A stretch of DNA of 64,000 nucleotides from Terriglobia bacterium. Lineage in GTDB: Bacteria > Acidobacteriota > Terriglobia > Terriglobales > Acidobacteriaceae. A program made the position numbers and the translations under genes. The notes below the pieces were generated by a model that worked only from the letters and a program-made list of their open reading frames with translations, had not been told where the DNA came from and made no database searches. Shown here one piece after another: positions 1-64,000 of the stretch (positions are counted from its first letter, which is position 1; each line of letters opens with the position of its first letter). The DNA lies in NCBI GenBank assembly GCA_020073165.1, contig JAIQFP010000004.1, positions 1-64,000 of the forward strand. The letters run 5' to 3'.

Positions 1-353
1 TGCTGCGCGGCATCGGGAAAGACGATGTGGAGCGCGGGATGGTGCTGGCCAAACCGGGGTCGATCACGCCGCATACCAAGTTCAAGGCTGAAGTTTACAT
101 TCTGACCAAGGAAGAAGGCGGGCGGCATACGCCGTTCTTCAAGGGCTACCGGCCGCAGTTTTACCTGCGGACGACGGACGTGACGGGAGTGGCGGAGTTG
201 CCGGGCGGAACCGAGATGGTGATGCCGGGAGACAACGTGAGTCTGGTGATTGAACTGATCACGCCGGTGGCCATGGAAAAGGGCTTGCGGTTCGCGATTC
301 GTGAAGGCGGCCACACCGTGGGCGCGGGCACGATCAGCGAGATCATTCAGTAA
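1..353 (+). CDS. tuf: Elongation factor Tu, C-terminal part
   Basis: EF-Tu carries aminoacyl-tRNA to the ribosomal A site as a GTP complex. The frame is already open at base 3, so the gene begins outside the window and the GTPase domain is not seen. What remains is the end of beta-barrel domain 2 ([15 protein letters not shown]) and domain 3, with the [11 protein letters not shown] and [18 protein letters not shown] segments. It lies directly upstream of rpsJ, the usual str/S10 arrangement. The TAA stop is followed at once by a short heptad repeat. The assignment is certain; only the start is missing. Confidence 0.97.
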
Positions 354-355
354 GC

Positions 356-375
356 GAGTACTGAGTACCGAGTGA
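356..375. repeat. Heptad repeat, GAGTACT type (tuf-rpsJ spacer)
   Basis: Three 7-nt words (GAGTACT, GAGTACC, GAGTG) follow the tuf stop. This is the shortest of the heptad arrays in the operon and lacks an obvious right arm. Confidence 0.5.
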
Positions 376-444
376 AAAAGCGGCTGGCGACATGCCGCAA
401 GTTCTTTCCTCCTGGAGGGCTGGGAGGGGCGAGAGAGATGAAAC

Positions 445-774
<330 letters not shown>

Positions 775-853
775 CGGTCACAAAGAGCCGAGGGCTTTAG
801 CCCGAGCGCTCCCCAGCCAATAGCCACTAGCCACGCTGGGCACGGAGAACGAA

Positions 854-1585
854 ATGGCAAAGGTAGCTGGAATCCTGGGAAAAAAGGTCGGCATGACGCA
901 ACTGTTCGATGACAAGGGCGACGTGCATCCCGCGACCGTGCTGCAAGCGGGACCCTGCGTGGTCACGCAGCACAAGACGCAGACCAAGGATGGGTATGAT
1001 TCCGCGCAGATCGGACTGGTCGAGTTCGTGAAAGAGTCGCGGCTGACCAAGCCCATGCGCGGACACCTGGGCAAACACAACCTGCCGCCGGTGAAGTTCA
1101 TGCGCGAGGTGCCCATCGAGGTGGAGGAGAAAACCGAGGGCAACGGCGCGGTCAAGGTCGGCGAGCGCGTGCTGGTAGATATCTTCGAGGGCGAAAGGTT
1201 CGTGGACGTCGTCGGGATCAGCAAGGGGCGCGGCTTTACCGGTGTGGTGAAGCGGCATCACTTCGCGGGTGGTCCCAAATCCCACGGTTCGATGTTCCAG
1301 ATTACGGGTTCGATTGGTTCGTCCGCATTCCCTTCGCGCGTGTTCAAGGGCATGCGGATGTCCGGACACATGGGAGTGGACCGGGTGACAGTCCGCAATC
1401 TGCGAGTTTTGGGCGTGGACAAAGAGGACAACCTTCTGGTGGTCGAAGGCAGCGTGCCGGGCCCGAATGGCGGGTACCTGGTGATCACCAAGGCCAAGAA
1501 GCCGCCCAGAGAGCGACGCGGATTCGCTGGCGCGGCTACAGTTGATCCGTTGAAGGCGGCGAAGAGGGCGGCAAAGAAAGCCTAA
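854..1585 (+). CDS. rplC: 50S ribosomal protein L3
   Basis: L3 is a primary 23S rRNA binder whose long loop reaches towards the peptidyl-transferase centre. The N-terminus [17 protein letters not shown] is the standard bacterial L3 start. The central [17 protein letters not shown] and [20 protein letters not shown] segments are the conserved rRNA-binding loop, including the Gln/Ser region modified by PrmB in other bacteria. At 243 aa it is about 30 residues longer than E. coli L3, with a basic tail ending [15 protein letters not shown] box lies about 6 bp upstream of the ATG. Confidence 0.97.
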
Positions 1586-1604
1586 CTGGACTGATGACGA
1601 GAAG

Positions 1605-1636
1605 CAGTTCTCGGTTCTCAGTAGTCAGTTCTCAGG
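1605..1636. repeat. Heptad repeat, GTTCTCA type (rplC-rplD spacer)
   Basis: Words GTTCTCG, GTTCTCA, GTAGTCA and GTTCTCA follow each other with a strict 7-nt period between rplC and rplD. One word is of the GTAGTCA type dominant elsewhere, which links this copy to that family. Confidence 0.6.
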
Positions 1637-1654
1637 TGAGATTAAGAGAAAGTT

Positions 1655-2389
1655 ATGGCAACTATCGACATACGAAACCTGAGCGGCGCCAAAGTGGGCA
1701 CGCTGGAACTGGCCGACGAGATTTTCGGCGCGGTGAACGAAGACCTGCTCTGGGAAGCGGTGAAGCACTACCGGGCTTCGCAGCGGGCGGGCACGCATGC
1801 CACCAAGAACCGCAAACTGGTGTCGGGCTCGGGCAAGAAGCTGTGGAAGCAGAAGGGCACGGGCCGGGCGCGCGTCGGTTCCATCCGTTCGCCGCTGTGG
1901 CGGCACGGCGGCACGGTGCATGGACCGCAGCCGCATTCCTACGACTACGCGTTTCCACGCAAGAAGCTGCTGGGGGCGCTGCGTTCGGCGCTGGCGGCCA
2001 AGTTTGCCGACGGCAAGCTGATCGTGGTGAATGCTTTTGACGTCAAGGAGCCCAAGACCAAGCAGTTCCGCGAGGCGCTGGACGCCTTGAAAGTGGATGG
2101 CACGGCGTTGCTGGTGGAGTCGCCCAAGCTGGGCAACCGCAATCTGGAGCTCAGCTCGCGCAATATCGAAGGCGTCGAACTGGTGCGCGGCAATGAGGTT
2201 CATCCGTATCACCTGCTGCGCTATGACCGGGCGATTTTCTCGCAGCCCGCAATTGAGAAGTTGCAGGTTTCTTTGAAGAACTCGGTGTCCAAGCGTCAGC
2301 GGCATGCGGCGGAAGGCGAGGGTACAAAGAAAGTGGCCCGTTCCCCGCGGCGCCGGACGCGGCATGACAAAGCGGCGGAGGTGGCCTGA
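1655..2389 (+). CDS. rplD: 50S ribosomal protein L4
   Basis: L4 binds 23S rRNA domain I and lines the exit tunnel; in E. coli it also represses its own operon. The conserved tunnel loop is visible as KLWKQKGTGRARVGSIRSPLW followed by GGTVHGPQPHSYDY. The 244 aa include a C-terminal extension of roughly 40 basic residues rich in Arg and Lys beyond the usual end. The stop TGA overlaps the rplW ATG, so these two genes are translationally coupled. The upstream spacer carries a heptad array. No leader hairpin for L4 control can be judged because the S10 promoter lies outside the window. Confidence 0.96.
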   Translation: MATIDIRNLSGAKVGTLELADEIFGAVNEDLLWEAVKHYRASQRAGTHATKNRKLVSGSGKKLWKQKGTGRARVGSIRSPLWRHGGTVHGPQPHSYDYAFPRKKLLGALRSALAAKFADGKLIVVNAFDVKEPKTKQFREALDALKVDGTALLVESPKLGNRNLELSSRNIEGVELVRGNEVHPYHLLRYDRAIFSQPAIEKLQVSLKNSVSKRQRHAAEGEGTKKVARSPRRRTRHDKAAEVA

Positions 2390-2682
2390 TGAAATCCGCA
2401 TACCAGATTATTCGCCGTCCGGTGATCACCGAGAAAGGCCTCGCCATCAAGGAGAACCAGAACACGCTGGTGTTCCAGGTAGCGAGCAAGGCGACCAAGA
2501 CTGAGATCAAGGAAGCCGTGCAGTCGATCTTCAAGGTGAAGGTCAGTTCGGTGCGCACGGCCAATTACCCGGGCAAGGAGCGCCGGCGCGGACGTTTTGC
2601 CGGCTACCGTCCGGATTGGAAGAAGGCGTACGTAAGGCTGAAGTCCGGCGAGAAGATGCCGGAGTACGCGCAGAACCTGTAA
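2389..2682 (+). CDS. rplW: 50S ribosomal protein L23
   Basis: L23 sits at the tunnel exit and is the docking site for trigger factor and SRP. The 97-residue protein has the family layout: YQIIRRPVITEKG at the start, then LVFQVASKATKTEIKEAVQSIF, then VRTANYPGKERRRGRFAGYRPDWKKAYVRL. The ATG overlaps the last base of the rplD stop, so translation is coupled. The 87-bp gap to rplB is filled by a GTCGTTG-type heptad hairpin. Confidence 0.96.
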   Translation: MKSAYQIIRRPVITEKGLAIKENQNTLVFQVASKATKTEIKEAVQSIFKVKVSSVRTANYPGKERRRGRFAGYRPDWKKAYVRLKSGEKMPEYAQNL

Positions 2683-2685
2683 GGG

Positions 2686-2750
2686 CCGTCGTTGGGCGCT
2701 GGTCGTTAGTCGCTGGTTCAGCGAACGACCAACGGCAAACGACGAACGAC
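2686..2750. repeat. Heptad hairpin, GTCGTTG type (rplW-rplB spacer)
   Basis: The left arm has GTCGTTG, GTCGTTA and GTCGCTG words; the right arm has the reverse complements (CGAACGAC, CAACGG, CGAACGAC) with a short loop. A transcript would fold into a long imperfect stem. There is no T-tract, so it is not an intrinsic terminator. Confidence 0.75.
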
Positions 2751-2769
2751 TGAAGCTGAAGGCTGATTT

Positions 2770-3597
2770 ATGGCAATCAAGACATACCGACCGACAACCC
2801 AGACCCTGCGGTACCGGACGACGCTGGTCAACGACGAGATTACGACCAACAAGCCGTACAAACCGCTGGTCGAGCCCAAACAGCGCACGGGCGGGCGCCG
2901 CAACAGCGGGGATATCACTCTCTGGCACCGGGGCGGCGGGCACAAGCGCAAGCTGCGGAACGTTGATTTCAAGCGCGAGAAGGTGGGCATCCCGGCGACG
3001 GTGGTCTCGATTGAGTACGACCCGAACCGGTCGGCACGGATCGCGCTGGTCAGCTACGCGGACGGCGAGAAGCGTTACATCCTGCAGCCCGACGGGCTGA
3101 AGATGGGGCAGAAGATCGTGAGTGGGCCCGAGGCCGACATCCTGGTAGGAAATGCTCTGCCGCTGCGCAACATACCGCCAGGCACGACCATTCACAACAT
3201 TGAACTACGTCCCGGCAAAGGCGCGCAGATGGTGCGTTCGGCCGGCGGTTCGGCGCAGTTGGTGGCCAAGGAAGGCGACTACGCGTTGGTGAAGTTGCCT
3301 TCGGGCGAGACCCGCAAGGTCATGCAGGATTGCATGGCGACGATCGGGCAAGTGGGCAACCTCGATCACGAGAACATCACGATCGGCAAGGCCGGGCGCA
3401 CGCGCTGGTTGGGCCGGCGTCCAGTGAATCGCGGTGTTTCGATGAATCCGGTGGATCATCCGCACGGCGGCGGCGAGGGTAAGACTTCAGGCGGGCGGCA
3501 TCCAGTGACCCCGTGGGGGCAGCCGACACGCGGTTACAAGACGCGCAACAACAAACGCACGGACGCGTTCATCGTGAACCGTCGCGGCAAGAAATAG
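2770..3597 (+). CDS. rplB: 50S ribosomal protein L2
   Basis: L2 is needed for subunit association and peptidyl transfer. The 275-aa length is exactly that of the family. The OB-fold and SH3-like domains are recognisable through the [17 protein letters not shown] and [17 protein letters not shown] segments, and the C-terminal [20 protein letters not shown] carries the conserved histidine region that faces the peptidyl-transferase centre. The ATG follows an AAGG box about 7 bp away, directly after the repeat-filled spacer. The rpsS start is 13 bp downstream. Confidence 0.97.
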
Positions 3598-3610
3598 GAA
3601 CTGAGAGCTT

Positions 3611-3985
3611 ATGGCACGTTCAACCAAGAAAGGCCCGTTCGTGGATGGCTTCCTGCAGAGCAGGGTGGAAGCCATGAACGCACGCAACGAAAAGAAGGTG
3701 CTGCGCACCTGGTCGCGGCGCTCGACGATTATCCCCGAAATGGTGGGCCACACCATTGCCGTGCATAACGGCAAGAAGTTCATCCCGGTGTACGTCACCG
3801 AGAATATGGTGGGGCACAAACTGGGCGAGTTCAGCTTCACCCGCATCTTCAAGGGGCACTCGATGAGGGCGGCCACGGAAGTGGCAGCGAAGCCGGCAGG
3901 CGTGCCGGGCGGACCGGGAGCGATTGTGCCGGCGGCGGGATCGACGCCATCAGCACCGCCAGCCCCGGGAGCGCCGAAGGCGTAA
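3611..3985 (+). CDS. rpsS: 30S ribosomal protein S19 with low-complexity tail
   Basis: S19 forms a complex with S13 in the 30S head and contacts A-site tRNA. Residues 1-92 are an ordinary S19: [32 protein letters not shown], and [18 protein letters not shown]. The family normally ends here at about 92 residues. This protein adds about 32 residues made almost only of Ala, Pro and Gly ([20 protein letters not shown]). The tail is in frame and ends 12 bp before rplV, so it is part of the gene rather than a read-through artefact. Its role is unknown. Confidence 0.96.
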
Positions 3986-3997
3986 AGGAGACGCAGC

Positions 3998-4480
3998 ATG
4001 GAATTTCGAGCTGAAGCCCGTTACATGCGCGTGTCGCCGCAGAAGGCACGCCTGGTGCTGAACCTGATCAAGGGACGCCGGGTGGAAGACGCGCTCAATA
4101 CCCTGATGTTCACCAAGAAGCGGGTGGCGGCTACGGTGGAGAAGTTGCTGCGCTCAGCGGTGGAGAACGCCAACTACCTGAGTTCGGAAAAAGGGATCGA
4201 CGTGGATGTGGATAGCCTGTATGTGAAGCGGGCGATCGCGAACGACGGGCCGCGCATGAAGCGTATCCGTCCCGCGCCCATGGGCCGCGCCTATCGTTAC
4301 GTGCGGCGCATTGCGCATATCGAGATCGCGCTGGCGGAGCGCGGCAAGAACGGCGCAGCCGTGGCGACGGTGGTCGGCGAAGAGAAGCAAGCTGCGGCAC
4401 CGGCCAAGGCAAAGCCGAAGGCTAAGACGAAGGCCAGGGGCAAGGCGCCGGCAAAGAAAAAGATGGCGGCGAAGAAGTAA
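3998..4480 (+). CDS. rplV: 50S ribosomal protein L22 with basic tail
   Basis: L22 spans the large subunit, and its beta-hairpin narrows the exit tunnel. Typical segments are ARYMRVSPQKARLVLNLIKG, the VDVDSLYVKRAIANDGP loop and MKRIRPAPMGRAYRYVRRIAHIEI. The globular part ends near residue 115. The rest, to 160 aa, is an Ala/Lys-rich extension (PAKAKPKAKTKARGKAPA) unlike the 110-residue E. coli protein. An AAGGAGA box sits 6 bp before the ATG. Basic tails recur in several proteins of this operon (L3, L4, S13). Confidence 0.96.
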   Translation: MEFRAEARYMRVSPQKARLVLNLIKGRRVEDALNTLMFTKKRVAATVEKLLRSAVENANYLSSEKGIDVDVDSLYVKRAIANDGPRMKRIRPAPMGRAYRYVRRIAHIEIALAERGKNGAAVATVVGEEKQAAAPAKAKPKAKTKARGKAPAKKKMAAKK

Positions 4481-4507
4481 GGCGGGCGAAAGCCCGCGGG
4501 AGAAAAT

Positions 4508-5182
4508 ATGGGTCAAAAAGTTCACCCTTACGGTTTCAGGCTCGGCTACACCAAGCCGTGGAAGTCGCGCTGGTTTGTGGAGCGGGACTACGACAAGCTG
4601 CTGCTGGAAGACGTCAAGCTGAAGAACGAACTGAAGGACAAGCTCAAGTCGGCGGGCGTCAGCTCGATTGAGATCGAGCGTCCCGGCAACAAGCTGCGGG
4701 TGATTATCAAGACCGCCCGGCCCGGCATCATTATCGGGCGCAAAGGCGCGGAGATCGACAAGCTGAAGGGCGAGGTGCAGAAGCGCACCGCGCGCGAGGT
4801 TTACATTGACATCCAGGAAGTGCACAAGCCGGAACTGGATGCGCAGCTGGTTTCGGAGTCGATCGCGCTGCAGCTGGAAAAGCGCGTGGGCTTCCGGCGA
4901 GCCATGCGCAAGGCGGTGGATTCGGCACTGCGCTTCGGCTGCAAAGGGATCAAGGTGCGGGTGAGCGGGCGGCTGAACGGCAATGAAATCGCACGTTCGG
5001 AGTGGTATCTGCAAGGGCGGCTGCCGCTGCACACGCTGCGCGCCGACATCGATTACGGCTTCACCGAAGCCAGGACCACGTACGGCGTGATCGGGGTGAA
5101 GTGCTGGGTCTACCGCGGCGAGATTCTGCCGACTAAGAAGCGCGAAGGCCAGCAGCCGGCTGCACCGGCAGGCGGGTTTTAG
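4508..5182 (+). CDS. rpsC: 30S ribosomal protein S3
   Basis: S3 guards the mRNA entry channel and contributes to ribosomal helicase activity. The protein starts [18 protein letters not shown], and its KH domain shows the [18 protein letters not shown] signature around residues 75-95. The C-terminal domain contains the conserved [14 protein letters not shown] and [13 protein letters not shown] segments. At 224 aa it is normal in length. After the TAG stop the 52-bp spacer holds a GACGCAGC-type palindrome before rplP. Confidence 0.97.
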
Positions 5183-5185
5183 GGA

Positions 5186-5222
5186 TTGAGGTCTCCGGGA
5201 CGCAGCAAGCTGCGTCTCTACG
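5186..5222. repeat. GACGCAGC palindrome (rpsC-rplP spacer)
   Basis: The sequence GACGCAGCAAGCTGCGTCTC is a near-perfect palindrome, flanked by CTACGGG. The same unit recurs after rpsH. Confidence 0.7.
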
Positions 5223-5234
5223 GGAAAAGTAATC

Positions 5235-5654
5235 ATGTTGATGCCAAAGAAAGTAAAGTACCGCAAGCAGCAGCGCGGACGCATGACCGGCAAAGCCTGG
5301 CGCGGCAGCGAGCTGGCTTACGGGGATTATGGGTTGAAGGTGATCGAGCCGGGATGGGTCACCGACCGGCAGATCGAAGCCAGCCGCGTAGCCATGACGC
5401 GCTTCATCAAGCGTGGCGGCAAGATCTGGCTGCGCCTGTTCCCGGACAAGCCGGTGACCAAGAAGCCGGCCGAGACCCGTATGGGCAAAGGCAAGGGTGC
5501 ACCCGACCACTGGGTGGCGGTGGTGCGTCCGGGCAAGATTCTGTTCGAAATGGAAGGCGTGACGGAGCAGGAGGCCAGCGAAGCCATGCGCCTGGCGTCA
5601 CACAAGCTGGGCTTGCGCACCGCATTTGTGAAGCGCGAGCTGGTAGCTCACTGA
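5235..5654 (+). CDS. rplP: 50S ribosomal protein L16
   Basis: L16 helps position A-site tRNA near the peptidyl-transferase centre. The start [17 protein letters not shown] is the standard L16 opening, which supports the first of two nearby in-frame ATGs. [22 protein letters not shown] and [20 protein letters not shown] are the family signatures. In E. coli the arginine before MGKGKG is hydroxylated by YcfD; the equivalent arginine is present. Length 139 aa is normal. It is followed 19 bp later by rpmC. Confidence 0.97.
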
Positions 5655-5673
5655 GAAGAGAGAGAGCGGATTT

Positions 5674-5883
5674 ATGAAAGCGGAGAAAGTTCGCAACTTG
5701 ACCGATGAGGAGCTACGCCACCAGGAGCGCGAGCTCAATGACCAGCTCTTCAAGCTGAAGTTCCAGCTCAACATGGGACAGACCGAGAGCCTGAAGAAGA
5801 TCCGCGGCCTGCGCAAGGACATCGCGCGGGTGAAGACCATCGCGCGGGAGCGCGAACTGGTCGCCGCAACGGAGAAGAAGTAA
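5674..5883 (+). CDS. rpmC: 50S ribosomal protein L29
   Basis: L29 lies beside L23 at the exit tunnel. The 69-aa protein is a two-helix hairpin with the expected pattern: [27 protein letters not shown], then the helix [17 protein letters not shown]. The TAA stop overlaps the rpsQ start (TAATG), so the two genes are coupled. Confidence 0.96.
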
Positions 5884-6194
5884 TGGCCGAGACAACAGCA
5901 CAGCAGGTCCACGAAGCGCGCAAACAAGTGGTGGGCGAGGTGGTCTCGAGCAAGATGCATAAGACCATTGTCGTCGAGGTGGTGCGCAAGAAGTCGCACC
6001 CGTTTTATGGCCGCGTGGTTTCGAAGGGCAAGAAGTTCTACGCCCATGACGAGAAGAACGAGGCCCGTGTGGGCGACGTGGTGCGGCTGGAGGAGACGCG
6101 GCCGCTGTCGAAGCTGAAGCGCTGGCGGCTGAAAGAAATCGTCCGCAAGACGGCATTGGTGCCGGAGATTGCCGCCACCGAAACCGTGCAATAG
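5883..6194 (+). CDS. rpsQ: 30S ribosomal protein S17
   Basis: S17 is an early-assembling OB-fold protein of the 30S body. The core runs from [20 protein letters not shown] through the [19 protein letters not shown] region to [16 protein letters not shown]. The 103 aa include about 12 extra residues at the N-terminus and a short tail after the OB fold. The ATG overlaps the rpmC stop by one base. Confidence 0.96.
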
Positions 6195-6221
6195 CCGGGA
6201 CGCACACAGGAGATCAAGACC

Positions 6222-6593
6222 ATGGCCGTGATGATGAGAAGCATGCTGGAGGTGGCCGACAACTCCGGCGCCCGCAAGCTGCAGATGATCCTGCCGCTGG
6301 GCGGGCACACGGGGCTGCGTGCCGGATTGGGGGACGTGATCACGGCCAGCGTGAAAGAGGCCGCGCCCGACGGGCAGGTGCAGAAGGGGAAGGTGGTCAA
6401 GGCAGTGATCGTGCGTACCCGCAAAGAGCATCGGCGGCGCGATGGCACTTATATCCGCTTCGACCAGAATGCCGCCGTGCTGATTAATGACGCGGGCGAG
6501 CCGGTGGGAACGCGCGTCTTTGGACCGGTAGCCCGCGAGCTGCGCGAGAAGAAGTTCTTGAAGATCGTGTCGCTGGCGCCGGAAGTGCTTTAG
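6222..6593 (+). CDS. rplN: 50S ribosomal protein L14
   Basis: L14 forms intersubunit bridge B8 and is the docking site of the silencing factor RsfS. The 123-aa protein shows [37 protein letters not shown] and the C-terminal [20 protein letters not shown] signatures. An AGGAGATC box is well placed upstream. The start chosen (MAVMMRS) is the first of three closely spaced in-frame ATGs. Confidence 0.97.
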
Positions 6594-6617
6594 CAAGACT
6601 TTAAGGATTCCGAAATT

Positions 6618-6962
6618 ATGGGAACAGCTACTTCGACCGCAAACCAACGAGTGGACATTCGCCGCAACGACACCGTCAAGGTGATCACCGGCCGGGACAA
6701 GGGCAAGGAAGGGCGCGTGCTGCGGGTGTTTCCGGGGGAAGCCAAGCTCCTGGTGGAGCACGTGATGATCGTGAAGAAGCACGTGCGGCCGAACCCGCAA
6801 CGTAACGTGAAAGGCGGCATTGCGGAGCAGGAGAGCCCGATCTCGATCTCCAACGTGCAGCTGTTGTGCGCCACCTGCGGTCCGGTCCGCATCGGACATG
6901 AAGTCCGCGGCGACCGTAAGGTTCGGGTGTGCAGGAAGTGCGGAACGACATTAGACAAATAG
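6618..6962 (+). CDS. rplX: 50S ribosomal protein L24, zinc-ribbon type
   Basis: L24 initiates 50S assembly. The KOW motif occupies residues 15-45 (DTVKVITGRDKGKEGRVLRV). The C-terminal part has two CxxC pairs, CATC and CRKC, in LLCATCGPVRIGHEV and RVCRKCGTTLDK, so it is predicted to bind zinc. At 114 aa it is slightly longer than E. coli L24, which lacks the ribbon. The gene is followed by a TTTCAAGG-type repeat filling the gap to rplE. Confidence 0.96.
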   Translation: MGTATSTANQRVDIRRNDTVKVITGRDKGKEGRVLRVFPGEAKLLVEHVMIVKKHVRPNPQRNVKGGIAEQESPISISNVQLLCATCGPVRIGHEVRGDRKVRVCRKCGTTLDK

Positions 6963-7035
6963 GTTCCAAAGTTTCAAGGTTTCAGAGGTGTCAAAGACGT
7001 TGAAACTCTGCAACCTTGAAACATTGCAACCTTCC
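6961..7035. repeat. TTTCAAGG-type hairpin (rplX-rplE spacer)
   Basis: The left arm repeats GTTTCAAGG-like words with a 7-9 nt period; the right arm has TTGAAAC and CCTTGAAAC. Two related copies lie after rpmD and rpsK. Confidence 0.7.
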
Positions 7036-7048
7036 AGAAGGCAGAGCG

Positions 7049-7672
7049 ATGGCGAAAGACAAGAAGGACAAGAAAGCCGAGAAGCAGGAAGAGCAGCGGG
7101 CGCCGGAAGTGGCGCGGCACTCGGCCAAGGAAACGCCGCGGTTGAAAGCACGCTTCCACAAGGAAGTGGCGCCGGCGCTGATGAAGGAATTCGAGCTGAA
7201 GAATCCCATGGCAGTGCCGCATCTGCACAAGATCGTGGTTAACATGGGTGTAGGCGAGGCGACGCAGAACGCCAAGGTGCTGGACCCGGCAGTGCACGAA
7301 CTGGGGCAGATCACGGGACAGAAGCCGGTGATCACGCGGGCCAAGAAGTCGATTGCGGCGTTCAAGGTGCGCGAAGGCCAGTCCATCGGGGCCATGGTGA
7401 CCCTGCGCGGCGACCGCATGTACGAATTCTTCGATCGCCTGGTGAACGTGGTACTGCCACGCGTGCGAGATTTCCGCGGGGTTTCGACCAAGTCGTTCGA
7501 CGGGCGCGGCAATTACACGCTGGGCCTGCACGACCAGTTGATTTTCCCGGAAATCGACTACGCCAAGGTGGACAAACTGAAGGGCATGAACGTCACCATC
7601 GTGACCACCGCGGGCAGTGACGATCAGGCACGGGCGCTGCTAAAGCATCTGGGAATGCCGTTCCGGGCGTAG
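7049..7672 (+). CDS. rplE: 50S ribosomal protein L5 with N-terminal extension
   Basis: L5 binds 5S rRNA and contacts P-site tRNA. The canonical part starts at about residue 30 ([18 protein letters not shown]) and contains [35 protein letters not shown] and [16 protein letters not shown]. The chosen ATG has an AGAAGG box 9 bp upstream. An in-frame ATG 33 bp earlier lies inside the intergenic repeat and is unlikely to be used. The 30 extra N-terminal residues are Lys/Glu-rich ([20 protein letters not shown]) and absent from most bacterial L5 proteins (about 180 aa). Confidence 0.95.
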
Positions 7673-7682
7673 GAATTGAAGC

Positions 7683-7775
7683 ATCGGGTCATTGGTTCAT
7701 TGAGTCATTGAACCGGCGAGAACGGACGATAACAAGCGAAATGAATCAATGAGTCAATGGCTCAATGATTCAATC
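7683..7775. repeat. CATTGAGT-type hairpin (rplE-rpsZ spacer)
   Basis: The left arm has GTCATTG, TTCATTG and GTCATTGA words; the right arm has AATGAATCA, ATGAGTCAATGG and CTCAATGATTC. This is the only copy of this word type in the window, yet its architecture equals that of the other families. Confidence 0.7.
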
Positions 7776-7786
7776 CGAAAGGTTTC

Positions 7787-8002
7787 ATGGCCACAACAGC
7801 AAAACGAGTGAAGGACGGCACGAATTTTTCGACGAAGCCGGGCAACGTAAAGAAGCCCAAGTTCTCTTCGCGCAAGCACAACCGCTGCCACATTTGCGGA
7901 CGTCCACGCGCTTATCTGCGCAAGTTCGGCATCTGCCGCCTGTGTTTCCGCGGGCTAGCGCTGCGGGGAGAGATCCCCGGGGTTTCGAAGTCGTCCTGGT
8001 AA
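7787..8002 (+). CDS. rpsZ: 30S ribosomal protein S14, zinc-binding type
   Basis: This is the short C+ form of S14, a head protein needed for late 30S assembly. The zinc ribbon is intact: [20 protein letters not shown] holds two CxxC pairs. The protein has 71 residues instead of 61, because about 15 residues precede the usual [12 protein letters not shown] start. No second, zinc-free S14 is present in the window. The preceding spacer contains the CATTGAGT-type hairpin. Confidence 0.95.
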
Positions 8003-8118
8003 TAAGGCAAGGCCCGCGGGCGCTGGACGCGCCGGCTGCGGGATGAGAGTACGTCGCCGCGGGTTCCTGGGCGGAACGTCAGGCCCAGGCAAACGGGCGG
8101 CGGAGGAGAAGCAAAACG

Positions 8119-8517
8119 ATGAGGTTGACCGATCCGGTCGCAGACATGCTGACGCGCCTTCGCAACGCGATTAGCTCGCGGCATCAGAAGGTGGATGTCC
8201 CCGCTTCCAAGCTGAAGGTGGAGATTGCCCGCATCCTGAAGGAAGAGGGCTACGTCTCCAATTTCAAAGCCACGGAAGAGGAAGGGCACAAGGTCCTGCG
8301 CATTTACCTGAAATACGGAAGCAACAACGAGGCCGCCATCTCCAACGTAGAGCGCGTGTCCCGGCCGGGTTGCCGGGTGTACGTGCGGCGCAGTGAGATT
8401 CCCAGGGTGTTGGGAGGACTGGGCATCAATATTCTCACCACGCCACGGGGCGTGATGACAGGACGCCAGGCACGCAAGGAAGGCGTAGGCGGAGAATTGC
8501 TTTGCCAGATTTGGTAG
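8119..8517 (+). CDS. rpsH: 30S ribosomal protein S8
   Basis: S8 binds helix 21 of 16S rRNA and in E. coli represses the spc operon. The protein begins MRLTDPVADMLTRLRNAISS, contains a central KLKVEIARILKEEGYVSNF helix, and ends with NILTTPRGVMTGRQARKEGVGGELLCQIW, whose pieces are the S8 signature. The length of 132 aa is normal. GGAGGAG precedes the ATG. The TAG stop is the first triplet of a TAGAGACGCAGC palindromic repeat. Confidence 0.97.
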   Translation: MRLTDPVADMLTRLRNAISSRHQKVDVPASKLKVEIARILKEEGYVSNFKATEEEGHKVLRIYLKYGSNNEAAISNVERVSRPGCRVYVRRSEIPRVLGGLGINILTTPRGVMTGRQARKEGVGGELLCQIW

Positions 8518-8566
8518 AGACGCAGCTGGCTGCGTCTCCGAGACGTTGTAAGCAACGTCTCTACAG
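8515..8566. repeat. Double GACGCAGC/GACGTTG palindrome (rpsH-rplF spacer)
   Basis: Two palindromes stand back to back: GACGCAGC/GCTGCGTC and GAGACGTTG/CAACGTCTC. The first begins with the rpsH TAG stop itself (TAGAGACGCAGC). Confidence 0.75.
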
Positions 8567-8590
8567 CGAAGAAGCTAAAGAGCTGAACTT

Positions 8591-9130
8591 ATGTCACGAA
8601 TTGGAAGAAAACCAATCGAGCTCCCCAAGGGAGTGACGGTCAAAATCGAAGGCAACACGGTCGCGGTGCAGGGCCCCAAGGGCAAGCTGGACACCGCGCT
8701 GCCGGCGGGAATCCGCGTGGAGCGGCAGGACGGACACCTGGTGGCGATTCGAGAGAACGATTCGCAGGCCGCAGTGCACGGACTGGCGCGGGCGCTGGTG
8801 AACAATGCCGTGGAAGGCGTCACCAAGGGTTGGACCCGGGACCTGGAAATTGTCGGCATCGGGTACCGCGCCGAACTGAAAGGCAAAAGCACGGTGGTGT
8901 TCAGCTTGGGATACTCGCATCCCATTGAGTACCCGCTGCCGTCGGGCATTGAGGTGACCGTGGATCCCAAGCAAATCAAGTTGACGGTCAGCGGGATTGA
9001 TCGCCAGAAAGTGGGGCAGGTGGCGGCGGAAATGCGCGGCCTGCGTCCGCCCGATCCCTACAAGAACAAGGGCGTGCGCTATGCCGGCGAGCGCCTGAAG
9101 AAGAAGGTCGGAAAGACGGGAGCGAAATAG
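8591..9130 (+). CDS. rplF: 50S ribosomal protein L6
   Basis: L6 lies near the factor-binding site and the sarcin-ricin loop. Its two-fold repeated domain is recognisable: [19 protein letters not shown], then [20 protein letters not shown], and the C-terminal [20 protein letters not shown]. The length of 179 aa is standard. The TAG stop continues without a break into a GTCGTCA heptad array. Confidence 0.97.
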
Positions 9131-9205
9131 TCGTCAGTCGTCGGTCGTCAGTCGTCAGCGAAAGATCAAGCACAACCTGCTGACGGGGAATGACCGGCGA
9201 ATGAA
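9128..9205. repeat. Heptad repeat, GTCGTCA type (rplF-rplR spacer)
   Basis: The words GTCGTCA, GTCGTCG, GTCGTCA and GTCGTCA follow the rplF TAG, which is itself part of the first word. The right arm (CTGACGGGGAATGACCGG) is degenerate. Confidence 0.7.
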
Positions 9206-9223
9206 GACTGAGGATCAAGAAAA

Positions 9224-9589
9224 ATGCTTACGCAATTATCCAAGAACCAGACGCGCCGGCGGGTGCATGAGCGCATTCGCAAGAAGGTGATGGGCACGGC
9301 GGAGCGGCCGCGTTTGAATGTGTACCGCTCGCTGAACCACATTTATGTGCAGTTGATCGACGACCTCAAGGGCGCCACCATCGTTTCCGCCAATTCCGCC
9401 GAGGGCAAGAAGGGCGAGCGGCGCACCGGGGGCAACCTGGCGTCAGCCAAGTCTGTCGGCAAAGCGATCGCGGAGCGAGCCAAGGCCAAGGGCATCATCA
9501 AGGTAGTGTTCGACCGTGGCGGGTACATCTATCACGGGCGGGTCAAGGCGCTGGCCGATGCCGCGCGAGAAGCGGGATTGCAGTTCTAG
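9224..9589 (+). CDS. rplR: 50S ribosomal protein L18
   Basis: L18 mediates 5S rRNA attachment with L5 and L25. The sequence [21 protein letters not shown] near the start, the [12 protein letters not shown] strand and the C-terminal [22 protein letters not shown] are the family signatures. The 121 aa are normal for bacteria without extensions. rpsE begins 7 bp after the stop. Confidence 0.97.
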
Positions 9590-9596
9590 GGAGACT

Positions 9597-10106
9597 ATGC
9601 CAACAGTCATTAAGAAGCTCGACGCAGGTTCCTACCAACTCAAGGACCAGGTGGTCGCCATCAACCGGGTCACCAAGGTTGTCAAAGGCGGCAAGAACCT
9701 CTCCTTTGCGGCGCTGGTGGTGGTGGGAGATCCGACAGCGGCCGTGGTGGGATATGGCTCGGGGAAGGCGAAGGAAGTTCCCCAGGCCATCCGCAAGGGG
9801 ATTGAGTCGGCGAAGAAAAACCTGGTAAGAGTCAACCTGACGCAGACCACGATCCCGCACCTGGTGCTGGGACGCTACGGCTCGGGAAGAGTGTTGCTCA
9901 AGCCGGCTCCAGAAGGTACGGGTGTGATTGCCGGGGGCGCGGTGCGCGCGGTGATGACCTCGGCCGGGATTCAGAATGTGCTCACCAAGTCGATCGGCAC
10001 CACCAACCCGCACAACGTGATCAAGGCGACTTTCGACGCGCTCAAGAGGCTGAAGAACAGAGACGCAGTCGCGGCGCTGCGCGGCAAATCGGTGGAAGAA
10101 CTGTAA
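9597..10106 (+). CDS. rpsE: 30S ribosomal protein S5
   Basis: S5 shapes the mRNA entry and decoding region, and mutations in its family give spectinomycin resistance or ram phenotypes. The double-stranded RNA-binding fold is seen in [21 protein letters not shown], and the C-terminal domain in [20 protein letters not shown]. The 169-aa product uses the ATG just 7 bp after rplR (GGGAGACT before it); a longer in-frame reading would overlap rplR and is not needed. Confidence 0.96.
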
Positions 10107-10137
10107 ACAGTACCGAGTACGTAGTACCGAGTTCGTA
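10107..10137. repeat. Heptad repeat, AGTACCG type (rpsE-rpmD spacer)
   Basis: The words AGTACCG, AGTACGT, AGTACCG and AGTTCG occur in line. They match the array after tuf, so the type is present twice. Confidence 0.6.
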
Positions 10138-10159
10138 ACGGAAAAAACGGGGAATGGCG

Positions 10160-10366
10160 ATGATGGCGAAGAAATCTAATGCGGGCGGGGCGGGCAAGAT
10201 CCACCTGAAGTGGGTGCGCTCCGCGATCTGTTCGCCGGTAAAGCAAAAGCTAGTGGTCAAAGGCCTGGGATTCACCCGGCTGAACCAGGTGATCGAGCGC
10301 CCGGACACCCCCGCAATTCGCGGCATGGTGGCCAAGGTGCCGCACCTGGTGGAGATTGTGCCCTGA
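10160..10366 (+). CDS. rpmD: 50S ribosomal protein L30
   Basis: L30 is a small large-subunit protein. After a short Lys-rich start it reads KIHLKWVRSAICSPVKQK, then VVKGLGFTRLNQVIERPDTP and GMVAKVPHLVEIV, the L30 pattern. Three in-frame ATGs lie close together. The GGGGA box directly abuts the first (10154) but is 6 bp from the second, so I prefer 10160. The start is uncertain by two codons either way. Both flanking spacers carry heptad-like repeats. Confidence 0.93.
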   Translation: MMAKKSNAGGAGKIHLKWVRSAICSPVKQKLVVKGLGFTRLNQVIERPDTPAIRGMVAKVPHLVEIVP

Positions 10367-10455
10367 AGGTTTCAAAGTTTCAGAGGTTTCAAGGTTTCAA
10401 AGGTGCCAGGAGCGATTGTCCCTTGAAACCTTGAAACGTTGCAACCTTGAAACAC
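10366..10455. repeat. TTTCAAGG-type hairpin (rpmD-rplO spacer)
   Basis: The left arm (GGTTTCAAAGTTTCAGAGG and GTTTCAAGGTTTCAAAGG) pairs with a right arm of CCTTGAAACCTTGAAACG and CAACCTTGAAAC. It is the cleanest of the three copies of this type. Confidence 0.8.
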
Positions 10456-10465
10456 GAGAAAAGAC

Positions 10466-10903
10466 ATGAATCTGTCAAACGTTCGAGCACCCAAGAAGGC
10501 ATCGGAGAACCGCAAGCGCGTCGGCCGCGGCATGGGTTCGGGGATGGGCAAGACGTCCACCCGCGGACACAAGGGGCAGCGCTCGCGCAGTGGTTCGCGA
10601 ATGATGCGCGGCTTTGAAGGCGGCCAGATGCCGCTGCACCGGCGCATGCCCAAGCGCGGGTTCACCAACATCTTCCGCAAGGAATACAACATCGTGAACC
10701 TGGAGAAACTGGCCGCGCTGGGCGAAACCACCATCACGCCGGAAGTGCTGCGCAAAGCCGGAGTGGTCCACACCAAGCATCCCATCAAGATTCTGGGCGA
10801 TGGCGAGCTCAAGACCGCGCTCACCGTTCACGCTCACAAGTTCTCCAAGTCGGCACAGGAGAAAATCACCAAAGCCGGCGGCAAGTTCGAGGTCTTGCAG
10901 TAA
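10466..10903 (+). CDS. rplO: 50S ribosomal protein L15
   Basis: L15 is a late-assembly large-subunit protein. The N-terminal glycine-rich RNA-binding stretch (KRVGRGMGSGMGKTSTRGHK) is followed by EGGQMPLHRRMPKRGFTN, and the C-terminal half ends with SAQEKITKAGGKFEVL. The 145 aa are standard. The TAA stop is directly followed by the secY ATG with no spacer, as expected for translational coupling in the spc operon. Confidence 0.97.
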   Translation: MNLSNVRAPKKASENRKRVGRGMGSGMGKTSTRGHKGQRSRSGSRMMRGFEGGQMPLHRRMPKRGFTNIFRKEYNIVNLEKLAALGETTITPEVLRKAGVVHTKHPIKILGDGELKTALTVHAHKFSKSAQEKITKAGGKFEVLQ

Positions 10904-12292
10904 ATGTTCGACAAACTGGCGAACGTGTTCCGTATTCCGGACCTGCGCAAGCGCATTCTGTTCACGCTTGGGCTGCTGGCGGTGTACCGCCTGGGCGGGC
11001 ACATCCCCACGCCGGGGGTAAATGCCGACAAGCTGCAGCAATTCTTTGAGCAGAACAAGGGCACGTTCCTGGGCTTTGTGGACCTGTTCTCCGGCGGGCA
11101 GTTGCGCCGGCTGACGATTTTTGCCCTGGGCATCATGCCCTACATCACCGCCTCCATCATTCTGCAGTTGTTGACCGTGGTGTATGAGCCGCTGGCCAAG
11201 CTGCAGAAGGAAGGTGAACTGGGGCGCAAGAAGATCACCCAGTGGACCCGCTATCTCACCGTGATTCTGAGCGCGGTGCAGTCCCTGGGCATCGCCCTCA
11301 GTCTGGAGAAGTCGGGCGACTTTGTGGTAAATCCAGGGGTTTCGTTCACCCTGATGACCATGCTGACCCTGACCACGGGCAGCGCGTTCATCATGTGGCT
11401 GGGCGAGCAGATTACGGAGCGCGGCGTCGGCAACGGCATGTCGTTGCTGATCTTTGCGGGAATTGTAGTGGGCCTGCCGCGCGGCGTGGCTGATCTGATC
11501 GACAAGGTGCGCACCGATGCCTGGGGCGCTTTCACAGCTCCTGCCATGATCCTTCTGGTCGGGCTGATGATCCTGATCGTGGCTTTTATCGTCTATGTGG
11601 AGCGCAGCGAACGACGCATTCCGGTGCAATATGCCAAGCGGGTAGTGGGACGCAAGGTGATGGGTGGGCAGTCCACGCACCTGCCGTTACGCGTGAACGC
11701 TGGCGGCGTGATGCCGGTGATTTTCGCCTCGTCGATTCTCACGTTGCCGCAAACCATGGGCTACGGACTTCGAGACAACCGGTATTTTGCGCCGATCATG
11801 CACGCTTTGGGCTGGGGCGAGCCGCTATATACGTTCCTCTACGCCGTAGGAATCATCTTCTTCGCGTACTTCTATGTGTCGATCGTCTTCAACCCCAACG
11901 AGGTTGCCGACAACATGCGGAAGTATGGCGGATTCATTCCCGGCATCCGTCCCGGCAAACGCACCGCGGACCACATCAATGAGATCCTGACGCGAATTAC
12001 CCTGGTGGGCGCTCTGTATCTGATCATCATTTCGTTTATTCCGGAATGGATGATCGCCGGCATTCACCTGAACCACTTGCCCGGCGCGCTGGGCGCGTTC
12101 TTCGAGCGGTTGCCCACGTGGATGACCAACGGTCTTGGGGTCACGTTCTATTTCGGAGGCACGTCGCTGTTGATTGTGGTGGGCGTGGCCATGGATACGG
12201 TGACGCAGATTGAAGCGCAGCTCATCATGCGCCACTACGACGGGTTTACGCCGCGCAGCGGAAGAATTCGAGGCCGGCGCACCTGGGCGTGA
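10904..12292 (+). CDS. secY: Protein translocase subunit SecY
   Basis: SecY is the channel of the Sec translocon in the inner membrane. Ten transmembrane helices are evident from the hydrophobic pattern, starting with LFTLGLLAVYRLGGHIPTPG. The plug and pore region (FSGGQLRRLTIFALGIMPYI), the GGVMPVIFASS segment and the cytoplasmic GFIPGIRPGKRT loop are conserved. At 462 aa it is slightly longer than E. coli SecY (443). The start abuts rplO and the stop overlaps the candidate adk GTG, so it is embedded in the operon. Confidence 0.97.
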   Translation: MFDKLANVFRIPDLRKRILFTLGLLAVYRLGGHIPTPGVNADKLQQFFEQNKGTFLGFVDLFSGGQLRRLTIFALGIMPYITASIILQLLTVVYEPLAKLQKEGELGRKKITQWTRYLTVILSAVQSLGIALSLEKSGDFVVNPGVSFTLMTMLTLTTGSAFIMWLGEQITERGVGNGMSLLIFAGIVVGLPRGVADLIDKVRTDAWGAFTAPAMILLVGLMILIVAFIVYVERSERRIPVQYAKRVVGRKVMGGQSTHLPLRVNAGGVMPVIFASSILTLPQTMGYGLRDNRYFAPIMHALGWGEPLYTFLYAVGIIFFAYFYVSIVFNPNEVADNMRKYGGFIPGIRPGKRTADHINEILTRITLVGALYLIIISFIPEWMIAGIHLNHLPGALGAFFERLPTWMTNGLGVTFYFGGTSLLIVVGVAMDTVTQIEAQLIMRHYDGFTPRSGRIRGRRTWA

Positions 12293-13026
12293 CCGAGCCC
12301 GGAACCATGGCGGACGGAACTTTGCGCAACATCGGGCCGATTATCCTGCTGGGGCCACCAGGGGCAGGGAAGGGCACGCAGGCGAAGCGGATCGCCGAAC
12401 GCTACGGCATCCCGCAGATCTCCACCGGAGACATCCTGCGAGACAATGTGCAGCGCGGGACCGATCTTGGGTTGCAGGCCAGGGCGGTCATGGCGCGTGG
12501 CGAACTGGTGCCCGACAGTTTGGTTTGCGACATGGTGGCGGGACGCCTGCGCCAAGCGGATTGCGCGCGCGGGTTCATCCTCGATGGTTTTCCGCGAACG
12601 CCGGCCCAGGCCGGCTGGTTGGACGCGTTTTTGGAGCGCGAGGTCTTTGATAATGGACGTGGCGGCCAGTGCCTGCCGATTGTGATGCGCATCGACGTCG
12701 ACTATAATCGGCTCTTGCAGCGGCTTACCGGACGCAGGACCTGTCTCGCCAACGGGCACATCTATAACGTCTACTTCCAGCCACCCCGCGTTGCCGACAT
12801 CTGCGATGTGGACGGTTCCAGGCTGGTCATCCGCAACGATGATCGCGAGGAAGTGATCCGGGAGCGTTTGAAGGCGTACGATCTCCAGACCCGGCCGGTG
12901 GCGGAGTATTACGAGCAGAAGGGACGCCTGGTTGTGGTGGATGGCGATCTGCCGGTGGACGAGGTGAGCGAGCGGGTGTTGCGCGAGATTGAGAATCACG
13001 CTGTGACCGCGGCGGGTGGCAGCTAG
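12289..13026 (+). CDS. adk: Adenylate kinase
   Basis: Adenylate kinase equilibrates ATP + AMP with 2 ADP. The P-loop is GPPGAGKGTQ, the AMP-binding region includes STGDILRDNVQRG, and the ILDGFPRTPAQ motif is present. The LID segment (RRTCLANGHIYN ... ICDVDGSRL) keeps two cysteines and an Asp of the zinc-type lid but has Asn in place of the second Cys. The GTG at 12289 overlaps the secY stop; an ATG at 12307 gives a start six residues later. Neither has a clear binding site. The 245-aa length includes about 12 residues ahead of the P-loop strand. Confidence 0.96.
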   Translation: MTEPGTMADGTLRNIGPIILLGPPGAGKGTQAKRIAERYGIPQISTGDILRDNVQRGTDLGLQARAVMARGELVPDSLVCDMVAGRLRQADCARGFILDGFPRTPAQAGWLDAFLEREVFDNGRGGQCLPIVMRIDVDYNRLLQRLTGRRTCLANGHIYNVYFQPPRVADICDVDGSRLVIRNDDREEVIRERLKAYDLQTRPVAEYYEQKGRLVVVDGDLPVDEVSERVLREIENHAVTAAGGS

Positions 13027-13029
13027 GGC

Positions 13030-13782
13030 ATGGCGATTGTGTGTAAATCGGCGGCGGAGATCGAGAAGATGCGGCACAGCGGCCGCATCGTGCGCGAGGT
13101 GCTCGATCACTTGCGCACGCTGGTGGCGCCAGGGGTAAGTACGATGGACCTGGAGCGCGCCGCCGAGCAGAAGATGAAGGACCTGGGTGCCAAGCCTGCG
13201 TTCAAGGGGTACTACGACTATCCCTGCGTGCTTTGCACCTCGATCAACGACGAGATTGTGCACGGGATTCCGTCGGCGAAAAGGGTGCTGAAGGCGGGCG
13301 ACATCGTTTCTATCGATTGCGGGGTGGTCGTCGACGGGTACTATGGCGACGCTGCCATCACGGTACCAGCAGATGATTCGATCACGCCGGAATTGCACAA
13401 ACTGCTGGATGTGACCGAGGCTTCGCTGTATCGGGGAATTGAAGCGGCCCGGATTGGGAACGCGGTCGGAGATGTCGGCGCGGCGGTGCAGGAATTTGTG
13501 GAAGCCAACGGCTTCAGCGTGGTGCGCGAGTTTGTGGGACACGGCATCGGGACCAGATTACACGAAGAGCCGCAGGTGCCGAACTTTGGTACACGAGGGC
13601 ACGGAGCCCGATTGCGCGAGGGCATGGTGCTGGCCATCGAGCCGATGGTGAATTCCGGCCAGCCCGGCACGCGTGTGTTGGATGACAAGTGGACCGCGGT
13701 GACAGTCGATGGAAGTTACAGCGCACACTTCGAGCACTGTGTGGCGGTCACCAGGGACGGCCCGATGATTTTGACTCAGTAG
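13030..13782 (+). CDS. map: Methionine aminopeptidase, type I
   Basis: MetAP removes the initiator methionine from nascent proteins. The pita-bread fold is shown by its metal ligands: two Asp in SIDCGVVVDGYYGDAAIT, His in GHGIGTRLHE, Glu in AIEPMV and Glu in HFEHCVAVT. The length of 250 aa fits the type I class without an N-terminal zinc finger. The start lies 3 bp after adk. The last codons and the TAG stop (ACTCAGTAGTCAG) are part of a heptad array that fills the gap to infA. Confidence 0.97.
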   Translation: MAIVCKSAAEIEKMRHSGRIVREVLDHLRTLVAPGVSTMDLERAAEQKMKDLGAKPAFKGYYDYPCVLCTSINDEIVHGIPSAKRVLKAGDIVSIDCGVVVDGYYGDAAITVPADDSITPELHKLLDVTEASLYRGIEAARIGNAVGDVGAAVQEFVEANGFSVVREFVGHGIGTRLHEEPQVPNFGTRGHGARLREGMVLAIEPMVNSGQPGTRVLDDKWTAVTVDGSYSAHFEHCVAVTRDGPMILTQ

Positions 13783-13850
13783 TCAGAGTCAGTAGTCAGG
13801 AGTCAGCGCAAGGTGCTGGATTACCCGACTCCTGAATCCTGGCCACCAAG
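13773..13850. repeat. Heptad hairpin, KAGTCRG type (map-infA spacer)
   Basis: The array starts inside the last map codons (ACTCAGTAGTCAGAGTC) and continues with AGTAGTCAGGAGTCAGCG. The right arm is CGACTCCTGAATCCTGG. Confidence 0.75.
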
Positions 13851-13856
13851 GAGTGC

Positions 13857-14075
13857 ATGAGTAAAGAAGACGCGATTGAAGTCATGGCGACGGTCATCGA
13901 ACCCCTGCCCAACGCCATGTTCAAGGTGGAACTGGAAAACAAGCACCAGGTTCTGGCGCATGTTTCTGGAAAGATGCGCAAGAATTTCATTCGTATTTTG
14001 CCGGGCGACAAGGTTGCGGTCGAGCTTTCGCCGTACGACCTGAATCGCGGCCGCATTGTGTATCGCTATAAATGA
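13857..14075 (+). CDS. infA: Translation initiation factor IF-1
   Basis: IF-1 occupies the 30S A site during initiation. The 72-aa OB-fold protein matches the family end to end: [41 protein letters not shown] and [24 protein letters not shown] lies 3 bp before the ATG. Position between map and rpmJ is the common bacterial order. Confidence 0.98.
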
Positions 14076-14097
14076 ATGCCGCCCATCCGCCGCTCAG

Positions 14098-14128
14098 TCT
14101 GGCTGACGGCTGATGGCTGACGGCTGAA
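14098..14128. repeat. Heptad repeat, GGCTGAC type (infA-rpmJ spacer)
   Basis: The words GGCTGAC, GGCTGAT, GGCTGAC and GGCTGA occur in line just before the rpmJ binding site. Confidence 0.65.
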
Positions 14129-14137
14129 GGCGGGTTT

Positions 14138-14251
14138 ATGAAGGTTAGAGCATCGGTCAAGAAAATCTGCGACAAGTGCAAGGTCATCCACCGCAAGGGT
14201 GTGGTGCGGGTGATCTGCGTGAATTCGAAACACAAGCAGCGTCAAGGTTAG
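14138..14251 (+). CDS. rpmJ: 50S ribosomal protein L36
   Basis: L36 is the smallest large-subunit protein and here encodes 37 residues. It reads [20 protein letters not shown] followed by [17 protein letters not shown]. The CxxC, the later Cys and the His form the zinc site of the C+ type. The ATG follows a GGCGGG stretch after a GGCTGAC heptad repeat. The rpsM ATG lies 9 bp after the stop, preceded by a GAGGAG box. Confidence 0.97.
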
Positions 14252-14260
14252 AGGAGCACT

Positions 14261-14647
14261 ATGGCACGTATTGCAGGCGTCGATCTTCCGCGCAACAAGC
14301 GCTCTAATATCGCGCTGACCTATATCTACGGCATCGGCAACTCGCGTGCCGCGCGCATTCTCGACCAGGCCAAGGTGGACCCGATGAAGAAGGTCCAGGA
14401 CCTGGGCGAGGACGAAGTCAACCGGATCCGCCAGGTCATCGAGGGTGAGGGGATGGTTGAGGGCGATTTGCGCAAGGAAGTTTCGATGAACATCAAACGG
14501 CTCATCGAAATCGGCTCGTATCGCGGCTATCGGCATCGCCGTAACCTGCCAGTCCGCGGACAGCGCACCCACACCAACGCGCGCACCCGCAAGGGGCCAC
14601 GCAAGGGAACGGTGGCGCAGAAAAAGAAAGCGACGGCCAAGACCTAG
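14261..14647 (+). CDS. rpsM: 30S ribosomal protein S13
   Basis: S13 bridges the subunits and contacts P-site tRNA through its basic tail. It starts [20 protein letters not shown], carries the helix-turn-helix-like segment [17 protein letters not shown], and ends with the tRNA-contacting [18 protein letters not shown] plus a short Lys-rich tail. The 128 aa are slightly longer than usual. The TAG stop (CCTAGGAGTCAGG) is the first triplet of a heptad array. Confidence 0.97.
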
Positions 14648-14704
14648 GAGTCAGGAGTCAGTAGTCGGTAGTCAGCAAGCCCTGACTGCTGACTACCGAC
14701 TCCA
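14645..14704. repeat. Heptad hairpin, KAGTCRG type (rpsM-rpsK spacer)
   Basis: The left arm runs from the rpsM TAG (TAGGAGTCAGGAGTCAG, TAGTCGGTAGTCAG). The right arm is CTGACTGCTGACTACCGACT. The loop is about 6 nt. Confidence 0.8.
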
Positions 14705-14730
14705 AACTACAGAACACCGAGACCTAACTT

Positions 14731-15168
14731 ATGGCAAAACCAGCAGCAGCAACAACTGGCGCCCCGGCGGCACCGGAGAAAAAAGGCAAGAAGAAGCAGT
14801 TCAAGAAGAAGGAGCGCAAGCACGTTCCGCATGGGATTGCGCATATCCAGGCGTCGTTCAACAACACCATCGTGACCATCGCCGACCAGGCGGGGAACGT
14901 ACTTTCGTGGAAAAGTTCCGGTTCGCTGGGATTCCGCGGATCGCGTAAGGGAACGCCGTTTGCAGCGCAGCAGGCCGCAATGAATGCGGCCAACCAGGCG
15001 CGTGACCATGGAGTGCGCAGCGTGGAAGTGCGGGTCAGCGGCCCGGGCTCAGGACGTGAATCTGCGATCCGCGCGCTAGCGGCCGCTGGCATCGAGGTGC
15101 GTAATATTCGCGACACGACGCCCATTCCGCACAACGGCTGCAGGCCGCCCAAGCGGAGAAGAGTCTGA
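14731..15168 (+). CDS. rpsK: 30S ribosomal protein S11
   Basis: S11 lies on the platform near the E site. The core is [37 protein letters not shown] and the C-terminal [19 protein letters not shown], all family signatures. The protein is 145 aa because about 15 Ala/Pro/Lys-rich residues precede the usual start. The following 136-bp gap contains a TTTCAAGG-type repeat. Confidence 0.97.
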
Positions 15169-15235
15169 GGTTCAAGGTTTCAGAGACTCAGGCTTTGGAA
15201 AACTGAGCAACCCTGAAACTTTGAAACCGTGAAAC
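15166..15235. repeat. TTTCAAGG-type hairpin (rpsK-rpsD spacer)
   Basis: The left arm AGGTTCAAGGTTTCAGAG pairs with CCCTGAAACTTTGAAACC and GTGAAACTTGG. It is the third copy of this type in the operon. Confidence 0.7.
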
Positions 15236-15304
15236 TTGGTTGTTTGTCCGGGATGAAGGGTGAAGCCAAACCTGTAAACCGGTCATCTAAAAGGAGAGTA
15301 CAAC

Positions 15305-15934
15305 TTGGCACGTTACACCGATCCAGTCTGCCGTTTATGCCGCCGCGAGGGCATGAAGCTGTTCCTCAAAGGCGCCAAGTGCTTCAGCGATAAGTGTCCC
15401 ATCGAGAAGCGTAACTTTGCTCCCGGACAGCACGGGAAGGACCGCAAGGCCAAGATCGTAGGCTACGGTCTGCAACTGCGCGAGAAACAGAAGACCAAGC
15501 GCATTTACTTCACCCAGGAAGGCCAGTTCCGCAATTATTTCGAGAAGGCGGCGCGGTCCAAGGGTGTGACCGGCGAGATGCTTCTGCAACAGCTCGAGCG
15601 TCGGCTCGACAACGTGGTATACCGCCTGGGCTTTGGCATGTCCCGCCGACAGGCTCGCCAGTTGGTGCGCCACGGGCACGTGCACGTGGACGGACGCAAG
15701 GTGAACATTCCGTCTTACGAAGTGAGTGTGGGCGAGGAAATTACGATTCGCGAACGCAGCCGCAAGCTGCCGATCCTGGAGCAGGCGAAGGAATTCGCCA
15801 GCCACCAGGGCTTCCCCAACTGGCTGGAGATTGATCGCGACAACTACAAGGGCCGTGTGCTGGCTCTGCCCAAGCGCGAGGACATCCAGTTGCCGGTGAA
15901 CGAGCAGTTGATCGTGGAGTTGTACAGCAAGTAG
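15305..15934 (+). CDS. rpsD: 30S ribosomal protein S4, zinc-binding type
   Basis: S4 is a primary 16S rRNA binder and, in E. coli, the alpha-operon repressor. The start is TTG, chosen because AAAAGGAGAG lies about 5 bp upstream and the protein then opens [16 protein letters not shown]. Four cysteines near the N-terminus (CRLC, and CFSDKC) mark the zinc-containing form. The S4 RNA-binding domain is at about residues 99-160 ([20 protein letters not shown]). Length 209 aa is normal. The TAG stop is part of a heptad array that mixes two word types. Confidence 0.97.
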
Positions 15935-15992
15935 TCGGTAGTCGCTGGTCGTTCGTCGTTGGCTAACGACCAACGACCGAAGACCAACGACG
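15932..15992. repeat. Hybrid heptad hairpin (rpsD-rpoA spacer)
   Basis: The array begins with TAGTCGG and TAGTCGC words that include the rpsD stop, then changes to GTCGTTCGTCGTTGG. The right arm is CTAACGACCAACGACCG and ACCAACGACGG. Two word types meet in one element. Confidence 0.75.
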
Positions 15993-16099
15993 GTTTTCCT
16001 GGTCCACATTCGTGACAGATCAGCCTTTCCTGGCGCTTGACCTGAGCCCGGACCGTTCGGGGAGCGAGGAATGAGCCACATGGCCGAAGGAGAGAAACA

Positions 16100-17131
16100 A
16101 TGCTTTGGAAGGGTTTTCAGAAACCGAAACGTCTGGCAGTTGACACCTCGACCTTAACCGACAAGTACGGCATCTTCTGGGCGCAGCCGTTTGAGCGCGG
16201 CTTCGGCACCACCATCGGAAATGCGTTGCGGCGCGTGATGCTGTCTTCGATCGAAGGCGCGGCAGTCACCGCGGTGAAGATCGAAGGCGTGCTGCACGAG
16301 TTCCAGTCGATCCCCGGCGTCGTCGAAGATGCGACGGACATCATCCTCAATTTGAAGCAGATTCCGTTCAAGCTGAGCGGCGATGCGCCCAAGGCCATTT
16401 ACTTGCGTGCCGATCAGCCGGGAGTGGTCACGTCCGGCATGATCGAGGCGGACGCCGACGTCGAAGTGCTCGACAAGGAAGTCTACATCGCCACGGTGAG
16501 CGAAGGGGGCAAGCTCGACATGGAGATGCGGCTGAAGCGCGGGCGCGGCTATGTCTCCGCCGACAAGAATTTCGACGAGGATCTCGGCATCGGTTTCATT
16601 CCAATCGATTCCGTACATTCCCCGGTGCGCAAGTGCAACTACACGGTGGAAGCGGCGCGCCTCGGCCAGATCACCGATTACGACAAGCTCACTCTCGAAG
16701 TGTGGACCAACGGCTCCATCACTCCGGCCGATTCCATTGGCCTGGCGGCGAAGCTGCTGAAGGACCATATGAACATCTTCATCAACTTCGAGGAGGACAT
16801 CGAGACGGCGACGTCGCCCGAAGAGCGTAAGCCGGAAATCAAGAACGAGAACCTGAACCGATCGGTCGAGGAGCTCGAACTCTCGGTACGTAGTTACAAC
16901 TGTCTGAAGAACGCGAACATTCAGACCATCGGCGAACTGGTGCAGAAGACCGAAGCCGAGATGCTGAAGACCAAGAATTTCGGGCGCAAGTCGCTGAACG
17001 AGATCAAGGAAATTCTGGCCTCGATGGGGCTGAGCCTGGGCATGAAGATTGATGAGCACGGCAACGCCGTGCCCGGCCCGACCTCGAACCAGGTGCTCCC
17101 GGCGTCGGCGTACGGGGATAACGATCTGTAA
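16100..17131 (+). CDS. rpoA: DNA-directed RNA polymerase alpha subunit
   Basis: Alpha dimerises through its N-terminal domain to nucleate polymerase assembly, and its C-terminal domain binds UP elements and activators. The N-terminal domain shows [20 protein letters not shown] and [19 protein letters not shown]. The linker is acidic around residues 235-255. The C-terminal domain contains [20 protein letters not shown] and [20 protein letters not shown]. The 343-aa length is typical. AAGGAGAG precedes the ATG. Confidence 0.98.
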
Positions 17132-17136
17132 AGAAC

Positions 17137-17207
17137 GAGTAGTCAGGAGTCAGTAGTCGGGAGTCAGCGAGATGTTGCCGACTCCTGACTCCTGACTCCA
17201 GACAACT
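17137..17207. repeat. Heptad hairpin, KAGTCRG type (rpoA-rplQ spacer)
   Basis: The left arm has TAGTCAG, GAGTCAG, TAGTCGG and GAGTCAG. The right arm is CCGACTCCTGACTCCTGACT. Only about 10 nt form the loop. Confidence 0.8.
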
Positions 17208-17216
17208 GAGGATTCC

Positions 17217-17720
17217 ATGCGTCACAAAGAAGCAGGATGGAAACTGGGACGAAACACCAGCCACCGCCGCTCGTTGCTGCGGAACCTGGTGACTTCGCTC
17301 ATTGTGGAAGAGCGCATCGAGACCACGGTGCCCAAGGCCAAGGCCATGCGCCCGAACGTGGAGAAGATGATCACACTGGGCAAACGTGGGGATCTATCCG
17401 CCCGCCGCTTGGCCGCTGCTTACCTCATGACCCGGGAGGCGGTGGACAAGCTGTTTGATACCATCGGTCCCCGATTCGGTGACCGTAACGGTGGGTATGT
17501 TCGCATTGTCCGCACCGGTTGGAACAAGGGCGATGGCGCCGACAAGGCCTTCATCGAACTGCTGGGGAGCGAAAAGGTGCTGGACGAAAAGCGCCAGAAA
17601 CGTGCCGAGACCCGGGCCAAGCGTGCCGCGGAAACCAAGAAAGCCATGGAAGAAGCCGAGGCGCAGGCCAAGACGGAATCCGGCGCCGAAGCCGGCGAAG
17701 AAGGCGAGAAGAAAGAGTAA
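17217..17720 (+). CDS. rplQ: 50S ribosomal protein L17 with charged tail
   Basis: L17 sits near the tunnel exit on the solvent side. Residues 1-120 are standard: [39 protein letters not shown], and [19 protein letters not shown]. The remaining 45 residues are an Ala/Glu/Lys coiled-coil-like tail ending GEEGEKKE. It is the last gene of the ribosomal cluster, followed by a clear intrinsic terminator. Confidence 0.96.
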
Positions 17721-17764
17721 GTTCTGTAGCGCAAGGCCGCTGACCAGGCGTCGCGTCCAATCCA

Positions 17765-17793
17765 ACGCACTCCTTTCGGGGAGTGCGTTTTTG
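17765..17793 (+). terminator. Intrinsic terminator of the ribosomal cluster
   Basis: A 9-bp stem, ACGCACTCC paired with GGAGTGCGT, encloses a short TTTCGG loop and is followed by TTTTTGTT. It lies 45 bp after the rplQ stop and is the first hairpin in the cluster with a proper T-tract. Confidence 0.85.
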
Positions 17794-17910
17794 TTGGGCG
17801 AAAACAGCACCGTGGCGCGATGGGCCATCCGGCAGTACATGTCCGGTTGCGTCTATCTCCCGTAATCTTGCCAGCGGGTTGCGTGGAGGTAGACTGACGC
17901 GAGGACGGAG

Positions 17911-18402
17911 ATGGAGTTCTCGCGCACACAAGTCGGGATTGCGGTGGGCGCCGGGGTGTTGCTGGTGCTGGTGTTTCTTGGCTACCTGATGTGGCTGAAT
18001 GACCAGGGGCCGGTACTCTCGCGGTCCGTCGAACGCGATCCTCTCTCCGGCATTCCAAACTCGATCGACTTGAATCCCTTACGGGACCGTTCCTCGGAAC
18101 GGGCCGCGACCCAGTTCATTCGCGCCATGCGCGACGGGCATTGCCAGGAGGAACTGGCCGACTGGGAAAAGGACTACCGGAAGAAATACGCCAAGTTCAT
18201 CTGCGAGTCTGAAGCCGAGCATCCGCTAGTGTCCTGGCAACTGGTGGAATGGGAAGACACGCCGCCTCTGCGCATCCTGCAGTATCGCGGTAAACGCCGC
18301 AACACCCCCGGCCAGAAGGGAGCCTACAAGGAACTCTTCTCGGTCACGCTGGAGAAGAAAGACGGCGAGTGGATGGTCACCAAGTACGACTCAATGTACT
18401 GA
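17911..18402 (+). CDS. Membrane-anchored protein of unknown function
   Basis: I do not recognise a family. The 163-residue product has one hydrophobic segment at residues 8-28 (VGIAVGAGVLLVLVFLGYLM) preceded by few charges, then a soluble domain of about 130 residues. The soluble part has charged helices (RAATQFIRAMRDGHCQEELADW) and ends in a strand-rich stretch (ELFSVTLEKKDGEWMVTKYD). That end resembles the small alpha/beta folds that follow an anchor in many Acidobacteriota proteins, but the resemblance is only in pattern. It stands alone between the ribosomal terminator and an MFS gene, preceded by GACGGAG. Confidence 0.7.
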   Translation: MEFSRTQVGIAVGAGVLLVLVFLGYLMWLNDQGPVLSRSVERDPLSGIPNSIDLNPLRDRSSERAATQFIRAMRDGHCQEELADWEKDYRKKYAKFICESEAEHPLVSWQLVEWEDTPPLRILQYRGKRRNTPGQKGAYKELFSVTLEKKDGEWMVTKYDSMY

Positions 18403-18510
18403 CCCCGTCCCCAGTACGAGCCAATTTTGCAATCTGCACGCGGCGAAACTCATACGTTGCTTCCACTGCCCTGAGCCGAAAGATCCGGGAGTCGTGATAC
18501 AACTTGCCAT

Positions 18511-19764
18511 ATGGCCGACGCGGCTTCTGGCGCCAGGCAAGGCAACTCGCGCAATATTTCTGCCTTTGGCGCAACTTCTTTCCTGAATGACACCGCCAGT
18601 GAAATGGCCTACTGGGTGCTGCCGGCTTTCCTGGCGTCGATCGGGGCGGGGCCGGCGCAACTGGGGATCATCGAAGGCATCGCCGAGAGCGTGGCTTCGT
18701 TCGCCAAGCTGTTCTCCGGTTATCTTGCCGACCGCCTGCGACGGCGCAAACCGGTAGTCGTGTCCGGGTACTTCGTTGCCAACGCAGTGAAGCCCCTACT
18801 GGCGCTCACAACTTCGTGGTGGCAGGTCCTTGGCATTCGCTTTGCCGACCGCTTCGCCAAAGGCATTCGTGGCACGGCACGCGATGTGATGGTGGCGGAG
18901 TCGGTGGATAAGTCCCGCATCGGGTCGGCGTACGGGTTGATCCAGGCGATGGACTCCGCCGGGGCCATCGCCGGGCCGCTGGCGGCGCTCTGGCTCCTTT
19001 CCCGTTACGGCTTGCGTGGGATTTTCTGGGCCGCGGCGGTTCCCGGATTCCTGTGTGTCATGGTGGCGCTACTCGGGATTCGCGAGACCGAGCGCAGACC
19101 GGGAAAGCACGGCGCCGGGTCGCTGCTGCCGCACGGGGATGACGCTGACCGCCTGGATACACCCGCCCTCGAGGTCGGGGACGAAAATGCAAACGCGCGT
19201 GGTCAGCACCTGCCCCGGGTCTATTACTTCGTGCTGGCTGCCGTGACTCTGTTCTCGCTGGGGAACTCGAGCGACATGTTTCTGGTGCTGCGCGCGCAGA
19301 GCATCGGTATTCCTGCCACCTACGCGCCGTTGCTGGGGCTGGTGTTCAACATCATGTACACATTGTTCTCCTGGCCCGCGGGCCGGTTCAGCGATCGCTT
19401 CTCGCGCCGCATGATCGCTGCTGCGGGATACCTGGTCTTCGCCACAGTGTATGTGGTGTTTGCCCTTGCACCTTCGAAGCTGGCGATCTGGATCACCATG
19501 GCTTCATACGGGTTGTTCTATGCGTTAACCAACCCGGTGCTGAAGGCACTGGTGGTGGAGAAAGTGGCGCCCGAAGTGCGCGGCCGCGCCCTCGGGGTTT
19601 ACTTTTTTGTCACCAGCGTGGCGACGTTGCTGGCCAGCGTGATTACCGGGGAATTGTGGAAGCAGTTTGGCGCGCCAGTTCCATTCTTTCTTTCTGCTGG
19701 AATCGCCGTGGTGTCAGCCGGTTTGCTGCTGATATCGAAAGTTGTGCCGTCGGATGCGGTCTGA
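18511..19764 (+). CDS. Major facilitator superfamily transporter
   Basis: This is a proton-coupled carrier of the inner membrane with about 12 helices in 417 aa. The loop between helices 2 and 3 carries a basic MFS-type motif (SGYLADRLRRRKPVV), and the pattern recurs in the second half (PAGRFSDRFSRRMIAA). RFADRFAKGIRGTARDVMVA after helix 4 is typical of drug/metabolite carriers annotated as uncharacterised MFS proteins. A charged, poorly conserved cytoplasmic loop (residues 195-230) separates the halves. No substrate can be inferred, and neighbours give no hint. Confidence 0.85.
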   Translation: MADAASGARQGNSRNISAFGATSFLNDTASEMAYWVLPAFLASIGAGPAQLGIIEGIAESVASFAKLFSGYLADRLRRRKPVVVSGYFVANAVKPLLALTTSWWQVLGIRFADRFAKGIRGTARDVMVAESVDKSRIGSAYGLIQAMDSAGAIAGPLAALWLLSRYGLRGIFWAAAVPGFLCVMVALLGIRETERRPGKHGAGSLLPHGDDADRLDTPALEVGDENANARGQHLPRVYYFVLAAVTLFSLGNSSDMFLVLRAQSIGIPATYAPLLGLVFNIMYTLFSWPAGRFSDRFSRRMIAAAGYLVFATVYVVFALAPSKLAIWITMASYGLFYALTNPVLKALVVEKVAPEVRGRALGVYFFVTSVATLLASVITGELWKQFGAPVPFFLSAGIAVVSAGLLLISKVVPSDAV

Positions 19765-19806
19765 CGTGTACGACAGACGATCTTGCCGAGGGTCACCTGC
19801 AGTCCG

Positions 19807-20298
19807 CTAGACGGGTCTGTCAAGAGTCTCAGGCTCGGATTGCCCGGCTTGTTGCCAGAACCAGAGAAAGATCACGATCTGTCCGCCCAGCGCGGCCAGG
19901 CTGTCGAGTGCGACGTCGCTCAGGAGGCCGGTGCGCGAGGCCAGGTAGGTCTGGTGCCATTCGTCGAGACAGGCCACCAACGCAGTCATGATAAAGGAGA
20001 TCCGGGCCCATTCCACGCTCCAGGCGGGCATTTTGGGCATCGGCAATGTGGCACGCCAGGCGCGAAACAGAAGACAGCTGAGGCCGAAGTAGCCGACGAC
20101 GTGGCCAACTTTTCGGATGTAGTAGTCCCATACCACAAAGCGAATGGGATCCACTCCGGTCAGGAAATGGAACAGGGGATACAGAATGCGGCTGGTGTTA
20201 GCGGCGGACAGCATATCGGTGGACTCAATGGCAATCAGGATCAGCCAGAGTATGGCGGCGATCCAAGTCTTCAGGACCTGTTTGCGGGCGGCGTTCAA
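19807..20298 (-). CDS. VanZ-like family membrane protein
   Basis: The 163-aa protein has four predicted transmembrane helices and the VanZ-type pattern: the conserved KVGHVVGYFGLSCLLFR helix and CLDEWHQTYLASRTGLLSD, where Asp-Glu-Trp-His-Gln and the later Asp are typical. VanZ itself gives low-level teicoplanin resistance, but most members have no known role, and none is assigned here. The start is TTG; no ATG occurs in frame upstream, so the N-terminus is uncertain. It lies downstream of guaB on the same strand. Confidence 0.8.
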   Translation of the reverse strand: MNAARKQVLKTWIAAILWLILIAIESTDMLSAANTSRILYPLFHFLTGVDPIRFVVWDYYIRKVGHVVGYFGLSCLLFRAWRATLPMPKMPAWSVEWARISFIMTALVACLDEWHQTYLASRTGLLSDVALDSLAALGGQIVIFLWFWQQAGQSEPETLDRPV

Positions 20299-20464
20299 GA
20301 CAATGGCTTCCGGACGGGCAGGGATGGAGGCGAGTTCACGGGTCGAAAAGCTGAACCGCAGTGGACGTCGAGGTGTTGCCGAGAACGCAAAGCAAAGTCG
20401 CGTTCACGGGCCGCGCCGGCTGGGTGGAGCGGAATGTGTGCTAAGCGTTGTGAAACGATAGAAG

Positions 20465-21973
20465 CTACTCCACGGCGTAGTTCGGTGCTTCCCGGGTGAT
20501 CATGACGTCATGGACATGGCTCTCGCGCAGACCGGCGCCACTGATGCGGACGAAGCGCGTCTTTTGCAGCAACTCGAGAATGGTGCTGCATCCGCAATAA
20601 CCCATGCCGGACTTGAGCCCACCCACCATTTGGTGGACGATCATGGCGACTGAGCCGCGATAAGGGACGCGCCCTTCAATGCCTTCCGGCACCAGCTTGG
20701 CAAGGCGATTGGATTCTTCGCCGAGCACCGGCATGGCGGTCGAAGCATCGCCATCGCTGTTCTGGAAGTAGCGCTCCGGGCCGCTCGGTCCGGCCATGGC
20801 GCCCAGGGACCCCATGCCGCGATACGACTTGAAAGTGCGGCCTTGATAGAGGATCAGTTCGCCGGGGCTTTCATCCGTTCCTGCGAACATTGATCCGATC
20901 ATGACCGCTCCAGCGCCTGCCGCCAGGGCCTTGGTGATATCGCCGGAGTACTTGATGCCGCCATCGGCAATAACCGGAACGTGGGCGTCTTTGGTGGCGC
21001 GATAAGCTTCCGCGATAGCGGTGATCTGGGGCACTCCGGCCCCGGTGACCACGCGGGTGGTGCAGATGGAGCCAGGGCCGATGCCCACCTTGATGGCATC
21101 CACACCGGCGCGGGCCAGTTCGCAGGCTCCGTCGAAGGTTCCAACGTTGCCGGCAATCAGGTCCACTTCCGGAAGTTTGGACTTGACCATCCTGATCGCT
21201 TCCAGCACGCGAGTAGAGTGGCCATGGGCGCTGTCGATGGCGAGCACGTCCACTTTGCACTTGACCAGCTCCTGGGCACGCTCCAGGAAGTCGCCGGTAG
21301 CGCCGATGGCCGCGCCCACGCGCAGGCGGCCTTGCGAATCCTTGGCGGCGTTGGGATACTTCAGTTTTTTCTGGATATCCTTGACGGTGATCAGGCCCTT
21401 AAGGTTGTAACTGGCGTCCACCACCAGCAGCTTCTCTACGCGATGCTCGTGCAGAATCTTTTCCGCTTCCTCCAGGGTGGTGCCGACCGGCACGGTAATC
21501 AGGTTCTCCTTGGTCATCACCTTGCTGATGGGAATGTCGAAGCGGGTTTCGAAGCGCAGATCGCGGTTGGTGAGGATGCCGACAAGTTTCTTGTTCTTGG
21601 TGATCGGGACGCCGGAGATTTTGTATTTGCGCATGACCTCGAGCGCCTCGGAAACTTTGGCGTCGGGCGACATGGTGACCGGGTCCACGATCATGCCACT
21701 TTCTGAGCGTTTGACCTTGTCCACTTCATTGGCCTGCTGCTCGATAGAAAGGTTGCGGTGGACAATGCCGATGCCGCCCTGCTGGGCAAGCCCGATGGCC
21801 ATGTGCGACTCGGTGACCGTGTCCATGGCCGCACTGATGATGGGAATGTTCAGGCGAATGTTGCGGGTGAGCTGCGTCTGGGTGTTAGCCAGCGCCGGAA
21901 TTACGTCGGAGCGGGCGGGGAGCAGCAACACATCGTCGAAGGTGAGGGCCTCAGGAACCGGGAAGTGAATCAT
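20465..21973 (-). CDS. guaB: Inosine-5'-monophosphate dehydrogenase
   Basis: IMPDH oxidises IMP to XMP with NAD+, the committed step of GMP synthesis. The 502-aa protein has the barrel start [17 protein letters not shown], a CBS pair at about residues 93-205 ([12 protein letters not shown] and [15 protein letters not shown]), the catalytic loop [11 protein letters not shown] with Cys304, and the IMP-binding GMGSLGAM segment. The final YAVE tail is short. A promoter with 17-bp spacing lies just upstream. The gene stands apart from any other purine gene here. Confidence 0.97.
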
Positions 21974-22004
21974 AAGTTTTCTCGGGGAGAGAAGATAAAC
22001 CCCT

Positions 22005-22033
22005 ATTCTAGAGAGCTATGCGACTTCAAGCAA
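22005..22033 (-). promoter_or_regulatory. Predicted sigma70 promoter of guaB
   Basis: Read on the minus strand, TTGCTT and TAGAAT are separated by 17 bp. The -10 box differs from TATAAT at one position. Transcription would begin near 21998, giving a leader of about 25 nt. Confidence 0.55.
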
Positions 22034-22097
22034 ATGGGGTTGCGAAAGCGCAAGAAAAAGATTACTGTCCCCCAAAAGACAAGAGGTGGATGCTGTC

Positions 22098-23837
22098 ATG
22101 TTCTCCGATTTTGTGAAGCGAGGTTGCGCACGGTTCGCTGTGGTGGCATTGCTGGCAAGCACGACCTGGGTGCCCTTGCAGGCCCAGCAAGCCGCCTCGC
22201 AGGAACCCCCTCCGCCCACCATCCGGGTCAACACCCGCCTGGTGCTGGTGGACGTGGTTGTCACTGACAAGCAGGGTAAACCCGTTACCGGACTCAAGCC
22301 GGCGGATTTCACGGTGCAGGAGAAGGGGAAGGCCCAGAAGATTGCCTTCTTCACTACACCCGAGGAAGCGCAGAAGCAAAACTCTCCGCCGGAACTGGGG
22401 CCGGGCATCTATTCCAATAAACCCGAGTTCCGTTCGCCGGGTGGACCGGTTACGGTCTTGCTGATCGACGCGGTGAATACCCCTTTTCGCGACCAGGCCT
22501 ACGCCCGCCTGCAAATGCTGAAGTACGTGAGACAGCAAATGAAGCCGGGGCAACGGATGGGAGTGTTCGCATTGACCAACTCGCTGCGGGTTCTGCAGGA
22601 CTTCACCACGGATCCGCAAATCCTCCTTGCCGCTCTGGAGAAGTACAAGCCACAGGAGCAGCAGTTCACAGCCAGTGTTCCTGGAGCCCTCAGCCCCGCG
22701 GCTTCATCGGGCTTGGGCCCGGGTGCATCGGCGATGCTGGAGTTGGTACAAGGCGAGATCACTTCCTTCCAGGGAATAGAAATAGGCTACCAGCTAGACC
22801 GGCGTGTAGACGTGACCCTTATCGCCTTGCGTAGCATGGCGCGCATGCTCGAGGGAATCCCGGGGCGGAAGAATGTGGTGTGGTTAACCGCGGCATTTCC
22901 GTTCGAGCTTATCCCGGAAGAGCGCAATGTGAGCGAGGCGGAGTTGATGGAGTCTCTGCCCAGTGTGAAGCAGAAAAGCGTTGGCGCCACGGCCGCCGGG
23001 TCCATTGCCGCAACCGGGAGGCAGTCGCATAGTGAAGAGATTCGCCAGGTTGCGGCCCAGCTAGCCAGTTCCCAGGTGGCTATTTATCCCGTGGATGTGC
23101 GGGGATTGATGAGCGGTATGGAGGAGGCTGCCACTGCTCAGGCCGTCGATTCCTCAGGCCGGGCGATTGCCAGAATGTCCGATGTGCAAGCCAGCCAGGA
23201 AACCATGCGCGAAATCGCGAGCGAAACCGGCGGTAAGGCATACGTAAATCAGAACGAAATCAGTGTCGGAGTCGGACTGGCGATGGCTGACGACTCCGCC
23301 TCCTACACCCTCGGCTACTACCCGGAAGACAAGAAATGGGACGGCAAATACCGCTCGATCAAGGTGAAGGTGGACCGGGACGGGACGGAAGTCCGGCATC
23401 GCCACGGGTATTTCGCCATCGATCCCTCACAACTCAAAGACAAGCAACCGGAGCAACAGGTTGCGGAGGCGTTGCGCGACATGGTGCCGGACACCCAGGT
23501 GACATTCAGCGCGCAGGTGAAAAAGACCGACCAGGGCAAGGTCGGGGTTAGTTTCCTGGTGGATCCGAGAACGGTCAGCGCGGCAGATTCCTCCGCAGGC
23601 AAGAAGTTAACCCTTGCGGTCTATGCTGCGGTGTTTTCGCCGGACGGGAAGATGCTGGACAACGTCAGCCAGAAGGTGGACCAGGTCTTCAAGGAAGATG
23701 TCTATCAGCAGATTCTGCAACGCGGCATTCTGCTCCATATGGACCTGAATCCGCAGCCCGGCAAGAACCAGTTGCGCCTGGCGGTGCAGGACCTCAGTAC
23801 CGGAATGGTGGGTACGATCAACGCGGCCATGCCATAG
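22098..23837 (+). CDS. VWFA-related acidobacterial protein, secreted
   Basis: This matches the acidobacterial von Willebrand factor A-related family (TIGR03436 type), whose function is unknown. A signal peptide covers about residues 1-30 (VVALLASTTWVPLQAQQ). A short beta-domain follows (VVVTDKQGKPVTGLKPADF), then the VWA-like domain from PVTVLLIDAVNTPFRDQAY to VAIYPVDVRGL, then TLGYYPEDKKWDGKYRSIKV and a C-terminal beta-rich part. The usual metal site DxSxS is DAVNT here. A GTG at 22086 is an alternative start, but ATG 22098 directly gives the signal peptide. It converges with a paralogue 60 bp away. Confidence 0.88.
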   Translation: MFSDFVKRGCARFAVVALLASTTWVPLQAQQAASQEPPPPTIRVNTRLVLVDVVVTDKQGKPVTGLKPADFTVQEKGKAQKIAFFTTPEEAQKQNSPPELGPGIYSNKPEFRSPGGPVTVLLIDAVNTPFRDQAYARLQMLKYVRQQMKPGQRMGVFALTNSLRVLQDFTTDPQILLAALEKYKPQEQQFTASVPGALSPAASSGLGPGASAMLELVQGEITSFQGIEIGYQLDRRVDVTLIALRSMARMLEGIPGRKNVVWLTAAFPFELIPEERNVSEAELMESLPSVKQKSVGATAAGSIAATGRQSHSEEIRQVAAQLASSQVAIYPVDVRGLMSGMEEAATAQAVDSSGRAIARMSDVQASQETMREIASETGGKAYVNQNEISVGVGLAMADDSASYTLGYYPEDKKWDGKYRSIKVKVDRDGTEVRHRHGYFAIDPSQLKDKQPEQQVAEALRDMVPDTQVTFSAQVKKTDQGKVGVSFLVDPRTVSAADSSAGKKLTLAVYAAVFSPDGKMLDNVSQKVDQVFKEDVYQQILQRGILLHMDLNPQPGKNQLRLAVQDLSTGMVGTINAAMP

Positions 23838-23897
23838 ACACCAGGCGGGAGGCCGGGCGCTTCCGTAGCTCGGCCGGGATGGTTCGCACCCCGGTCA

Positions 23898-25712
23898 CTA
23901 ATTCACCGTCAGCGGTGCTGAGACACTGCCGAGCCTTCCGCTCAGGTTGTCACGCACCACAAAGCGGACGGTGTATTGCCCAGGCGGCAGCTCAAGGGAA
24001 CTCTTGTAGGCAAGCCCGTCGGCCCTCAGCTTAGCCAGGGTCTCAGGAGTGGGAGTTCCACGAATCGTCTGGGAAAGACTGTTGGCGGCAACCCCATTCT
24101 TGATGGCCACAAAGAAAACGTCCAAATCAAAGCCAGCCTTCTCCCCATGTCCGACGGTGATGGCGTCCGGAGGCAGGCTGATGGTGAAGCCGACCCTCTT
24201 CTTGTCACCATCCGGAGAACTCGCCCGCCAATGCACTGTCACCCCAAGGCCAGTGCTGTCAAACGGCGAGTTTACCGCCAGCTGCATGTCGGTTTGCCGG
24301 CTGACCATGGGGTTGACGGTTGCATTGGTCACAAAAAAACCATTGCGGGCGCGAACCTCAAGATCATGTTTCCGCATCTTGACCTTCAGTTTGCGCCAAC
24401 CGGATTTCGTGTTGCTGGTATCGAGGTAGTAGCCCAGCAGGTAATAGGACGAAGAATCGTCGGCAGCTCGACCGATGCCCCCCGCGATATCGTTACTGTT
24501 ATAAAACGCCGTTCCTCCGGTCATGGCAGCGAAATCGCGGAGCGAGTCCAGGGTTGAGTTCTGTAACCAGGCGCGCGCGGCCAGGCTATTGGCAAAGGCC
24601 GGGCCCGACAAGGCGGCGCTGCCTCGAGGGGCGTATGTCACATCGGAGGCGGACGAGTAGTTCACCAGCCCCCGGACATCGACCGGGTAAACCGAGATCT
24701 GAGCGTCGTTGAGGGCCTGCATTGTCTGCTCGTAGAGCGGAGCCAAATATCCCGCCGGCACCGCGGAAGGTTGGTCGATGTAGAACGGGAAACCGCTAGT
24801 GGCCCAGACCAGAGCCTTTCTCCCGGGGACTCCGGACAAAGACCAAGCGATATCGAGAAACCCGCGCATCGTGGTTTCGATAGCCCGATCCTGCTGCATG
24901 CGAGCAATCGCCGCGTTCCCATACAGGATGAAGTCTTGCAAGGCCTCCTCGGGGTCGGAACCTGGCGTTGCCGGCGCGATCGGGGGCGCGACCACGTCGG
25001 CGCTGGCGGCGGTAGCCAGGGTGTCGACGTCGGTTCCTTGCAACGCAGGGATCTCCCCGTTGAGCTTCTTAAGGGCCTCGACAAGCGCTTTGGGATCCGC
25101 GGTAAGGTCATGAAGGACCTTCAGCCCCTTGCTGGTTATCGCAACCAGTCCCAGAACCTGGTCCGGTTTTACGTTTTCCGCGAGATATCGGATGATCTGC
25201 TTTCGACCATAGGCTTGGTCCAGAAAGGGGGTGTTTACGGTATCGAGAGCAATCACGGTGATAGTGCGAGGCGCCTCTCCGGTCGCCAAGAGATTGCTGA
25301 ACTCGCCATTCTTGAGTGCCGGCACGCTCAGGGCGGTGCGCGCAGCTTCGATCTCCTCGAACGAGGCAATCTTCTGTTCCTTCCCGTTCTCGAGGACCTG
25401 GAAGTCGTCACGGCCGAGGCCGTGAACGTGACCACCGGACTTGTCGGTGACCACTGCAGGAACCTCGACCAAGATGGTCTCTGACCTGAACTCGACCGGG
25501 CCCTCCTCTTCTGCATGGTGGTAGTTGGGATGGGAGGAATCAGTGACATTCGCCGCAGTACTTGGAGACGAGCGGCCCACGCGAGTGCTGGCGCTATTCT
25601 TGTACCCGCCACCTCCCGGTTTTCCGCCGCCGCCCCCGGGTTTTTGGGCGAGAACCCAAGCTGAAGTCAGTGGGAAAACCAGCAGGAGGGCAAGCCACAA
25701 CCGTGCACGCAT
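23898..25712 (-). CDS. VWFA-related acidobacterial protein, secreted (paralogue)
   Basis: A second member of the TIGR03436-type family, 604 aa. A signal peptide (LALLLVFPLTSAWVLAQ) is followed by a Gly-rich linker (KPGGGGGKPGGGGYKNS), then the strand pattern VVTDKSGGHVHGLGRDDF and the VWA-like core TVIALDTVNTPFLDQAY to ISVYPVDVRGLV. The metal motif is DTVNT, again not DxSxS. The segment YYLLGYYLDTSNTKSGWRKL corresponds to the TLGYY segment of the convergent gene. The C-terminal domain resembles a substrate-like beta sandwich. Family membership is firm; role unknown. Confidence 0.88.
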   Translation of the reverse strand: MRARLWLALLLVFPLTSAWVLAQKPGGGGGKPGGGGYKNSASTRVGRSSPSTAANVTDSSHPNYHHAEEEGPVEFRSETILVEVPAVVTDKSGGHVHGLGRDDFQVLENGKEQKIASFEEIEAARTALSVPALKNGEFSNLLATGEAPRTITVIALDTVNTPFLDQAYGRKQIIRYLAENVKPDQVLGLVAITSKGLKVLHDLTADPKALVEALKKLNGEIPALQGTDVDTLATAASADVVAPPIAPATPGSDPEEALQDFILYGNAAIARMQQDRAIETTMRGFLDIAWSLSGVPGRKALVWATSGFPFYIDQPSAVPAGYLAPLYEQTMQALNDAQISVYPVDVRGLVNYSSASDVTYAPRGSAALSGPAFANSLAARAWLQNSTLDSLRDFAAMTGGTAFYNSNDIAGGIGRAADDSSSYYLLGYYLDTSNTKSGWRKLKVKMRKHDLEVRARNGFFVTNATVNPMVSRQTDMQLAVNSPFDSTGLGVTVHWRASSPDGDKKRVGFTISLPPDAITVGHGEKAGFDLDVFFVAIKNGVAANSLSQTIRGTPTPETLAKLRADGLAYKSSLELPPGQYTVRFVVRDNLSGRLGSVSAPLTVN

Positions 25713-25762
25713 CTACCACCTCGATACAGCGTCAGCATTATAACTCCAGCCCGTTGAGGGGT

Positions 25763-25791
25763 TTGTTTTTTGGTCCCCGCGGGCGTATATT
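25763..25791 (+). promoter_or_regulatory. Predicted promoter of the rimP operon
   Basis: TTGTTT and TATATT are 17 bp apart, upstream of the leader hairpin and divergent from the VWA gene. The -10 box matches five of six consensus bases; the -35 box only three. Confidence 0.4.
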
Positions 25792-25840
25792 AAGTACTTG
25801 AATACTGTTGTGTAAGTACCAGCGATTGGCGAAACACACC

Positions 25841-25862
25841 AGTGGGCGAAAGCCCACTTTTT
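25841..25862 (+). terminator. rimP leader hairpin with T-tract
   Basis: A 7-bp stem, AGTGGGC paired with GCCCACT around a GAAA tetraloop, ends in TTTTT. It sits 61 bp before the rimP ATG and about 50 nt after the predicted promoter, so it would act inside the leader. Attenuator-like hairpins are known ahead of rimP-nusA operons in other bacteria; the same use here is inference. Confidence 0.65.
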
Positions 25863-25922
25863 AGTTTCAGCCGCTTTTGGGGTGATTGCGGGTACGCAGC
25901 AGGGCTGCAAGTTACTGTATAC

Positions 25923-26420
25923 ATGGCATTTGAGATTGATCAGGTGCGCGAGATCGCGGCGCGTGTGGCGGCCTCGAGCGGCCTAGAGGTGGTCGAGGTG
26001 GAGTTGCGCGGCGGAGGCAGAGCCCGCATGCTGCGCATCGTCATTGACAAGCCCAGTGGGGTGAGCCATGAGGATTGCGCCAACCTCAGCCGCGAAGTGG
26101 GCACGATCCTGGACGTAGAAGATGTAGTTCCAGGGGGTTCGTACACCCTGGAGGTTTCCTCTCCGGGACTGGATCGCAAGCTGGTGAGGCCGGCGGACTA
26201 CCAGCGGTTTACCGGGAGCCGGGTCAAGCTGACCACGCGCCAACCGGTGAATGGGAACCGCTGCTTCGAAGGGCGGCTGGAAAGTTTTCAGGAGGGGCGG
26301 CTGATGTTGGACGTGAGCGCGGCCCGGAAGAAATTCCGCCCCAAGGATAGCAACGCGCCAGATAAGCTGGAAATCGATCTGGCAAATGTAGAGAAGGCAA
26401 ATCTGGTGCCGGAAATTTAG
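25923..26420 (+). CDS. rimP: Ribosome maturation factor RimP
   Basis: RimP is needed for 30S maturation. The N-terminal domain runs IDQVREIAARVAASSGLEVV and RMLRIVIDKPSGVSHEDCAN; the family motif GSYTLEVSSPGLDRKL is intact, and the C-terminal SH3-like domain follows (VKLTTRQPVNGNRCFEGRL). The 165-aa product from ATG 25923 fits the family; the frame continues open upstream into the leader hairpin but without homology. The TAG stop is part of a heptad array. First gene of the rimP-nusA-infB operon. Confidence 0.95.
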   Translation: MAFEIDQVREIAARVAASSGLEVVEVELRGGGRARMLRIVIDKPSGVSHEDCANLSREVGTILDVEDVVPGGSYTLEVSSPGLDRKLVRPADYQRFTGSRVKLTTRQPVNGNRCFEGRLESFQEGRLMLDVSAARKKFRPKDSNAPDKLEIDLANVEKANLVPEI

Positions 26421-26491
26421 GAGTCAGTAGTCGGGAGTCAGTAGTCAGCAGGGAGGTGCTCTTGCTGACTCCGGACTACTGAGTCCTGACC
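26418..26491. repeat. Heptad hairpin, KAGTCRG type (rimP-nusA spacer)
   Basis: From the rimP TAG: TAGGAGTCAGTAGTCGGGAG, then TCAGTAGTCAG. The right arm is CTGACTCCGGACTACTGAGT and CCTGACC, with a loop of about 20 nt. Confidence 0.8.
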
Positions 26492-26510
26492 ACTTCTTAC
26501 GGAATCACCT

Positions 26511-28007
26511 ATGGCGAGTGAGCTTTACAACACCATCGACGCCCTGAGCCGGGAAAAGGGGATTGATCCGCAAATTGTAGTTAGCGCGGTGGAGGACGCC
26601 ATTGTTGTCGCCACGCGCAAGTACTACAAGACCCAGGAGAACCTGCGCGCCGAACTGGACAAGGAAACGGGCAAGATCCGCGCGTTCGCAGTGCGGACCG
26701 TGGTCGAAAACCCGGAGCAGGTGGAAGATCCCCTGCTGCAGGTCACGCTGGATGAGGCCCGTAAAGTTGATCCGAACGTTGAAGTCGGGGGCGAGCTGCA
26801 GATTCCCAAGCCGACGGAAGGCATCCTGGGACGAATCGCGGCGCAACTGGCCAAGCAGGTCATCTTCCAAAAGGTGCGCGAAGCCGAGCGCGACACTGTG
26901 TACAACGAGTACATCGGGCGCGTGGGCGAGATTGTGAACGCCACCGTGAAGCGCATCGAAGGGCCAGATGTCATCTTTGACGTGGGCAAGGCGGAATCGC
27001 GCATGCCCCGCAAGGAGCAGTCGCGGCTCGAGTCGTTCGCCATGGGCGAGCGCGTGCGGGTGGTGATTGTTCGCGTGGAGAAGGCTTCGAAAGGCCCGCA
27101 AGTCGTGGTGTCGCGTGCGGCGCCGGAACTGGTGCAGCACCTGTTCCAGACCGAAGTGCCGGAAATCTACGATGGCACCGTGGTGATCCGGGCCATTGCG
27201 CGAGAGGCCGGCGAGCGCACCAAGATCGCAGTCATGTCCAAAGACAAGGACGTGGACGCAGTGGGCGCGTGCGTAGGCATGAAGGGCATGCGGGTGCAGT
27301 CCATCATCCGCGAACTGCGTGGCGAGAAAATTGACATTATTGAGTACCACGAAGATGCGGTCACGTTCGCGGAAAAAGCGTTACAGCCCGCCAAGGTGAG
27401 CCGCGTCACCGTGCTCGACGGCCAGGACAAGCACCTGGAAGTAGTAGTGGACGACAGCCAGCTTTCGTTAGCGATCGGCAAGAAGGGACAAAACGTCCGC
27501 CTGGCGGCGAAGCTGCTGGGCTGGAAGATTGACATCAAGAGTGAGGAAGAGAAGCGCCAGGAAGTGGAACTGCAAATGTCCGCGCTAGTTCCTGCCAGTG
27601 TTACTCCTCTGGAGAACGTGCCCGGCTTGGGTGAAGGCTTGATCGAGAAGCTGACAGCCGCCGGAGTAACCACGGTCGAATCCCTGGCGGACATGACTCC
27701 GGAGCAACTGGAGGCTATCGAGGGCATCGGGCCCAAGACGGTGGAAAAAATCAGCCTGGCGGTGAATAATTATTTCTCGAGCCTGGACGCTGGGGAAGCG
27801 GCAGTGCCCGAGGAAGCGGCGACCGAAGCGCAAGAAGCGCCTGCCGAAGCCATCGCAGAGCAACCCGCAGCAGAAGGATCGGACAACCCGGCGGTGGAAG
27901 CTACTGGCGAGGCAGAGCCGGTGGAAGCCGCTGCAGTCGAAGACATCGCCGCGCAAGCGGAAGAGTCCGGGGAGGAGCCTGCTCCTTCGGAGGAGAAGCA
28001 AGGGTAG
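26511..28007 (+). CDS. nusA: Transcription elongation factor NusA
   Basis: NusA binds RNA polymerase and nascent RNA and modulates pausing, termination and antitermination. The N-terminal domain (SREKGIDPQIVVSAVEDAIV) is followed by an S1 domain near residue 140 (GEIVNATVKRIEGPDVIFDV) and two KH domains (GACVGMKGMRVQSIIRELRG and LAIGKKGQNVRLAAKLLGWK). A helix-hairpin-helix segment (ENVPGLGEGLIEKLTAAGVT) and an acidic Ala/Glu tail of about 60 residues end the 498-aa protein. No ylxR gene lies between nusA and infB. The TAG stop starts a heptad array. Confidence 0.97.
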   Translation: MASELYNTIDALSREKGIDPQIVVSAVEDAIVVATRKYYKTQENLRAELDKETGKIRAFAVRTVVENPEQVEDPLLQVTLDEARKVDPNVEVGGELQIPKPTEGILGRIAAQLAKQVIFQKVREAERDTVYNEYIGRVGEIVNATVKRIEGPDVIFDVGKAESRMPRKEQSRLESFAMGERVRVVIVRVEKASKGPQVVVSRAAPELVQHLFQTEVPEIYDGTVVIRAIAREAGERTKIAVMSKDKDVDAVGACVGMKGMRVQSIIRELRGEKIDIIEYHEDAVTFAEKALQPAKVSRVTVLDGQDKHLEVVVDDSQLSLAIGKKGQNVRLAAKLLGWKIDIKSEEEKRQEVELQMSALVPASVTPLENVPGLGEGLIEKLTAAGVTTVESLADMTPEQLEAIEGIGPKTVEKISLAVNNYFSSLDAGEAAVPEEAATEAQEAPAEAIAEQPAAEGSDNPAVEATGEAEPVEAAAVEDIAAQAEESGEEPAPSEEKQG

Positions 28008-28071
28008 TCAGGAGTCAGCAGTAGGGAGTCGGCAGAGCCGGTTGACTGCCGACTGCCGGCTCCTGAAGCGC
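28005..28071. repeat. Heptad hairpin, KAGTCRG type (nusA-infB spacer)
   Basis: From the nusA TAG: TAGTCAGGAGTCAGCAG, then TAGGGAGTCGGCAG. The right arm is TTGACTGCCGACTGCCGGCT. Confidence 0.75.
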
Positions 28072-28136
28072 AATCACCGATACCGTGAGGTTGACATGAA
28101 GACTTAGCGGGACAGTGCGGAGGGAAGAAAGGGCGG

Positions 28137-31013
28137 ATGAGCAAGATTCGAATCAACGACCTGGCCAGAGAGCTGGAAGTCAAGAGTAAGGCGATCCTCG
28201 ACGTGCTTGCGGAGGTTGGGGTCACCGAGAAGAAGACCCATTCCAGTTCCCTTGAAGAGCACGAAGCGGTGAAAGTGCGGGCCCACTTTCAAGCTCGCGG
28301 TGAAGCGCAGACTGCGGGGCGGACTGCGCGCGCCAGCCGAGTTGACTCCGACGAAATCAAGACCAAGATTGATCTCTCCCACATTTCCAAGCCGGGTGAT
28401 GTTCTGAGTGCTATCCGGGCCAAGCAACAGGTGCCTGGGGCACCAGCACGTCCGGTGGTTGCACCTCCCGCCATTGAGACGAAACCGGCTGCGGCAGCAC
28501 CGAGTGCACCCATAGCCAAGCCTCCAGTAGCACCACCGCCCAAGCCAGCGGCAATTCCACCACGGCTGGTGGTTCCGACTCCGACGGCCAGGCCGACATT
28601 TTCAGCTCCGGCCCCGCCCGTGCCGCAGCCCCCGGCGTCCGCCTCAGCGCCTCCGGTGATTCTGACGACACCGCGTCCGCCAGTCCCGCCTCCGATTGCA
28701 GAGGCAACTCCACCCGCGGCCGTGGCAGCGCCGCCGCCAGCGCCTGCCGCTCCGACAAGTGCGAAACCGGGAGTTCCGAGCGCGCCAGCACCGCCGCACG
28801 CATCGCGGCCACGGATGATCGTGCCGCAGACTGGCCCGCGCCCGGTGTATAAGGCGCCGCCGGGAGCCCAGCCTTCGATGGCCGCGTCAGGAGCGCCCGC
28901 CAGACCGGCCCCGGGACGTCCCGTGCCCGGCCAACCGATCTTTCAGCGCCCGCGTCCCGGCGCGGCTCCGGGGCGTGCACCCCTGCGTCCGGGAGAACGT
29001 CGGCCGATGCATCCTACAAGGCAGTCGCCTGCCGGCGCGCGCCCTCTCGGTGTGGGGCCGGGCGGACCTCCTCCTGGGCCAACTCGTCCGGGCGCTCGCC
29101 CTGGCGGTCCGGCGCGACGGCCCGGCCAGCGCTACGTTCCGCGCGGTGTGAAGGAAGGCCCGATGAAGGGCTACGTGCCGCCGCCGCGGCTGTCGCTGTC
29201 CAACGAACCGCAGCCGATCACGCGCAGCATCACCATCACGGAAGGCATCAGCGTCAAGGATCTGGCAGAGAAGCTGGGAATCCGCGCCAAGGATCTGATT
29301 GGACGGCTGCTGGCCCGCGGCGTTTTCGCCACGGTCAACCAGACACTCGACGCCGAGCTGGCCAGCGAGATGGCACGCTTCTTCGGCGCCGAGACCAATG
29401 TGATCAGCTTTGAGGAGCAGGCGCAAAAAGAAATTTCCGAGGCGGCTGCGGGTGAAGAAGGCGTCAGCGCGGAAGCGGTGCCGCGTCCGCCTGTAGTCAC
29501 CATCATGGGCCATGTGGACCACGGCAAGACCACGCTGCTGGATTCCATCCGCTCGACCAGCGTCGCTGAAGGGGAAGCCGGCGGTATCACGCAGCACATC
29601 GGCGCGTACAAAGTCACGATTCAGGACAAAGACTCACCGGCCTTCGGGCGCCAGATCGTCTTCCTCGATACCCCAGGCCACGAAGCGTTCACCCGCATGC
29701 GTGCCCGCGGAGCCAAGGCCACGGACATTGTGGTGCTGGTCGTGGCGGCCGACGATGGCGTGATGCCGCAGACGCTGGAAGCGATTGACCACGCCCACGC
29801 CGCGGAAGTGCCGATCATCGTTGCCGTCAATAAGATCGACAAACCCGATGCGCTTCCCGACCGGGTCAAGAAGCAGCTTGCCGACCGCGGCCTGATGCCC
29901 GAGGACTGGGGCGGGACTACAGTGTTCGTGGATGTTTCGGCGAAGAAGAAAACCAATCTGAACCTGCTGATGGAGATGATCTGCCTGGTGGCGGACCTGC
30001 AGGAATTGAAAGCCACGCCGGACCAGTCGGCGACTGGAGTGGTCCTGGAAGCCAAGCTGGATCGCGGACGCGGGCCGGTTGCGACGGTCCTGGCACAGAA
30101 CGGGACCTTGCACACGGGCGACAACTTCGTGGTAGGCAACGTCTACGGCAAGGTGCGCGCCATGTTCGACGATCGCGGGGCGCAACTGGAAGAAGCGCCG
30201 CCGTCGACGCCGGTGGAGATCCTCGGAATGGAAGGCTTGCCGCAGGCGGGCGACCAGTTTGTCGTGGTCGCCGATCGCGACAAGGCGCGCGGCATCTCCG
30301 AGTATCGCGAGCAGAAGGCGCGCGAGGCAGCGTTGGCCAAGAGTTCCCGCGTATCGCTCGAAGGCCTGGCCGAGCAGTTGAAAACCGCCGGCACCAAGGA
30401 ACTGAACATCATCCTCAAGGCCGACGTGGGTGGTTCGGTCGAGGTACTCAGTGACCTGCTGGCGAAGTTGTCGAACGACAAGGTGCGCCTGAAGGTGCTG
30501 CGTTCGGGCGTGGGGGCGATCACCGAATCGGATGTGCTTCTGGCCTCGGCCTCGAACGCTATCATCATCGGGTTCAGCGTGCGTCCGGAACGCAAGGCGC
30601 AAGAGCTCGCCGAGCAGGAGAAGGTGGACATCCGCCTGCACTCAATCATTTACGAGCTGCAGGATGAGATCAAGCGCGCCATGAGCGGCCTGCTGGAGCC
30701 GACCATCAAGGAAACCTACCAGGGCCGGGCCGAGGTGCTCGAGACGTTCCGCATTCCGAAGGTCGGTACGGTGGCCGGTTGCAGGGTAATGGATGGGCTC
30801 ATCAAGCGCGACTCCGAAGTCCGGCTACTGCGCGACAACGTGGTCATCTTCACCGGCAAGGTTGGATCCCTGCGCCGCTTCAAGGACGACGCCAGCGAGG
30901 TGCGCAACGGCATGGAGTGCGGCATTTCCATCGCCAACTATGGCGACATCAAGGTTGGCGACGTGATTGAAGCCTTCGTGACGGAGAGGATTGCCGCGGA
31001 GGTAATTGCCTAG
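28137..31013 (+). CDS. infB: Translation initiation factor IF-2
   Basis: IF-2 is the GTPase that places initiator tRNA on the 30S subunit. The IF2_N domain opens the protein ([20 protein letters not shown]). A Pro/Ala-rich linker of about 230 residues follows, with a second N-type segment ([20 protein letters not shown]). The GTPase core shows G1 GHVDHGKT near residue 458, [21 protein letters not shown] and a SAKK-type G5. Domains II to IV end with [18 protein letters not shown]. The long linker makes the protein 958 aa. The ATG follows AAGGGCGG. Confidence 0.97.
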
Positions 31014-31017
31014 ACCG

Positions 31018-31098
31018 GTCCTGGGTCGTTCGTCGTTGGTCGTTAGTTCCGTGGTGCAAGCGGTTGTGCCAACGACCAGCGGCCAATGACCAACGACC
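31018..31098. repeat. Heptad hairpin, GTCGTTG type (infB-DUF503 spacer)
   Basis: The left arm has GTCGTTC, GTCGTTG and GTCGTTA; the right arm is GCCAACGACCAGCGGCCAAT and GACCAACGACC. This is the word type also seen before rplB and rpoA. Confidence 0.8.
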
Positions 31099-31386
31099 AT
31101 GATCGCGTTTCTCACCCTCGAACTGCGCATCGAAGCCGCCCAATCACTCAAAGACAAGCGACAAGTAGTACGCAGTCTGAAAGATCGGCTACGCGCCCAC
31201 TTCAACGTGGCCGTGGCCGAACTGGATTCGACCGGACTGTGGAACCGGGCCACGCTGGGCGTGGTCAGCGTCTCCGATTCGCGCGCCTATCTGGACGGCC
31301 TGATGAAAAACGTCGAGCGGCAGGCGACGCGCATTGCCAACAATGGCGGAGCGGACATCGCGGATTCGTTCGTGGAATATTTCTAA
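31099..31386 (+). CDS. DUF503 (YlxP-like) protein
   Basis: The 95-aa protein matches DUF503, a small ferredoxin-like fold often encoded between infB and rbfA. Visible pattern: the FLTLELRIEAAQSLKDKRQV start, RSLKDRLRAHFNVAVAELD, and the LGVVSVSDSRAYLDGLMKNV strand-helix. Its position is the canonical one, which supports a role linked to ribosome assembly, but no function is established. The start ATG lies directly after the repeat. Confidence 0.9.
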   Translation: MIAFLTLELRIEAAQSLKDKRQVVRSLKDRLRAHFNVAVAELDSTGLWNRATLGVVSVSDSRAYLDGLMKNVERQATRIANNGGADIADSFVEYF

Positions 31387-31389
31387 GAC

Positions 31390-31497
31390 CAGGAGTCAGT
31401 AGTCGGGAGTCAGGAGTCAGCGGGATGATGAGTGCCTCCTGACTACTGACTACTGACTCCCGACTCCTGACTGCTGGCTTCCGTCTACTGACTTGAG
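31390..31497. repeat. Long heptad hairpin, KAGTCRG type (DUF503-rbfA spacer)
   Basis: The longest array. The left arm is AGGAGTCAGTAGTCGGGAG plus TCAGGAGTCAG. The right arm is CTCCTGACTACTGACTACTG plus ACTCCCGACTCCTGACTGC, ending with TCTACTGACTT. Confidence 0.85.
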
Positions 31498-31556
31498 TAA
31501 CAAGACCGGGGGCGGGATTTTCTGATATTCTCATTCGTTTTATCCGAGGTGCCGGG

Positions 31557-31919
31557 GTGGAGAAGCGGGGGCGGAAGTATCATCGCGAGCGTTTGGGAGA
31601 GACCCTGCGCGAAGAGATAGAGACCATCCTGGAAGGGGAGCTGGGCGACCCGCGGATCGGGCTGGTAAACGTGAGCAGCGTGCTGCTGGCCGAAGATAGC
31701 CGCTCCGCGCGCGTTCTGGTGTGCGTCGCGGGCGACGACGAGGACGCGGATCGCACCCTGGAGGGATTGATGGCGGCGGGTGGATTTATCCGCCGCGAGG
31801 TGGCAGCACGCCTGCACCTGCGCCGCCCACCGGAACTGATATTCCAGTTAGATCGTTCGCCACAGTACGTGGCGCGCATCGACGAGTTGCTGAGCCGAAC
31901 CAAAAGAAGGAGCGGATAG
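31557..31919 (+). CDS. rbfA: Ribosome-binding factor A
   Basis: RbfA assists late 30S maturation and 16S 5'-end processing. The KH-like fold is seen in RERLGETLREEIETILEGEL, GLVNVSSVLLAEDSRSARVL and FIRREVAARLHLRRPPELIF. The start is GTG with no ATG in frame nearby; the preceding GGTGCCGGG is a weak binding site. Length 120 aa is normal. truB, its usual neighbour, is not present; nrnA follows instead. Confidence 0.93.
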   Translation: MEKRGRKYHRERLGETLREEIETILEGELGDPRIGLVNVSSVLLAEDSRSARVLVCVAGDDEDADRTLEGLMAAGGFIRREVAARLHLRRPPELIFQLDRSPQYVARIDELLSRTKRRSG

Positions 31920-31943
31920 CCGATCGGGGCCAAGGAGTCGGGC

Positions 31944-32891
31944 ATGGTGAAAGAGGTTTTGCGGCGCATTGAAGAGCGGCAACGCTTCCTGCTGACCTCG
32001 CACGCCCGGCCCGACGGGGACGCGGTCGGTTCGGCGCTGGCCTGCTGCCAGATCCTGCGCTCGATGGGCAAGGAAGCCGACGTTTTTCTGCGTGATGGCG
32101 TGCCTCGCATTTACCAGCCCCTGCCCTTCGCCGACAAGGTGGTGCAGGCGGAGCGCGTCAACGGCGACTACGAAGCCGCGATTCTGCTGGAGTGCGATAG
32201 CGTGCAGCGTACCCGCCTAGAGGGGCTGGAAGAGCGTTTTCTGATCAACATCGACCACCATTTGTCCGGCCGCCCTTTTGCCCACGTCAACTGGATCGAT
32301 CCCACGGCGGTGGCCACGGCAGAAATGGTTTACCGGCTGGCGCGTGAGGCTGGAGTCAAAATCTCGGCTGAGATTGCAACCTGCCTGTACACCGCGTTGC
32401 TGACGGACACGGGTTCGTTCATGTTTGAAGGCACCAACGAGCACACCTTCGGCTTGGCGCGAGAGCTGGTGCTCGCCGGAGCTAGTCCGGCGTATTGCGC
32501 CCGCAACGTGTATTTCGGACACTCCACAGCCAAGATGCGGTTGCTGGGGGCGGCGCTTTCTAATCTGCATCGCGAGGGCCCGCTGGCCTGGATCTGGGTG
32601 ACGCAGGAGCAGATGGAGCGCTTTGGGGCCAGGGAAGAAGACTGTGAAGGCCTGGTGAACTACGTACTTTCCATCCAAGATGTGGAGGTCGCCGCATTTT
32701 TCCGCGAACTGCCGGACGGCCGCTACCGGGTGAGTCTGCGCAGCAAAGGCGCATTGAACGTGGCAGCGGCAGCCGAGAGCTTCGGCGGCGGCGGACATGC
32801 CTGCGCCAGCGGCTGCTCGCTCGACGGCCCCCTGTCGGTAGCGGTAGCGCGCGTTCTAGCCCAACTCCGGCTCGGTCCAACCGTACAATAG
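31944..32891 (+). CDS. nrnA: DHH phosphoesterase, NrnA-like oligoribonuclease
   Basis: NrnA degrades nano-RNAs and converts pAp to AMP. The DHH signature motifs are present: TSHARPDGDAVGSALA (motif with two metal-binding Asp), the DHH box in NIDHHLSGRPFAHVN, DTGSFMFEGTN and the C-terminal DHHA1 motif ESFGGGGHACASGCSL. The 315 aa agree with the family. It follows rbfA by 24 bp on the same strand, the common order, so it should be co-transcribed with the infB operon. Confidence 0.95.
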   Translation: MVKEVLRRIEERQRFLLTSHARPDGDAVGSALACCQILRSMGKEADVFLRDGVPRIYQPLPFADKVVQAERVNGDYEAAILLECDSVQRTRLEGLEERFLINIDHHLSGRPFAHVNWIDPTAVATAEMVYRLAREAGVKISAEIATCLYTALLTDTGSFMFEGTNEHTFGLARELVLAGASPAYCARNVYFGHSTAKMRLLGAALSNLHREGPLAWIWVTQEQMERFGAREEDCEGLVNYVLSIQDVEVAAFFRELPDGRYRVSLRSKGALNVAAAAESFGGGGHACASGCSLDGPLSVAVARVLAQLRLGPTVQ

Positions 32892-32897
32892 ATCCTC

Positions 32898-33146
32898 ATG
32901 GATATCTCGCTGGCGCGGCAGCTCGCTTCCTTTGTGGGCGCACTCCTGATCCTGGTCGCCTATGCCGGTCACCAATTGAAGTGGATGGACCCGCGCAAGG
33001 CCACCTACAACATTCTCAACGCGGCCGGTTCGGCCATTCTCACCTACATCGCCTTCCATCCTTTTCAGGTGGGTTTTGTCGTGCTGGAAGTGACGTGGAC
33101 GATCATCAGCCTGTACGTGCTGATGCGGCAGAGAATTGTCAATTGA
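32898..33146 (+). CDS. Small membrane protein, CBU_0592-like
   Basis: An 82-aa protein with about three hydrophobic segments: ASFVGALLILVAYAGHQL, YNILNAAGSAILTYIAF and FVVLEVTWTIISLYVLM. The YNILNAAGS and EVTWTIISL parts resemble the CBU_0592 family of small inner-membrane proteins, whose function is unknown. It begins 6 bp after nrnA and probably belongs to that transcript. Confidence 0.75.
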   Translation: MDISLARQLASFVGALLILVAYAGHQLKWMDPRKATYNILNAAGSAILTYIAFHPFQVGFVVLEVTWTIISLYVLMRQRIVN

Positions 33147-33225
33147 AGGTCGTTCATCAAAAGGCTCAAGTGGGGATCTTCAAATCAATCAAGACTCAGC
33201 AATCCACAATAAGGAGAGCTCAGCG

Positions 33226-34872
33226 GTGCCGAGCGGCGCAGACATGACGACGAATGATCTGGTATCACGCTCCCGCCCGCTCACCGACTGGCCCCTGTTG
33301 GCCGGGTTCTGTGCCTTTTTGTTCTTCTTCGGGCTGGGCTACTTCGGCCTGGTGGGGGCGGATGAACCGCGCTACGCGCAGGTAGCCCGCGAGATGCTTG
33401 CCCGGCACGACTGGATCACGCCGACGCTCGGAGGCAAGCCCTGGCTGGAGAAGCCAGCTCTTTACTACTGGCAAGCGATGCTCGCGTACCGCGTCTTCGG
33501 AGTGAGCGACTGGGCAGCACGTTTGCCGTCGGCGATCGACGCTACGCTGATGGTAGTGGCGACCTATCTTTTTCTACGGCGCTTCCGCCCCGGATTTCAT
33601 CTCGATGGTGCGCTGATGACTGCATCTGCCGCAGGTGTGATCGGTTTTGCCCGCGCTGCATCCACCGACATGCCGCTCGCAGCCGCGTTCGCCATCGGGC
33701 TGCTGGCGTGGTACGCGTGGTACGAGAGCGGACGCAAACACTACCTTGCGGTCTTCTATATGTTTGTGGGTTTCGGAATGCTCGCCAAGGGCCCGGTCGC
33801 ACCGGTTCTTGCGGCAGGAGTCATCGCGATCTTCGCCGCAGCCAAGGGCGAGTATCGGCTGATCTGGCGAACCCTGTGGCTTCCCGGGATCGTGATTTTC
33901 TGCACCGTTACGCTGCCATGGTATGTTGCGGTGCAGATGCGGAACCCGGAATTCTTCCGCGTTTTCATTCTCGAGCACAACCTGGCTCGTTTCGGAAGCA
34001 ATCTCTACCACCACAAGGAGCCATTCTGGTACTACGTTCCCGTGATCCTGCTCGGGCTGGTTCCGTGGACTGTGTTCATGCTGGCGGCGTTGGGCGAGAG
34101 CGCGCGCGGCTGGTGGGTGGAAAAGCGGCAGTTCCTGCAGTCCGAGGATGCCCTGAGTGCGTTTCTGGTGATCTGGCTGGTTGTGCTGGTGCTCTTCTTT
34201 TCCGTCTCGCAATCGAAGTTGCCGGGCTACATTGTGCCGGCGTTGCCTGCGGGGACGCTGCTGCTGGCGGAGTACCTGCGGCGGCACGTCAGCGAGGATG
34301 CGCGGCCTCCCATGTTGCTGACGGTTGTGCATTCAGTGGTCGCGGCACTACCGGTGATTCCCGCCTTGATGCTGCAGTACCTTTTGCTGCAGCACCGCTT
34401 GCCGTGGAGCAGCGCAGCCCAGGTTTCGTCGGGGCTGGCCCTGCTTCTGGCGATCGGAATGGTGCTCACCTTGCGCCGCCCACAGGGTCTGCGGATGTTG
34501 CGCCTGGTCACCGTGGTTCCGGTGTTGCTGGCGGTATGGGCAGTGCTGCGCATCGGAGCGCCCATGCTGGATGCGACCCTGTCCGCGCGGTCCCTGGTGA
34601 ACGAGATCAGCCGGGTCGAGGCTCAACCGCTGCCGCTGGCGGTGTTCCGGGTTCCACGCGAAACCGAATTTGGGTTGCAGTTCTACCGCAACCAGACGAT
34701 TGCCCGCTACGAATGGGGGCAGGTACCCGCGGGAGAACATCTGGTGGTTGCCGCCGAGGGGCTCCAGGCAATAGTCGCGAAAAAGGCCGCGGGACGGCGA
34801 GTTTCGTACCTTGGCAGTTTTGCACCGCAGCATGTGGAGTATTACTGGGTGGCGGGGAAAAGCGGCAATTAG
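33226..34872 (+). CDS. ArnT-like glycosyltransferase
   Basis: A polytopic GT-C glycosyltransferase of the ArnT/PMT type, which moves sugar from a polyprenyl phosphate to a lipid or protein on the periplasmic face. The first loop holds the acidic catalytic-type motif ADEPRYAQVAREML, followed by GGKPWLEKPALYYWQAMLAY. About 11 helices follow, then a periplasmic C-terminal part from FRVPRETEFGLQFYRNQ. AAGGAG at 33211 sits 9 bp before the GTG at 33226; ATG 33244 is an alternative. The acceptor cannot be predicted. Confidence 0.85.
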   Translation: MPSGADMTTNDLVSRSRPLTDWPLLAGFCAFLFFFGLGYFGLVGADEPRYAQVAREMLARHDWITPTLGGKPWLEKPALYYWQAMLAYRVFGVSDWAARLPSAIDATLMVVATYLFLRRFRPGFHLDGALMTASAAGVIGFARAASTDMPLAAAFAIGLLAWYAWYESGRKHYLAVFYMFVGFGMLAKGPVAPVLAAGVIAIFAAAKGEYRLIWRTLWLPGIVIFCTVTLPWYVAVQMRNPEFFRVFILEHNLARFGSNLYHHKEPFWYYVPVILLGLVPWTVFMLAALGESARGWWVEKRQFLQSEDALSAFLVIWLVVLVLFFSVSQSKLPGYIVPALPAGTLLLAEYLRRHVSEDARPPMLLTVVHSVVAALPVIPALMLQYLLLQHRLPWSSAAQVSSGLALLLAIGMVLTLRRPQGLRMLRLVTVVPVLLAVWAVLRIGAPMLDATLSARSLVNEISRVEAQPLPLAVFRVPRETEFGLQFYRNQTIARYEWGQVPAGEHLVVAAEGLQAIVAKKAAGRRVSYLGSFAPQHVEYYWVAGKSGN

Positions 34873-35048
34873 CAGTTAGCAATTGGCATTGGGCTCCTGA
34901 GTGCCGGGGGAGGATTTCCAGGGACCGGTTCAGTCTGCAACAAGACCCTGACAGGCCGAGTGCCAAGTGCCGTGATTTCCGTTCCCCTGTTGCCTCCCCA
35001 TATCCTCCCGTTTGCCTCTGGCGGCACGAAGCACTACACTCCATCTTC

Positions 35049-36044
35049 GTGACCGCGATACGGCGCGTTTCCTTACCCGTCAACTTCGAGGGGCCCCGGG
35101 TGGAGATTCTCGACCTCAGGCATTTTTCTTCTGTCGACCTGCGTCCGCTACTGGATGAGGAAGTACGGGTGTGGGCCAGCCTGCTTTCCTGGGACTACAG
35201 CGGCTCGGCGGACATGATCCTGCGCTACGTGGACTCCAAAATCCTGCCCGGCTATGCCGCAATCGATCGCGGACGCATCTTCGGCTACGCGTTCTTTGTG
35301 TACGAGGGCAGCAAGGGCGTGATCGGCGACCTGTTTGTGGCGAGTGACAGCCGCAATCATAATGCACACGAGGTGGAGTCGCAGCTGCTTACCCACGTGA
35401 TCGAAACCCTGCAGCAGTCACCGGGCATTCATCGCGTCGAGGCACAACTGCTGGTGCACGAGACGGGGGGTGTAGCGCGGCCGTTTACCGAGCAGGGATT
35501 CCAGCGTCATGCCCGGCTGTTCATGCTGCTGCCCTTGGGACCTGCGGCCAGGACAGCCCCGCCGCTGGACCCGGAGATTGAAATCCGCGGCTGGTCCGAG
35601 CAGGACTACCAATCCGCCGCGGCAGTGATCACCACCGCCTACCGCGACCATGTGGATGCCGAGATCAACGACCAGTACCGTACCCTGAGTGGATCACTGC
35701 GCTTCTTGAACAACATCGTCCGTTTTCCGGGCTGCGGCACCTTTGATCCCGGTTCGTCGTTTGTGGCCGTGCACAAGCGGGCGCGCAGCATGGTGGGACT
35801 GATCCTGTGTTCACGGGTGCGCCACGACGTGGGCCACGTCACCCAGGTGTGCGTGCTGCCGGAGCACCGCTCGCATGGGATCGGCGTGGCGTTGCTGGCG
35901 GCAACCTCCGACAACCTGCGTCGCCGCAACTTCACGCAACTTTCGTTGACCGTCACCGAGGCCAATACGCACGCGGTGGAACTGTACCGCCATCTGGGAT
36001 TCGACACCAAGCGGGTGTTCGATGCGTTCGTGTGGGAAGGATAA
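35049..36044 (+). CDS. GNAT family N-acetyltransferase
   Basis: An acetyl-CoA-dependent N-acetyltransferase of 331 aa with two GNAT-like halves. The C-terminal half has the motif A region VTQVCVLPEHRSHGIGVALL (acetyl-CoA pyrophosphate loop RSHGIG) and ends SLTVTEANTHAVELYRHLGF. The N-terminal half (IFGYAFFVYEGSKGVIGDLF) is the weaker copy. The start is GTG 35049; the same frame stays open far upstream across the preceding gene, without homology. The substrate is unknown, and the gene follows an ArnT-like gene on the same strand. Confidence 0.85.
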   Translation: MTAIRRVSLPVNFEGPRVEILDLRHFSSVDLRPLLDEEVRVWASLLSWDYSGSADMILRYVDSKILPGYAAIDRGRIFGYAFFVYEGSKGVIGDLFVASDSRNHNAHEVESQLLTHVIETLQQSPGIHRVEAQLLVHETGGVARPFTEQGFQRHARLFMLLPLGPAARTAPPLDPEIEIRGWSEQDYQSAAAVITTAYRDHVDAEINDQYRTLSGSLRFLNNIVRFPGCGTFDPGSSFVAVHKRARSMVGLILCSRVRHDVGHVTQVCVLPEHRSHGIGVALLAATSDNLRRRNFTQLSLTVTEANTHAVELYRHLGFDTKRVFDAFVWEG

Positions 36045-36045
36045 G

Positions 36046-36285
36046 AACACAGCATTCAGCATTCAGCACTCAGCACTCAGCACTCAGCCAAACCCATTCT
36101 CTGACGTCATCCTGAATCCGGCCTCGGCCGGATGAAGGACCTTGCGCGCATGAGCAGAACTGGTGGTGCACGCCAGATCCCTCGCCCGGCTGGAAGGAGC
36201 GCCGGGCTTCGGGATGACGCCAATATTTGTGCTTTGAAGCTGGCTGCGTGTTGGATGCGGAGTGCTGAGGGCTGACTGCTATCTT
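36046..36285. repeat. Composite: CAGCACT heptad arms around a REP-beta pair
   Basis: The left arm has CAGCATT and CAGCACT words. The right arm, GGAGTGCTGAGGGCTGACTG, reaches the TAG stop of the next gene. The loop holds a complete REP-beta pair from GACGTCATCCTGAATCCG to GGGATGACGCC. Two further composites of this plan lie near 45.8 and 47 kb. Confidence 0.75.
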
Positions 36286-36461
36286 CTGAGCAGCCACATC
36301 ACCCACCCCGCCAGCAACACTCCTCCGAGGAACATGGCGAAGCAGTACAGGCCGTAACGGACCTGGTCGCGCGGGTTCGACCGCTGGGTGATGCCGAAGA
36401 CCACCGAGGCGAAGACCGAAAACAGCAGGGCGGCGGTGAAGTGGGAGAGCTCCAGGGTCAT
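36279..36461 (-). CDS. Small membrane protein, 60 aa
   Basis: The protein has two hydrophobic segments: FTAALLFSVFASVVFGIT at residues 8-25, and LYCFAMFLGGVLLAGWVM near the C-terminus, joined by a charged loop RSNPRDQVRYG. I do not recognise a family. It starts 13 bp after the next upstream gene on the same strand, so it is probably co-transcribed with it and with the M24 peptidase. Its TAG stop is the first triplet of a heptad array. Confidence 0.7.
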   Translation of the reverse strand: MTLELSHFTAALLFSVFASVVFGITQRSNPRDQVRYGLYCFAMFLGGVLLAGWVMWLLRR

Positions 36462-36474
36462 TTCTTGTTTCCAA

Positions 36475-36900
36475 TCATGGCTTCTTCCCGATGGCGATGT
36501 GATAAGCGTCCGCCACGGCGATGAAGTTGAGCAGGCCCGCGACGATGAGGTACTTGGTGCCGTAATCCGCGGTGGCGTGGGAAATGGCGCCCTGCCCCCA
36601 GTCCATGGCCCGGGTCACGATATACAGGCCACCGGCACCCACATCGCCCACAAACCCGAGGATGTCGAGAATATCGCCGCCATTCGGTTTGTAAACCCGG
36701 CCTTGCATCAGCAACCCGAGGACAAACATCGTCACAATGGATCCCATGAGCAGCAGGCCGCGAATCCAGCGCTTCTGAATGAGGTGGCCGGCGCCGGGAA
36801 TCAGCCAGCCCAAGGCCGGCGCTACCACCGACATCGTCGTGACCGGCGGCGCTGCCGGTTTCGGTGGCTCCTTTGACTTGGTTGTCGAGGAATTCGCCAT
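36475..36900 (-). CDS. Membrane protein, unknown family
   Basis: The 141-aa product has a Pro/Lys-rich cytoplasmic start, then three or four hydrophobic segments: VVAPALGWLIPGAGHLI, IRGLLLMGSIVTMFVLGLLM, and YLIVAGLLNFIAVADAYHIA. The GWLIPGAGHLIQKRWIRGLL stretch resembles the region in TM2-type and related small membrane proteins where a Gly-rich turn precedes a helix. It overlaps the M24 peptidase stop by one base and precedes the 60-aa membrane gene, suggesting an operon of three. No function is proposed. Confidence 0.75.
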   Translation of the reverse strand: MANSSTTKSKEPPKPAAPPVTTMSVVAPALGWLIPGAGHLIQKRWIRGLLLMGSIVTMFVLGLLMQGRVYKPNGGDILDILGFVGDVGAGGLYIVTRAMDWGQGAISHATADYGTKYLIVAGLLNFIAVADAYHIAIGKKP

Positions 36901-38072
36901 CAGATGAGTACGAGCTCACGTTGGATTTTACCGGTTACTTCCGCCGCCTTGGGGCGGACCAGCACGTTTACTTCGCTGCGCACACCGAATTCCGGCAGGT
37001 AAACGCCGGGTTCGATGGAGAAACAGGAATTGGGCAGAATCTGGCGTTCGTCGTGAATCTCCAGGTCGTCCATGTTGGCGCCGTTGGCATGCACGTCGGT
37101 CCCGATGGAATGCCCGGTGCGATGGATGAAATAGTCGCCAAAGCCCGCTTTCTTGATGTGGTCGCGCGTGGCCCGGTCCACTTCCCAGCCGGCAATCCTG
37201 CGGCCTTCAGCAATCGCGCCCAGAACAGTCTTGACCCCGGCGTCGCGCGCCCCGGTGACCACCTTGAAAACGTCGCGCATGCGGTCTGAGGGATTCTGGC
37301 CCACGAACCCGGTCCAGGTGATGTCGTAATAGACGGCTCCGGGCGTGTTTTGTTTCGCCCACACATCGAGCAGGACGAAGTCGCCCTCGCGGATGGGGGC
37401 CGAACTCTCGGCTCGCGGCTCGTAGTGCGGATTGCCGCTGTTGGCGTTGACCGCAACGATGGGCGGATCATCGGTCACCAGGTTTTCGCGCTGGAAGGCC
37501 TCCATGAACCACTGCTGGATCTTGTGCTCGGTCGTGCCTCCGTGCCGGACCCGCCGGCCAATCTCCTGAAAAGCTTCTTCGGTGATGGCGTCGATAGCGT
37601 CGCGGGCAGCGAAGTGCGTTTTGATCTGCTCGTCGGTTAAAGTGGCCTCGAACTGGGCCACCAGGTCGCCGGAACTGACAACGTTCTTGCCCAGGCCGCG
37701 AATCAGCTCGAGCGTGCCGCCATCCACCAATGAAACCGTGAAGACCAGATTGTTCGGCGAATACTGCATGGCGATGTCGCGGTAGGGCGCCAGTACCTTC
37801 TTTATCTGGTCGAACAGTTCCTGCCAGCCGGAGTACAGATACTTAGCGCCGGGCAGGTTGTCGAGGTGGCCGGCTTCAATCTTGTGCACCAGCTTCAGCG
37901 GTTCGCCCTTCGCCGGAATGAGGTAAAACCAGCGGCGGGTGACCATGAGGCCGGCGGGCAATCCCAGGACGCGGTAGGCGATGGGATCGCGATGGTGATG
38001 ATCGTAGAACAGCCAGGCGTCAATGTTGCGTTCGCGCAGGGCAGACTGGATGGCGGCGAGGTTCATGGGCAA
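36900..38072 (-). CDS. M24 family metallopeptidase, Xaa-Pro aminopeptidase type
   Basis: A pita-bread metallopeptidase of 390 aa. The C-terminal domain contains the metal ligands: Asp pair in FVLLDVWAKQN and YYDITWTGFVG, His in HRTGHSIGTDVHANG, Glu in CFSIEPGVYLPEFG and Glu in VRSEVNVLV. The N-terminal creatinase-like domain is short (ALRERNIDAWLFYDHHH). MNLAAIQS two codons in is an alternative start. It would remove N-terminal residues preceding proline. Together with POT and OPT transporters nearby it fits peptide use. Confidence 0.9.
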   Translation of the reverse strand: MPMNLAAIQSALRERNIDAWLFYDHHHRDPIAYRVLGLPAGLMVTRRWFYLIPAKGEPLKLVHKIEAGHLDNLPGAKYLYSGWQELFDQIKKVLAPYRDIAMQYSPNNLVFTVSLVDGGTLELIRGLGKNVVSSGDLVAQFEATLTDEQIKTHFAARDAIDAITEEAFQEIGRRVRHGGTTEHKIQQWFMEAFQRENLVTDDPPIVAVNANSGNPHYEPRAESSAPIREGDFVLLDVWAKQNTPGAVYYDITWTGFVGQNPSDRMRDVFKVVTGARDAGVKTVLGAIAEGRRIAGWEVDRATRDHIKKAGFGDYFIHRTGHSIGTDVHANGANMDDLEIHDERQILPNSCFSIEPGVYLPEFGVRSEVNVLVRPKAAEVTGKIQRELVLI

Positions 38073-38161
38073 TTGACTATTCTAAACAAGGGAAGCGGTT
38101 TAGGCGAATTCACTCTCTCCCGATGGCGGTGCTCTGACGGCAGATCGAACATTCCCTGAGG

Positions 38162-38270
38162 GCGTCATCCCGAGCCGGCGTCAGCCGGTGAGGGACCTCG
38201 CGCGCAGTGCCACGATGCGGCGGTACGCGCAGATGCTTCACCGGCTGGAAGCTGGGTTCAGGATGACAGC
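38162..38270. repeat. REP-beta pair between M24 and AlkD-like genes
   Basis: It opens GGCGTCATCCCGAGCCGGCG with GAGGGACCTCGCGCGCA and closes with GGTTCAGGATGACAGC. On the minus strand its TCATCCTGA supplies the last codons and stop of the DNA alkylation repair gene. Confidence 0.7.
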
Positions 38271-39004
38271 GTGAGTTTGGAGGCGAGGACCCTGGCCCGC
38301 TCTCTGGCTGACAGCGTCTCACACGCTGTGCGCAGGACGAGGCGCGGGGCCTTCGCGCGAATCTTCATCAGGTACGGTACGGTGCGCTTCGCATCCGCTT
38401 TGGCCGTTTCCCGCAGCAGCCAGCCCAGGCCCTTCTGCACCATGTCATCCTGGTCAGAAAGAAGTTGATTCGACAGACGCGTGATTTCGGGAAAAAACAT
38501 TCTCTGACGTGTACCCCGTATCAACGCCACGCACGCCGCCCGGCGATGCCAGCGGTTCCGTGACTTGGCCCAGCGGAAGACTTTGCTGGTGCGTGCAGGC
38601 TTGGCCACGATCATGGGTGCGATCAAGTAGTGCACCAGGGCGTCATGGTCGGCCCAACTGCTGATGCGGGACAGCCACGATCCGAAACGCTTGAACTCAG
38701 AATCTCCCAGTTCCCCGACCACTTTTTCCAGCATCAGGACGGCAAAATTCTTTTCCTCAAGGACCCCACCGGAAAACAATTTGTCCGCTACCTGCACCAG
38801 GAACTCCAAGCCCCTCTCTCGCTCGATGGTCCGGCGAAACCGTACCGCCACCTTGCGTAGCTCCCCCGTGTACCACCCGCGGGATTGGATTTCTTCTTTG
38901 AAGAAGTGCTGGACGCCTTCCGCATGCGGGGCCGAGCCGCCATCCTTTAACACGCGGCGGATGTGGTCGGCAATATAGGCGGGAGTGATTTTGCGTCTGG
39001 GCAT
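38258..39004 (-). CDS. DNA alkylation repair protein, AlkD-like
   Basis: The 248-aa, all-helical protein matches the DNA alkylation repair family (HEAT-like, PF08713), which excises N3- and N7-alkylated purines. Visible: FGSWLSRISSWADHDALVHY, KVFRWAKSRNRWHRRAACVA (the Trp/Arg DNA-contact region) and MVQKGLGWLLRETAKADAKR. Members act on bulky or positively charged lesions. The stop codon falls inside a REP-beta repeat, so the natural C-terminus may have been a few residues different before insertion. It starts just after the POT gene's repeat. Confidence 0.85.
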   Translation of the reverse strand: MPRRKITPAYIADHIRRVLKDGGSAPHAEGVQHFFKEEIQSRGWYTGELRKVAVRFRRTIERERGLEFLVQVADKLFSGGVLEEKNFAVLMLEKVVGELGDSEFKRFGSWLSRISSWADHDALVHYLIAPMIVAKPARTSKVFRWAKSRNRWHRRAACVALIRGTRQRMFFPEITRLSNQLLSDQDDMVQKGLGWLLRETAKADAKRTVPYLMKIRAKAPRLVLRTACETLSARERARVLASKLTLSS

Positions 39005-39009
39005 GTGAA

Positions 39010-39056
39010 TGTGAGTAGTCAGGAGTCAGCATCTGACTACTGACTACCGACCCTGA
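39010..39056. repeat. Heptad hairpin, KAGTCRG type (AlkD-POT spacer)
   Basis: GAGTAGTCAGGAGTCAGC and CTGACTACTGACTACCGACC form the arms with almost no loop. The last four codons and the TAG stop of the POT gene (minus strand GTCGGTAGTCAGTAG) lie inside it. Confidence 0.8.
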
Positions 39057-40422
39057 CCGTTCTGTCATAGATCCAAAGCAGTGCCGCAGTAACCACGCCC
39101 ACGCCCGTGACGACCCACCACATACGCTCAGGCTGGTGGGTGACTTCACCAAAGTGATGGGCAAGCGTCCCGCCGAACCAGCCGCCGATCAGCGACCCGA
39201 TTCCGATGGGCAGAAACGCAAAGCCCATGTAGGTACCCTGCTGGCCCGGAGGCGCAAGGCGGGAAATGTATTCGTAGTAGCGCGGAGACTGGATAATCTC
39301 GCCCAGAGCGAGGACAAACAGCGACAGCACCGCGCCCCACATCGTCGGCCGGAAAGCGAGGATCAGCCATGAAGCGGATGTGATCAACGTGCCCAATATG
39401 ACCGCTTGAAACGCGGAAATTTTGCGCGTCAGGAGGTTTACCAAGAGGGTAAGACAGATTACAGTTGCACCATCGGTGACAAGAAGGAACTCGACGTTAG
39501 CGTGGGGGTTGATGTACCCGTGGAGGTAGCCCGGCAAACTGATGTACTGCTGCCAGAACACAACCCAGTAGCCGGTAAACAGTACCAGAAACCACATGAA
39601 CCGGCTGATGCCGGCCAGCACCAGTAACAGGAGCCCGACCCAGATCCACCAAGGCACGGTGAACGGATAGAGCCACGCCGCGATGCTCAGCAGCAGGGCA
39701 ATGCCCAACACCGGCAAGACCAGCCGAGCATTCCCGACAACCACGCAGAAATTCCGGGCGACAGTCGCGATCGAAGGCGGAGGTGCATCACCGCTTTTGC
39801 GCGGCTCACGGAAGAAAAACAGGACCACGAAAAACATGGCGAAGACGCTGAGCGCCGCCACTCGGTACACTTTCTCGACGCCCAGGTGGCGATGTGCCCA
39901 GCCAGCAATGAGGGGGCCCAGAGCTCCACCAATGTTGACCATGGTGTAGTAGATCGAATAGCCGATGGAGCGGACGTTTTCCTTGGAAGCGCGCGCCGTG
40001 GTGCCGACCACGCAAGGCTTCACCAACGAGATGCCGAGTGCGGGCAGGGCAAGAATGCAACCGACAAACAGGCCAATTGGCACGGCATTACGCACGGGCG
40101 CGAGCCAGGGCGCGCCGATGGAGCCGATCAGGAAATAGGCGGCCGCCAGGATCAGGTATGCCATCGAAAGGGCGCGGCGGAAGCCCATGCGGTCGGCGGC
40201 AGCTCCGCCAAAGATGGCGAGAAACCAGACCATCCCGCCGAAGATGCCTGTCAGCGCCCCGGTCTGCTCAGTGGAGAAATTGAGCCTCTCCTGCAGGTAC
40301 AGGGCAAGCGAAGCAAAAGCCCCGTAGTAGGAGAGCCGCTCGAAGATTTCCGTGATGTTGGCGACCCAGAAGGGCCGCTCGAAGCCGGTGCGAATCTCGT
40401 GAAAGCGTTCGGAAAAGGTCAA
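39037..40422 (-). CDS. POT/PTR family peptide transporter
   Basis: A proton-coupled oligopeptide carrier of the MFS fold, 461 aa, about 12-14 helices. The POT hallmark is seen as EIFERLSYYGAFASLALYLQ (ExxERxxYYG type), with GGAAADRMGFRRALSMAYLI as the loop 2-3 motif. The terminal segment APPGQQGTYMGFAFLPIGIG corresponds to the conserved PTR2 region. Substrate would be di- or tripeptides. The last residues are encoded by the intergenic repeat. It may act with the neighbouring M24 peptidase and OPT transporter. Confidence 0.88.
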   Translation of the reverse strand: MTFSERFHEIRTGFERPFWVANITEIFERLSYYGAFASLALYLQERLNFSTEQTGALTGIFGGMVWFLAIFGGAAADRMGFRRALSMAYLILAAAYFLIGSIGAPWLAPVRNAVPIGLFVGCILALPALGISLVKPCVVGTTARASKENVRSIGYSIYYTMVNIGGALGPLIAGWAHRHLGVEKVYRVAALSVFAMFFVVLFFFREPRKSGDAPPPSIATVARNFCVVVGNARLVLPVLGIALLLSIAAWLYPFTVPWWIWVGLLLLVLAGISRFMWFLVLFTGYWVVFWQQYISLPGYLHGYINPHANVEFLLVTDGATVICLTLLVNLLTRKISAFQAVILGTLITSASWLILAFRPTMWGAVLSLFVLALGEIIQSPRYYEYISRLAPPGQQGTYMGFAFLPIGIGSLIGGWFGGTLAHHFGEVTHQPERMWWVVTGVGVVTAALLWIYDRTVRVGSQ

Positions 40423-40438
40423 GCGCGGCTCCTGAGGC

Positions 40439-40726
40439 TCAGATGCCTAACCGCTGACGCACTTCTTCGGCCGACAACCCCACGACCCGAATCAATTTCT
40501 TGCGGCTGGTCTGGCCGGCAGCAATAGTAATTGAGGATCGCGGCACCTTCAAAAGATTTGCGAGGAATTCGATACAGGCCTGGTTGGCCTTGCCTTCGAC
40601 GGGAGGCGCAGTCAGAGCGAGTTTGAGGGCGTCACCCAGTTCACCGGTGATGGCATTCTTCTTGGCGCGGGGGTGAACTTTGACGGAGAAGGTGGCGCCG
40701 GCGATGGTTTCATGGATGGGGATCAT
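40439..40726 (-). CDS. DUF167 (YggU-like) protein
   Basis: The family is a small alpha/beta protein of unknown function, often next to yggS. The 95-aa product shows FSVKVHPRAKKNAITGEL, ALKLALTAPPVEGKANQACI and KVPRSSITIAAGQTSRKKLI, the YggU core. The start is taken at ATG 40726. A longer reading frame continues upstream but is translated from a REP-beta repeat (KVLRFAQDD) and is rejected. yggS lies 134 bp upstream on the same strand. Confidence 0.9.
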   Translation of the reverse strand: MIPIHETIAGATFSVKVHPRAKKNAITGELGDALKLALTAPPVEGKANQACIEFLANLLKVPRSSITIAAGQTSRKKLIRVVGLSAEEVRQRLGI

Positions 40727-40738
40727 GTTGTTTATGAC

Positions 40739-40840
40739 GGCGTCATCCTGAGCGAAGCGAAGGACCTTGCGCGCATCGGCGTCACTGACTGCGCTCGGCA
40801 GGTCCTTCGGCGGGCTAACGCCCACCTCAGGATGACGTCA
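40739..40840. repeat. REP-beta pair (yggU-yggS spacer)
   Basis: The left unit is CGTCATCCTGAGCGAAGCG with AAGGACCTTGCGCGCA; the right unit is GGTCCTTCGGCGGGCTAAC and CTCAGGATGACGTC, inverted. The two arms can pair across about 40 bp. Confidence 0.8.
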
Positions 40841-40859
40841 AAGGCGGACAACGCGTCGG

Positions 40860-41564
40860 TCAAGCGGGCACCCTTTCCCCGAAAATCGCCGTCCCCACCC
40901 GCACACAAGTCGAGCCTTCTTCGATCGCCATTTCAAAATCGTGCGACATGCCCATGGAAAGCACGTCCATGCGGACTGCCGGTAGCGCTCGGGCGGCGAT
41001 CTGATCGCGAAGCCGCCGCAGCTTTTGGAAACACGGCCGCGCCTGCTGCGGGTCTTCGGTGAAGGGAGGGATCGTCATCAGGCCGCGGATTTCTAGGCGC
41101 TGCAATTGCGGCGCTGCCTGGAGAATGTCTTCCAGTTCGTGTGAATCGGGGGCCACGCCGCTTTTTGCGACTTCTCCGCCAACATTGACTTCCAGCAGCA
41201 CGGCCATTCTCTTTTCGAACAGCTGGGCGGAGTCGTTCAGCTTATGCGCCAGGCGCAGGGAGTCCACCGAGTCCACGGCGGCGAAAAACTCTGCGGCTTT
41301 GGCGGTCTTGTTGGTTTGCAGGTGGCCGATCATGTGCCACTCGGCGTCCGCCAAATCGCGCAGCAACTCTGCCTTGTCGGCGAAGTCCCGCACGCGATTC
41401 TCGCCGAAGATGCGAATCCCGGCGTTGTAGGCTTCGCGGATGCGTTCCGGTGGCACCGTCTTGGTCACCGCCATCAGCGAAATTTCCTCAGGGTTACGTC
41501 CGGCGCGACGGGCGGCAGCGCCGATGCGCTCGCGGACCCGGGCGATGTTTTCGGCGATGGACAT
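40860..41564 (-). CDS. yggS: PLP homeostasis protein, YggS-like
   Basis: YggS is a fold type III alanine-racemase-like protein that binds pyridoxal phosphate without catalysis and controls B6 homeostasis. The motif SLMAVTKTVPPERIREAYNA carries the PLP lysine (VTK), followed by FGENRVRDFADK, WHMIGHLQTNK and the C-terminal LSMGMSHDFEMAIEEGSTCV RVG pattern. The length of 234 aa is normal. It forms a pair with yggU downstream. Confidence 0.95.
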   Translation of the reverse strand: MSIAENIARVRERIGAAARRAGRNPEEISLMAVTKTVPPERIREAYNAGIRIFGENRVRDFADKAELLRDLADAEWHMIGHLQTNKTAKAAEFFAAVDSVDSLRLAHKLNDSAQLFEKRMAVLLEVNVGGEVAKSGVAPDSHELEDILQAAPQLQRLEIRGLMTIPPFTEDPQQARPCFQKLRRLRDQIAARALPAVRMDVLSMGMSHDFEMAIEEGSTCVRVGTAIFGERVPA

Positions 41565-41572
41565 CTAAATTC

Positions 41573-41642
41573 ACCACAGAGGGCACGAAGGTTCACAAAG
41601 AATATAAGAGATCCCTCGTGTTCCTTCGTGCCCTTTGTGGTT
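41573..41642. repeat. CCACAGAGGGCACGAAGG inverted repeat
   Basis: CCACAGAGGGCACGAAGG is followed by GTTCACAAAG and a loop, then CTTCGTGCCCTTTGTGG. The arms match over about 17 bp. It lies between the stop of the OPT gene and yggS and is a third kind of palindromic repeat. Confidence 0.75.
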
Positions 41643-41648
41643 CAAGTC

Positions 41649-43709
41649 TTACATAATCGCCGTTGGCGGCGCCGGATCCTCGGGCCTGCCGGCATTGGCC
41701 AGCGGTACGCGCACCATGGCAAGTATGATGACCACCAGCGCGATCAGGGAAACCACGAAGGGGACGGTCCACTTGAACAGGGTGACGTCGTGGCCGGTGC
41801 CCACCAGGCCTGCGATCACCAGGCCGCACAGTGCTTCCCCGGCGATCAGCCCGGAAGCGGTCAACACGCCGGCGTTATCCACGCGTGCCTTCTGGGCGTC
41901 GTTGTAGCCGCGCTTATCACGCAGTTTGTCGGTCACCCAGCGAATGATGCCGCCCACAAAAATAGCGGACGTGGTGCCCAGCGGCAGATACATGCCCACC
42001 GCAAACAGCATGACGCTTTTCACTTCGACCAGGATCGCGGCAAAACCCAGCAGGATGCCCACGATCACCAATGGCCAGGCCATGTCACCGCCCACAATGC
42101 CCTTGGAGAGCATGGCCATCAGTCCAGCTTGTGGCGCAGGCAGGGCTGCGGTGCCGAAGTGATAAGCCTTGTCCAGAACCGCCAGCGGGACGAACAGCAC
42201 CAGCGAGGCAACCACTATGCCGAACAAATCGCCAATCTGCATCTTCGCCGGTGTGCCGCCCAAGATGTGGCCGACCTTAAGATCTTGCAGCATCTCGCCG
42301 GCAACGGCGGAGGAAACGCAAACCACGGCTGCTACTCCCAGCACGGCGGCCACACCACCGGTCCCGGAAACTCCCAGCGCGACCATCAGAAGCGCTGCCA
42401 CTACCAGCGTACAAAGTGTCAGGCCCGACACCGGATTATTTGAGGATCCGATCAACCCGACCAGGTTCCCAGACACGGCCGCGAAGAAGAATCCCAGGAT
42501 GACCATGACGACGGCGGCCACCACCGCGCCGGTCAGCACCTGCGATCCCGCCAGGTTCCCGGTGCCCGCGATGAAGTAGTGGTAGAGAAGAATCATGGCT
42601 ACCAGCACGGCTCCTACGCCGGCGAACACGACCTTCGCATTCAGGTCGCGTTCCGTGCGGTTGGTGACGGCGTGCGCGGCGGCGGACTTCTTCAGGTCGG
42701 ACACGGCACGCTTCATGCCGATGCCCAACTGCTTGCGCATCCGGAACAGGGTGTAAGAAGCTCCCACCAACATTCCGCCCACCGCGATGGGACGCACGAT
42801 GGAAAAGTAAATGGCTCCCGCCAGCAGGTCCCACGACAGGGTCTGCCCCGCGGGAAGGCTGGCTTGGATGTAGGGCCCGACAGTGAAAGTTAGCAGTGGA
42901 ACCAGTAGGCCCCAAGCGAGCACGCCCCCGGCAAAATTCAACGCCGCCAGCCGCGGTCCGATAATGTAACCCACTCCGAGGTAGGCCGGGCTGATGTCGG
43001 GCGCATTAAACAGAGTTGCGCCCCCGGTTATGGTGGTCGCGACATTGGGATTGGTGCCCGTGCGCAGCAGCAATTTCTTCCCCAGATTACCGATGGTCAC
43101 GTGGAAGGTATTGCTTGGGTTGAAGACGTTGATCGCGCCCAGCAGGTACATGAGACCACCGAAGCCCATGTTGGCGAACAGAATCTTGGCCGCGCGGGAG
43201 CCCTGCTGTCCGGCCTTATGGATTTCTGAGGCAGCTACAGATTCGGGGAAAGGAAGCTCAGGATCTTCCACCATCACGCGCCGCAGCAGCGTCACAAAGA
43301 GGATGCCCAGAGTTCCTCCGATTACCATCAGCGCAACCGATTCCCAATATTTGTCAGCGGTGAGACCGGTCCACAAGCCCGCCATGACGAAGGCAGGAAT
43401 GGTGAACACCGCGCCTGCTGCGACTGACTCGCCGATCGAGCCCACGGTTCGGGCGATGTTCTCCTCGAGAAGGGAGCCCTTCATCAAACGCAGGAGTGCC
43501 ATGCCAATCACCGCCGCCGGATAGGTGGCGGCGATGGTCATTCCAGCGCGCAGGCCCAGGTAGGCGTTAGCTGAACCCAGGATGGCGGTCAAGAACAGGC
43601 CAATCAGCACGGCCCGGAAGGTGAACTCCTTCATCTCCATGGTTTCGGGTACATAAGGCCGGTATTTCTTTTGGCCCTCTGCGGGCTTGACGGCGGTTGG
43701 TGTGCTCAT
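41649..43709 (-). CDS. OPT family oligopeptide transporter
   Basis: The 686-aa protein has about 15 hydrophobic segments and matches the oligopeptide transporter (OPT) superfamily. Signatures include the GSANAYLGLRAGMTIAATYP start, ARTVGSIGESVAAGAVFTIP, and FNAPDISPAYLGVGYIIGPR. The SSNNPVSGLTLCTLVVAALL segment is the NPxSG-like motif of the family. Bacterial OPT members carry peptides or metal chelates; the substrate here is open. It stands alone, flanked by repeats. Confidence 0.9.
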   Translation of the reverse strand: MSTPTAVKPAEGQKKYRPYVPETMEMKEFTFRAVLIGLFLTAILGSANAYLGLRAGMTIAATYPAAVIGMALLRLMKGSLLEENIARTVGSIGESVAAGAVFTIPAFVMAGLWTGLTADKYWESVALMVIGGTLGILFVTLLRRVMVEDPELPFPESVAASEIHKAGQQGSRAAKILFANMGFGGLMYLLGAINVFNPSNTFHVTIGNLGKKLLLRTGTNPNVATTITGGATLFNAPDISPAYLGVGYIIGPRLAALNFAGGVLAWGLLVPLLTFTVGPYIQASLPAGQTLSWDLLAGAIYFSIVRPIAVGGMLVGASYTLFRMRKQLGIGMKRAVSDLKKSAAAHAVTNRTERDLNAKVVFAGVGAVLVAMILLYHYFIAGTGNLAGSQVLTGAVVAAVVMVILGFFFAAVSGNLVGLIGSSNNPVSGLTLCTLVVAALLMVALGVSGTGGVAAVLGVAAVVCVSSAVAGEMLQDLKVGHILGGTPAKMQIGDLFGIVVASLVLFVPLAVLDKAYHFGTAALPAPQAGLMAMLSKGIVGGDMAWPLVIVGILLGFAAILVEVKSVMLFAVGMYLPLGTTSAIFVGGIIRWVTDKLRDKRGYNDAQKARVDNAGVLTASGLIAGEALCGLVIAGLVGTGHDVTLFKWTVPFVVSLIALVVIILAMVRVPLANAGRPEDPAPPTAIM

Positions 43710-43898
43710 GAGTAAGATCCTCGCGATCAGCGCTTTAATGATAGGACGAGACGGCGCACGTTAGCATGCGGGCTGCCTGCTTTACAAGTACACCCCGTGT
43801 TTTTAGTGAGATGCGCAACTTCTGCGGCTCGTTTGGGTTTGGTATATGCTTATACGCACCAATCCTTTCTCTGGCCGCACTTCCGAGGTGTGCCACCC

Positions 43899-44108
43899 AT
43901 GCTGTCCAGGGCGTTTCAGTGTCGTGACTGTGGCGGTCTTGCGGGGTACCGCTCCCGTCGCCGGAACTTTGTCGAAAAATACCTCCTGCCGTTGTTGTTG
44001 TTGCGGCCGGTGCGCTGCGGAGATTGTTTCCGGCGGAGCTATCGTCTGATCCTCGTGCCGGTGCGGGAGCGCAACGAACCGGGTGTGACGGACAGCGCCG
44101 CCGCCTAG
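43899..44108 (+). CDS. Small CxxC-CxxC protein, 69 aa
   Basis: A short protein with two CxxC pairs, FQCRDCGGLAGYRSRRRNF and RPVRCGDCFRRSYRLI, that could form a zinc ribbon. Between them is a hydrophobic LLPLLLLRP segment. I do not recognise the family. The start is uncertain: GTG at 43890 and an earlier open frame exist, but ATG 43899 begins right at the first conserved-looking part. It precedes comF on the same strand and is read from the same direction. Confidence 0.6.
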   Translation: MLSRAFQCRDCGGLAGYRSRRRNFVEKYLLPLLLLRPVRCGDCFRRSYRLILVPVRERNEPGVTDSAAA

Positions 44109-44122
44109 ACACCTGGCTTGCG

Positions 44123-44151
44123 TTGCGTGCGGCGTACCGGGCCGTTATACT
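44123..44151 (+). promoter_or_regulatory. Predicted promoter of comF
   Basis: TTGCGT and TATACT are separated by 17 bp. The -10 box matches five of six consensus bases. Transcription would begin near 44158, giving a leader of about 65 nt. Confidence 0.45.
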
Positions 44152-44222
44152 GAAACAGATTCGTCCCGGTTGGAGCCCCCGTAGCCCTGCCTGGACGAGG
44201 GAGGCTCGTCTTCAGCAGTAGT

Positions 44223-45119
44223 ATGCCCCCAACTCGGGCCACTGGGACCAAAGAAACCAAGGATTTGGCGAATCAAAGTTCGTTGGTCTCCTGGGTGGGC
44301 GGTCTTGCGGATAGCCTGTTTGCCACCCTGTTCCCCTCCGATTGCCGTCTCTGCGGCGCTCCTCTGGTGAATATTTCGCGCCTGCCGGTCTGCGAGGAAT
44401 GCCTTTCCGCCATGCGCCCGATTGCGGGCGGAGTATGTTCCATCTGCGGGGAGCGACTGGTGAGTCCGTATGCGTTCTCGGGAGAGCATGGCGAGGCCCG
44501 GTGCGGGCTATGCCGCCGGATGGAGCCGGTATTCACCCGAGCTGCCGCCTACGGTAGTTACGATGGTGGGTTGCGCGAACTCATCCATTTATTGAAATAT
44601 GAACAGGTGCGGCCTGCGGCCAATGTGCTGGGACGCATGCTGGCGGAAGTGATCGCCGGCCTGGAAACGGGTTTCGGCAAGGATGCGGTTGTGGTAGTAC
44701 CGGTGCCTTTGCACGCGCGCAAACTGCGCCAACGGGGATTCAACCAATCGCAGCTGATCGCGCAGGCTGCGCTTAAGCTCAGACAGGCGGACGGAAAACT
44801 CGCGCTGAACGCCGAGGTTCTGGAACGCCAGCGGCAAACGCAGTCGCAGATCGGATTAACACGCCATCAGCGGCGGGAAAACATGCGCGGCGCGTTTGTG
44901 GTGGCCAAGCCGGACGAGGTGGCGGGACGCGAGGTTCTACTGGTGGACGATGTACTTACCACCGGGACAACAGCGTCGGAATGCGCGCGAGTTCTGCGGC
45001 GGGCAGGCGCCGCGAAGGTTTGGGTAGCTACAGTGGCGCGCACGCTGAAACACGAAGCTACCCTGGCCAAGCCGCAAGAGGACGCAGAAGCCGACAAGGC
45101 CATGGCGGCTTTCGGGTAA
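44223..45119 (+). CDS. comF: ComF family phosphoribosyltransferase-like protein
   Basis: ComF proteins have an N-terminal zinc-finger-like part and a phosphoribosyltransferase domain and take part in DNA uptake in competent bacteria. Cysteine pairs occur at [20 protein letters not shown] and CGLCRR. The PRT domain has [20 protein letters not shown], and its PRPP-type loop [17 protein letters not shown]. Length 298 aa includes about 15 extra residues at the start. The remaining competence genes are not in the window, so the role is open. Confidence 0.9.
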
Positions 45120-45133
45120 GAGAAGCAGCTACT

Positions 45134-45733
45134 ATGTCGGGCAATTGGCACAATTCGGCAGGCAATGGCCGGCACCTGATGCCGCCGATGCTGGCTATGC
45201 ACCAGGACGGTGATGGCCATGCCTTGCACGCGCCGGTGCTGGTGCTGAACGCGTCCTACGAGCCGATCAACGTGTGCGCGGCGCGGCGTGCCATCGTGCT
45301 GGTGCTGAAGGGCGTCGCCATGACCGAGGAAGAAAACGGGCACTTTCTGCATGCCGCCCGCCTGGCGCTGCGTGTGCCCTCGGTGATACGCCTGCTGGAG
45401 TACCGGCGCATCCCGCACCAGACGCGGGCGCTCTCGCGCAAGAACATTCTGTTACGCGACCGCAACACCTGCCAGTACTGCGCCGAAGTTCTGCCTTCCG
45501 GCGAGCTGACGCTCGACCACGTCGTGCCCCGCTCCCGCGGGGGCGCTTCCACCTGGGAGAACCTGGTGGCCTGCTGCCATTCCTGCAACCGGCAGAAGGG
45601 CAACCAGCTTCCCGCCGAAGCCGACATGCGGCTGATGCGCGAACCTCGCGCCTTCAACCTTCACACCAGCCGCCACATCATGAGGCTGATGGGCCGGTCG
45701 GATGATAAGTGGCGGAAGTATTTGTTCTACTGA
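45134..45733 (+). CDS. HNH endonuclease
   Basis: A 199-aa HNH nuclease of the widespread stand-alone type. The N-terminal part ([20 protein letters not shown] and LVLKGVAM) is the usual partner domain, and the HNH core is [20 protein letters not shown] then [26 protein letters not shown], with two CxxC pairs binding zinc. The longer upstream frame overlaps comF and is not needed. It follows comF by 14 bp. Activity and target are not known; such proteins are often housekeeping-like in Acidobacteriota and Actinobacteria. Confidence 0.9.
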
Positions 45734-45940
45734 AGTAGTCAGCACTCAGCATTCCGCGGTCAGCCAACACAACTCTTGGGCGTCCATCCCGAAGCCCGGC
45801 GCTTTCTCCAGCCGGGCGAGGGATCTGGCGTGTGCCACCAGCAGGGGTGGTGCGCGCAAGGTCCTTCACCGGCTGAAGCCGGTTCAGGATGACGCCCGAA
45901 GATTGGTTTGGCTGAATGCCGAGTGCTGACTGCTGACGGC
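45734..45940. repeat. Composite: heptad arms around a REP-beta pair
   Basis: The left arm is AGTAGTCAGCACTCAGCATT after the HNH stop; the right arm is GCTGAATGCCGAGTGCTGAC and TGCTGACGGC. The REP-beta pair (45781-45896) sits between them: CGTCCATCCCGAAGCCCGGC to GGTTCAGGATGACGCC. Confidence 0.75.
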
Positions 45941-46764
45941 TATTTCTGTGGCGGCTGTGGTTGTTCCGGCGGCTTCTCGCCCTTGGGCAATTCCTTGCCC
46001 TCGTAGGTGATTTTCACGTTGGATCCGAACTGCTTGTAGTCGGTGTACTTCACCTTCTCGATGATGTGCACATCCTGATTGGAGAAGTGCAAGGTGTCGT
46101 CCGCCTTGGTGTACGTCGGAAACCAGTACTTGCCGTCGATCTGCTCACGCCAGGTGGTGAACTTGGGGAACAGGTTCTCCTGTCCCCTCTTCTTACGAAT
46201 ATCGGGCACGGTTTTGCCGTAGGTCTTTACGACCTGAAAATCGTGATCGTCCACCCAGATCCGTCCCTGGAAATAACGCTTCTTGCCCACGATCTCTTTG
46301 GGCGCAATGTCGAAAACGTAACAGTGCAGCTCGTCCTGCTGCTGCTGGCCCACGTACATGATCTGGTATTCGGGAATCTCGTCGCTGGTGAGCACGAAGG
46401 GCAGCCGATGGCGGATGTCGGCGAGGTCCTCGGGCGACATCGAGATCAGCTGCAGCGTAGTCTGGGGCGCAAATACGACGTTCTCCAGGCGCTTGCCCTG
46501 ATCGTCAAAAACCACATCGAACACTTCATGGTACTCGCCGCCGTCATCGGGCGTTTGCACCCGCACATCCTGACGAAAGGTATAGCGGTCGCGCGCCTCC
46601 CGAAACTCTTTTTCCTTGGCCGCGAAACGCTGAATGATTGCTTCCGGAGTGATCCCTTTAGGCTGGGCGGGATCGAGAGTCCCTTCCTGGGCAAGCGCGG
46701 GCAGGGAAGCGCACAGGACGATGGCCACGGCCAGCCCCAGTACGAAACGCAGGATGGATTTCAT
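45940..46764 (-). CDS. Exported LolA-like protein of unknown function
   Basis: A signal peptide (residues 1-25, FVLGLAVAIVLCASLPALA) precedes a 250-residue soluble protein. The pattern of strands (RYTFRQDVRVQTPDDGGEYH, then EVFDVVFDDQGKRLENVVF, and YVFDIAPKEIVGKKRYFQGR) resembles outer-membrane lipoprotein-sorting (LolA/LolB-type) beta sheets, with WVDDHDFQVVKTYGKTV typical of that group. The tail is Pro/Lys-rich. The stop TAG is part of a heptad arm. I treat the LolA relation as likely but not proven. Confidence 0.75.
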   Translation of the reverse strand: MKSILRFVLGLAVAIVLCASLPALAQEGTLDPAQPKGITPEAIIQRFAAKEKEFREARDRYTFRQDVRVQTPDDGGEYHEVFDVVFDDQGKRLENVVFAPQTTLQLISMSPEDLADIRHRLPFVLTSDEIPEYQIMYVGQQQQDELHCYVFDIAPKEIVGKKRYFQGRIWVDDHDFQVVKTYGKTVPDIRKKRGQENLFPKFTTWREQIDGKYWFPTYTKADDTLHFSNQDVHIIEKVKYTDYKQFGSNVKITYEGKELPKGEKPPEQPQPPQK

Positions 46765-46905
46765 AGTGGTTAGTGTAACGAAAATCGGTGAGTCACTGCT
46801 GCTCCCCCGCCGCCATACCCTCTCCGCTCAGGGGGCCGGAAGCAGGGGAGCTGCAGTTCTGCCTTTTTGTTAGATGCTGAGAGGTGGAAGGAGTTGCCGG
46901 AAAAA

Positions 46906-47054
46906 CAGCCGTCAGCCATCCAGTCCTCACTCCTCGGCCAAAACGCACCCCGGCGTCATCCCGAAGCCCGGCGCAGTTCAGCCGGGCGAGGGATCTTGCG
47001 CGCACCACCAAGGCTCTTTGTTGGCCTGAATGCTGTGTGCTGACTGCTGAATGC
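46906..47054. repeat. Composite: heptad arms around half a REP-beta pair
   Basis: CAGCCGTCAGCCATCCAGTC and GGCCTGAATGCTGTGTGCTG are the arms. The loop holds one REP-beta unit, GGCGTCATCCCGAAGCCCGG to GAGGGATCTTGCGCGCA. The rest of the 331-bp gap 46765-47095 shows nothing recognisable. Confidence 0.6.
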
Positions 47055-47095
47055 TTACGCATGGTTTACACTGACCAGTCCCCCGGAGGCACCTC

Positions 47096-49402
47096 ATGCG
47101 CCGTCTCCTACTCTTTCTCTTTACACTTTCTTACTTCGCTCCCCTCTTTGCCCAACCCAAGCACCCTTTCACCTTCGAAGACATGATGTCGCTCAAGCGG
47201 GTGGAGGAGCCGGTGCCTTCGCCCGATGGCAAGTGGGTGCTGTTCGCCGCGGTGGACGTGAATCTGGCAGCCAACACCAAAACGCCGCACATCTGGATCG
47301 TGCCGCTGGCGGGTGGGCAGGAGCGCGAAATCATTTCCGATCAGGATGCGGACCGGCCACGCTGGGCGCCGGATGGCAAGCGCTTTGCGTTCATCTCGAA
47401 TAAAGAAGGCGGATCGCAGATTTGGATTGCCGACTTTGACGGCACGGCCGGAGCCGTCACCGGCGTGCACAAGCTGACCTCCATCGCCACCGAAGCCGGA
47501 GGCGAGCTCTGGTCGCCCGATGGCAAGAACATCCTCTTTACCTCGGATGTCTATCCCGAGTGCACGGGCTCAGAAGCTGAAGCCTGCAACGCGAAGAAAC
47601 TGGACGAAGTTGCCAAGTCGAAGGTCAAGGCGCTGATCTTCGATCACCTGCTCTACCGCCACTGGAACGCCTACAAGAAGGGCATGCGTACGCACTTGCT
47701 CGTGGTTCCTGCCGACAACTGCGTAGGGACAGCCGCCTCGGCTGTCCCGCGAGGCGGAGCCGAGCAGTCTGATGGTGGCGCAAAAGAAAGTCGAGCTTCG
47801 CTCGACCGGACAGCCGGGGGCGGCTGTCCCTACGTGAGTCCTCGCGATCTCACGCCCGGCGACTACGACGCTCCCGTGTTCTCGCTCGGCGGACAGGACG
47901 ACTACGCCTTCTCGCCCGACGGCCAGGAGATTTGCTACACCTCGAACCACGACAAAGTTGAGGCCATTTCTACCAACAATGACTTGTGGATCGTCCCGGT
48001 CCACGTAGGGGCGGACGCCTCGTCCGCCCAGGTTTTGGCGCAGACCAGGAACATCACCGCCGACAATCCCGCCAGCGACTCGACGCCGCTCTATTCGCCC
48101 GATGGCAAGTACATCGCCTACCGCGCCCAGCAGCGTCCGGGATACGAGAGCGACCGCTTCCGGCTGATGCTGTATGACCGGAAGACGGGAGAGAAGAGGA
48201 ATCTGACGGAGAACTTCGATCACTGGGTTGGATCGTTTGGTTGGGCTGGGCCACACGAGATTGACCTAACTGCCGAAGATGAGGGTGAGTCTCCGATTTA
48301 CTACGTCGTCCCGGAAGCGTGCCCCGACGGCTGTTATCCAATCAAAGTCATGGATGGCTTCAACGACGACCTAGCCACCGGCGAGAACAGAATCGTCGGG
48401 GTTACGGCCAAGGCTATGTCAGAGCGGGTCGTCTTCAGCAGAATGTCGCTCGGAGCGCCCACGGAAATCTTTGTCGCTGAGCCCGGCACCTATTCAGTCG
48501 GCCTCGACAGGATCAGAGCGGCGCTCACAGGTGAATCCAAAGAGCCAATGCCGAACGATGCGATGGCGAGACCGCGCCAACTCACCCACCTCAACGATTC
48601 CGTCCTCTTCCAAGTCTCCATGTCCCCGCTCGAGTCCTTCTGGTTCCCCGGCGCCAACGTCGACAAGATCCAAGGCTTCCTCGTCAAGCCTCCCAACTTC
48701 GATCCCAGCAAGAAATATCCCGTAAAGTTCCTCATTCACGGTGGGCCGCAGGGGGCCTGGGGAGACGACTGGAGCTATCGCTGGAATCCCGAACTCTTCG
48801 CCGCCAACGGATACGTGGTCGTCATGATCAACTTCCACGGCTCGACCGGCTACGGGCAGAAGTTCATTGACGCCATCAACGGCGACTGGGGCGGCGCTCC
48901 CTTTGAAGACCTGATGAAGGGCCTCGACTACGCCGAGCAGCACTATCCGTTCATTGACAAAGCCCGCGAGTGCGCCCTCGGCGCCAGCTACGGCGGATAC
49001 ATGGCCGACTGGATTCTTGGGCATACTGACCGTTTCAAGTGCATCGTGTCGCACGATGGTCAGTTCAACACCACATCCACGTGGGGCACCACGGAAGAGC
49101 TCTGGTTCCAGGAATGGGAGCTCAAAGGCACGCCGTACACCAATCGCGCCATGTACGACAAATGGTCGCCGCACCTGAGCGCCGCAAACTTCAAGACGCC
49201 GACGCTGGTGGTCCACAGCCAGCTCGACTACCGGCTCGACGTGTCGGAAGGCTTCCAGCTCTTTACCACGTTGCAGCGGATGGGCGTGCCGTCGAAGATG
49301 CTCTACTTCCCCGACGAAGGCCACTGGGTACTCAAGCCCCAGAACTCACAGCTGTGGTGGAAAACGGTGAATGATTGGGTGGATGAGTGGGTGGGGAAGT
49401 AA
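47096..49402 (+). CDS. S9 family prolyl oligopeptidase-like peptidase
   Basis: The 768-aa protein joins a TolB-like beta-propeller to an S9 alpha/beta-hydrolase. A signal peptide (LLLFLFTLSYFAPLFAQ) suggests export. Catalytic residues: Ser631 in LGASYGGYMADW, Asp711 in SQLDYRLD and His743 in DEGHWVLK. FHGSTGYGQKFIDAINGDWG is the oxyanion region. Residues 210-246 are encoded by an inserted REP-alpha element of 111 bp, and residues 303-312 by a second short copy. Both are in frame and in propeller loops, so the enzyme may still fold. It would cleave short peptides. Confidence 0.92.
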   Translation: MRRLLLFLFTLSYFAPLFAQPKHPFTFEDMMSLKRVEEPVPSPDGKWVLFAAVDVNLAANTKTPHIWIVPLAGGQEREIISDQDADRPRWAPDGKRFAFISNKEGGSQIWIADFDGTAGAVTGVHKLTSIATEAGGELWSPDGKNILFTSDVYPECTGSEAEACNAKKLDEVAKSKVKALIFDHLLYRHWNAYKKGMRTHLLVVPADNCVGTAASAVPRGGAEQSDGGAKESRASLDRTAGGGCPYVSPRDLTPGDYDAPVFSLGGQDDYAFSPDGQEICYTSNHDKVEAISTNNDLWIVPVHVGADASSAQVLAQTRNITADNPASDSTPLYSPDGKYIAYRAQQRPGYESDRFRLMLYDRKTGEKRNLTENFDHWVGSFGWAGPHEIDLTAEDEGESPIYYVVPEACPDGCYPIKVMDGFNDDLATGENRIVGVTAKAMSERVVFSRMSLGAPTEIFVAEPGTYSVGLDRIRAALTGESKEPMPNDAMARPRQLTHLNDSVLFQVSMSPLESFWFPGANVDKIQGFLVKPPNFDPSKKYPVKFLIHGGPQGAWGDDWSYRWNPELFAANGYVVVMINFHGSTGYGQKFIDAINGDWGGAPFEDLMKGLDYAEQHYPFIDKARECALGASYGGYMADWILGHTDRFKCIVSHDGQFNTTSTWGTTEELWFQEWELKGTPYTNRAMYDKWSPHLSAANFKTPTLVVHSQLDYRLDVSEGFQLFTTLQRMGVPSKMLYFPDEGHWVLKPQNSQLWWKTVNDWVDEWVGK
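47723..47833. mobile_element. MITE/BIME-like element with REP-alpha ends, inside the S9 gene
   Basis: A 111-bp segment has perfect 15-bp inverted ends (GTAGGGACAGCCGCC). Each end forms a palindrome (GGACAGCCGCCTCGGCTGTCC-like), and the middle has a TCGAGC/GCTCGA hairpin. It has no stop in the gene's frame and is a multiple of three, adding 37 codons. No transposase lies nearby. Target duplication is not evident. Confidence 0.75.
48002..48031. repeat. REP-alpha copy, short form, inside the S9 gene
   Basis: CACGTAGGGGCGGACGCC followed by TCGTCCGCCCAG is a single palindrome of the REP-alpha type. It is in frame and encodes HVGADASSAQ in a propeller loop. Confidence 0.65.
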
Positions 49403-49414
49403 TCGTTTTTCGGT

Positions 49415-49784
49415 GACGTCATCCTGAGCGGCGTGCCGCGAAGGACCTCGCGCGGAGCGGCAAGGGATTGTGGGTGGTCACGGGCTGTGCCGACGCTGAA
49501 CTCTGTGCCGCTGCCCGCCGGATCCCTCGCCCGGCTGGAGAAAGCGCCGGGCTTCGGGATGACGTCGGGGGAAAAGGGGACCGGCACCGGGAAAGGTGGA
49601 GCGGGCTAATGCCATCACCCACCATGACGGCGTCATCCTGAGCGGCGTGCCGCGAAGGACCCAGCGCGGGGCGGCAAGGGATTGTGAGTGGTCACGGGCT
49701 GTGCCGACGCTGAACTCTGTGTCGCTGCCCGCCGGATCCCTCGCCCGGCTGGAGAAAGCGCCGGGCTTCGGGATGACGTCGGGG
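49415..49784. repeat. Two tandem 154-bp REP-beta copies (49417-49570, 49631-49784)
   Basis: Both copies start CGTCATCCTGAGCGGCG and end GGGATGACGTCGGGG, each 154 bp, with about five differences and a period of 214 bp. Each contains a left REP-beta unit, a middle part with CACGGGCTGTGCCGACGCTG, and an inverted right unit. A third partial copy begins at 49816 and lies inside the nuclease gene. The 420-bp gap 49403-49822 contains no other feature. Confidence 0.8.
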
Positions 49785-49815
49785 AGAGGGAGTGGCCACT
49801 GCCATCACCCTTTAT

Positions 49816-50250
49816 GATGGCGTCATCCTGAGCGGCCGTTCAGGCCGCGAAGGGCCTGGCGCGCAGTACCCACAACGCCGGGGTCGGGCTTGTACACGTC
49901 TTGCCATTCCGCTGCCAGGTCGTACCAGTGGGGATTCATGCTCTCGATCAATGAGATCTTCTTGCTGCGACGCCAGCCTTTGACCTCCTTCTCGCGTGCG
50001 ATCGCCATGTCCGGGTAGTAAGACATTTCGTAGTACACGAGTCGCGTGACGTTGTAATCGCTGGTGAACCCTGGGATCATTTTGTGTTTGTGCTGGAACA
50101 CTCGCCGGGACAGGTTGCCGGTCACGACGGTATAGAGCACGTGGTGCCGCGAATTGCTGGCCATGATGTAGACGTAGAAGTGCTTGGGCTTCCGCATAGT
50201 GCATTGCCACTGCGCGCCGGGTCCTTCGCTTCGCTCAGGATGACGCCATC
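49816..50250. mobile_element. REP-beta-bounded GIY-YIG unit (candidate)
   Basis: The left boundary (49816-49867) reads GATGGCGTCATCCTGAGCG, then an extra GGCCGTTCAGGCC palindrome, then GGCGCGCAGT. The right boundary (50209-50250) is its inverted counterpart: ACTGCGCGCC, then CGCTCAGGATGACGCCATC. The outer 19 bp and inner 10 bp are identical. The nuclease gene fills the space. Mobility is inference. Confidence 0.55.
49823..50197 (-). CDS. GIY-YIG nuclease family protein
   Basis: A 124-aa single-domain protein with the GIY-YIG fold: FYVYIMASNSRHHVLYTVVT, then LSRRVFQHKH with the catalytic-type Arg, and the C-terminal REKEVKGWRRSKK and LIESMNPHW. The small GIY-YIG family normally has YIG/YTG; here Y22-T23-V24 replaces it, so activity is doubtful. 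The last 15 residues (from GTARQALRG) and the TGA stop are translated from a REP-beta repeat, and the start lies 12 bp inside the inverted copy. Similar small nucleases are not tied to a known pathway. Confidence 0.85.
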   Translation of the reverse strand: MRKPKHFYVYIMASNSRHHVLYTVVTGNLSRRVFQHKHKMIPGFTSDYNVTRLVYYEMSYYPDMAIAREKEVKGWRRSKKISLIESMNPHWYDLAAEWQDVYKPDPGVVGTARQALRGLNGRSG

Positions 50251-50311
50251 AAACCCACCCCGGGCTTACGCGCGGGGCTCTATTCTGTCGCCGCTCCGCG
50301 GCTGAATCGCT

Positions 50312-53300
50312 CTACTGCGTCCCTCTCCACGGCGCAGGGGTGTGTCCTTTAGGGGGATTTCCCCCAATCGGGGTGTCGCTGTCTCCCATCGGCGAGAGCG
50401 ATTCCAGCGTAAACGACAGCGTGCCGCTGCCGGCGGTGGCAGTGCCTGCAATCTCGGTTGTGCCCTGGACACCGCCCGTGGAAGGCGTGATGCTCACCAG
50501 GCCGTCCACATCGGACTGCACCGTGGTCTGCGACGACGACACAATCACCGGAGTCGGATTGCGGATGATGATGATGTCACCATCGCCCCGCGGGGCCGGG
50601 CAGACGCCCAGCAGCCGGGACACCACTTGCTGGAAAACCACATCGGCGCCGCGCACCGGATTGGGCGGAGTGGAGGAATCGGTCACGCGCATGGTGACTA
50701 GCTTGAAATTCTGATCCTCAGAGATTGCTTGGACGCTCCCGGCCACGGGTTGCAGCTTGAGCGCAGCCGTTGCCACTGAGCTTACGTAGAAGGTCTGGCA
50801 GGGATTGTCTCCCGGCTCCACACAGGTGCTGACCCACACATCTGCGCTCATGTTCGAGAGGTGCAGGGTGTTGTTGGAGTCTCCGCTGGCGTTGGTAGTA
50901 GTTGTGGTGAACGTGAGCGTGCCCGATCCCTTCACCACCTGGTAGTTGACAGTACGCCCCACCACGGGCGAGCCGAACGACAGCACGCGCGCGGTGAGGG
51001 GCACATCGAGAGAGGCTCCTTGGGCGATCCAGACGTACGGCGAAGTCAGGGCGATGTCGAGCGCTGACGACGTGCCTTGCAGCCCCGTCTGCACGATTTT
51101 GGGCGGATTGTACGAGGCCGGCGCCAGCGCCGCGGTAATGGTCATGGTGCCGGCGGTGAGCACCGTCACGCGGGTGGAGACCTGTCCACTTTCATCCGTG
51201 AGCAGGGTGCAACTGGAGGCCCCGGCGCACGCCCCCAGCGCCGCCACGGGGGCAACGCTGAAGAAAATGCTCGCCCCGGCGACCGGCGTTGAGCCATCAG
51301 CCGCATAGGCACCTACACGGATGGGGTTGGCGGCCACCGCTCCTACCGGCGTGGCGGGATTCGATCCTGCGATCAAGCCGATGCCGTCGTTGGGGCCTGC
51401 GCCATAGGTGAGGACATCGGTCATGCTGGAAGCGGAACCGGTGGCTGGATCGCTGAGAGTGATGGCCTGGAGGCCGTCCGCCAATGGGGGCGCGCTCATG
51501 ATCACGTGGTTCGGCGATACCGCCAGCACAGCTGCGTTGGTCGTTGCCACGGCCGCCGTGGTCCCCGGCCCAAAGCCGAAACCGTTCACGGTCAGAGGCG
51601 TTCCGCCGCTGACGCTGGCCCGCGCCGGGGTCACCGAATCACCGTAGAAAAGCCGCACGTGATAGCGGAGGTCGGGGCGGCCGTCGCCGCGATAGTCGGC
51701 CACGCCGATACGGAAGTCGCCAGCGCCGAACAAGGCCGCGTCCAGGCGGGTCATCCCGAAATTGAGCGTGTTGAATGCCATGGGCGTGGCTGCCGGAGGC
51801 AGAGTCCCGGGGGGATCGGGCAGCGCCCAGATGCCGATGACGGGGAGAGCTTTGGTTTGCGACGCGGCGCTGGTTTCGTCCATCGCGGTCACCTCTACCG
51901 AGAGGGTGCGCTTGTCCTGCCCGGAGAACCGGAAGTAGTCGGTATTGCCATAACCGCTGATCGTTCCCATCCAATCTCCGGAAGGAGGTACGGGCGCGGG
52001 GTTGGAGTAGTCTTCCGAGCCGTAGGAATCCTGCGTTTGAACTGCACTGCCTTGCATCAGGATGTCCTGCTGGGCGTCCCCTCCTTTGCTTACCGTCACA
52101 GTGATCGGCTGCGCCGCGCCCGAAGGCTGCACCTGCCAGGGGCCGTAGGGTCCCACGGCCTGCGACCAAAGCGGATCCAGGGTTTCAACGCTGAGTTGGT
52201 ATTGTGCGCTCTCAGCGCCGTTGGGAATTTCCAGTCCAGCCAGATCAAACCAGCCTTCGAGCGAGGAATCATCGGAGCCGAAGCGGTCATAGTTCTGTCC
52301 CGTGCTGTCGGTCGAACCGTTCACGGGATTGCCCGCGTAGCCACGAAACAGAAAGCCGGAAACAGAAGTCGCCACCGAACTGCGCGAAGCCTTGCCGCTG
52401 GTGGGATCGATCCAGCGCGCCACCACGTTGACGCCTTGCATCCCCTGAGCAGCCAACCCGTCGGCATCTGCGAAATGCACTGCGCCATGAATGCGGATAG
52501 TGTTTTCAGAGAAAAGCTGCTTGCCAGGGAAATTGTCCTGATTCTCGGGGGTCACAGGGTACAAACGAGAAAATGCCGCACGATCATCCATCTTGGGCTG
52601 GTCCGCGTTGGCATAGCAGGCCGAGATGGGCACGCAGGTGTCGGGGTCAGTGGCATGCATGATGGTGAAGCCGGTGTAGTCGTCGGCTGTGGGCGCCGGC
52701 TGGCGGGTGATGACGTTCAGGTTAGCCTGCGACCAGTCGAGGCCGAGCACACGCCCGAGTACCCGCACCAGGCGGTACTTCACGTCGGGCAATTGGCCAG
52801 CACCCTGGACGCAGTTTCCATTCATGATGATCAGGGCATGGACAATGTGAGCGTCGGTGCTGAGGTTGTCGGGTCCACCGAAAACGGCATTGGTGAAGCA
52901 GTAGTCGGCCCCACCCGCACCCAGGCCCAGCAGCGCGTCGGTGACCTGCCCGTCGGCGTCGTAAACAATAGCCACCGGCTTGGTCACAGCGCTGGGCAGG
53001 ATGTCGGACGGCATGGTGATAGTGCCGTCCGGGTTTGCGACCACATTGGCGCCACTGACGTCTTCGCTGAGCTGCCCCGCCAACGTGGACGACACCGCAG
53101 CAGTGGAGATGGAAGTCCAGCGGCTGAAAGCGTCGGCGACGAAGTCGTTGGCGCCGGCTTGCGGCAGCAGGGGGCTGAGGTCTCCCTGGTCGGTGTAGTA
53201 ATTGACCGCGCCTTGCGCCCAGGTCAAGGGCGCGCCTTTGGTCCCCGAGTCGAAGTAGCTGCTTCCCGCAATGTAACGGGGGCCGCCCGCGTGCAGGAGT

Positions 53301-53461
53301 TGCGGCAGTACCACGAGCACCAACAAGGCCAGCAGCAATGCACACAGCACCCACCAGAACCAGCGGAGGAGAGTGGTCGGGTGAGAATGGGCACCTCCGG
53401 CCAGCAACTGGAAGCCTCGCCGCCCCTCACGGCCATCAGAAGAATCAAAACCGGTGTGCAT
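50312..53461 (-). CDS. Large extracellular protein with degenerate matrixin-like domain and Ig-like repeats
   Basis: A 1049-aa protein with one N-terminal membrane segment (residues 33-57, LLRWFWWVLCALLLALLVLV). Residues 60-300 follow the matrixin plan (PLTWAQGAVNYYTDQG, then FVADAFSRWTSIS, FTIMHATDPDTC, MDDRAAFSRLYP), but the zinc motif HExxHxLGxxH reads RVLGRVLGLDW at residues 233-243, so all ligands are missing. An IPT/TIG-like domain follows (about residues 605-690), then several Ig-like beta domains such as PIRVGAYAADGSTPVAGASI and SADVWVSTCVEPGD. A surface or matrix role is inference. It follows a 182-aa secreted gene with a 3-bp gap. Confidence 0.8.
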   Translation of the reverse strand: MHTGFDSSDGREGRRGFQLLAGGAHSHPTTLLRWFWWVLCALLLALLVLVVLPQLLHAGGPRYIAGSSYFDSGTKGAPLTWAQGAVNYYTDQGDLSPLLPQAGANDFVADAFSRWTSISTAAVSSTLAGQLSEDVSGANVVANPDGTITMPSDILPSAVTKPVAIVYDADGQVTDALLGLGAGGADYCFTNAVFGGPDNLSTDAHIVHALIIMNGNCVQGAGQLPDVKYRLVRVLGRVLGLDWSQANLNVITRQPAPTADDYTGFTIMHATDPDTCVPISACYANADQPKMDDRAAFSRLYPVTPENQDNFPGKQLFSENTIRIHGAVHFADADGLAAQGMQGVNVVARWIDPTSGKASRSSVATSVSGFLFRGYAGNPVNGSTDSTGQNYDRFGSDDSSLEGWFDLAGLEIPNGAESAQYQLSVETLDPLWSQAVGPYGPWQVQPSGAAQPITVTVSKGGDAQQDILMQGSAVQTQDSYGSEDYSNPAPVPPSGDWMGTISGYGNTDYFRFSGQDKRTLSVEVTAMDETSAASQTKALPVIGIWALPDPPGTLPPAATPMAFNTLNFGMTRLDAALFGAGDFRIGVADYRGDGRPDLRYHVRLFYGDSVTPARASVSGGTPLTVNGFGFGPGTTAAVATTNAAVLAVSPNHVIMSAPPLADGLQAITLSDPATGSASSMTDVLTYGAGPNDGIGLIAGSNPATPVGAVAANPIRVGAYAADGSTPVAGASIFFSVAPVAALGACAGASSCTLLTDESGQVSTRVTVLTAGTMTITAALAPASYNPPKIVQTGLQGTSSALDIALTSPYVWIAQGASLDVPLTARVLSFGSPVVGRTVNYQVVKGSGTLTFTTTTTNASGDSNNTLHLSNMSADVWVSTCVEPGDNPCQTFYVSSVATAALKLQPVAGSVQAISEDQNFKLVTMRVTDSSTPPNPVRGADVVFQQVVSRLLGVCPAPRGDGDIIIIRNPTPVIVSSSQTTVQSDVDGLVSITPSTGGVQGTTEIAGTATAGSGTLSFTLESLSPMGDSDTPIGGNPPKGHTPAPWRGTQ

Positions 53462-53464
53462 GGC

Positions 53465-54013
53465 TTACTCCTCCTGCGCCCGGCGGATGGCGCGGACAAA
53501 ATCGCTGCTGCTCAGGCGTTGGTTCCCTTTGAGGTAACCTTTGGCGGCGGGATCAAGGGTGCTGCTTCGCGACGGATCCAGAGCCACGTTGCCGTCGCCG
53601 TCCACCGAGAAGCGGCCCGCTGGTCCTCCCACCGGGCTGGTCAGTCCCAATTTGCTGGGGGGATAAAGGAAGAGCACCAGCCGTTCGCCGGGGCGATAGC
53701 GCTCGCCCGACTCCCACAGGCCAGCCCACTCGCGAATGGTCAGTGTGTCGCCGGTGCGGACTCCGCGAATCGCCTGGTCTACGCGGAAGGTGATGCGCAT
53801 GGTCGCAACATCACTGGAAGTGGTGGGGGCCAGACGCTCCACCGCTGTGACCGTGCCGGCAAAGATGTAGCCGGCTCTTCGACTGAGCTGGGACAGGCCG
53901 GGCGTGCCAGGACTTATCGCAGGGCGCAAGTCCTGGGCAAGCACCGGCTGGTAGGACCTGGGCAGGAGAAGCAGGAAAATCCAGAGGGTAACCACTTTCC
54001 AGAATGAAGGCAT
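53465..54013 (-). CDS. Exported protein, partner of the pseudo-metzincin
   Basis: A signal peptide (residues 8-26, TLWIFLLLLPRSYQPVLAQ) precedes a 155-residue domain of strand pattern AGYIFAGTVTAVERLAPTTS, TMRITFRVDQAIRGVRTGDT and GERYRPGERLVLFLYPPS. This recalls OB-like or C-type 'GTV' domains found in secreted Acidobacteriota proteins, but no family is firm. Only three bases separate it from the 1049-aa gene on the same strand, so the two are surely co-transcribed and perhaps work together outside the cell. Confidence 0.75.
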   Translation of the reverse strand: MPSFWKVVTLWIFLLLLPRSYQPVLAQDLRPAISPGTPGLSQLSRRAGYIFAGTVTAVERLAPTTSSDVATMRITFRVDQAIRGVRTGDTLTIREWAGLWESGERYRPGERLVLFLYPPSKLGLTSPVGGPAGRFSVDGDGNVALDPSRSSTLDPAAKGYLKGNQRLSSSDFVRAIRRAQEE

Positions 54014-54163
54014 CGCAAGCCTCGCTCTTGAGATCGAGGCCAGCCCAGGACGGGAGTACTTCGATAGTAGAGAAAGAAGTACGCGCAGGCTACGCCGCTA
54101 GTCACGAAAGTATGTGACAGGCGAAACAGTTCCGAATGGGGAAACCTGTGCAGCCCACCCTGG

Positions 54164-55036
54164 CTAGGGTCGAGTATCCAACGGATGCGTAGTCTTCTCG
54201 AAATATTCGTTCTGCAGCTTCAAGCTTTGCTCGTCAGCCTTCACCGCGCGAATCGCCTGCATGATCCCGTCTTGCCACGCCTTCATCTCATACTCGCCGC
54301 GCTCGCGGGTGGCATCCGCACCCACACCTGAGTAGTGATTGGGAAAGCGGGCGTACCACCAGATGGCGGTGTACACATTGTCAGGCAGGTGCACGCGGCC
54401 CAGATCAGCGCCGGATTCGCTGGCTGCCCGGTCCATGTGTACCAGGTCAGGCCGCGCGATCATCATCTTGGAAGTCTCCGACTCGCCGGCGTGCCAATCG
54501 ATGCCAGTGCTCTTCTTGGGAGGGCCGCCGGGCGGTGGTTCCACCAGCCCCACCACATAAACCACGTAGTCATGCGGCTTTTCCAGTTGGGTCTGTGCAA
54601 AGAATGGCAGCAGGTTCTCGTTACCCCCATGGCCATTGACGATGATCACTTTCTTGCAGCCGTTGCGCGCCATCTCGTCGGTAGTCTCCTGCAGCAGCTC
54701 CAGCTGCAGGTGAGTGCTGTAGGCGATGGTGCCGGGCTCATGCCGGGCCTCGAAAATTTGCCCGAAATAGTATTCGGGAAACACCACCGCGTACTCCTGC
54801 TGCGCGGCCTGCAGCGAGACATAGCGCACGTCGAGCAGGTCGGTGCCCAGCGGCAGGTGCGGGCCATGCTTTTCCAGGATGCCGAAGGGCAACAGGCAGG
54901 TTCCCTGGGACTGCTGGATGGCGGTGCGGAAGTCCGCCGCGGTCAACTCCTCCCAGTGCACCGAGAGTTTGGCTTGCGGCCAGGCCGCAGTGGAAGGAAC
55001 CAGCAGGGCCATTAAAACGATTAGTGCTTTACGCAT
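54164..55036 (-). CDS. Creatininase family protein, exported
   Basis: The creatininase family comprises metal-dependent amidohydrolases. The metal-site pattern is present: LPFGILEKHGPHLPLGTDLL (Glu, His, Asp), VIIVNGHGGNENLLPFF and DWHAGESETSKMM (His, Glu). The C-terminal half ends GVGADATRERGEYEMKAWQD. ATG 55036 gives a signal peptide (MRKALIVLMALLVPSTAAWP), so the enzyme is exported, unlike creatinine-degrading members. A frame 33 bp longer exists without signal. Substrate unknown. Confidence 0.88.
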   Translation of the reverse strand: MRKALIVLMALLVPSTAAWPQAKLSVHWEELTAADFRTAIQQSQGTCLLPFGILEKHGPHLPLGTDLLDVRYVSLQAAQQEYAVVFPEYYFGQIFEARHEPGTIAYSTHLQLELLQETTDEMARNGCKKVIIVNGHGGNENLLPFFAQTQLEKPHDYVVYVVGLVEPPPGGPPKKSTGIDWHAGESETSKMMIARPDLVHMDRAASESGADLGRVHLPDNVYTAIWWYARFPNHYSGVGADATRERGEYEMKAWQDGIMQAIRAVKADEQSLKLQNEYFEKTTHPLDTRP

Positions 55037-55147
55037 GGAGATGTTCTCCTGGGCCGCGCATTGTAGCATCCTCCGCTGAGGTGCGAGTTACCATCGTCAT
55101 CATCCTGAGTTATTTGAGCGGAGTATAGTTTGGGAAATAGGTCGGTC

Positions 55148-56080
55148 ATGAAGAAGCTGAGCTTCCTGGTTTCGCTCACCAATAACGACAACGACTACCA
55201 GATCGAGCAGGCGAAGGCTGCGGAAGAGGCGGCGCGACGGCTGGGGGTGGAGGTGCAGATCGTCTATGCCGACAACGACTCCATCACGCAAAGCCAGCAA
55301 CTGCTAAAGGTGATTCAATCGCGCTCCGAGGCCCACCCGGACGGCATTATTTTTGAACCGGTGGGCGCCACCGCCCTGCCCAAAGTGGCGCAGGCGGCGG
55401 TAGCGGCGGATATCGCCTGGGTGGTGCTCAACAGCGAAGCGGACTACGTCAAGGGACTGCGGAAACAGTATCGTGTACCGGTATTCACCATCACCTCCAA
55501 CCACGAAGAAATCGGCCGTATCCAGGGCCGCCAGTTGGCGGCACTGCTGCCCAACGGCGGCAGCGTCCTGTATATCCAGGGCCCGGCGGAAAACTTTGCC
55601 GCCAAGCAACGCAGCTGCGGCATGTACGAGAGCAAGCCGGCGGACGTGCAAGTGAAAGTGCTGAAAGGCCAGTGGACCGAGGCCAGCGCCTACCGCGCGG
55701 TCAGTTCCTGGCTGCGCCTGTCCACCTCGCACCAGACCCGCATCGACGTCATCGCCGCTCAGGACGACTCCATGGCGGTGGGCGCCAAGAAGGCGTTTCA
55801 AGAACTGCCCAACAGCAGCAACCGCGACCGCTGGTTAAGCCTGCCTTTCATCGGTTGCGATGGCCTGCCTAAGACCGGGCAGGCGTGGGTGCGCAGTGGA
55901 CTGCTGGCGGCCACCATCTTCATTCCGCCCAACACCGGCCTGGCCTTGGAAATGCTGGCCAATGCCCTGCGCAGCGGCTCCCTGCCGCCTGAGCAGACCT
56001 TTACCACCGCCGAGTCCCACCCGCCCTGCGACGTGCTGGGCGCCGCTCAAGCCGAAAAAGCCCGCATCCTGTCCGTCTGA
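55148..56080 (+). CDS. Periplasmic-binding-protein-like protein without signal peptide
   Basis: A 310-aa type I periplasmic binding fold like sugar-binding or LacI effector domains: LSFLVSLTNNDNDYQIEQAK, GIIFEPVGATALPKVAQAAV, VPVFTITSNHEEIGRIQGRQ, GSVLYIQGPAENFAAKQRSC, and the C-terminal IGCDGLPKTGQAWVRSGLLA. The protein begins directly with the first beta strand; there is no leader and no DNA-binding domain. No permease or ATPase lies nearby. A cytosolic sensor or scavenger role is possible. ATG 55148 (MKKLS) is preferred over a GTG-type start upstream. Confidence 0.85.
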   Translation: MKKLSFLVSLTNNDNDYQIEQAKAAEEAARRLGVEVQIVYADNDSITQSQQLLKVIQSRSEAHPDGIIFEPVGATALPKVAQAAVAADIAWVVLNSEADYVKGLRKQYRVPVFTITSNHEEIGRIQGRQLAALLPNGGSVLYIQGPAENFAAKQRSCGMYESKPADVQVKVLKGQWTEASAYRAVSSWLRLSTSHQTRIDVIAAQDDSMAVGAKKAFQELPNSSNRDRWLSLPFIGCDGLPKTGQAWVRSGLLAATIFIPPNTGLALEMLANALRSGSLPPEQTFTTAESHPPCDVLGAAQAEKARILSV

Positions 56081-56255
56081 GCTGGGAACCGGGAATGAGG
56101 AACTGCTGAAGAACAAGACGAATTCCTGACCTTGAATTTTCAACCCACAAGTCAGCGGGTCCCGGGCTGAGTCTAGAGTCCGAGAATCTTCCCGTCCGCG
56201 TGCCGTTTGCTAGAGTGTTTCTGAAACCAGGATCTCAATCAACCAGGAGGACTTG

Positions 56256-56621
56256 ATGCCCACTTTGATCCCGCAACCCACCCGCATCCGGGCCGCCGGC
56301 ACAAAGCCCAAACTCATTGACGAATACATCGGACGCGTCAACACCAAGACAGGCGGTCTCAGCGTTGCTCACATGCGCAGTCCCCAGGGTTGGGAAGAGC
56401 CGGGGCAAACTCCGGAGTTCGATGAGTTCACGATCGTTCTCAAGGGGTTGCTGCGTGTGTCCCACCGCGCCGGGCACCTCGACGTCCCCGCCGGCCAAGC
56501 GGTGATTGCTCATCGCGGCGAGTGGGTTCGCTACTCCACTCCCGCCGAAGGCGGCGCGGAATACATCGCTGTCTGCCTGCCCGCGTTTTCGATGGAATCC
56601 GTGCATCGCGATGCGGAGTGA
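56256..56621 (+). CDS. Cupin domain protein
   Basis: A single cupin barrel of 121 aa. The two cupin motifs appear as EEPGQTPEFDEFTIVLKGLL and LDVPAGQAVIAHRGEWVRYS, though the metal-ligand histidines of the first motif are replaced, so metal binding is uncertain. A perfect AGGAGG lies 6 bp before the ATG, which decides the start over the TTG one codon upstream. Small cupins have varied roles; none can be assigned here. Confidence 0.85.
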   Translation: MPTLIPQPTRIRAAGTKPKLIDEYIGRVNTKTGGLSVAHMRSPQGWEEPGQTPEFDEFTIVLKGLLRVSHRAGHLDVPAGQAVIAHRGEWVRYSTPAEGGAEYIAVCLPAFSMESVHRDAE

Positions 56622-57006
56622 GACTGGCCATCCTAATCGTCAGCGACAACAGTGGCTGAAGCCCTACCTTGACCGGCAACGGCACCTAGTCGTTTGGGAC
56701 CAGATAGTGACGGCATGAAGGGAAGACCTTGCAAGACCGATAACGAATATATCGCATAAGTCATTTAGATAGTATTATTTAGACGGCGCCAAACCCGTGG
56801 GCGGGTGATTCCTGGAGACCGGGGGACGGGAAAAGATGGCCTTCAATAGTGCTTCCTACTAGCTATCAGCCGGTGGCAACAAACGACTAGTCCCCCCAAG
56901 GGAACCTACTTCCTACCCGTGTGACTAAAGTAATCACTGTTCTTACACCAGTGTCATTGTGATATAACGCCCCATAGTACCCTAGTCATCGTCAGGAGAA
57001 AGCCGT
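56622..57006. other. 385-bp noncoding region, AT-richer than surroundings
   Basis: No coding pattern was found on either strand. The stretch around 56740-56790 (ATAACGAATATATCGCATAA and TTTAGATAGTATTATTTAG) is more AT-rich than its neighbours. A weak promoter (TTCTTA, 17 bp, TATAAC at 56964) lies 38 bp before the PilZ start. It may be a regulatory leader. Confidence 0.4.
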
Positions 57007-57384
57007 ATGGAACTGGCTTTTACAGGCACAAAAAGCCAGGACCGAGGAGGTCTTGTGTCCGAAGCGCGGACGGGGAAGCGATTCCCCCTGGAATTACCCA
57101 TCAAAATTCATAAGGCGGAACAGAGCGGAGAGTCCAGCGGAGTTACGGGCAACCTGAGCGCCGCCGGGGTGTATATCCGGGCCGACGCCTCGCTGGAAGT
57201 CGGCTCCAACGTCGAGTTTGAAATTGCTCTGCCGCCGGAAGTCACCGGAGCCCAGGAAAATGTGATTATCCAGTGCCGCGGCCGGGTGGTGCGCACCGAC
57301 GAACCGCCCTCCGGCAGCAGCCCCACGGAGGCCCGAGGCGTGGCCTGCGTGATCGATTCCTACGATTTCGTTCGCCACTCGTAA
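57007..57384 (+). CDS. PilZ-domain protein
   Basis: PilZ domains bind cyclic di-GMP. The two ligand motifs are visible: RTGKR at residues 21-25 (RxxxR type) and NLSAAG at 49-54 (D/NxSxxG type), followed by the beta barrel (VGSNVEFEIALPPEV and IIQCRGRVVRTDEPPSG). The 125-aa protein has nothing else. AGGAGA lies 6 bp before the ATG; a GTG at 57055 behind GAGGAGG is an alternative that still keeps both motifs. It is followed 16 bp later by a LuxR-type regulator, so the two probably share a transcript. Confidence 0.88.
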   Translation: MELAFTGTKSQDRGGLVSEARTGKRFPLELPIKIHKAEQSGESSGVTGNLSAAGVYIRADASLEVGSNVEFEIALPPEVTGAQENVIIQCRGRVVRTDEPPSGSSPTEARGVACVIDSYDFVRHS

Positions 57385-57399
57385 CGAGGTGCAGAGGCA

Positions 57400-58086
57400 A
57401 TGCTGAAACTGATTCTGGCCGATAACCAGGCAATCTTCCGAGCGGGAATTGCCAAAGTTCTGGCGGTCGAAGACGAAATGCGCATTGTGGCCCAGGCGCA
57501 GACCCAGGAGCAGATGTTCATGGCCCTGGACAAGTTCCGCGCCGCCGTGCTGGTGGTGGCGGGAGGTTTCCACTCCGATTTCAACGGCATCTTGCAGGCC
57601 GCCAACAAGGTCAAGACTCGCGTCGTCGTGCTCGCCGACACCGGCGAGAGCGCGCAACGCTACATGGGCGCCGGAGCCCACGGAGTGGTGTACCGCAACG
57701 TGACCAGCGCGTCGCTGGTGGATTGCGTGCGCAAGGTGGCGCGCGGCGAGACCTGGGTGCAGGATATCGCCGTGCCCAGCGAACTGACCGAGAACGATAT
57801 GGTCGGTTTGCGGGTACGGGACCGCCTTACCGCGAAGGAACTGCGCATCGTGGCGTTGATCGTGCAGGGCTATAAGAACAAAGAGATCGCCTCGCAGCTC
57901 GGTACTACCGAGCAGGTCATCAAGAACTACCTGCGCAACGTGTACGACAAGATTGGCGTTTCAGACCGGCTGGAGCTGGCGCTGTTCACCATTCACCACC
58001 GCATCTTGAATGAGGCTGCGGCGGCGACTGCGGCTGCCTCCGCACCGATGCCTGGCCCCGGCTCCGGAGCCGGAGCGACTTCTTAG
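57400..58086 (+). CDS. LuxR/NarL-type regulator with degenerate receiver
   Basis: The 228-aa protein has a receiver-like domain (residues 1-120) and a LuxR HTH (residues 143-197, LTAKELRIVALIVQGYKNKE and IASQLGTTEQVIKNYLRNVY). In the receiver the first acidic pair is D8-N9, the phosphoacceptor Asp is replaced by Ala54 (LVVAGG), and the usual Lys is Arg99 (VVYRN). It probably cannot be phosphorylated and may respond to another signal. An Ala/Pro/Gly tail ends the protein. No kinase gene is adjacent. An intrinsic terminator follows. Confidence 0.88.
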   Translation: MLKLILADNQAIFRAGIAKVLAVEDEMRIVAQAQTQEQMFMALDKFRAAVLVVAGGFHSDFNGILQAANKVKTRVVVLADTGESAQRYMGAGAHGVVYRNVTSASLVDCVRKVARGETWVQDIAVPSELTENDMVGLRVRDRLTAKELRIVALIVQGYKNKEIASQLGTTEQVIKNYLRNVYDKIGVSDRLELALFTIHHRILNEAAAATAAASAPMPGPGSGAGATS

Positions 58087-58106
58087 TTGCTTTGCTTCTT
58101 GGAAAG

Positions 58107-58132
58107 GCCGCCCCGCGTGGGGCGGCTTTTTT
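58107..58132 (+). terminator. Intrinsic terminator after the LuxR gene
   Basis: An 8-bp stem (GCCGCCCC paired with GGGGCGGC) around a GCGT loop is followed by six T residues. It lies 21 bp after the stop. Confidence 0.9.
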
Positions 58133-58161
58133 GTTGACCGGGACTGCCCCGGAGATTGGTT

Positions 58162-58167
58162 TATAAT
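58162..58167 (+). promoter_or_regulatory. Perfect -10 box before the kinase gene
   Basis: TATAAT stands 28 bp before the kinase start. The TTGACC at 58134 is 22 bp away, too far for a standard -35, so only the -10 is convincing. Transcription would start near 58174, leaving a leader of about 20 nt. Confidence 0.45.
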
Positions 58168-58194
58168 GCGCCCCATTCTTCGGGGTTCAATACC

Positions 58195-60852
58195 ATGACA
58201 CTCCAGGCGGGCGCCAAGCTCGGGCCCTACGAGATCACCGGTCCGTTAGGCGCTGGTGGAATGGGCGAGGTCTACCGTGCGCGCGACACCCGGCTGGAGC
58301 GCACCGTCGCCATCAAAGTCCTGCCGGAGCAGTTCTCCCAGGATTCGGAGCTGAAGCAGCGCTTCGAGCGCGAAGCCAAGACCATTTCTTCGCTGAATCA
58401 TCCCCACATCTGCACTCTGTACGACGTCGGGCACCAGGACGGGACCGACTTCCTGGTGATGGAGTACATCGAGGGCGAGTCTCTGTCGCAGAGGCTGGCG
58501 AAAGGCTCGGTGCCGACCGACCAGGCCTTGAAGATCGGTGTCCAGATCGCGGATGCGCTGGACAAGGCCCACCGCCACGGAATCGTGCACCGCGACCTGA
58601 AGCCGGGCAACATCATGCTGACCAAGTCCGGCGCCAAGTTGCTCGATTTCGGATTGGCCAAACCGACGAAGCCGATCACGGCGGCGCGGAACGGCGATGC
58701 CGCCACCCGCAGCCGGGCGGCCCATCCCATCACCCGCCAAGGTCACATTACCGGAACGCTGGAGTACATGTCGCCCGAGCAGATCGAGGGCAAAGAGGCC
58801 GATCCGCGCAGCGACATCTTCGCGCTGGGCGCGGTCCTGTACGAGATGGCGACCGGTAAGCGCGCCTTCGAAGGCAAGAGCAGCATCAGCGTGGCCTCGG
58901 CCATTCTGGAGAAGGACCCGGAGCCGATCTCGAAGTTGCAACCGATGTCTCCTCCGGCGCTCGAGCACGTAGTCAACACTTGTCTGGCCAAAGAGCCCGA
59001 CGAGCGATGGCAAAGCGCCGCCGATGTGGGCCGCGAGCTGCGTTGGATCTCGGAGGGTGGTTCGCAGGCGGGCATGCCCGCGCCCGTCGTCAGCCACCGC
59101 AAGAAGCGGGAGCGTCTGATCTGGATTGGCGCGGGGGTGGCTGTAGCGCTGCTGGCAGGTCTGGCCGGATGGCAGGGCGGGCTGCGAACCCTCGGTGGGA
59201 GGCCATTGCACTTGGCGGTCACACTGCCCGAGGGCAAGGTTCTGCTCAACAACTCGACGGAACCGGTCAGCATTTCCCCGGATGGCACAACGGTCGTCTA
59301 CGCGGCCCAAGGCGACGACCGCAAGCCGCAATTGTATTTGCGCAAGCTGGACAGCTTCGAGAGCAAGCCCATTCCCGGCACTGAGGACGGAATGTGCCCC
59401 TTCTTCTCGTCAGATGGAGTGTGGGTAGGATTTATGACCAGCGATGACAAGTTGAAAAAGGTTTCGTTGCACGGCGGGAGCTCGGTAATAGTGGACGGGG
59501 CTGGGCCCGTCGGGGGTGCGTGGGCGGAGGACGATACCATCTACTTCGTGAAGTCGTTCACCTCCGGAATTTATGCAGTCCCGGCCGCAGGAGGCCAGCC
59601 GCGGCAAATAACGCAGCCGGGGTCGAAGCCTGACGATCGTGCCCACCTGTGGCCCAGCGTGCTTCCCGGGGGTAACGGCTTAATCTTCACGGTGTGGGGC
59701 GGCCGGTCGTTCAATGCGGCGCGCATCGAAGTGCTGTCGTTCAAGACCGGAAAGCGGAAGGTACTGATTGAGGGTGGTACCGGTGGCCGCTACCTGCCGA
59801 ACGGTTACCTTGCCTATGCGCACGATGGCACCCTGTTTCTTGTTGCTTTCGATCCAGATCGGCTGGAGATCAAAGGCGCCCCCGTGCCGGTGATCGAAGG
59901 GGTAATGATGGGGGCCTCGAATGGCGATGCCGCATTTGCCGTTTCCGCCAACGGTACGCTGGTGTTTCAACCCGGGACCTTCCAATCGTTTCAGTACGAG
60001 CTGGATTGGATGGATCGCAGCGGCAAAGTGACGAAGATCACCGACGAAATAAGGCCGTATGCCTTTCCCAACATCTCGCCCGACGGTAAGAAGATTGCGC
60101 TGATATTGGAGAGCAGCACTTTCGATGCCTGGGTGTACGACCTGGAACGAGATACGCTGACCAAGGTGAGCTTCGGGGGAGATGACTACCGGCCCAAGTG
60201 GTCGCCGGACGGCAAGATGCTGGCCTATGACTCGTCGAAGTCCGGCCATCAGCAGATATATGTCACCCCAGCAAGCGGACAGGGCCGGGAAGAAACCATC
60301 ACCGACGGTCCCGAGGACAAAGAACTGTACGGCTGGACGGCGGATGGCCGCGAGGTCGTCTTCGCCCGCCAGAACAAAGATACCGGATTGGACCTCTACG
60401 CCGCGGCAGTCGAGGGCGATCACAAGCTGCGGCCGCTGGTGATAGCACCGTTCAATCAGCAACAAGGCCGGATCTCGCCAAACGGCAAGTGGATCTCGTA
60501 CGTTTCGGACGAATCTGGCCAGCCAGAGGTCTTCGTGCAAGCCATGGGAGACCCTGGTACCAGGGTGCAGGTCTCGCGCGAAACGGGCGCTGCGCCGCGC
60601 TGGACGCAATCAGGCAATGAGCTGGTATATCTCTCCAAGGGTCGGCTCATGTCGGTAAAGCTCGCACCGGGAGCCTCGCTTAACCCCAGCAAGCCGGTCG
60701 TGCTGTTCGAGGACAAGAGAGAGTGGAGCGGCTACGATATTGCTCCAGACGGACGGTTCGTGGTGGCTCGCGAAACGGGAAATAAGGGCACGGGTACCCA
60801 GATCAACGTGGTGCTCCACTGGTTCGACGAAATCAAGCGAGCGCAGAAGTAG
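58195..60852 (+). CDS. Ser/Thr protein kinase with PD40-like propeller
   Basis: An 885-aa membrane kinase. The kinase domain (residues 10-285) has the Gly loop GAGGMGEVYRARD, Lys41 in VAIKVL, HRDLKPGNIM with Asp134, DFGLA with Asp151, and YMSPEQ. One transmembrane helix at 308-326 (IWIGAGVAVALLAGLAGW) separates it from a C-terminal WD40/PD40-like propeller of about 540 residues (SPDGTTVVYAAQGDDRKPQL, SPDGKKIALIL, SPDGKMLAYDSS). The propeller is on the outer side. This architecture is common in Acidobacteriota; ligands are unknown. trmO follows with 4 bp. Confidence 0.93.
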   Translation: MTLQAGAKLGPYEITGPLGAGGMGEVYRARDTRLERTVAIKVLPEQFSQDSELKQRFEREAKTISSLNHPHICTLYDVGHQDGTDFLVMEYIEGESLSQRLAKGSVPTDQALKIGVQIADALDKAHRHGIVHRDLKPGNIMLTKSGAKLLDFGLAKPTKPITAARNGDAATRSRAAHPITRQGHITGTLEYMSPEQIEGKEADPRSDIFALGAVLYEMATGKRAFEGKSSISVASAILEKDPEPISKLQPMSPPALEHVVNTCLAKEPDERWQSAADVGRELRWISEGGSQAGMPAPVVSHRKKRERLIWIGAGVAVALLAGLAGWQGGLRTLGGRPLHLAVTLPEGKVLLNNSTEPVSISPDGTTVVYAAQGDDRKPQLYLRKLDSFESKPIPGTEDGMCPFFSSDGVWVGFMTSDDKLKKVSLHGGSSVIVDGAGPVGGAWAEDDTIYFVKSFTSGIYAVPAAGGQPRQITQPGSKPDDRAHLWPSVLPGGNGLIFTVWGGRSFNAARIEVLSFKTGKRKVLIEGGTGGRYLPNGYLAYAHDGTLFLVAFDPDRLEIKGAPVPVIEGVMMGASNGDAAFAVSANGTLVFQPGTFQSFQYELDWMDRSGKVTKITDEIRPYAFPNISPDGKKIALILESSTFDAWVYDLERDTLTKVSFGGDDYRPKWSPDGKMLAYDSSKSGHQQIYVTPASGQGREETITDGPEDKELYGWTADGREVVFARQNKDTGLDLYAAAVEGDHKLRPLVIAPFNQQQGRISPNGKWISYVSDESGQPEVFVQAMGDPGTRVQVSRETGAAPRWTQSGNELVYLSKGRLMSVKLAPGASLNPSKPVVLFEDKREWSGYDIAPDGRFVVARETGNKGTGTQINVVLHWFDEIKRAQK

Positions 60853-60856
60853 GGCA

Positions 60857-61306
60857 ATGTTCACCCCACGTCCCATCGGATTCGTAAGCAGTCCCTATAA
60901 GAGCACCTCTGAGGTTCCCAAAGGCCTGGGCGCGAAACATGAGGCGGAGGGTGCGCTCAACATCCTGCCAGAGTTTGAACTGGGACTCACCGACATCGAG
61001 GGAATCTCCCATCTGTTTGTGATCTGGGAATTTGATCGCTCACAGGGATTCGCATTGGTGGGGACACCGCCCTGCGATGACCGGCCGCATGGGGTGTTTG
61101 CGACACGGTCTCCGTACCGGCCGAATCCGATTGGCCTCACGGTCGTCGAACTGCTGCGCCGCGAGGGGCCGGTGCTGCACGTGCGCGGGGTGGACATGCT
61201 CGATGGCACGCCCATTCTGGACATAAAGCCTTACCTCTCCAGCATTCCCACGGAGAAGATTCGAACTGGCTGGCTGGCGGAAGTGGAAGCGCGGAAGAAA
61301 GGATGA
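60857..61306 (+). CDS. trmO: tRNA N6-threonylcarbamoyladenosine methyltransferase TrmO-like
   Basis: TrmO (TsaA/YaeB family) methylates t6A37 in some threonine tRNAs with SAM. Visible: FTPRPIGFVSSPYKSTSEVP, LGLTDIEGISHLFVIWEFDR, the signature RPHGVFATRSPYRPNPIGLT and LLRREGPVLHVRGVDMLDGT PILD. The 149 aa lack the C-terminal extension of E. coli YaeB (235 aa), as in archaeal-type short forms. ATG 60857 lies 4 bp after the kinase gene; upstream frame overlaps it. Confidence 0.88.
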   Translation: MFTPRPIGFVSSPYKSTSEVPKGLGAKHEAEGALNILPEFELGLTDIEGISHLFVIWEFDRSQGFALVGTPPCDDRPHGVFATRSPYRPNPIGLTVVELLRREGPVLHVRGVDMLDGTPILDIKPYLSSIPTEKIRTGWLAEVEARKKG

Positions 61307-61329
61307 GCAAGAAATATCGAATCGAATGC

Positions 61330-61362
61330 GGGGGACAGCCGAGGCGGCTGTCCCTACGTGAT
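61330..61362. repeat. REP-alpha copy left of the 59-aa gene
   Basis: GGGGGACAGCCGAGGCGG followed by CTGTCCCTACGTGA is a REP-alpha palindrome in the reverse orientation. A second copy in the same orientation stands at 61618. Confidence 0.7.
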
Positions 61363-61382
61363 TCTGGGTTGAGCCAGGCAAG

Positions 61383-61562
61383 CTATCGCCATATCTTTAC
61401 AACCAAGGCGATCCCCACGACTACCAGCGACGCGATGAGTATCTTTTTCGCGATGGCTACACTCTTCAACTTGTGGGGCGGAATGGAGCCCGAGCGCACC
61501 ATCACGTCGAGGGCGACCAGCCCGATGTAGAGGTCCACCGCAGTGAATACCAGCCACCACAT
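61383..61562 (-). CDS. Small membrane protein, 59 aa
   Basis: An open frame of 59 codons from ATG to TAG encodes two hydrophobic segments: LVFTAVDLYIGLVALDVM at residues 4-21 and ILIASLVVVGIALVVKIW near the end, separated by a basic stretch (PPHKLKSVAIAKK). I do not recognise a family. Hydrophobicity and composition favour a real gene over the overlapping frame that gives a charged, compositionally odd protein. It lies between the pruA terminator and two REP-alpha copies. Confidence 0.5.
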   Translation of the reverse strand: MWWLVFTAVDLYIGLVALDVMVRSGSIPPHKLKSVAIAKKILIASLVVVGIALVVKIWR

Positions 61563-61590
61563 GCTGTTTGCTCCGGTTGTTTCAGTTCAC

Positions 61591-61618
61591 AAAAAAGCCG
61601 GAGGTTTGTTCCTCCGGC
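61591..61618 (-). terminator. Intrinsic terminator of pruA
   Basis: Read on the minus strand, GCCGGAGG and CCTCCGGC form a stem around AACAAA, followed by TTTTTT. It lies 46 bp after the pruA stop. Confidence 0.9.
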
Positions 61619-61652
61619 CGGGGGACAGCCGAGGCGGCTGTCCCTACGTAGT
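61618..61652. repeat. REP-alpha copy right of the 59-aa gene
   Basis: GGGGGACAGCCGAGGCGG and CTGTCCCTACGTAG, same orientation as the copy at 61330, directly next to the terminator of pruA. Confidence 0.7.
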
Positions 61653-61663
61653 TTGTGGTTTAA

Positions 61664-63259
61664 CTAGCTGATCTTCTCTCCTACCGACTTGCCCTGCGTG
61701 AACAGGTACAGATAATCCGGTCCGCCGGATTTCGAGTCGGTTCCTGACATGTTGAAGCCACCGAAGGGATGCGCGCCCACCATTGCGCCCGTGCATTTGC
61801 GGTTGATGTACAGGTTGCCGACGTGGAAGTCCTGCATGGCGCGATTAATCTTCTCCCGCGACTTGGTGTAGACCGCGCCGGTCAGGCCGAACTCGGTGTC
61901 GTTGGCAATCTCCAGCGCGTGATCGAAGTTCTTGGCCTTGATCACCGCCAGCACCGGGCCAAAGATTTCTTCCTGCTCGAGTTTCGACTTGGGCGGAATG
62001 TCGGCAATCACCGTGGGCTGGACGAAGAATCCATCTCCGGCCTTGGTGTCGCGAGCACCCCCGGTAATCACGCGGCCGTCCTTCTTGCCTTGTTCGATGT
62101 AGCCGAGGATGTCCTTCATGGAGCCTTCGTTAATCACTGCGCCCATGTTGGGGTTCTCCGTGGGATCGCCGACCGTGATCTTCTCCACGCGGGTCTTGAG
62201 CTTCTCCAGGAACTTGTCGTAGATGCGCTCGTCAATGATGGCGCGGGAGCAGGCTGAGCACTTCTGGCCCTGGAAGCCGAAAGCCGCCGACGCTACACCC
62301 TCGACCGCGGAGTCGATGTCGGCGTCGGCGTCCACAATGATGGCGTCCTTGCCGCCCATTTCGAGCACGGTGCGCTTGATCCAGATCTGGCCCTCGGGCT
62401 TTTCGGCCGCGACCTTGTTGATGCGCAGGCCGACCTCGCGCGATCCGGTGAAGGCGATGTAACGTGTCTTGGGATGCGCCACCACGGAGTCGCCGAAGCT
62501 GGCGCCGGCGCCGGGACAGAAGTTGACTACGCCCTCGGGCATGCCGGCTTCTTCCAGCAGCTCGAAGAACTTGGCCGCGATGGTGGGCGAGTCGCTGGAG
62601 GGCTTCAGGATGACGGTGTTGCCCGCGACAATCGAGGCCAGCGTCATGCCGGCCATGATGGCGGAGGGGAAATTCCACGGTGGAATGACCGCGCCCACGC
62701 CCAGCGGAATGTAGAAGAGGTGGTCGCGCTCGCCGGGGAGTTGCACCGGGGCCTCGACTTTGGACAGCCGTAGGGCTTCGCGGCTGTAGTACTCGCAGAA
62801 GTCAATGGTCTCGGCGATATCGCCGTCGGCTTCCGCCCAGTTTTTGCTGACTTCAAACACCATCCACGCGGCGAACTCGAACTTGCGCTCGCGCAGCAGG
62901 TCGCCGGTGCGGAACAGCAGGGCGGCGCGCTCCTCGACGGAAGTGTGTCTCCAGCTCTCAAACGCGCGGAGGGCGGCGCTCATTGCAGGCTCAACCTGCT
63001 CTTTTCCCGCTTTCTGGTGCAGGCCAACCAGTTGCGATGGCTTCGCGGGGTTGATGGACTTGATCTTGTCCGTAGTTTTGACGCGCTTGCCGCCGATGAC
63101 CAGGTCGTATTCGCGGCCCAGTTGGCCACGGACCTTCTCGATGGCGGCGCGCATCTGGCGCGCATTCTCTTCCTTGCTGAAATCGGTGAGGGGCTCGTTC
63201 ACAAACGGCCCTTCATGCAGGCGAACGCGGGGGCGGGTAGGGGCTTCGACGGTTGCCAT
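61664..63259 (-). CDS. pruA: L-glutamate gamma-semialdehyde dehydrogenase
   Basis: This aldehyde dehydrogenase oxidises glutamate semialdehyde (from proline or ornithine) to glutamate with NAD+. The stand-alone, 531-aa form fits RocA/PruA of Gram-positive and related type. Active-site Glu lies in TVLEMGGKDAIIVDADAD and the catalytic Cys in FGFQGQKCSACSRAI; FTGSREVGLRINKVA is the NAD-loop region. The C-terminal KCTGAMVGAHPFGGFNMSGT DSKSG segment is the P5C-dehydrogenase signature. No proline dehydrogenase gene is in the window; a tryptophanase gene lies upstream. Confidence 0.95.
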   Translation of the reverse strand: MATVEAPTRPRVRLHEGPFVNEPLTDFSKEENARQMRAAIEKVRGQLGREYDLVIGGKRVKTTDKIKSINPAKPSQLVGLHQKAGKEQVEPAMSAALRAFESWRHTSVEERAALLFRTGDLLRERKFEFAAWMVFEVSKNWAEADGDIAETIDFCEYYSREALRLSKVEAPVQLPGERDHLFYIPLGVGAVIPPWNFPSAIMAGMTLASIVAGNTVILKPSSDSPTIAAKFFELLEEAGMPEGVVNFCPGAGASFGDSVVAHPKTRYIAFTGSREVGLRINKVAAEKPEGQIWIKRTVLEMGGKDAIIVDADADIDSAVEGVASAAFGFQGQKCSACSRAIIDERIYDKFLEKLKTRVEKITVGDPTENPNMGAVINEGSMKDILGYIEQGKKDGRVITGGARDTKAGDGFFVQPTVIADIPPKSKLEQEEIFGPVLAVIKAKNFDHALEIANDTEFGLTGAVYTKSREKINRAMQDFHVGNLYINRKCTGAMVGAHPFGGFNMSGTDSKSGGPDYLYLFTQGKSVGEKIS

Positions 63260-63390
63260 AAGTGCACCTCAAAGAAATATCGATGCTGCCTGGGATGGGT
63301 ACGAAACACATAATTGTAGCACCGGGAAAGGCCGGAATCCGCGGGGTGGCAGCCTCACCACCGAATGTGATCTGTGTACTTGGCAACCCT

Positions 63391-63440
63391 CACGTAGGGA
63401 CGGCCGCCTCGGCCGTCCAACCGAGCGAAGCGAGGCTCCA
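63391..63440. repeat. REP-alpha copy upstream of pruA
   Basis: TCACGTAGGGACGGCCGCC and TCGGCCGTCC form a REP-alpha palindrome, followed by CGAGCGAAGCGAGGCT, a second small palindrome. The rest of the 219-bp gap shows no gene. Confidence 0.7.
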
Positions 63441-63478
63441 GCGGCAAATCTCTGTGCATTCGTGTTTTTGTGGTGCAC

Positions 63479-64000
63479 TCAGCGTCCGACTGCCACTTCC
63501 ACCGGCTCCAGCCTTGCCGTGAAGTGCCGCAAGAATGGCGCCTCGTACGACAGTCTCAACCCCTGGATCTGCTCGCGCTTCTTCCAGACTTCCAGAATCA
63601 CCTCGACGACATAATCAATGTGACTCTGCGTGTACACGCGCCGTGGGATCGCCAAGCGCACCAGGTCCATCTTGGCAGCGGCGCCGAACATGAGTGTGCC
63701 GATTTCGACCGAGCGAATTCCGCCTTCGAGGTAAAGCTCGGCTGCCAGGGCCACTCCGGGGAACTGTTCGGGCGGAATGTGCGGCAGGAAGGCTCGAGCG
63801 TCCAGGTAGATTGCATGCCCCCCGGGCGGTTGCACGATCGGCACACCCTGCTCGGCGATGTGATTGCCAAGGTACGCGGTGGAGTGGATACGATAGCGGA
63901 GGTAGTCCTCGTGCAGCGCCTCCTGCACGCCCACGGCAACGGCCTCCAGGTCGCGGCCAGCGAGGCCTCCGTAGGTCGGGTAGCCCTCGGTGAGAATCAG
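63479..64000 (-). CDS. tnaA: Tryptophanase/beta-eliminating lyase, C-terminal part
   Basis: A PLP-dependent beta-eliminating lyase (tryptophanase or tyrosine phenol-lyase). The frame runs off the right edge; visible are LTEGYPTYGGLAGRDLEAVA, then AEQGVPIVQPPGGHAIYLDA, AAELYLEGGIRSVEIGTLMF and LVRLAIPRRVYTQSHIDYVV. These belong to the C-terminal domain; the PLP lysine lies outside. The pattern favours tryptophanase over tyrosine phenol-lyase, but the two cannot be told apart here. Amino-acid degradation fits the adjacent pruA. Confidence 0.88.
   Translation of the reverse strand: MILTEGYPTYGGLAGRDLEAVAVGVQEALHEDYLRYRIHSTAYLGNHIAEQGVPIVQPPGGHAIYLDARAFLPHIPPEQFPGVALAAELYLEGGIRSVEIGTLMFGAAAKMDLVRLAIPRRVYTQSHIDYVVEVILEVWKKREQIQGLRLSYEAPFLRHFTARLEPVEVAVGR

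Follow-up and report, generated by a model that had tools for sequence, protein, structure and literature searches.

A stand-alone GIY-YIG endonuclease gene bounded by inverted REPs of the CGTC/TGTC superfamily was found in the genome of a Terriglobia bacterium, and it seems probable that the whole unit is a small mobile element whose nuclease recognises and nicks its cognate REP. A single GIY-YIG subfamily lies specifically between REPs that face outward, under 19 phylum labels. The arms within a unit tend to share their type, and certain copies found at unrelated sites resemble each other from one REP tip to the other and no further. One orthologous site occurs in filled, empty-pair and bare form, and the RAYT-like genes of the same genome have other ends. 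We infer that the nuclease is the mover of the repeats. The first-pass annotation had raised the possibility of a REP/nuclease mobile unit at this place, which the survey of homologous loci reported below supports.

The unit, its protein and the gene-less repeat pairs

The window, by which we mean the whole 64,000-nt stretch of contig JAIQFP010000004.1 that was analysed, contains one such unit and several gene-less repeat pairs (Table 1). The outer arms, given in the first-pass annotation as identical inverted ends of 19 bp, match perfectly over 20 nt, and the inner GGCGCGCAGT reported there as identical and inverted lies within a second inverted block of 21 nt and 90% identity (49847-49867 and 50209-50229). 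As also claimed, the gene ends in a repeat, the GATGAC tip of the left arm being the source of its stop codon; its ATG lies 11 nt inside the inner block, and not 12 nt as had been given. Further mechanical open reading frames overlap the unit, which we take to be noise. Rfam detected no family at the repeats when applied to 49300-50800, its sole match being an adjoining Acido-Lenti-1 RNA (RF01687, E = 1.3e-7; 50258-50303, plus strand) that begins 7 nt outside the right outer arm. Acido-Lenti-1 is a described candidate RNA of unknown role.

Table 1. Positions in the window of the nuclease unit, its parts and the empty REP pairs.
Feature	Position	Strand	Remarks
Whole unit, REP - GIY-YIG gene - inverted REP	49822..50244		423 nt, outer GTCAT tip to outer ATGAC tip
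Left outer arm, TGATGGC + GTCATCCTGAGCG	49815..49834	+	perfect inverted match to 50232-50251
Left REP hairpin, GTCAT-CCT-GA-(GCGGCC..GGCCGC)-GA-AGG-GCC	49822..49856	+	from sequence reading and fold
GIY-YIG nuclease gene	49823..50197	-	124 aa; YIG glycine is valine; stop from left REP tip
Right REP hairpin, GTCATCCTGAGCGAAGCGAAGGACC	50220..50244	-	from repeat pattern searches
Right outer arm	50232..50251	-	perfect inverted match to 49815-49834
Empty REP pair, tandem duplication copy 1	49418..49563		146 nt
Empty REP pair, tandem duplication copy 2	49632..49777		146 nt
Empty REP pair	40742..40836		95 nt
Empty REP pair	38164..38267		104 nt; right arm recognised by tip alone
Empty REP pair	36106..36218		113 nt

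The window protein matches the Pfam GIY-YIG model (E = 2e-8, 34.9 bits against a cut-off of 22.6) and no other Pfam domain, and no NCBIfam model matches it. Residues Y10, Y22, R32, H36, E69 and N88 are invariant over a 46-row family alignment, composed of 42 of 80 fetched relatives and the four proteins of the source genome, from which many similar rows, and those whose tblastn range contains a stop, were omitted. The window copy keeps all 12 columns that are invariant in this alignment, and the sole nearly invariant change noted is G24, which is valine as the earlier reading had it; the 84% identical L028 copy, which occupies this site in a different Terriglobia genome, has the YIG glycine. 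On this sequence evidence we would call the window nuclease possibly impaired and not dead: the change is real, and it does not prove the decay that had been suggested from it. AlphaFold2 predicted a confident domain (mean pLDDT 82) with a poor stretch at residues 104-124. The nearest solved fold found by Foldseek was the UPF0213 protein BH0048 (1zg2, E = 5.5e-4, the sole match below 0.001), followed by Slx1, a nuclease for branched DNA, and a profile search of PDB sequences agreed. Neither Pfam on the window protein nor a model search of the 46 members detected a known transposase. A defence system was considered and rejected, as PADLOC returned weak matches to three models, with 4 member-hits in total among the 46 members.

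Five GIY-YIG matches occur in the source genome (35 contigs, 4.6 Mb): four are small proteins, and the fifth lies in a 614-aa frame that we take to be UvrC. A search for further genes with such ends, proposed at the outset, found all four small genes bracketed by inverted TCATCC(T/C)GAGCG-type repeats, the right arm at L002 being degenerate; the 614-aa gene has no such repeat within 1.5 kb, with up to two mismatches allowed. The four small proteins are 51-64% identical over the domain, and the repeat variant differs for each. One of the units sits between putative E1 alpha and E1 beta genes, presumably of a dehydrogenase. At another (L003, 544-1725, minus strand) the GIY-YIG frame has no stop and crosses the 3' repeat into a gene that we take to encode an enoyl-CoA hydratase, giving a 393-aa open frame.

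Five empty outward pairs and two single hairpins (45860 and 46955) occur in the window, and four more pattern matches (7704, 51750, 51814 and 61034) look like chance. The tandem duplication said to adjoin the unit is real, consisting of two 154-nt copies, 97% identical and 214 nt apart, each with an empty hairpin pair. Empty pairs are thus present as claimed, at an abundance that is modest; a strict repeat pattern found 28 sites in the 4.6-Mb genome, and the reversed control pattern none. Among 297 genomes of the phylum a rigid form of the repeat occurred in 20/32 genomes with the nuclease versus 18/265 others (p = 6e-13, the genomes being related). With this one rigid form counted, repeat number within the family was not significantly higher where the nuclease is present (p = 0.11), and we rejected nuclease presence as a predictor of repeat number there; outside the family the co-occurrence of nuclease and repeat was not significant (p = 0.09).

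One nuclease subfamily between outward-facing hairpins

Relatives were collected with a four-protein profile from one genome per species, without consulting the repeats, and the best 80 of 231 were kept, 75 of which carry 23 phylum labels and 5 none. Hairpins were sought within 250 bp on each side by a structural pattern: GTCAT and a triplet, then a stretch of six letters or more, the complement of the triplet, an A, a T or C, and a C. This pattern misses variant tips (L273, L275 and L281) and also the window's own left arm, because its tail reads GGGCC and not GGACC. After five of 84 loci with a flank under 150 nt had been dropped (L033, L048, L055, L061 and L080), 79 remained, comprising 75 of the best 80 relatives and the four loci of the source genome. 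A hairpin was present at 76 of these, and outward hairpins on both sides at 54; displaced control windows at the same loci had any hairpin in 59/1031 and both-sided hairpins in 0/1031. For the 75 relatives without the source genome the counts were 72 and 51, with some hairpin in all 21 remaining phylum labels and both-sided units in 19. The pattern found no hairpin at L043, L075 and L085.

Searching the 297 genomes of the Acidobacteriota with the 46-row profile gave a clean split between strong places (at least 96 bits; 47 outside the source genome) and weak ones (at most 69 bits), with L203-L205 counted as neither, L204 and L205 being partial matches (67 bits) and L203 a match in pieces. Hairpins accompanied 38 of the 47 strong places, on both sides in 22 (controls 14/180 and 1/180), and nine had none by the structural pattern. 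Other GIY-YIG subfamilies of the phylum are not REP-flanked: among 20 loci, chosen by hand down the list of weaker rows and taken to represent them, one had any hairpin and none had both (own controls 5/70 and 0/70). The association therefore belongs to one GIY-YIG subfamily. It is real, as first supposed, and is general for that subfamily, not local to the repeat of the source genome. Homologues without repeats, or repeats at unrelated distances from the gene, had been named as evidence against a unit. This test did not refute it: in 78 two-sided units the hairpins are close to the gene, one preceding the conserved domain at a median of 42.5 nt and one following it at 33.5 nt. Plain alignment of the flanks of 78 loci gave a score of at least 16 in inverted orientation at 35 and in direct orientation at 45 (displaced windows, inverted only, 2/647), and was replaced by the structural pattern because several loci have arrays on both sides. 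Tandem arrays of GTCAT half-repeats that lack the 3' half of the hairpin adjoin some units (L276, L090 and L104).

A tree of 80 of these short proteins left 47 of 77 inner branches open. Phylum labels change 42 times on it, the least possible being 22 and the mean of shuffled labels 52.6 (as low in 0/200); the labels are therefore partly clustered and partly scattered, which does not by itself prove transfer.

The repeat consists of a GTC tip, then AT, then a variable stem. At sites of the rigid pattern, which makes no demand for pairing, stems of six types were complementary in 52/53 cases (maximum of 2000 shuffles, 29), and the stem is maintained by compensatory change. The stem triplet is common to both arms in 71% of the 78 units, compared with 20% when shuffled, a value reached in 0/2000 shuffles. 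Of 169 ends, 120 have T and 40 have C immediately before GTCAT. The AT at the start of the stem is demanded by the structural pattern itself; Novosphingobium aromaticivorans has GC there, and the tip in Sinorhizobium meliloti reads CCTC. Most hairpins combine a short outer stem with an inner stem of variable length and end in ATCT or ACCT. In 182/248 outward hairpins the two stems are separated by GA on each side, which could form tandem G-A pairs. A stem of 8-9 bp with a loop of 4-5 nt and a CCA tail is present in L272 and, by reading, in L280. Single-strand DNA folds gave z scores of -0.5, -1.2, +0.7 and 0.0 for four repeats of the kind in the window and -4.0 for the Azospirillum lipoferum REP, so folding energy alone fails to mark the short ones.

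Outside GTCAT the two ends agree in inverted orientation for four more letters (83 units; z = 7.8, 5.5, 3.5 and 2.6), with no consistent excess past these four. The longest such agreements are 13 letters in L151 and 11 in L098, with no direct duplication. These four letters may belong to the end itself or may have been left by the insertion reaction. Among 85 units no target-site duplication stood out clearly: offset-0 matches were in slight excess only, numbering 5 versus 1.9 for two letters and 3 versus 1.2 for three, with one 8-letter match at offset 2.

Copies, empty sites and a possible route of movement

Two units of one genome (G195; L190 and L192) have proteins 93% identical and unrelated surroundings, and their DNA is alike over 1368-1853, with REP tips at 1370 and 1846, the similarity starting 2 nt ahead of one GTCAT tip and stopping 7 nt past the other. 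Older same-genome copies in G139 (L142/L188 and L187/L188) and G179 (L145/L191) are likewise alike from tip to tip within 1 to 7 nt, and for L149/L151, from two genomes, the similarity ends within 2 nt of the REP tips. The pairs L142/L187 and L154/L193 are alike over the gene only, and the similarity of L161/L195 reaches one tip only. Five further pairs share flanks and therefore probably represent one old insertion each. The full unit has few copies. Among the 31 protein pairs from single genomes, identity is only 41-65% in 26 and reaches 75% or more in 5, which indicates that the full unit moves rarely.

Empty sites in orthologous spacers, which the first-pass annotation had suggested looking for, were found in two settings. 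At the second of the two G195 sites just described the unit is present, and the 85% identical DNA of G036 has a 140-nt gene-less hairpin pair with the same outer tips; in L286-L290, five more relatives, the structural pattern detected no hairpin there. The difference between G195 and G036 could be either gene loss in G036 or gain in G195. The spacer between E1 alpha and E1 beta measures 555 bp with the unit in the source genome and 61 bp without it in a species of the same genus. Among 24 family loci with both genes, a GIY-YIG match was present in two, the source genome and G347, where the copy looks decayed, and absent from 22; a unit also occupies this site in another Terriglobia genome (L068). 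The window unit is found at the same place in G339 (83%), of the same genus, and at L028 (84%). At three family loci (L245, L246 and L263), 79 to 90 bp separate the same upstream gene from a downstream relative that is only 34-41% identical.

With insertion sequences and MITEs the unit shares terminal inverted repeats, one gene, gene-less derivatives and insertion between operon genes; unlike them it has neither a known transposase nor a clear target-site duplication. By analogy with RAYTs and with structure-specific GIY-YIG nucleases, the nuclease would recognise the hairpin of its cognate REP, either in an extruded cruciform or on an exposed single strand, and would nick or cut near the GTCA tip. 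Host replication and repair might then place copies at new sites, sometimes of the full unit but more often of a REP pair without the gene. The empty pairs would be the non-autonomous relatives of the unit, a relation like that of REPINs to RAYTs. Since GIY-YIG enzymes cleave DNA by hydrolysis and do not join it, joining must come from the host, and movement may be homing-like, by break and copy, and not classical transposition.

The gene might instead be an ordinary intergenic GIY-YIG homing gene, copied by break repair into existing REPs that spread by other means. The site with the gene in G195 and an empty pair with the same outer tips in G036 fits such copying, and 12/46 members weakly match a group I intron endonuclease model (best E = 1e-5). 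The catalytic domain of the unit protein is indeed that of GIY-YIG homing endonucleases, a kind that includes I-TevI, and of small UPF0213 GIY-YIG proteins; unlike homing endonucleases, the unit was not seen in an intron and its ends are REP hairpins. REP and gene can travel together, however, since the surroundings of some complete units, both REPs included, are unrelated and the G195 place lacks a REP in five relatives. The arms within a unit also tend to match. We therefore regard a homing gene in pre-existing REPs as unlikely and prefer a unit that moves with its REPs.

RAYTs, the CGTC superfamily and the source of the repeats

The arrangement resembles the RAYT/REPtron system with its REPINs, in which a single small gene also lies between inverted REP hairpins, gene copies are few, gene-less REP pairs occur elsewhere and one REP end has an unpaired tip. 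It differs in its enzyme, which is an HUH-tyrosine nuclease related to IS200/IS605 in RAYTs and an unrelated GIY-YIG domain here, and in the tip, which is GTAG in RAYT REPs and CGTC or TGTC here. The window protein has no Y1_Tnp domain (HUH motif, catalytic tyrosine), Pfam finding GIY-YIG only; the tips in our set read GTCAT, preceded mostly by T or C, in place of GTAG.

In the passages of Di Nocera (2013; PMC3733652) used here, most bacterial REPs are GTAG-tagged, and served by RAYTs, or CGTC-tagged (also TGTC and CCTC); the CGTC-tagged REPs "apparently lack a dedicated transposase", and the superfamily is listed in 5 phyla. As far as those passages describe the superfamily, which includes dRS3 of Neisseria and RPE-4/RPE-6 of Rickettsia, our repeats share the CGTC, TGTC or CCTC tip, the paired inverted arrangement and, in most, the first stem letters AT, and a CCA-like tail is common to the Azospirillum, Rhizobium, Shinella and Aeromonas copies; they fit within it. 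They differ from that description in the GA on each side between outer and inner stem in most hairpins, and in a GIY-YIG gene within the pair, both-sided under 19 phylum labels.

The same passages name CGTC repeats for A. lipoferum, S. meliloti, Neisseria and N. aromaticivorans, among others. A protein search with a Hyphomicrobiales member found the nuclease in 33 plasmid records, including species and genera so named, and in the 12 of these that were fetched, outward both-sided hairpins lay within 350 bp of the gene in 7 by the structural pattern and in 10 with the variant-tip hairpins of L273, L275 and L281 included; L279 has hairpins on one side only and L282 none. Plasmid control windows had any hairpin in 5/24 and both in 1/24, a background above that of the other sets. 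A second repeat pattern, which misfits the short Neisseria and Azospirillum loops, found sites in 3/7 records. In A. lipoferum CGTCATCCCCGCGAAGGCGGGGATCCA stands on both sides of the nuclease gene, the N. gonorrhoeae nuclease is flanked by dRS3-like repeats found by the structural pattern, and in N. aromaticivorans and S. meliloti it lies between variant-tip inverted hairpins. Thus in each of the four species or genera checked, from the longer list that Di Nocera names, the nuclease stands between such repeats. The A. lipoferum unit (L272, 1495-1788) has a conserved neighbourhood, between sufB and sufC, and a unit on a Planktothrix plasmid (L276, 1498-1782) lies between a type IIL MmeI-like enzyme and DISARM drmA.

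These loci also bear on whether the nuclease gene is a passenger, the cargo of a REP element moved by another enzyme, be it a RAYT, a TIRYT or another transposase. To our knowledge GIY-YIG chemistry alone does not join DNA, the repeats persist in genomes without the nuclease, and the source genome does have RAYT-like genes, with 6 Y1_Tnp matches (L266-L271), all away from the window unit. None of the six has a GTCAT hairpin within 600 bp, however, and we rejected a RAYT of this genome as the mover of the GTCAT repeats; near five of the six stands a strong inverted repeat of a different kind, which at three loci is GGGGACAG-like. Across the nuclease loci, which are not a genome-wide survey of REP pairs, the pairs hold one gene subfamily and not assorted cargo, and Di Nocera (2013; PMC3733652), in the part used here, found no tyrosine transposase gene flanked by CGTC repeats. 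We consider such a passenger improbable. The GGGGACAG-type repeats at the three RAYT-like loci resemble the motif GGGGWSAS given for TIRYTs in the same part of that paper (PMC3733652).

That the hairpins serve only as transcription signals for a chromosomal nuclease gene, or that the host uses REPs to control this gene, deserves hardly any credence: the hairpins are indeed near both ends of the gene, and REPs are credited with roles in termination and mRNA stability (PMC3733652, in the passages used), but this leaves their outward inverted orientation, the matching arms, the tip-ended similarity, the empty pairs and the empty sites unexplained.

The first-pass annotation knew of no GIY-YIG protein in a RAYT-like place, and among the matches listed in the open PMC literature (subscription journals and bioRxiv lie outside this scope) no paper joins GIY-YIG genes with REPs, and none pairs GIY-YIG with dRS3. 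Of later REP papers, the text available for PMC12306157 does not contain "RAYT", "nuclease" or "transposase", and that for PMC6006769 does not contain "GIY". On balance we favour the view that the nuclease units form a new class of element without a known transposase, in which a GIY-YIG nuclease about 100 residues long would recognise hairpin REPs and, together with the replication and repair of the host, would spread both its own unit and gene-less REPs. The CGTC/TGTC superfamily would then have its dedicated enzyme in about 20 or more phyla, a second, independent invention of the RAYT role. Such a nuclease would also be very small, and the site that it recognises would be structured. We know of no bacterial transposon that uses the GIY-YIG catalytic class, which would be an addition. 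GTCAT-tipped hairpins are widespread short bacterial repeats for whose source the passages of Di Nocera (2013; PMC3733652) used here had no answer. A specific nuclease in this place makes that source testable and ties the dRS3-type repeats to an enzyme family, and the occurrence of the same package under about twenty phyla suggests that it is the missing enzyme behind a very widespread family of short repeats.
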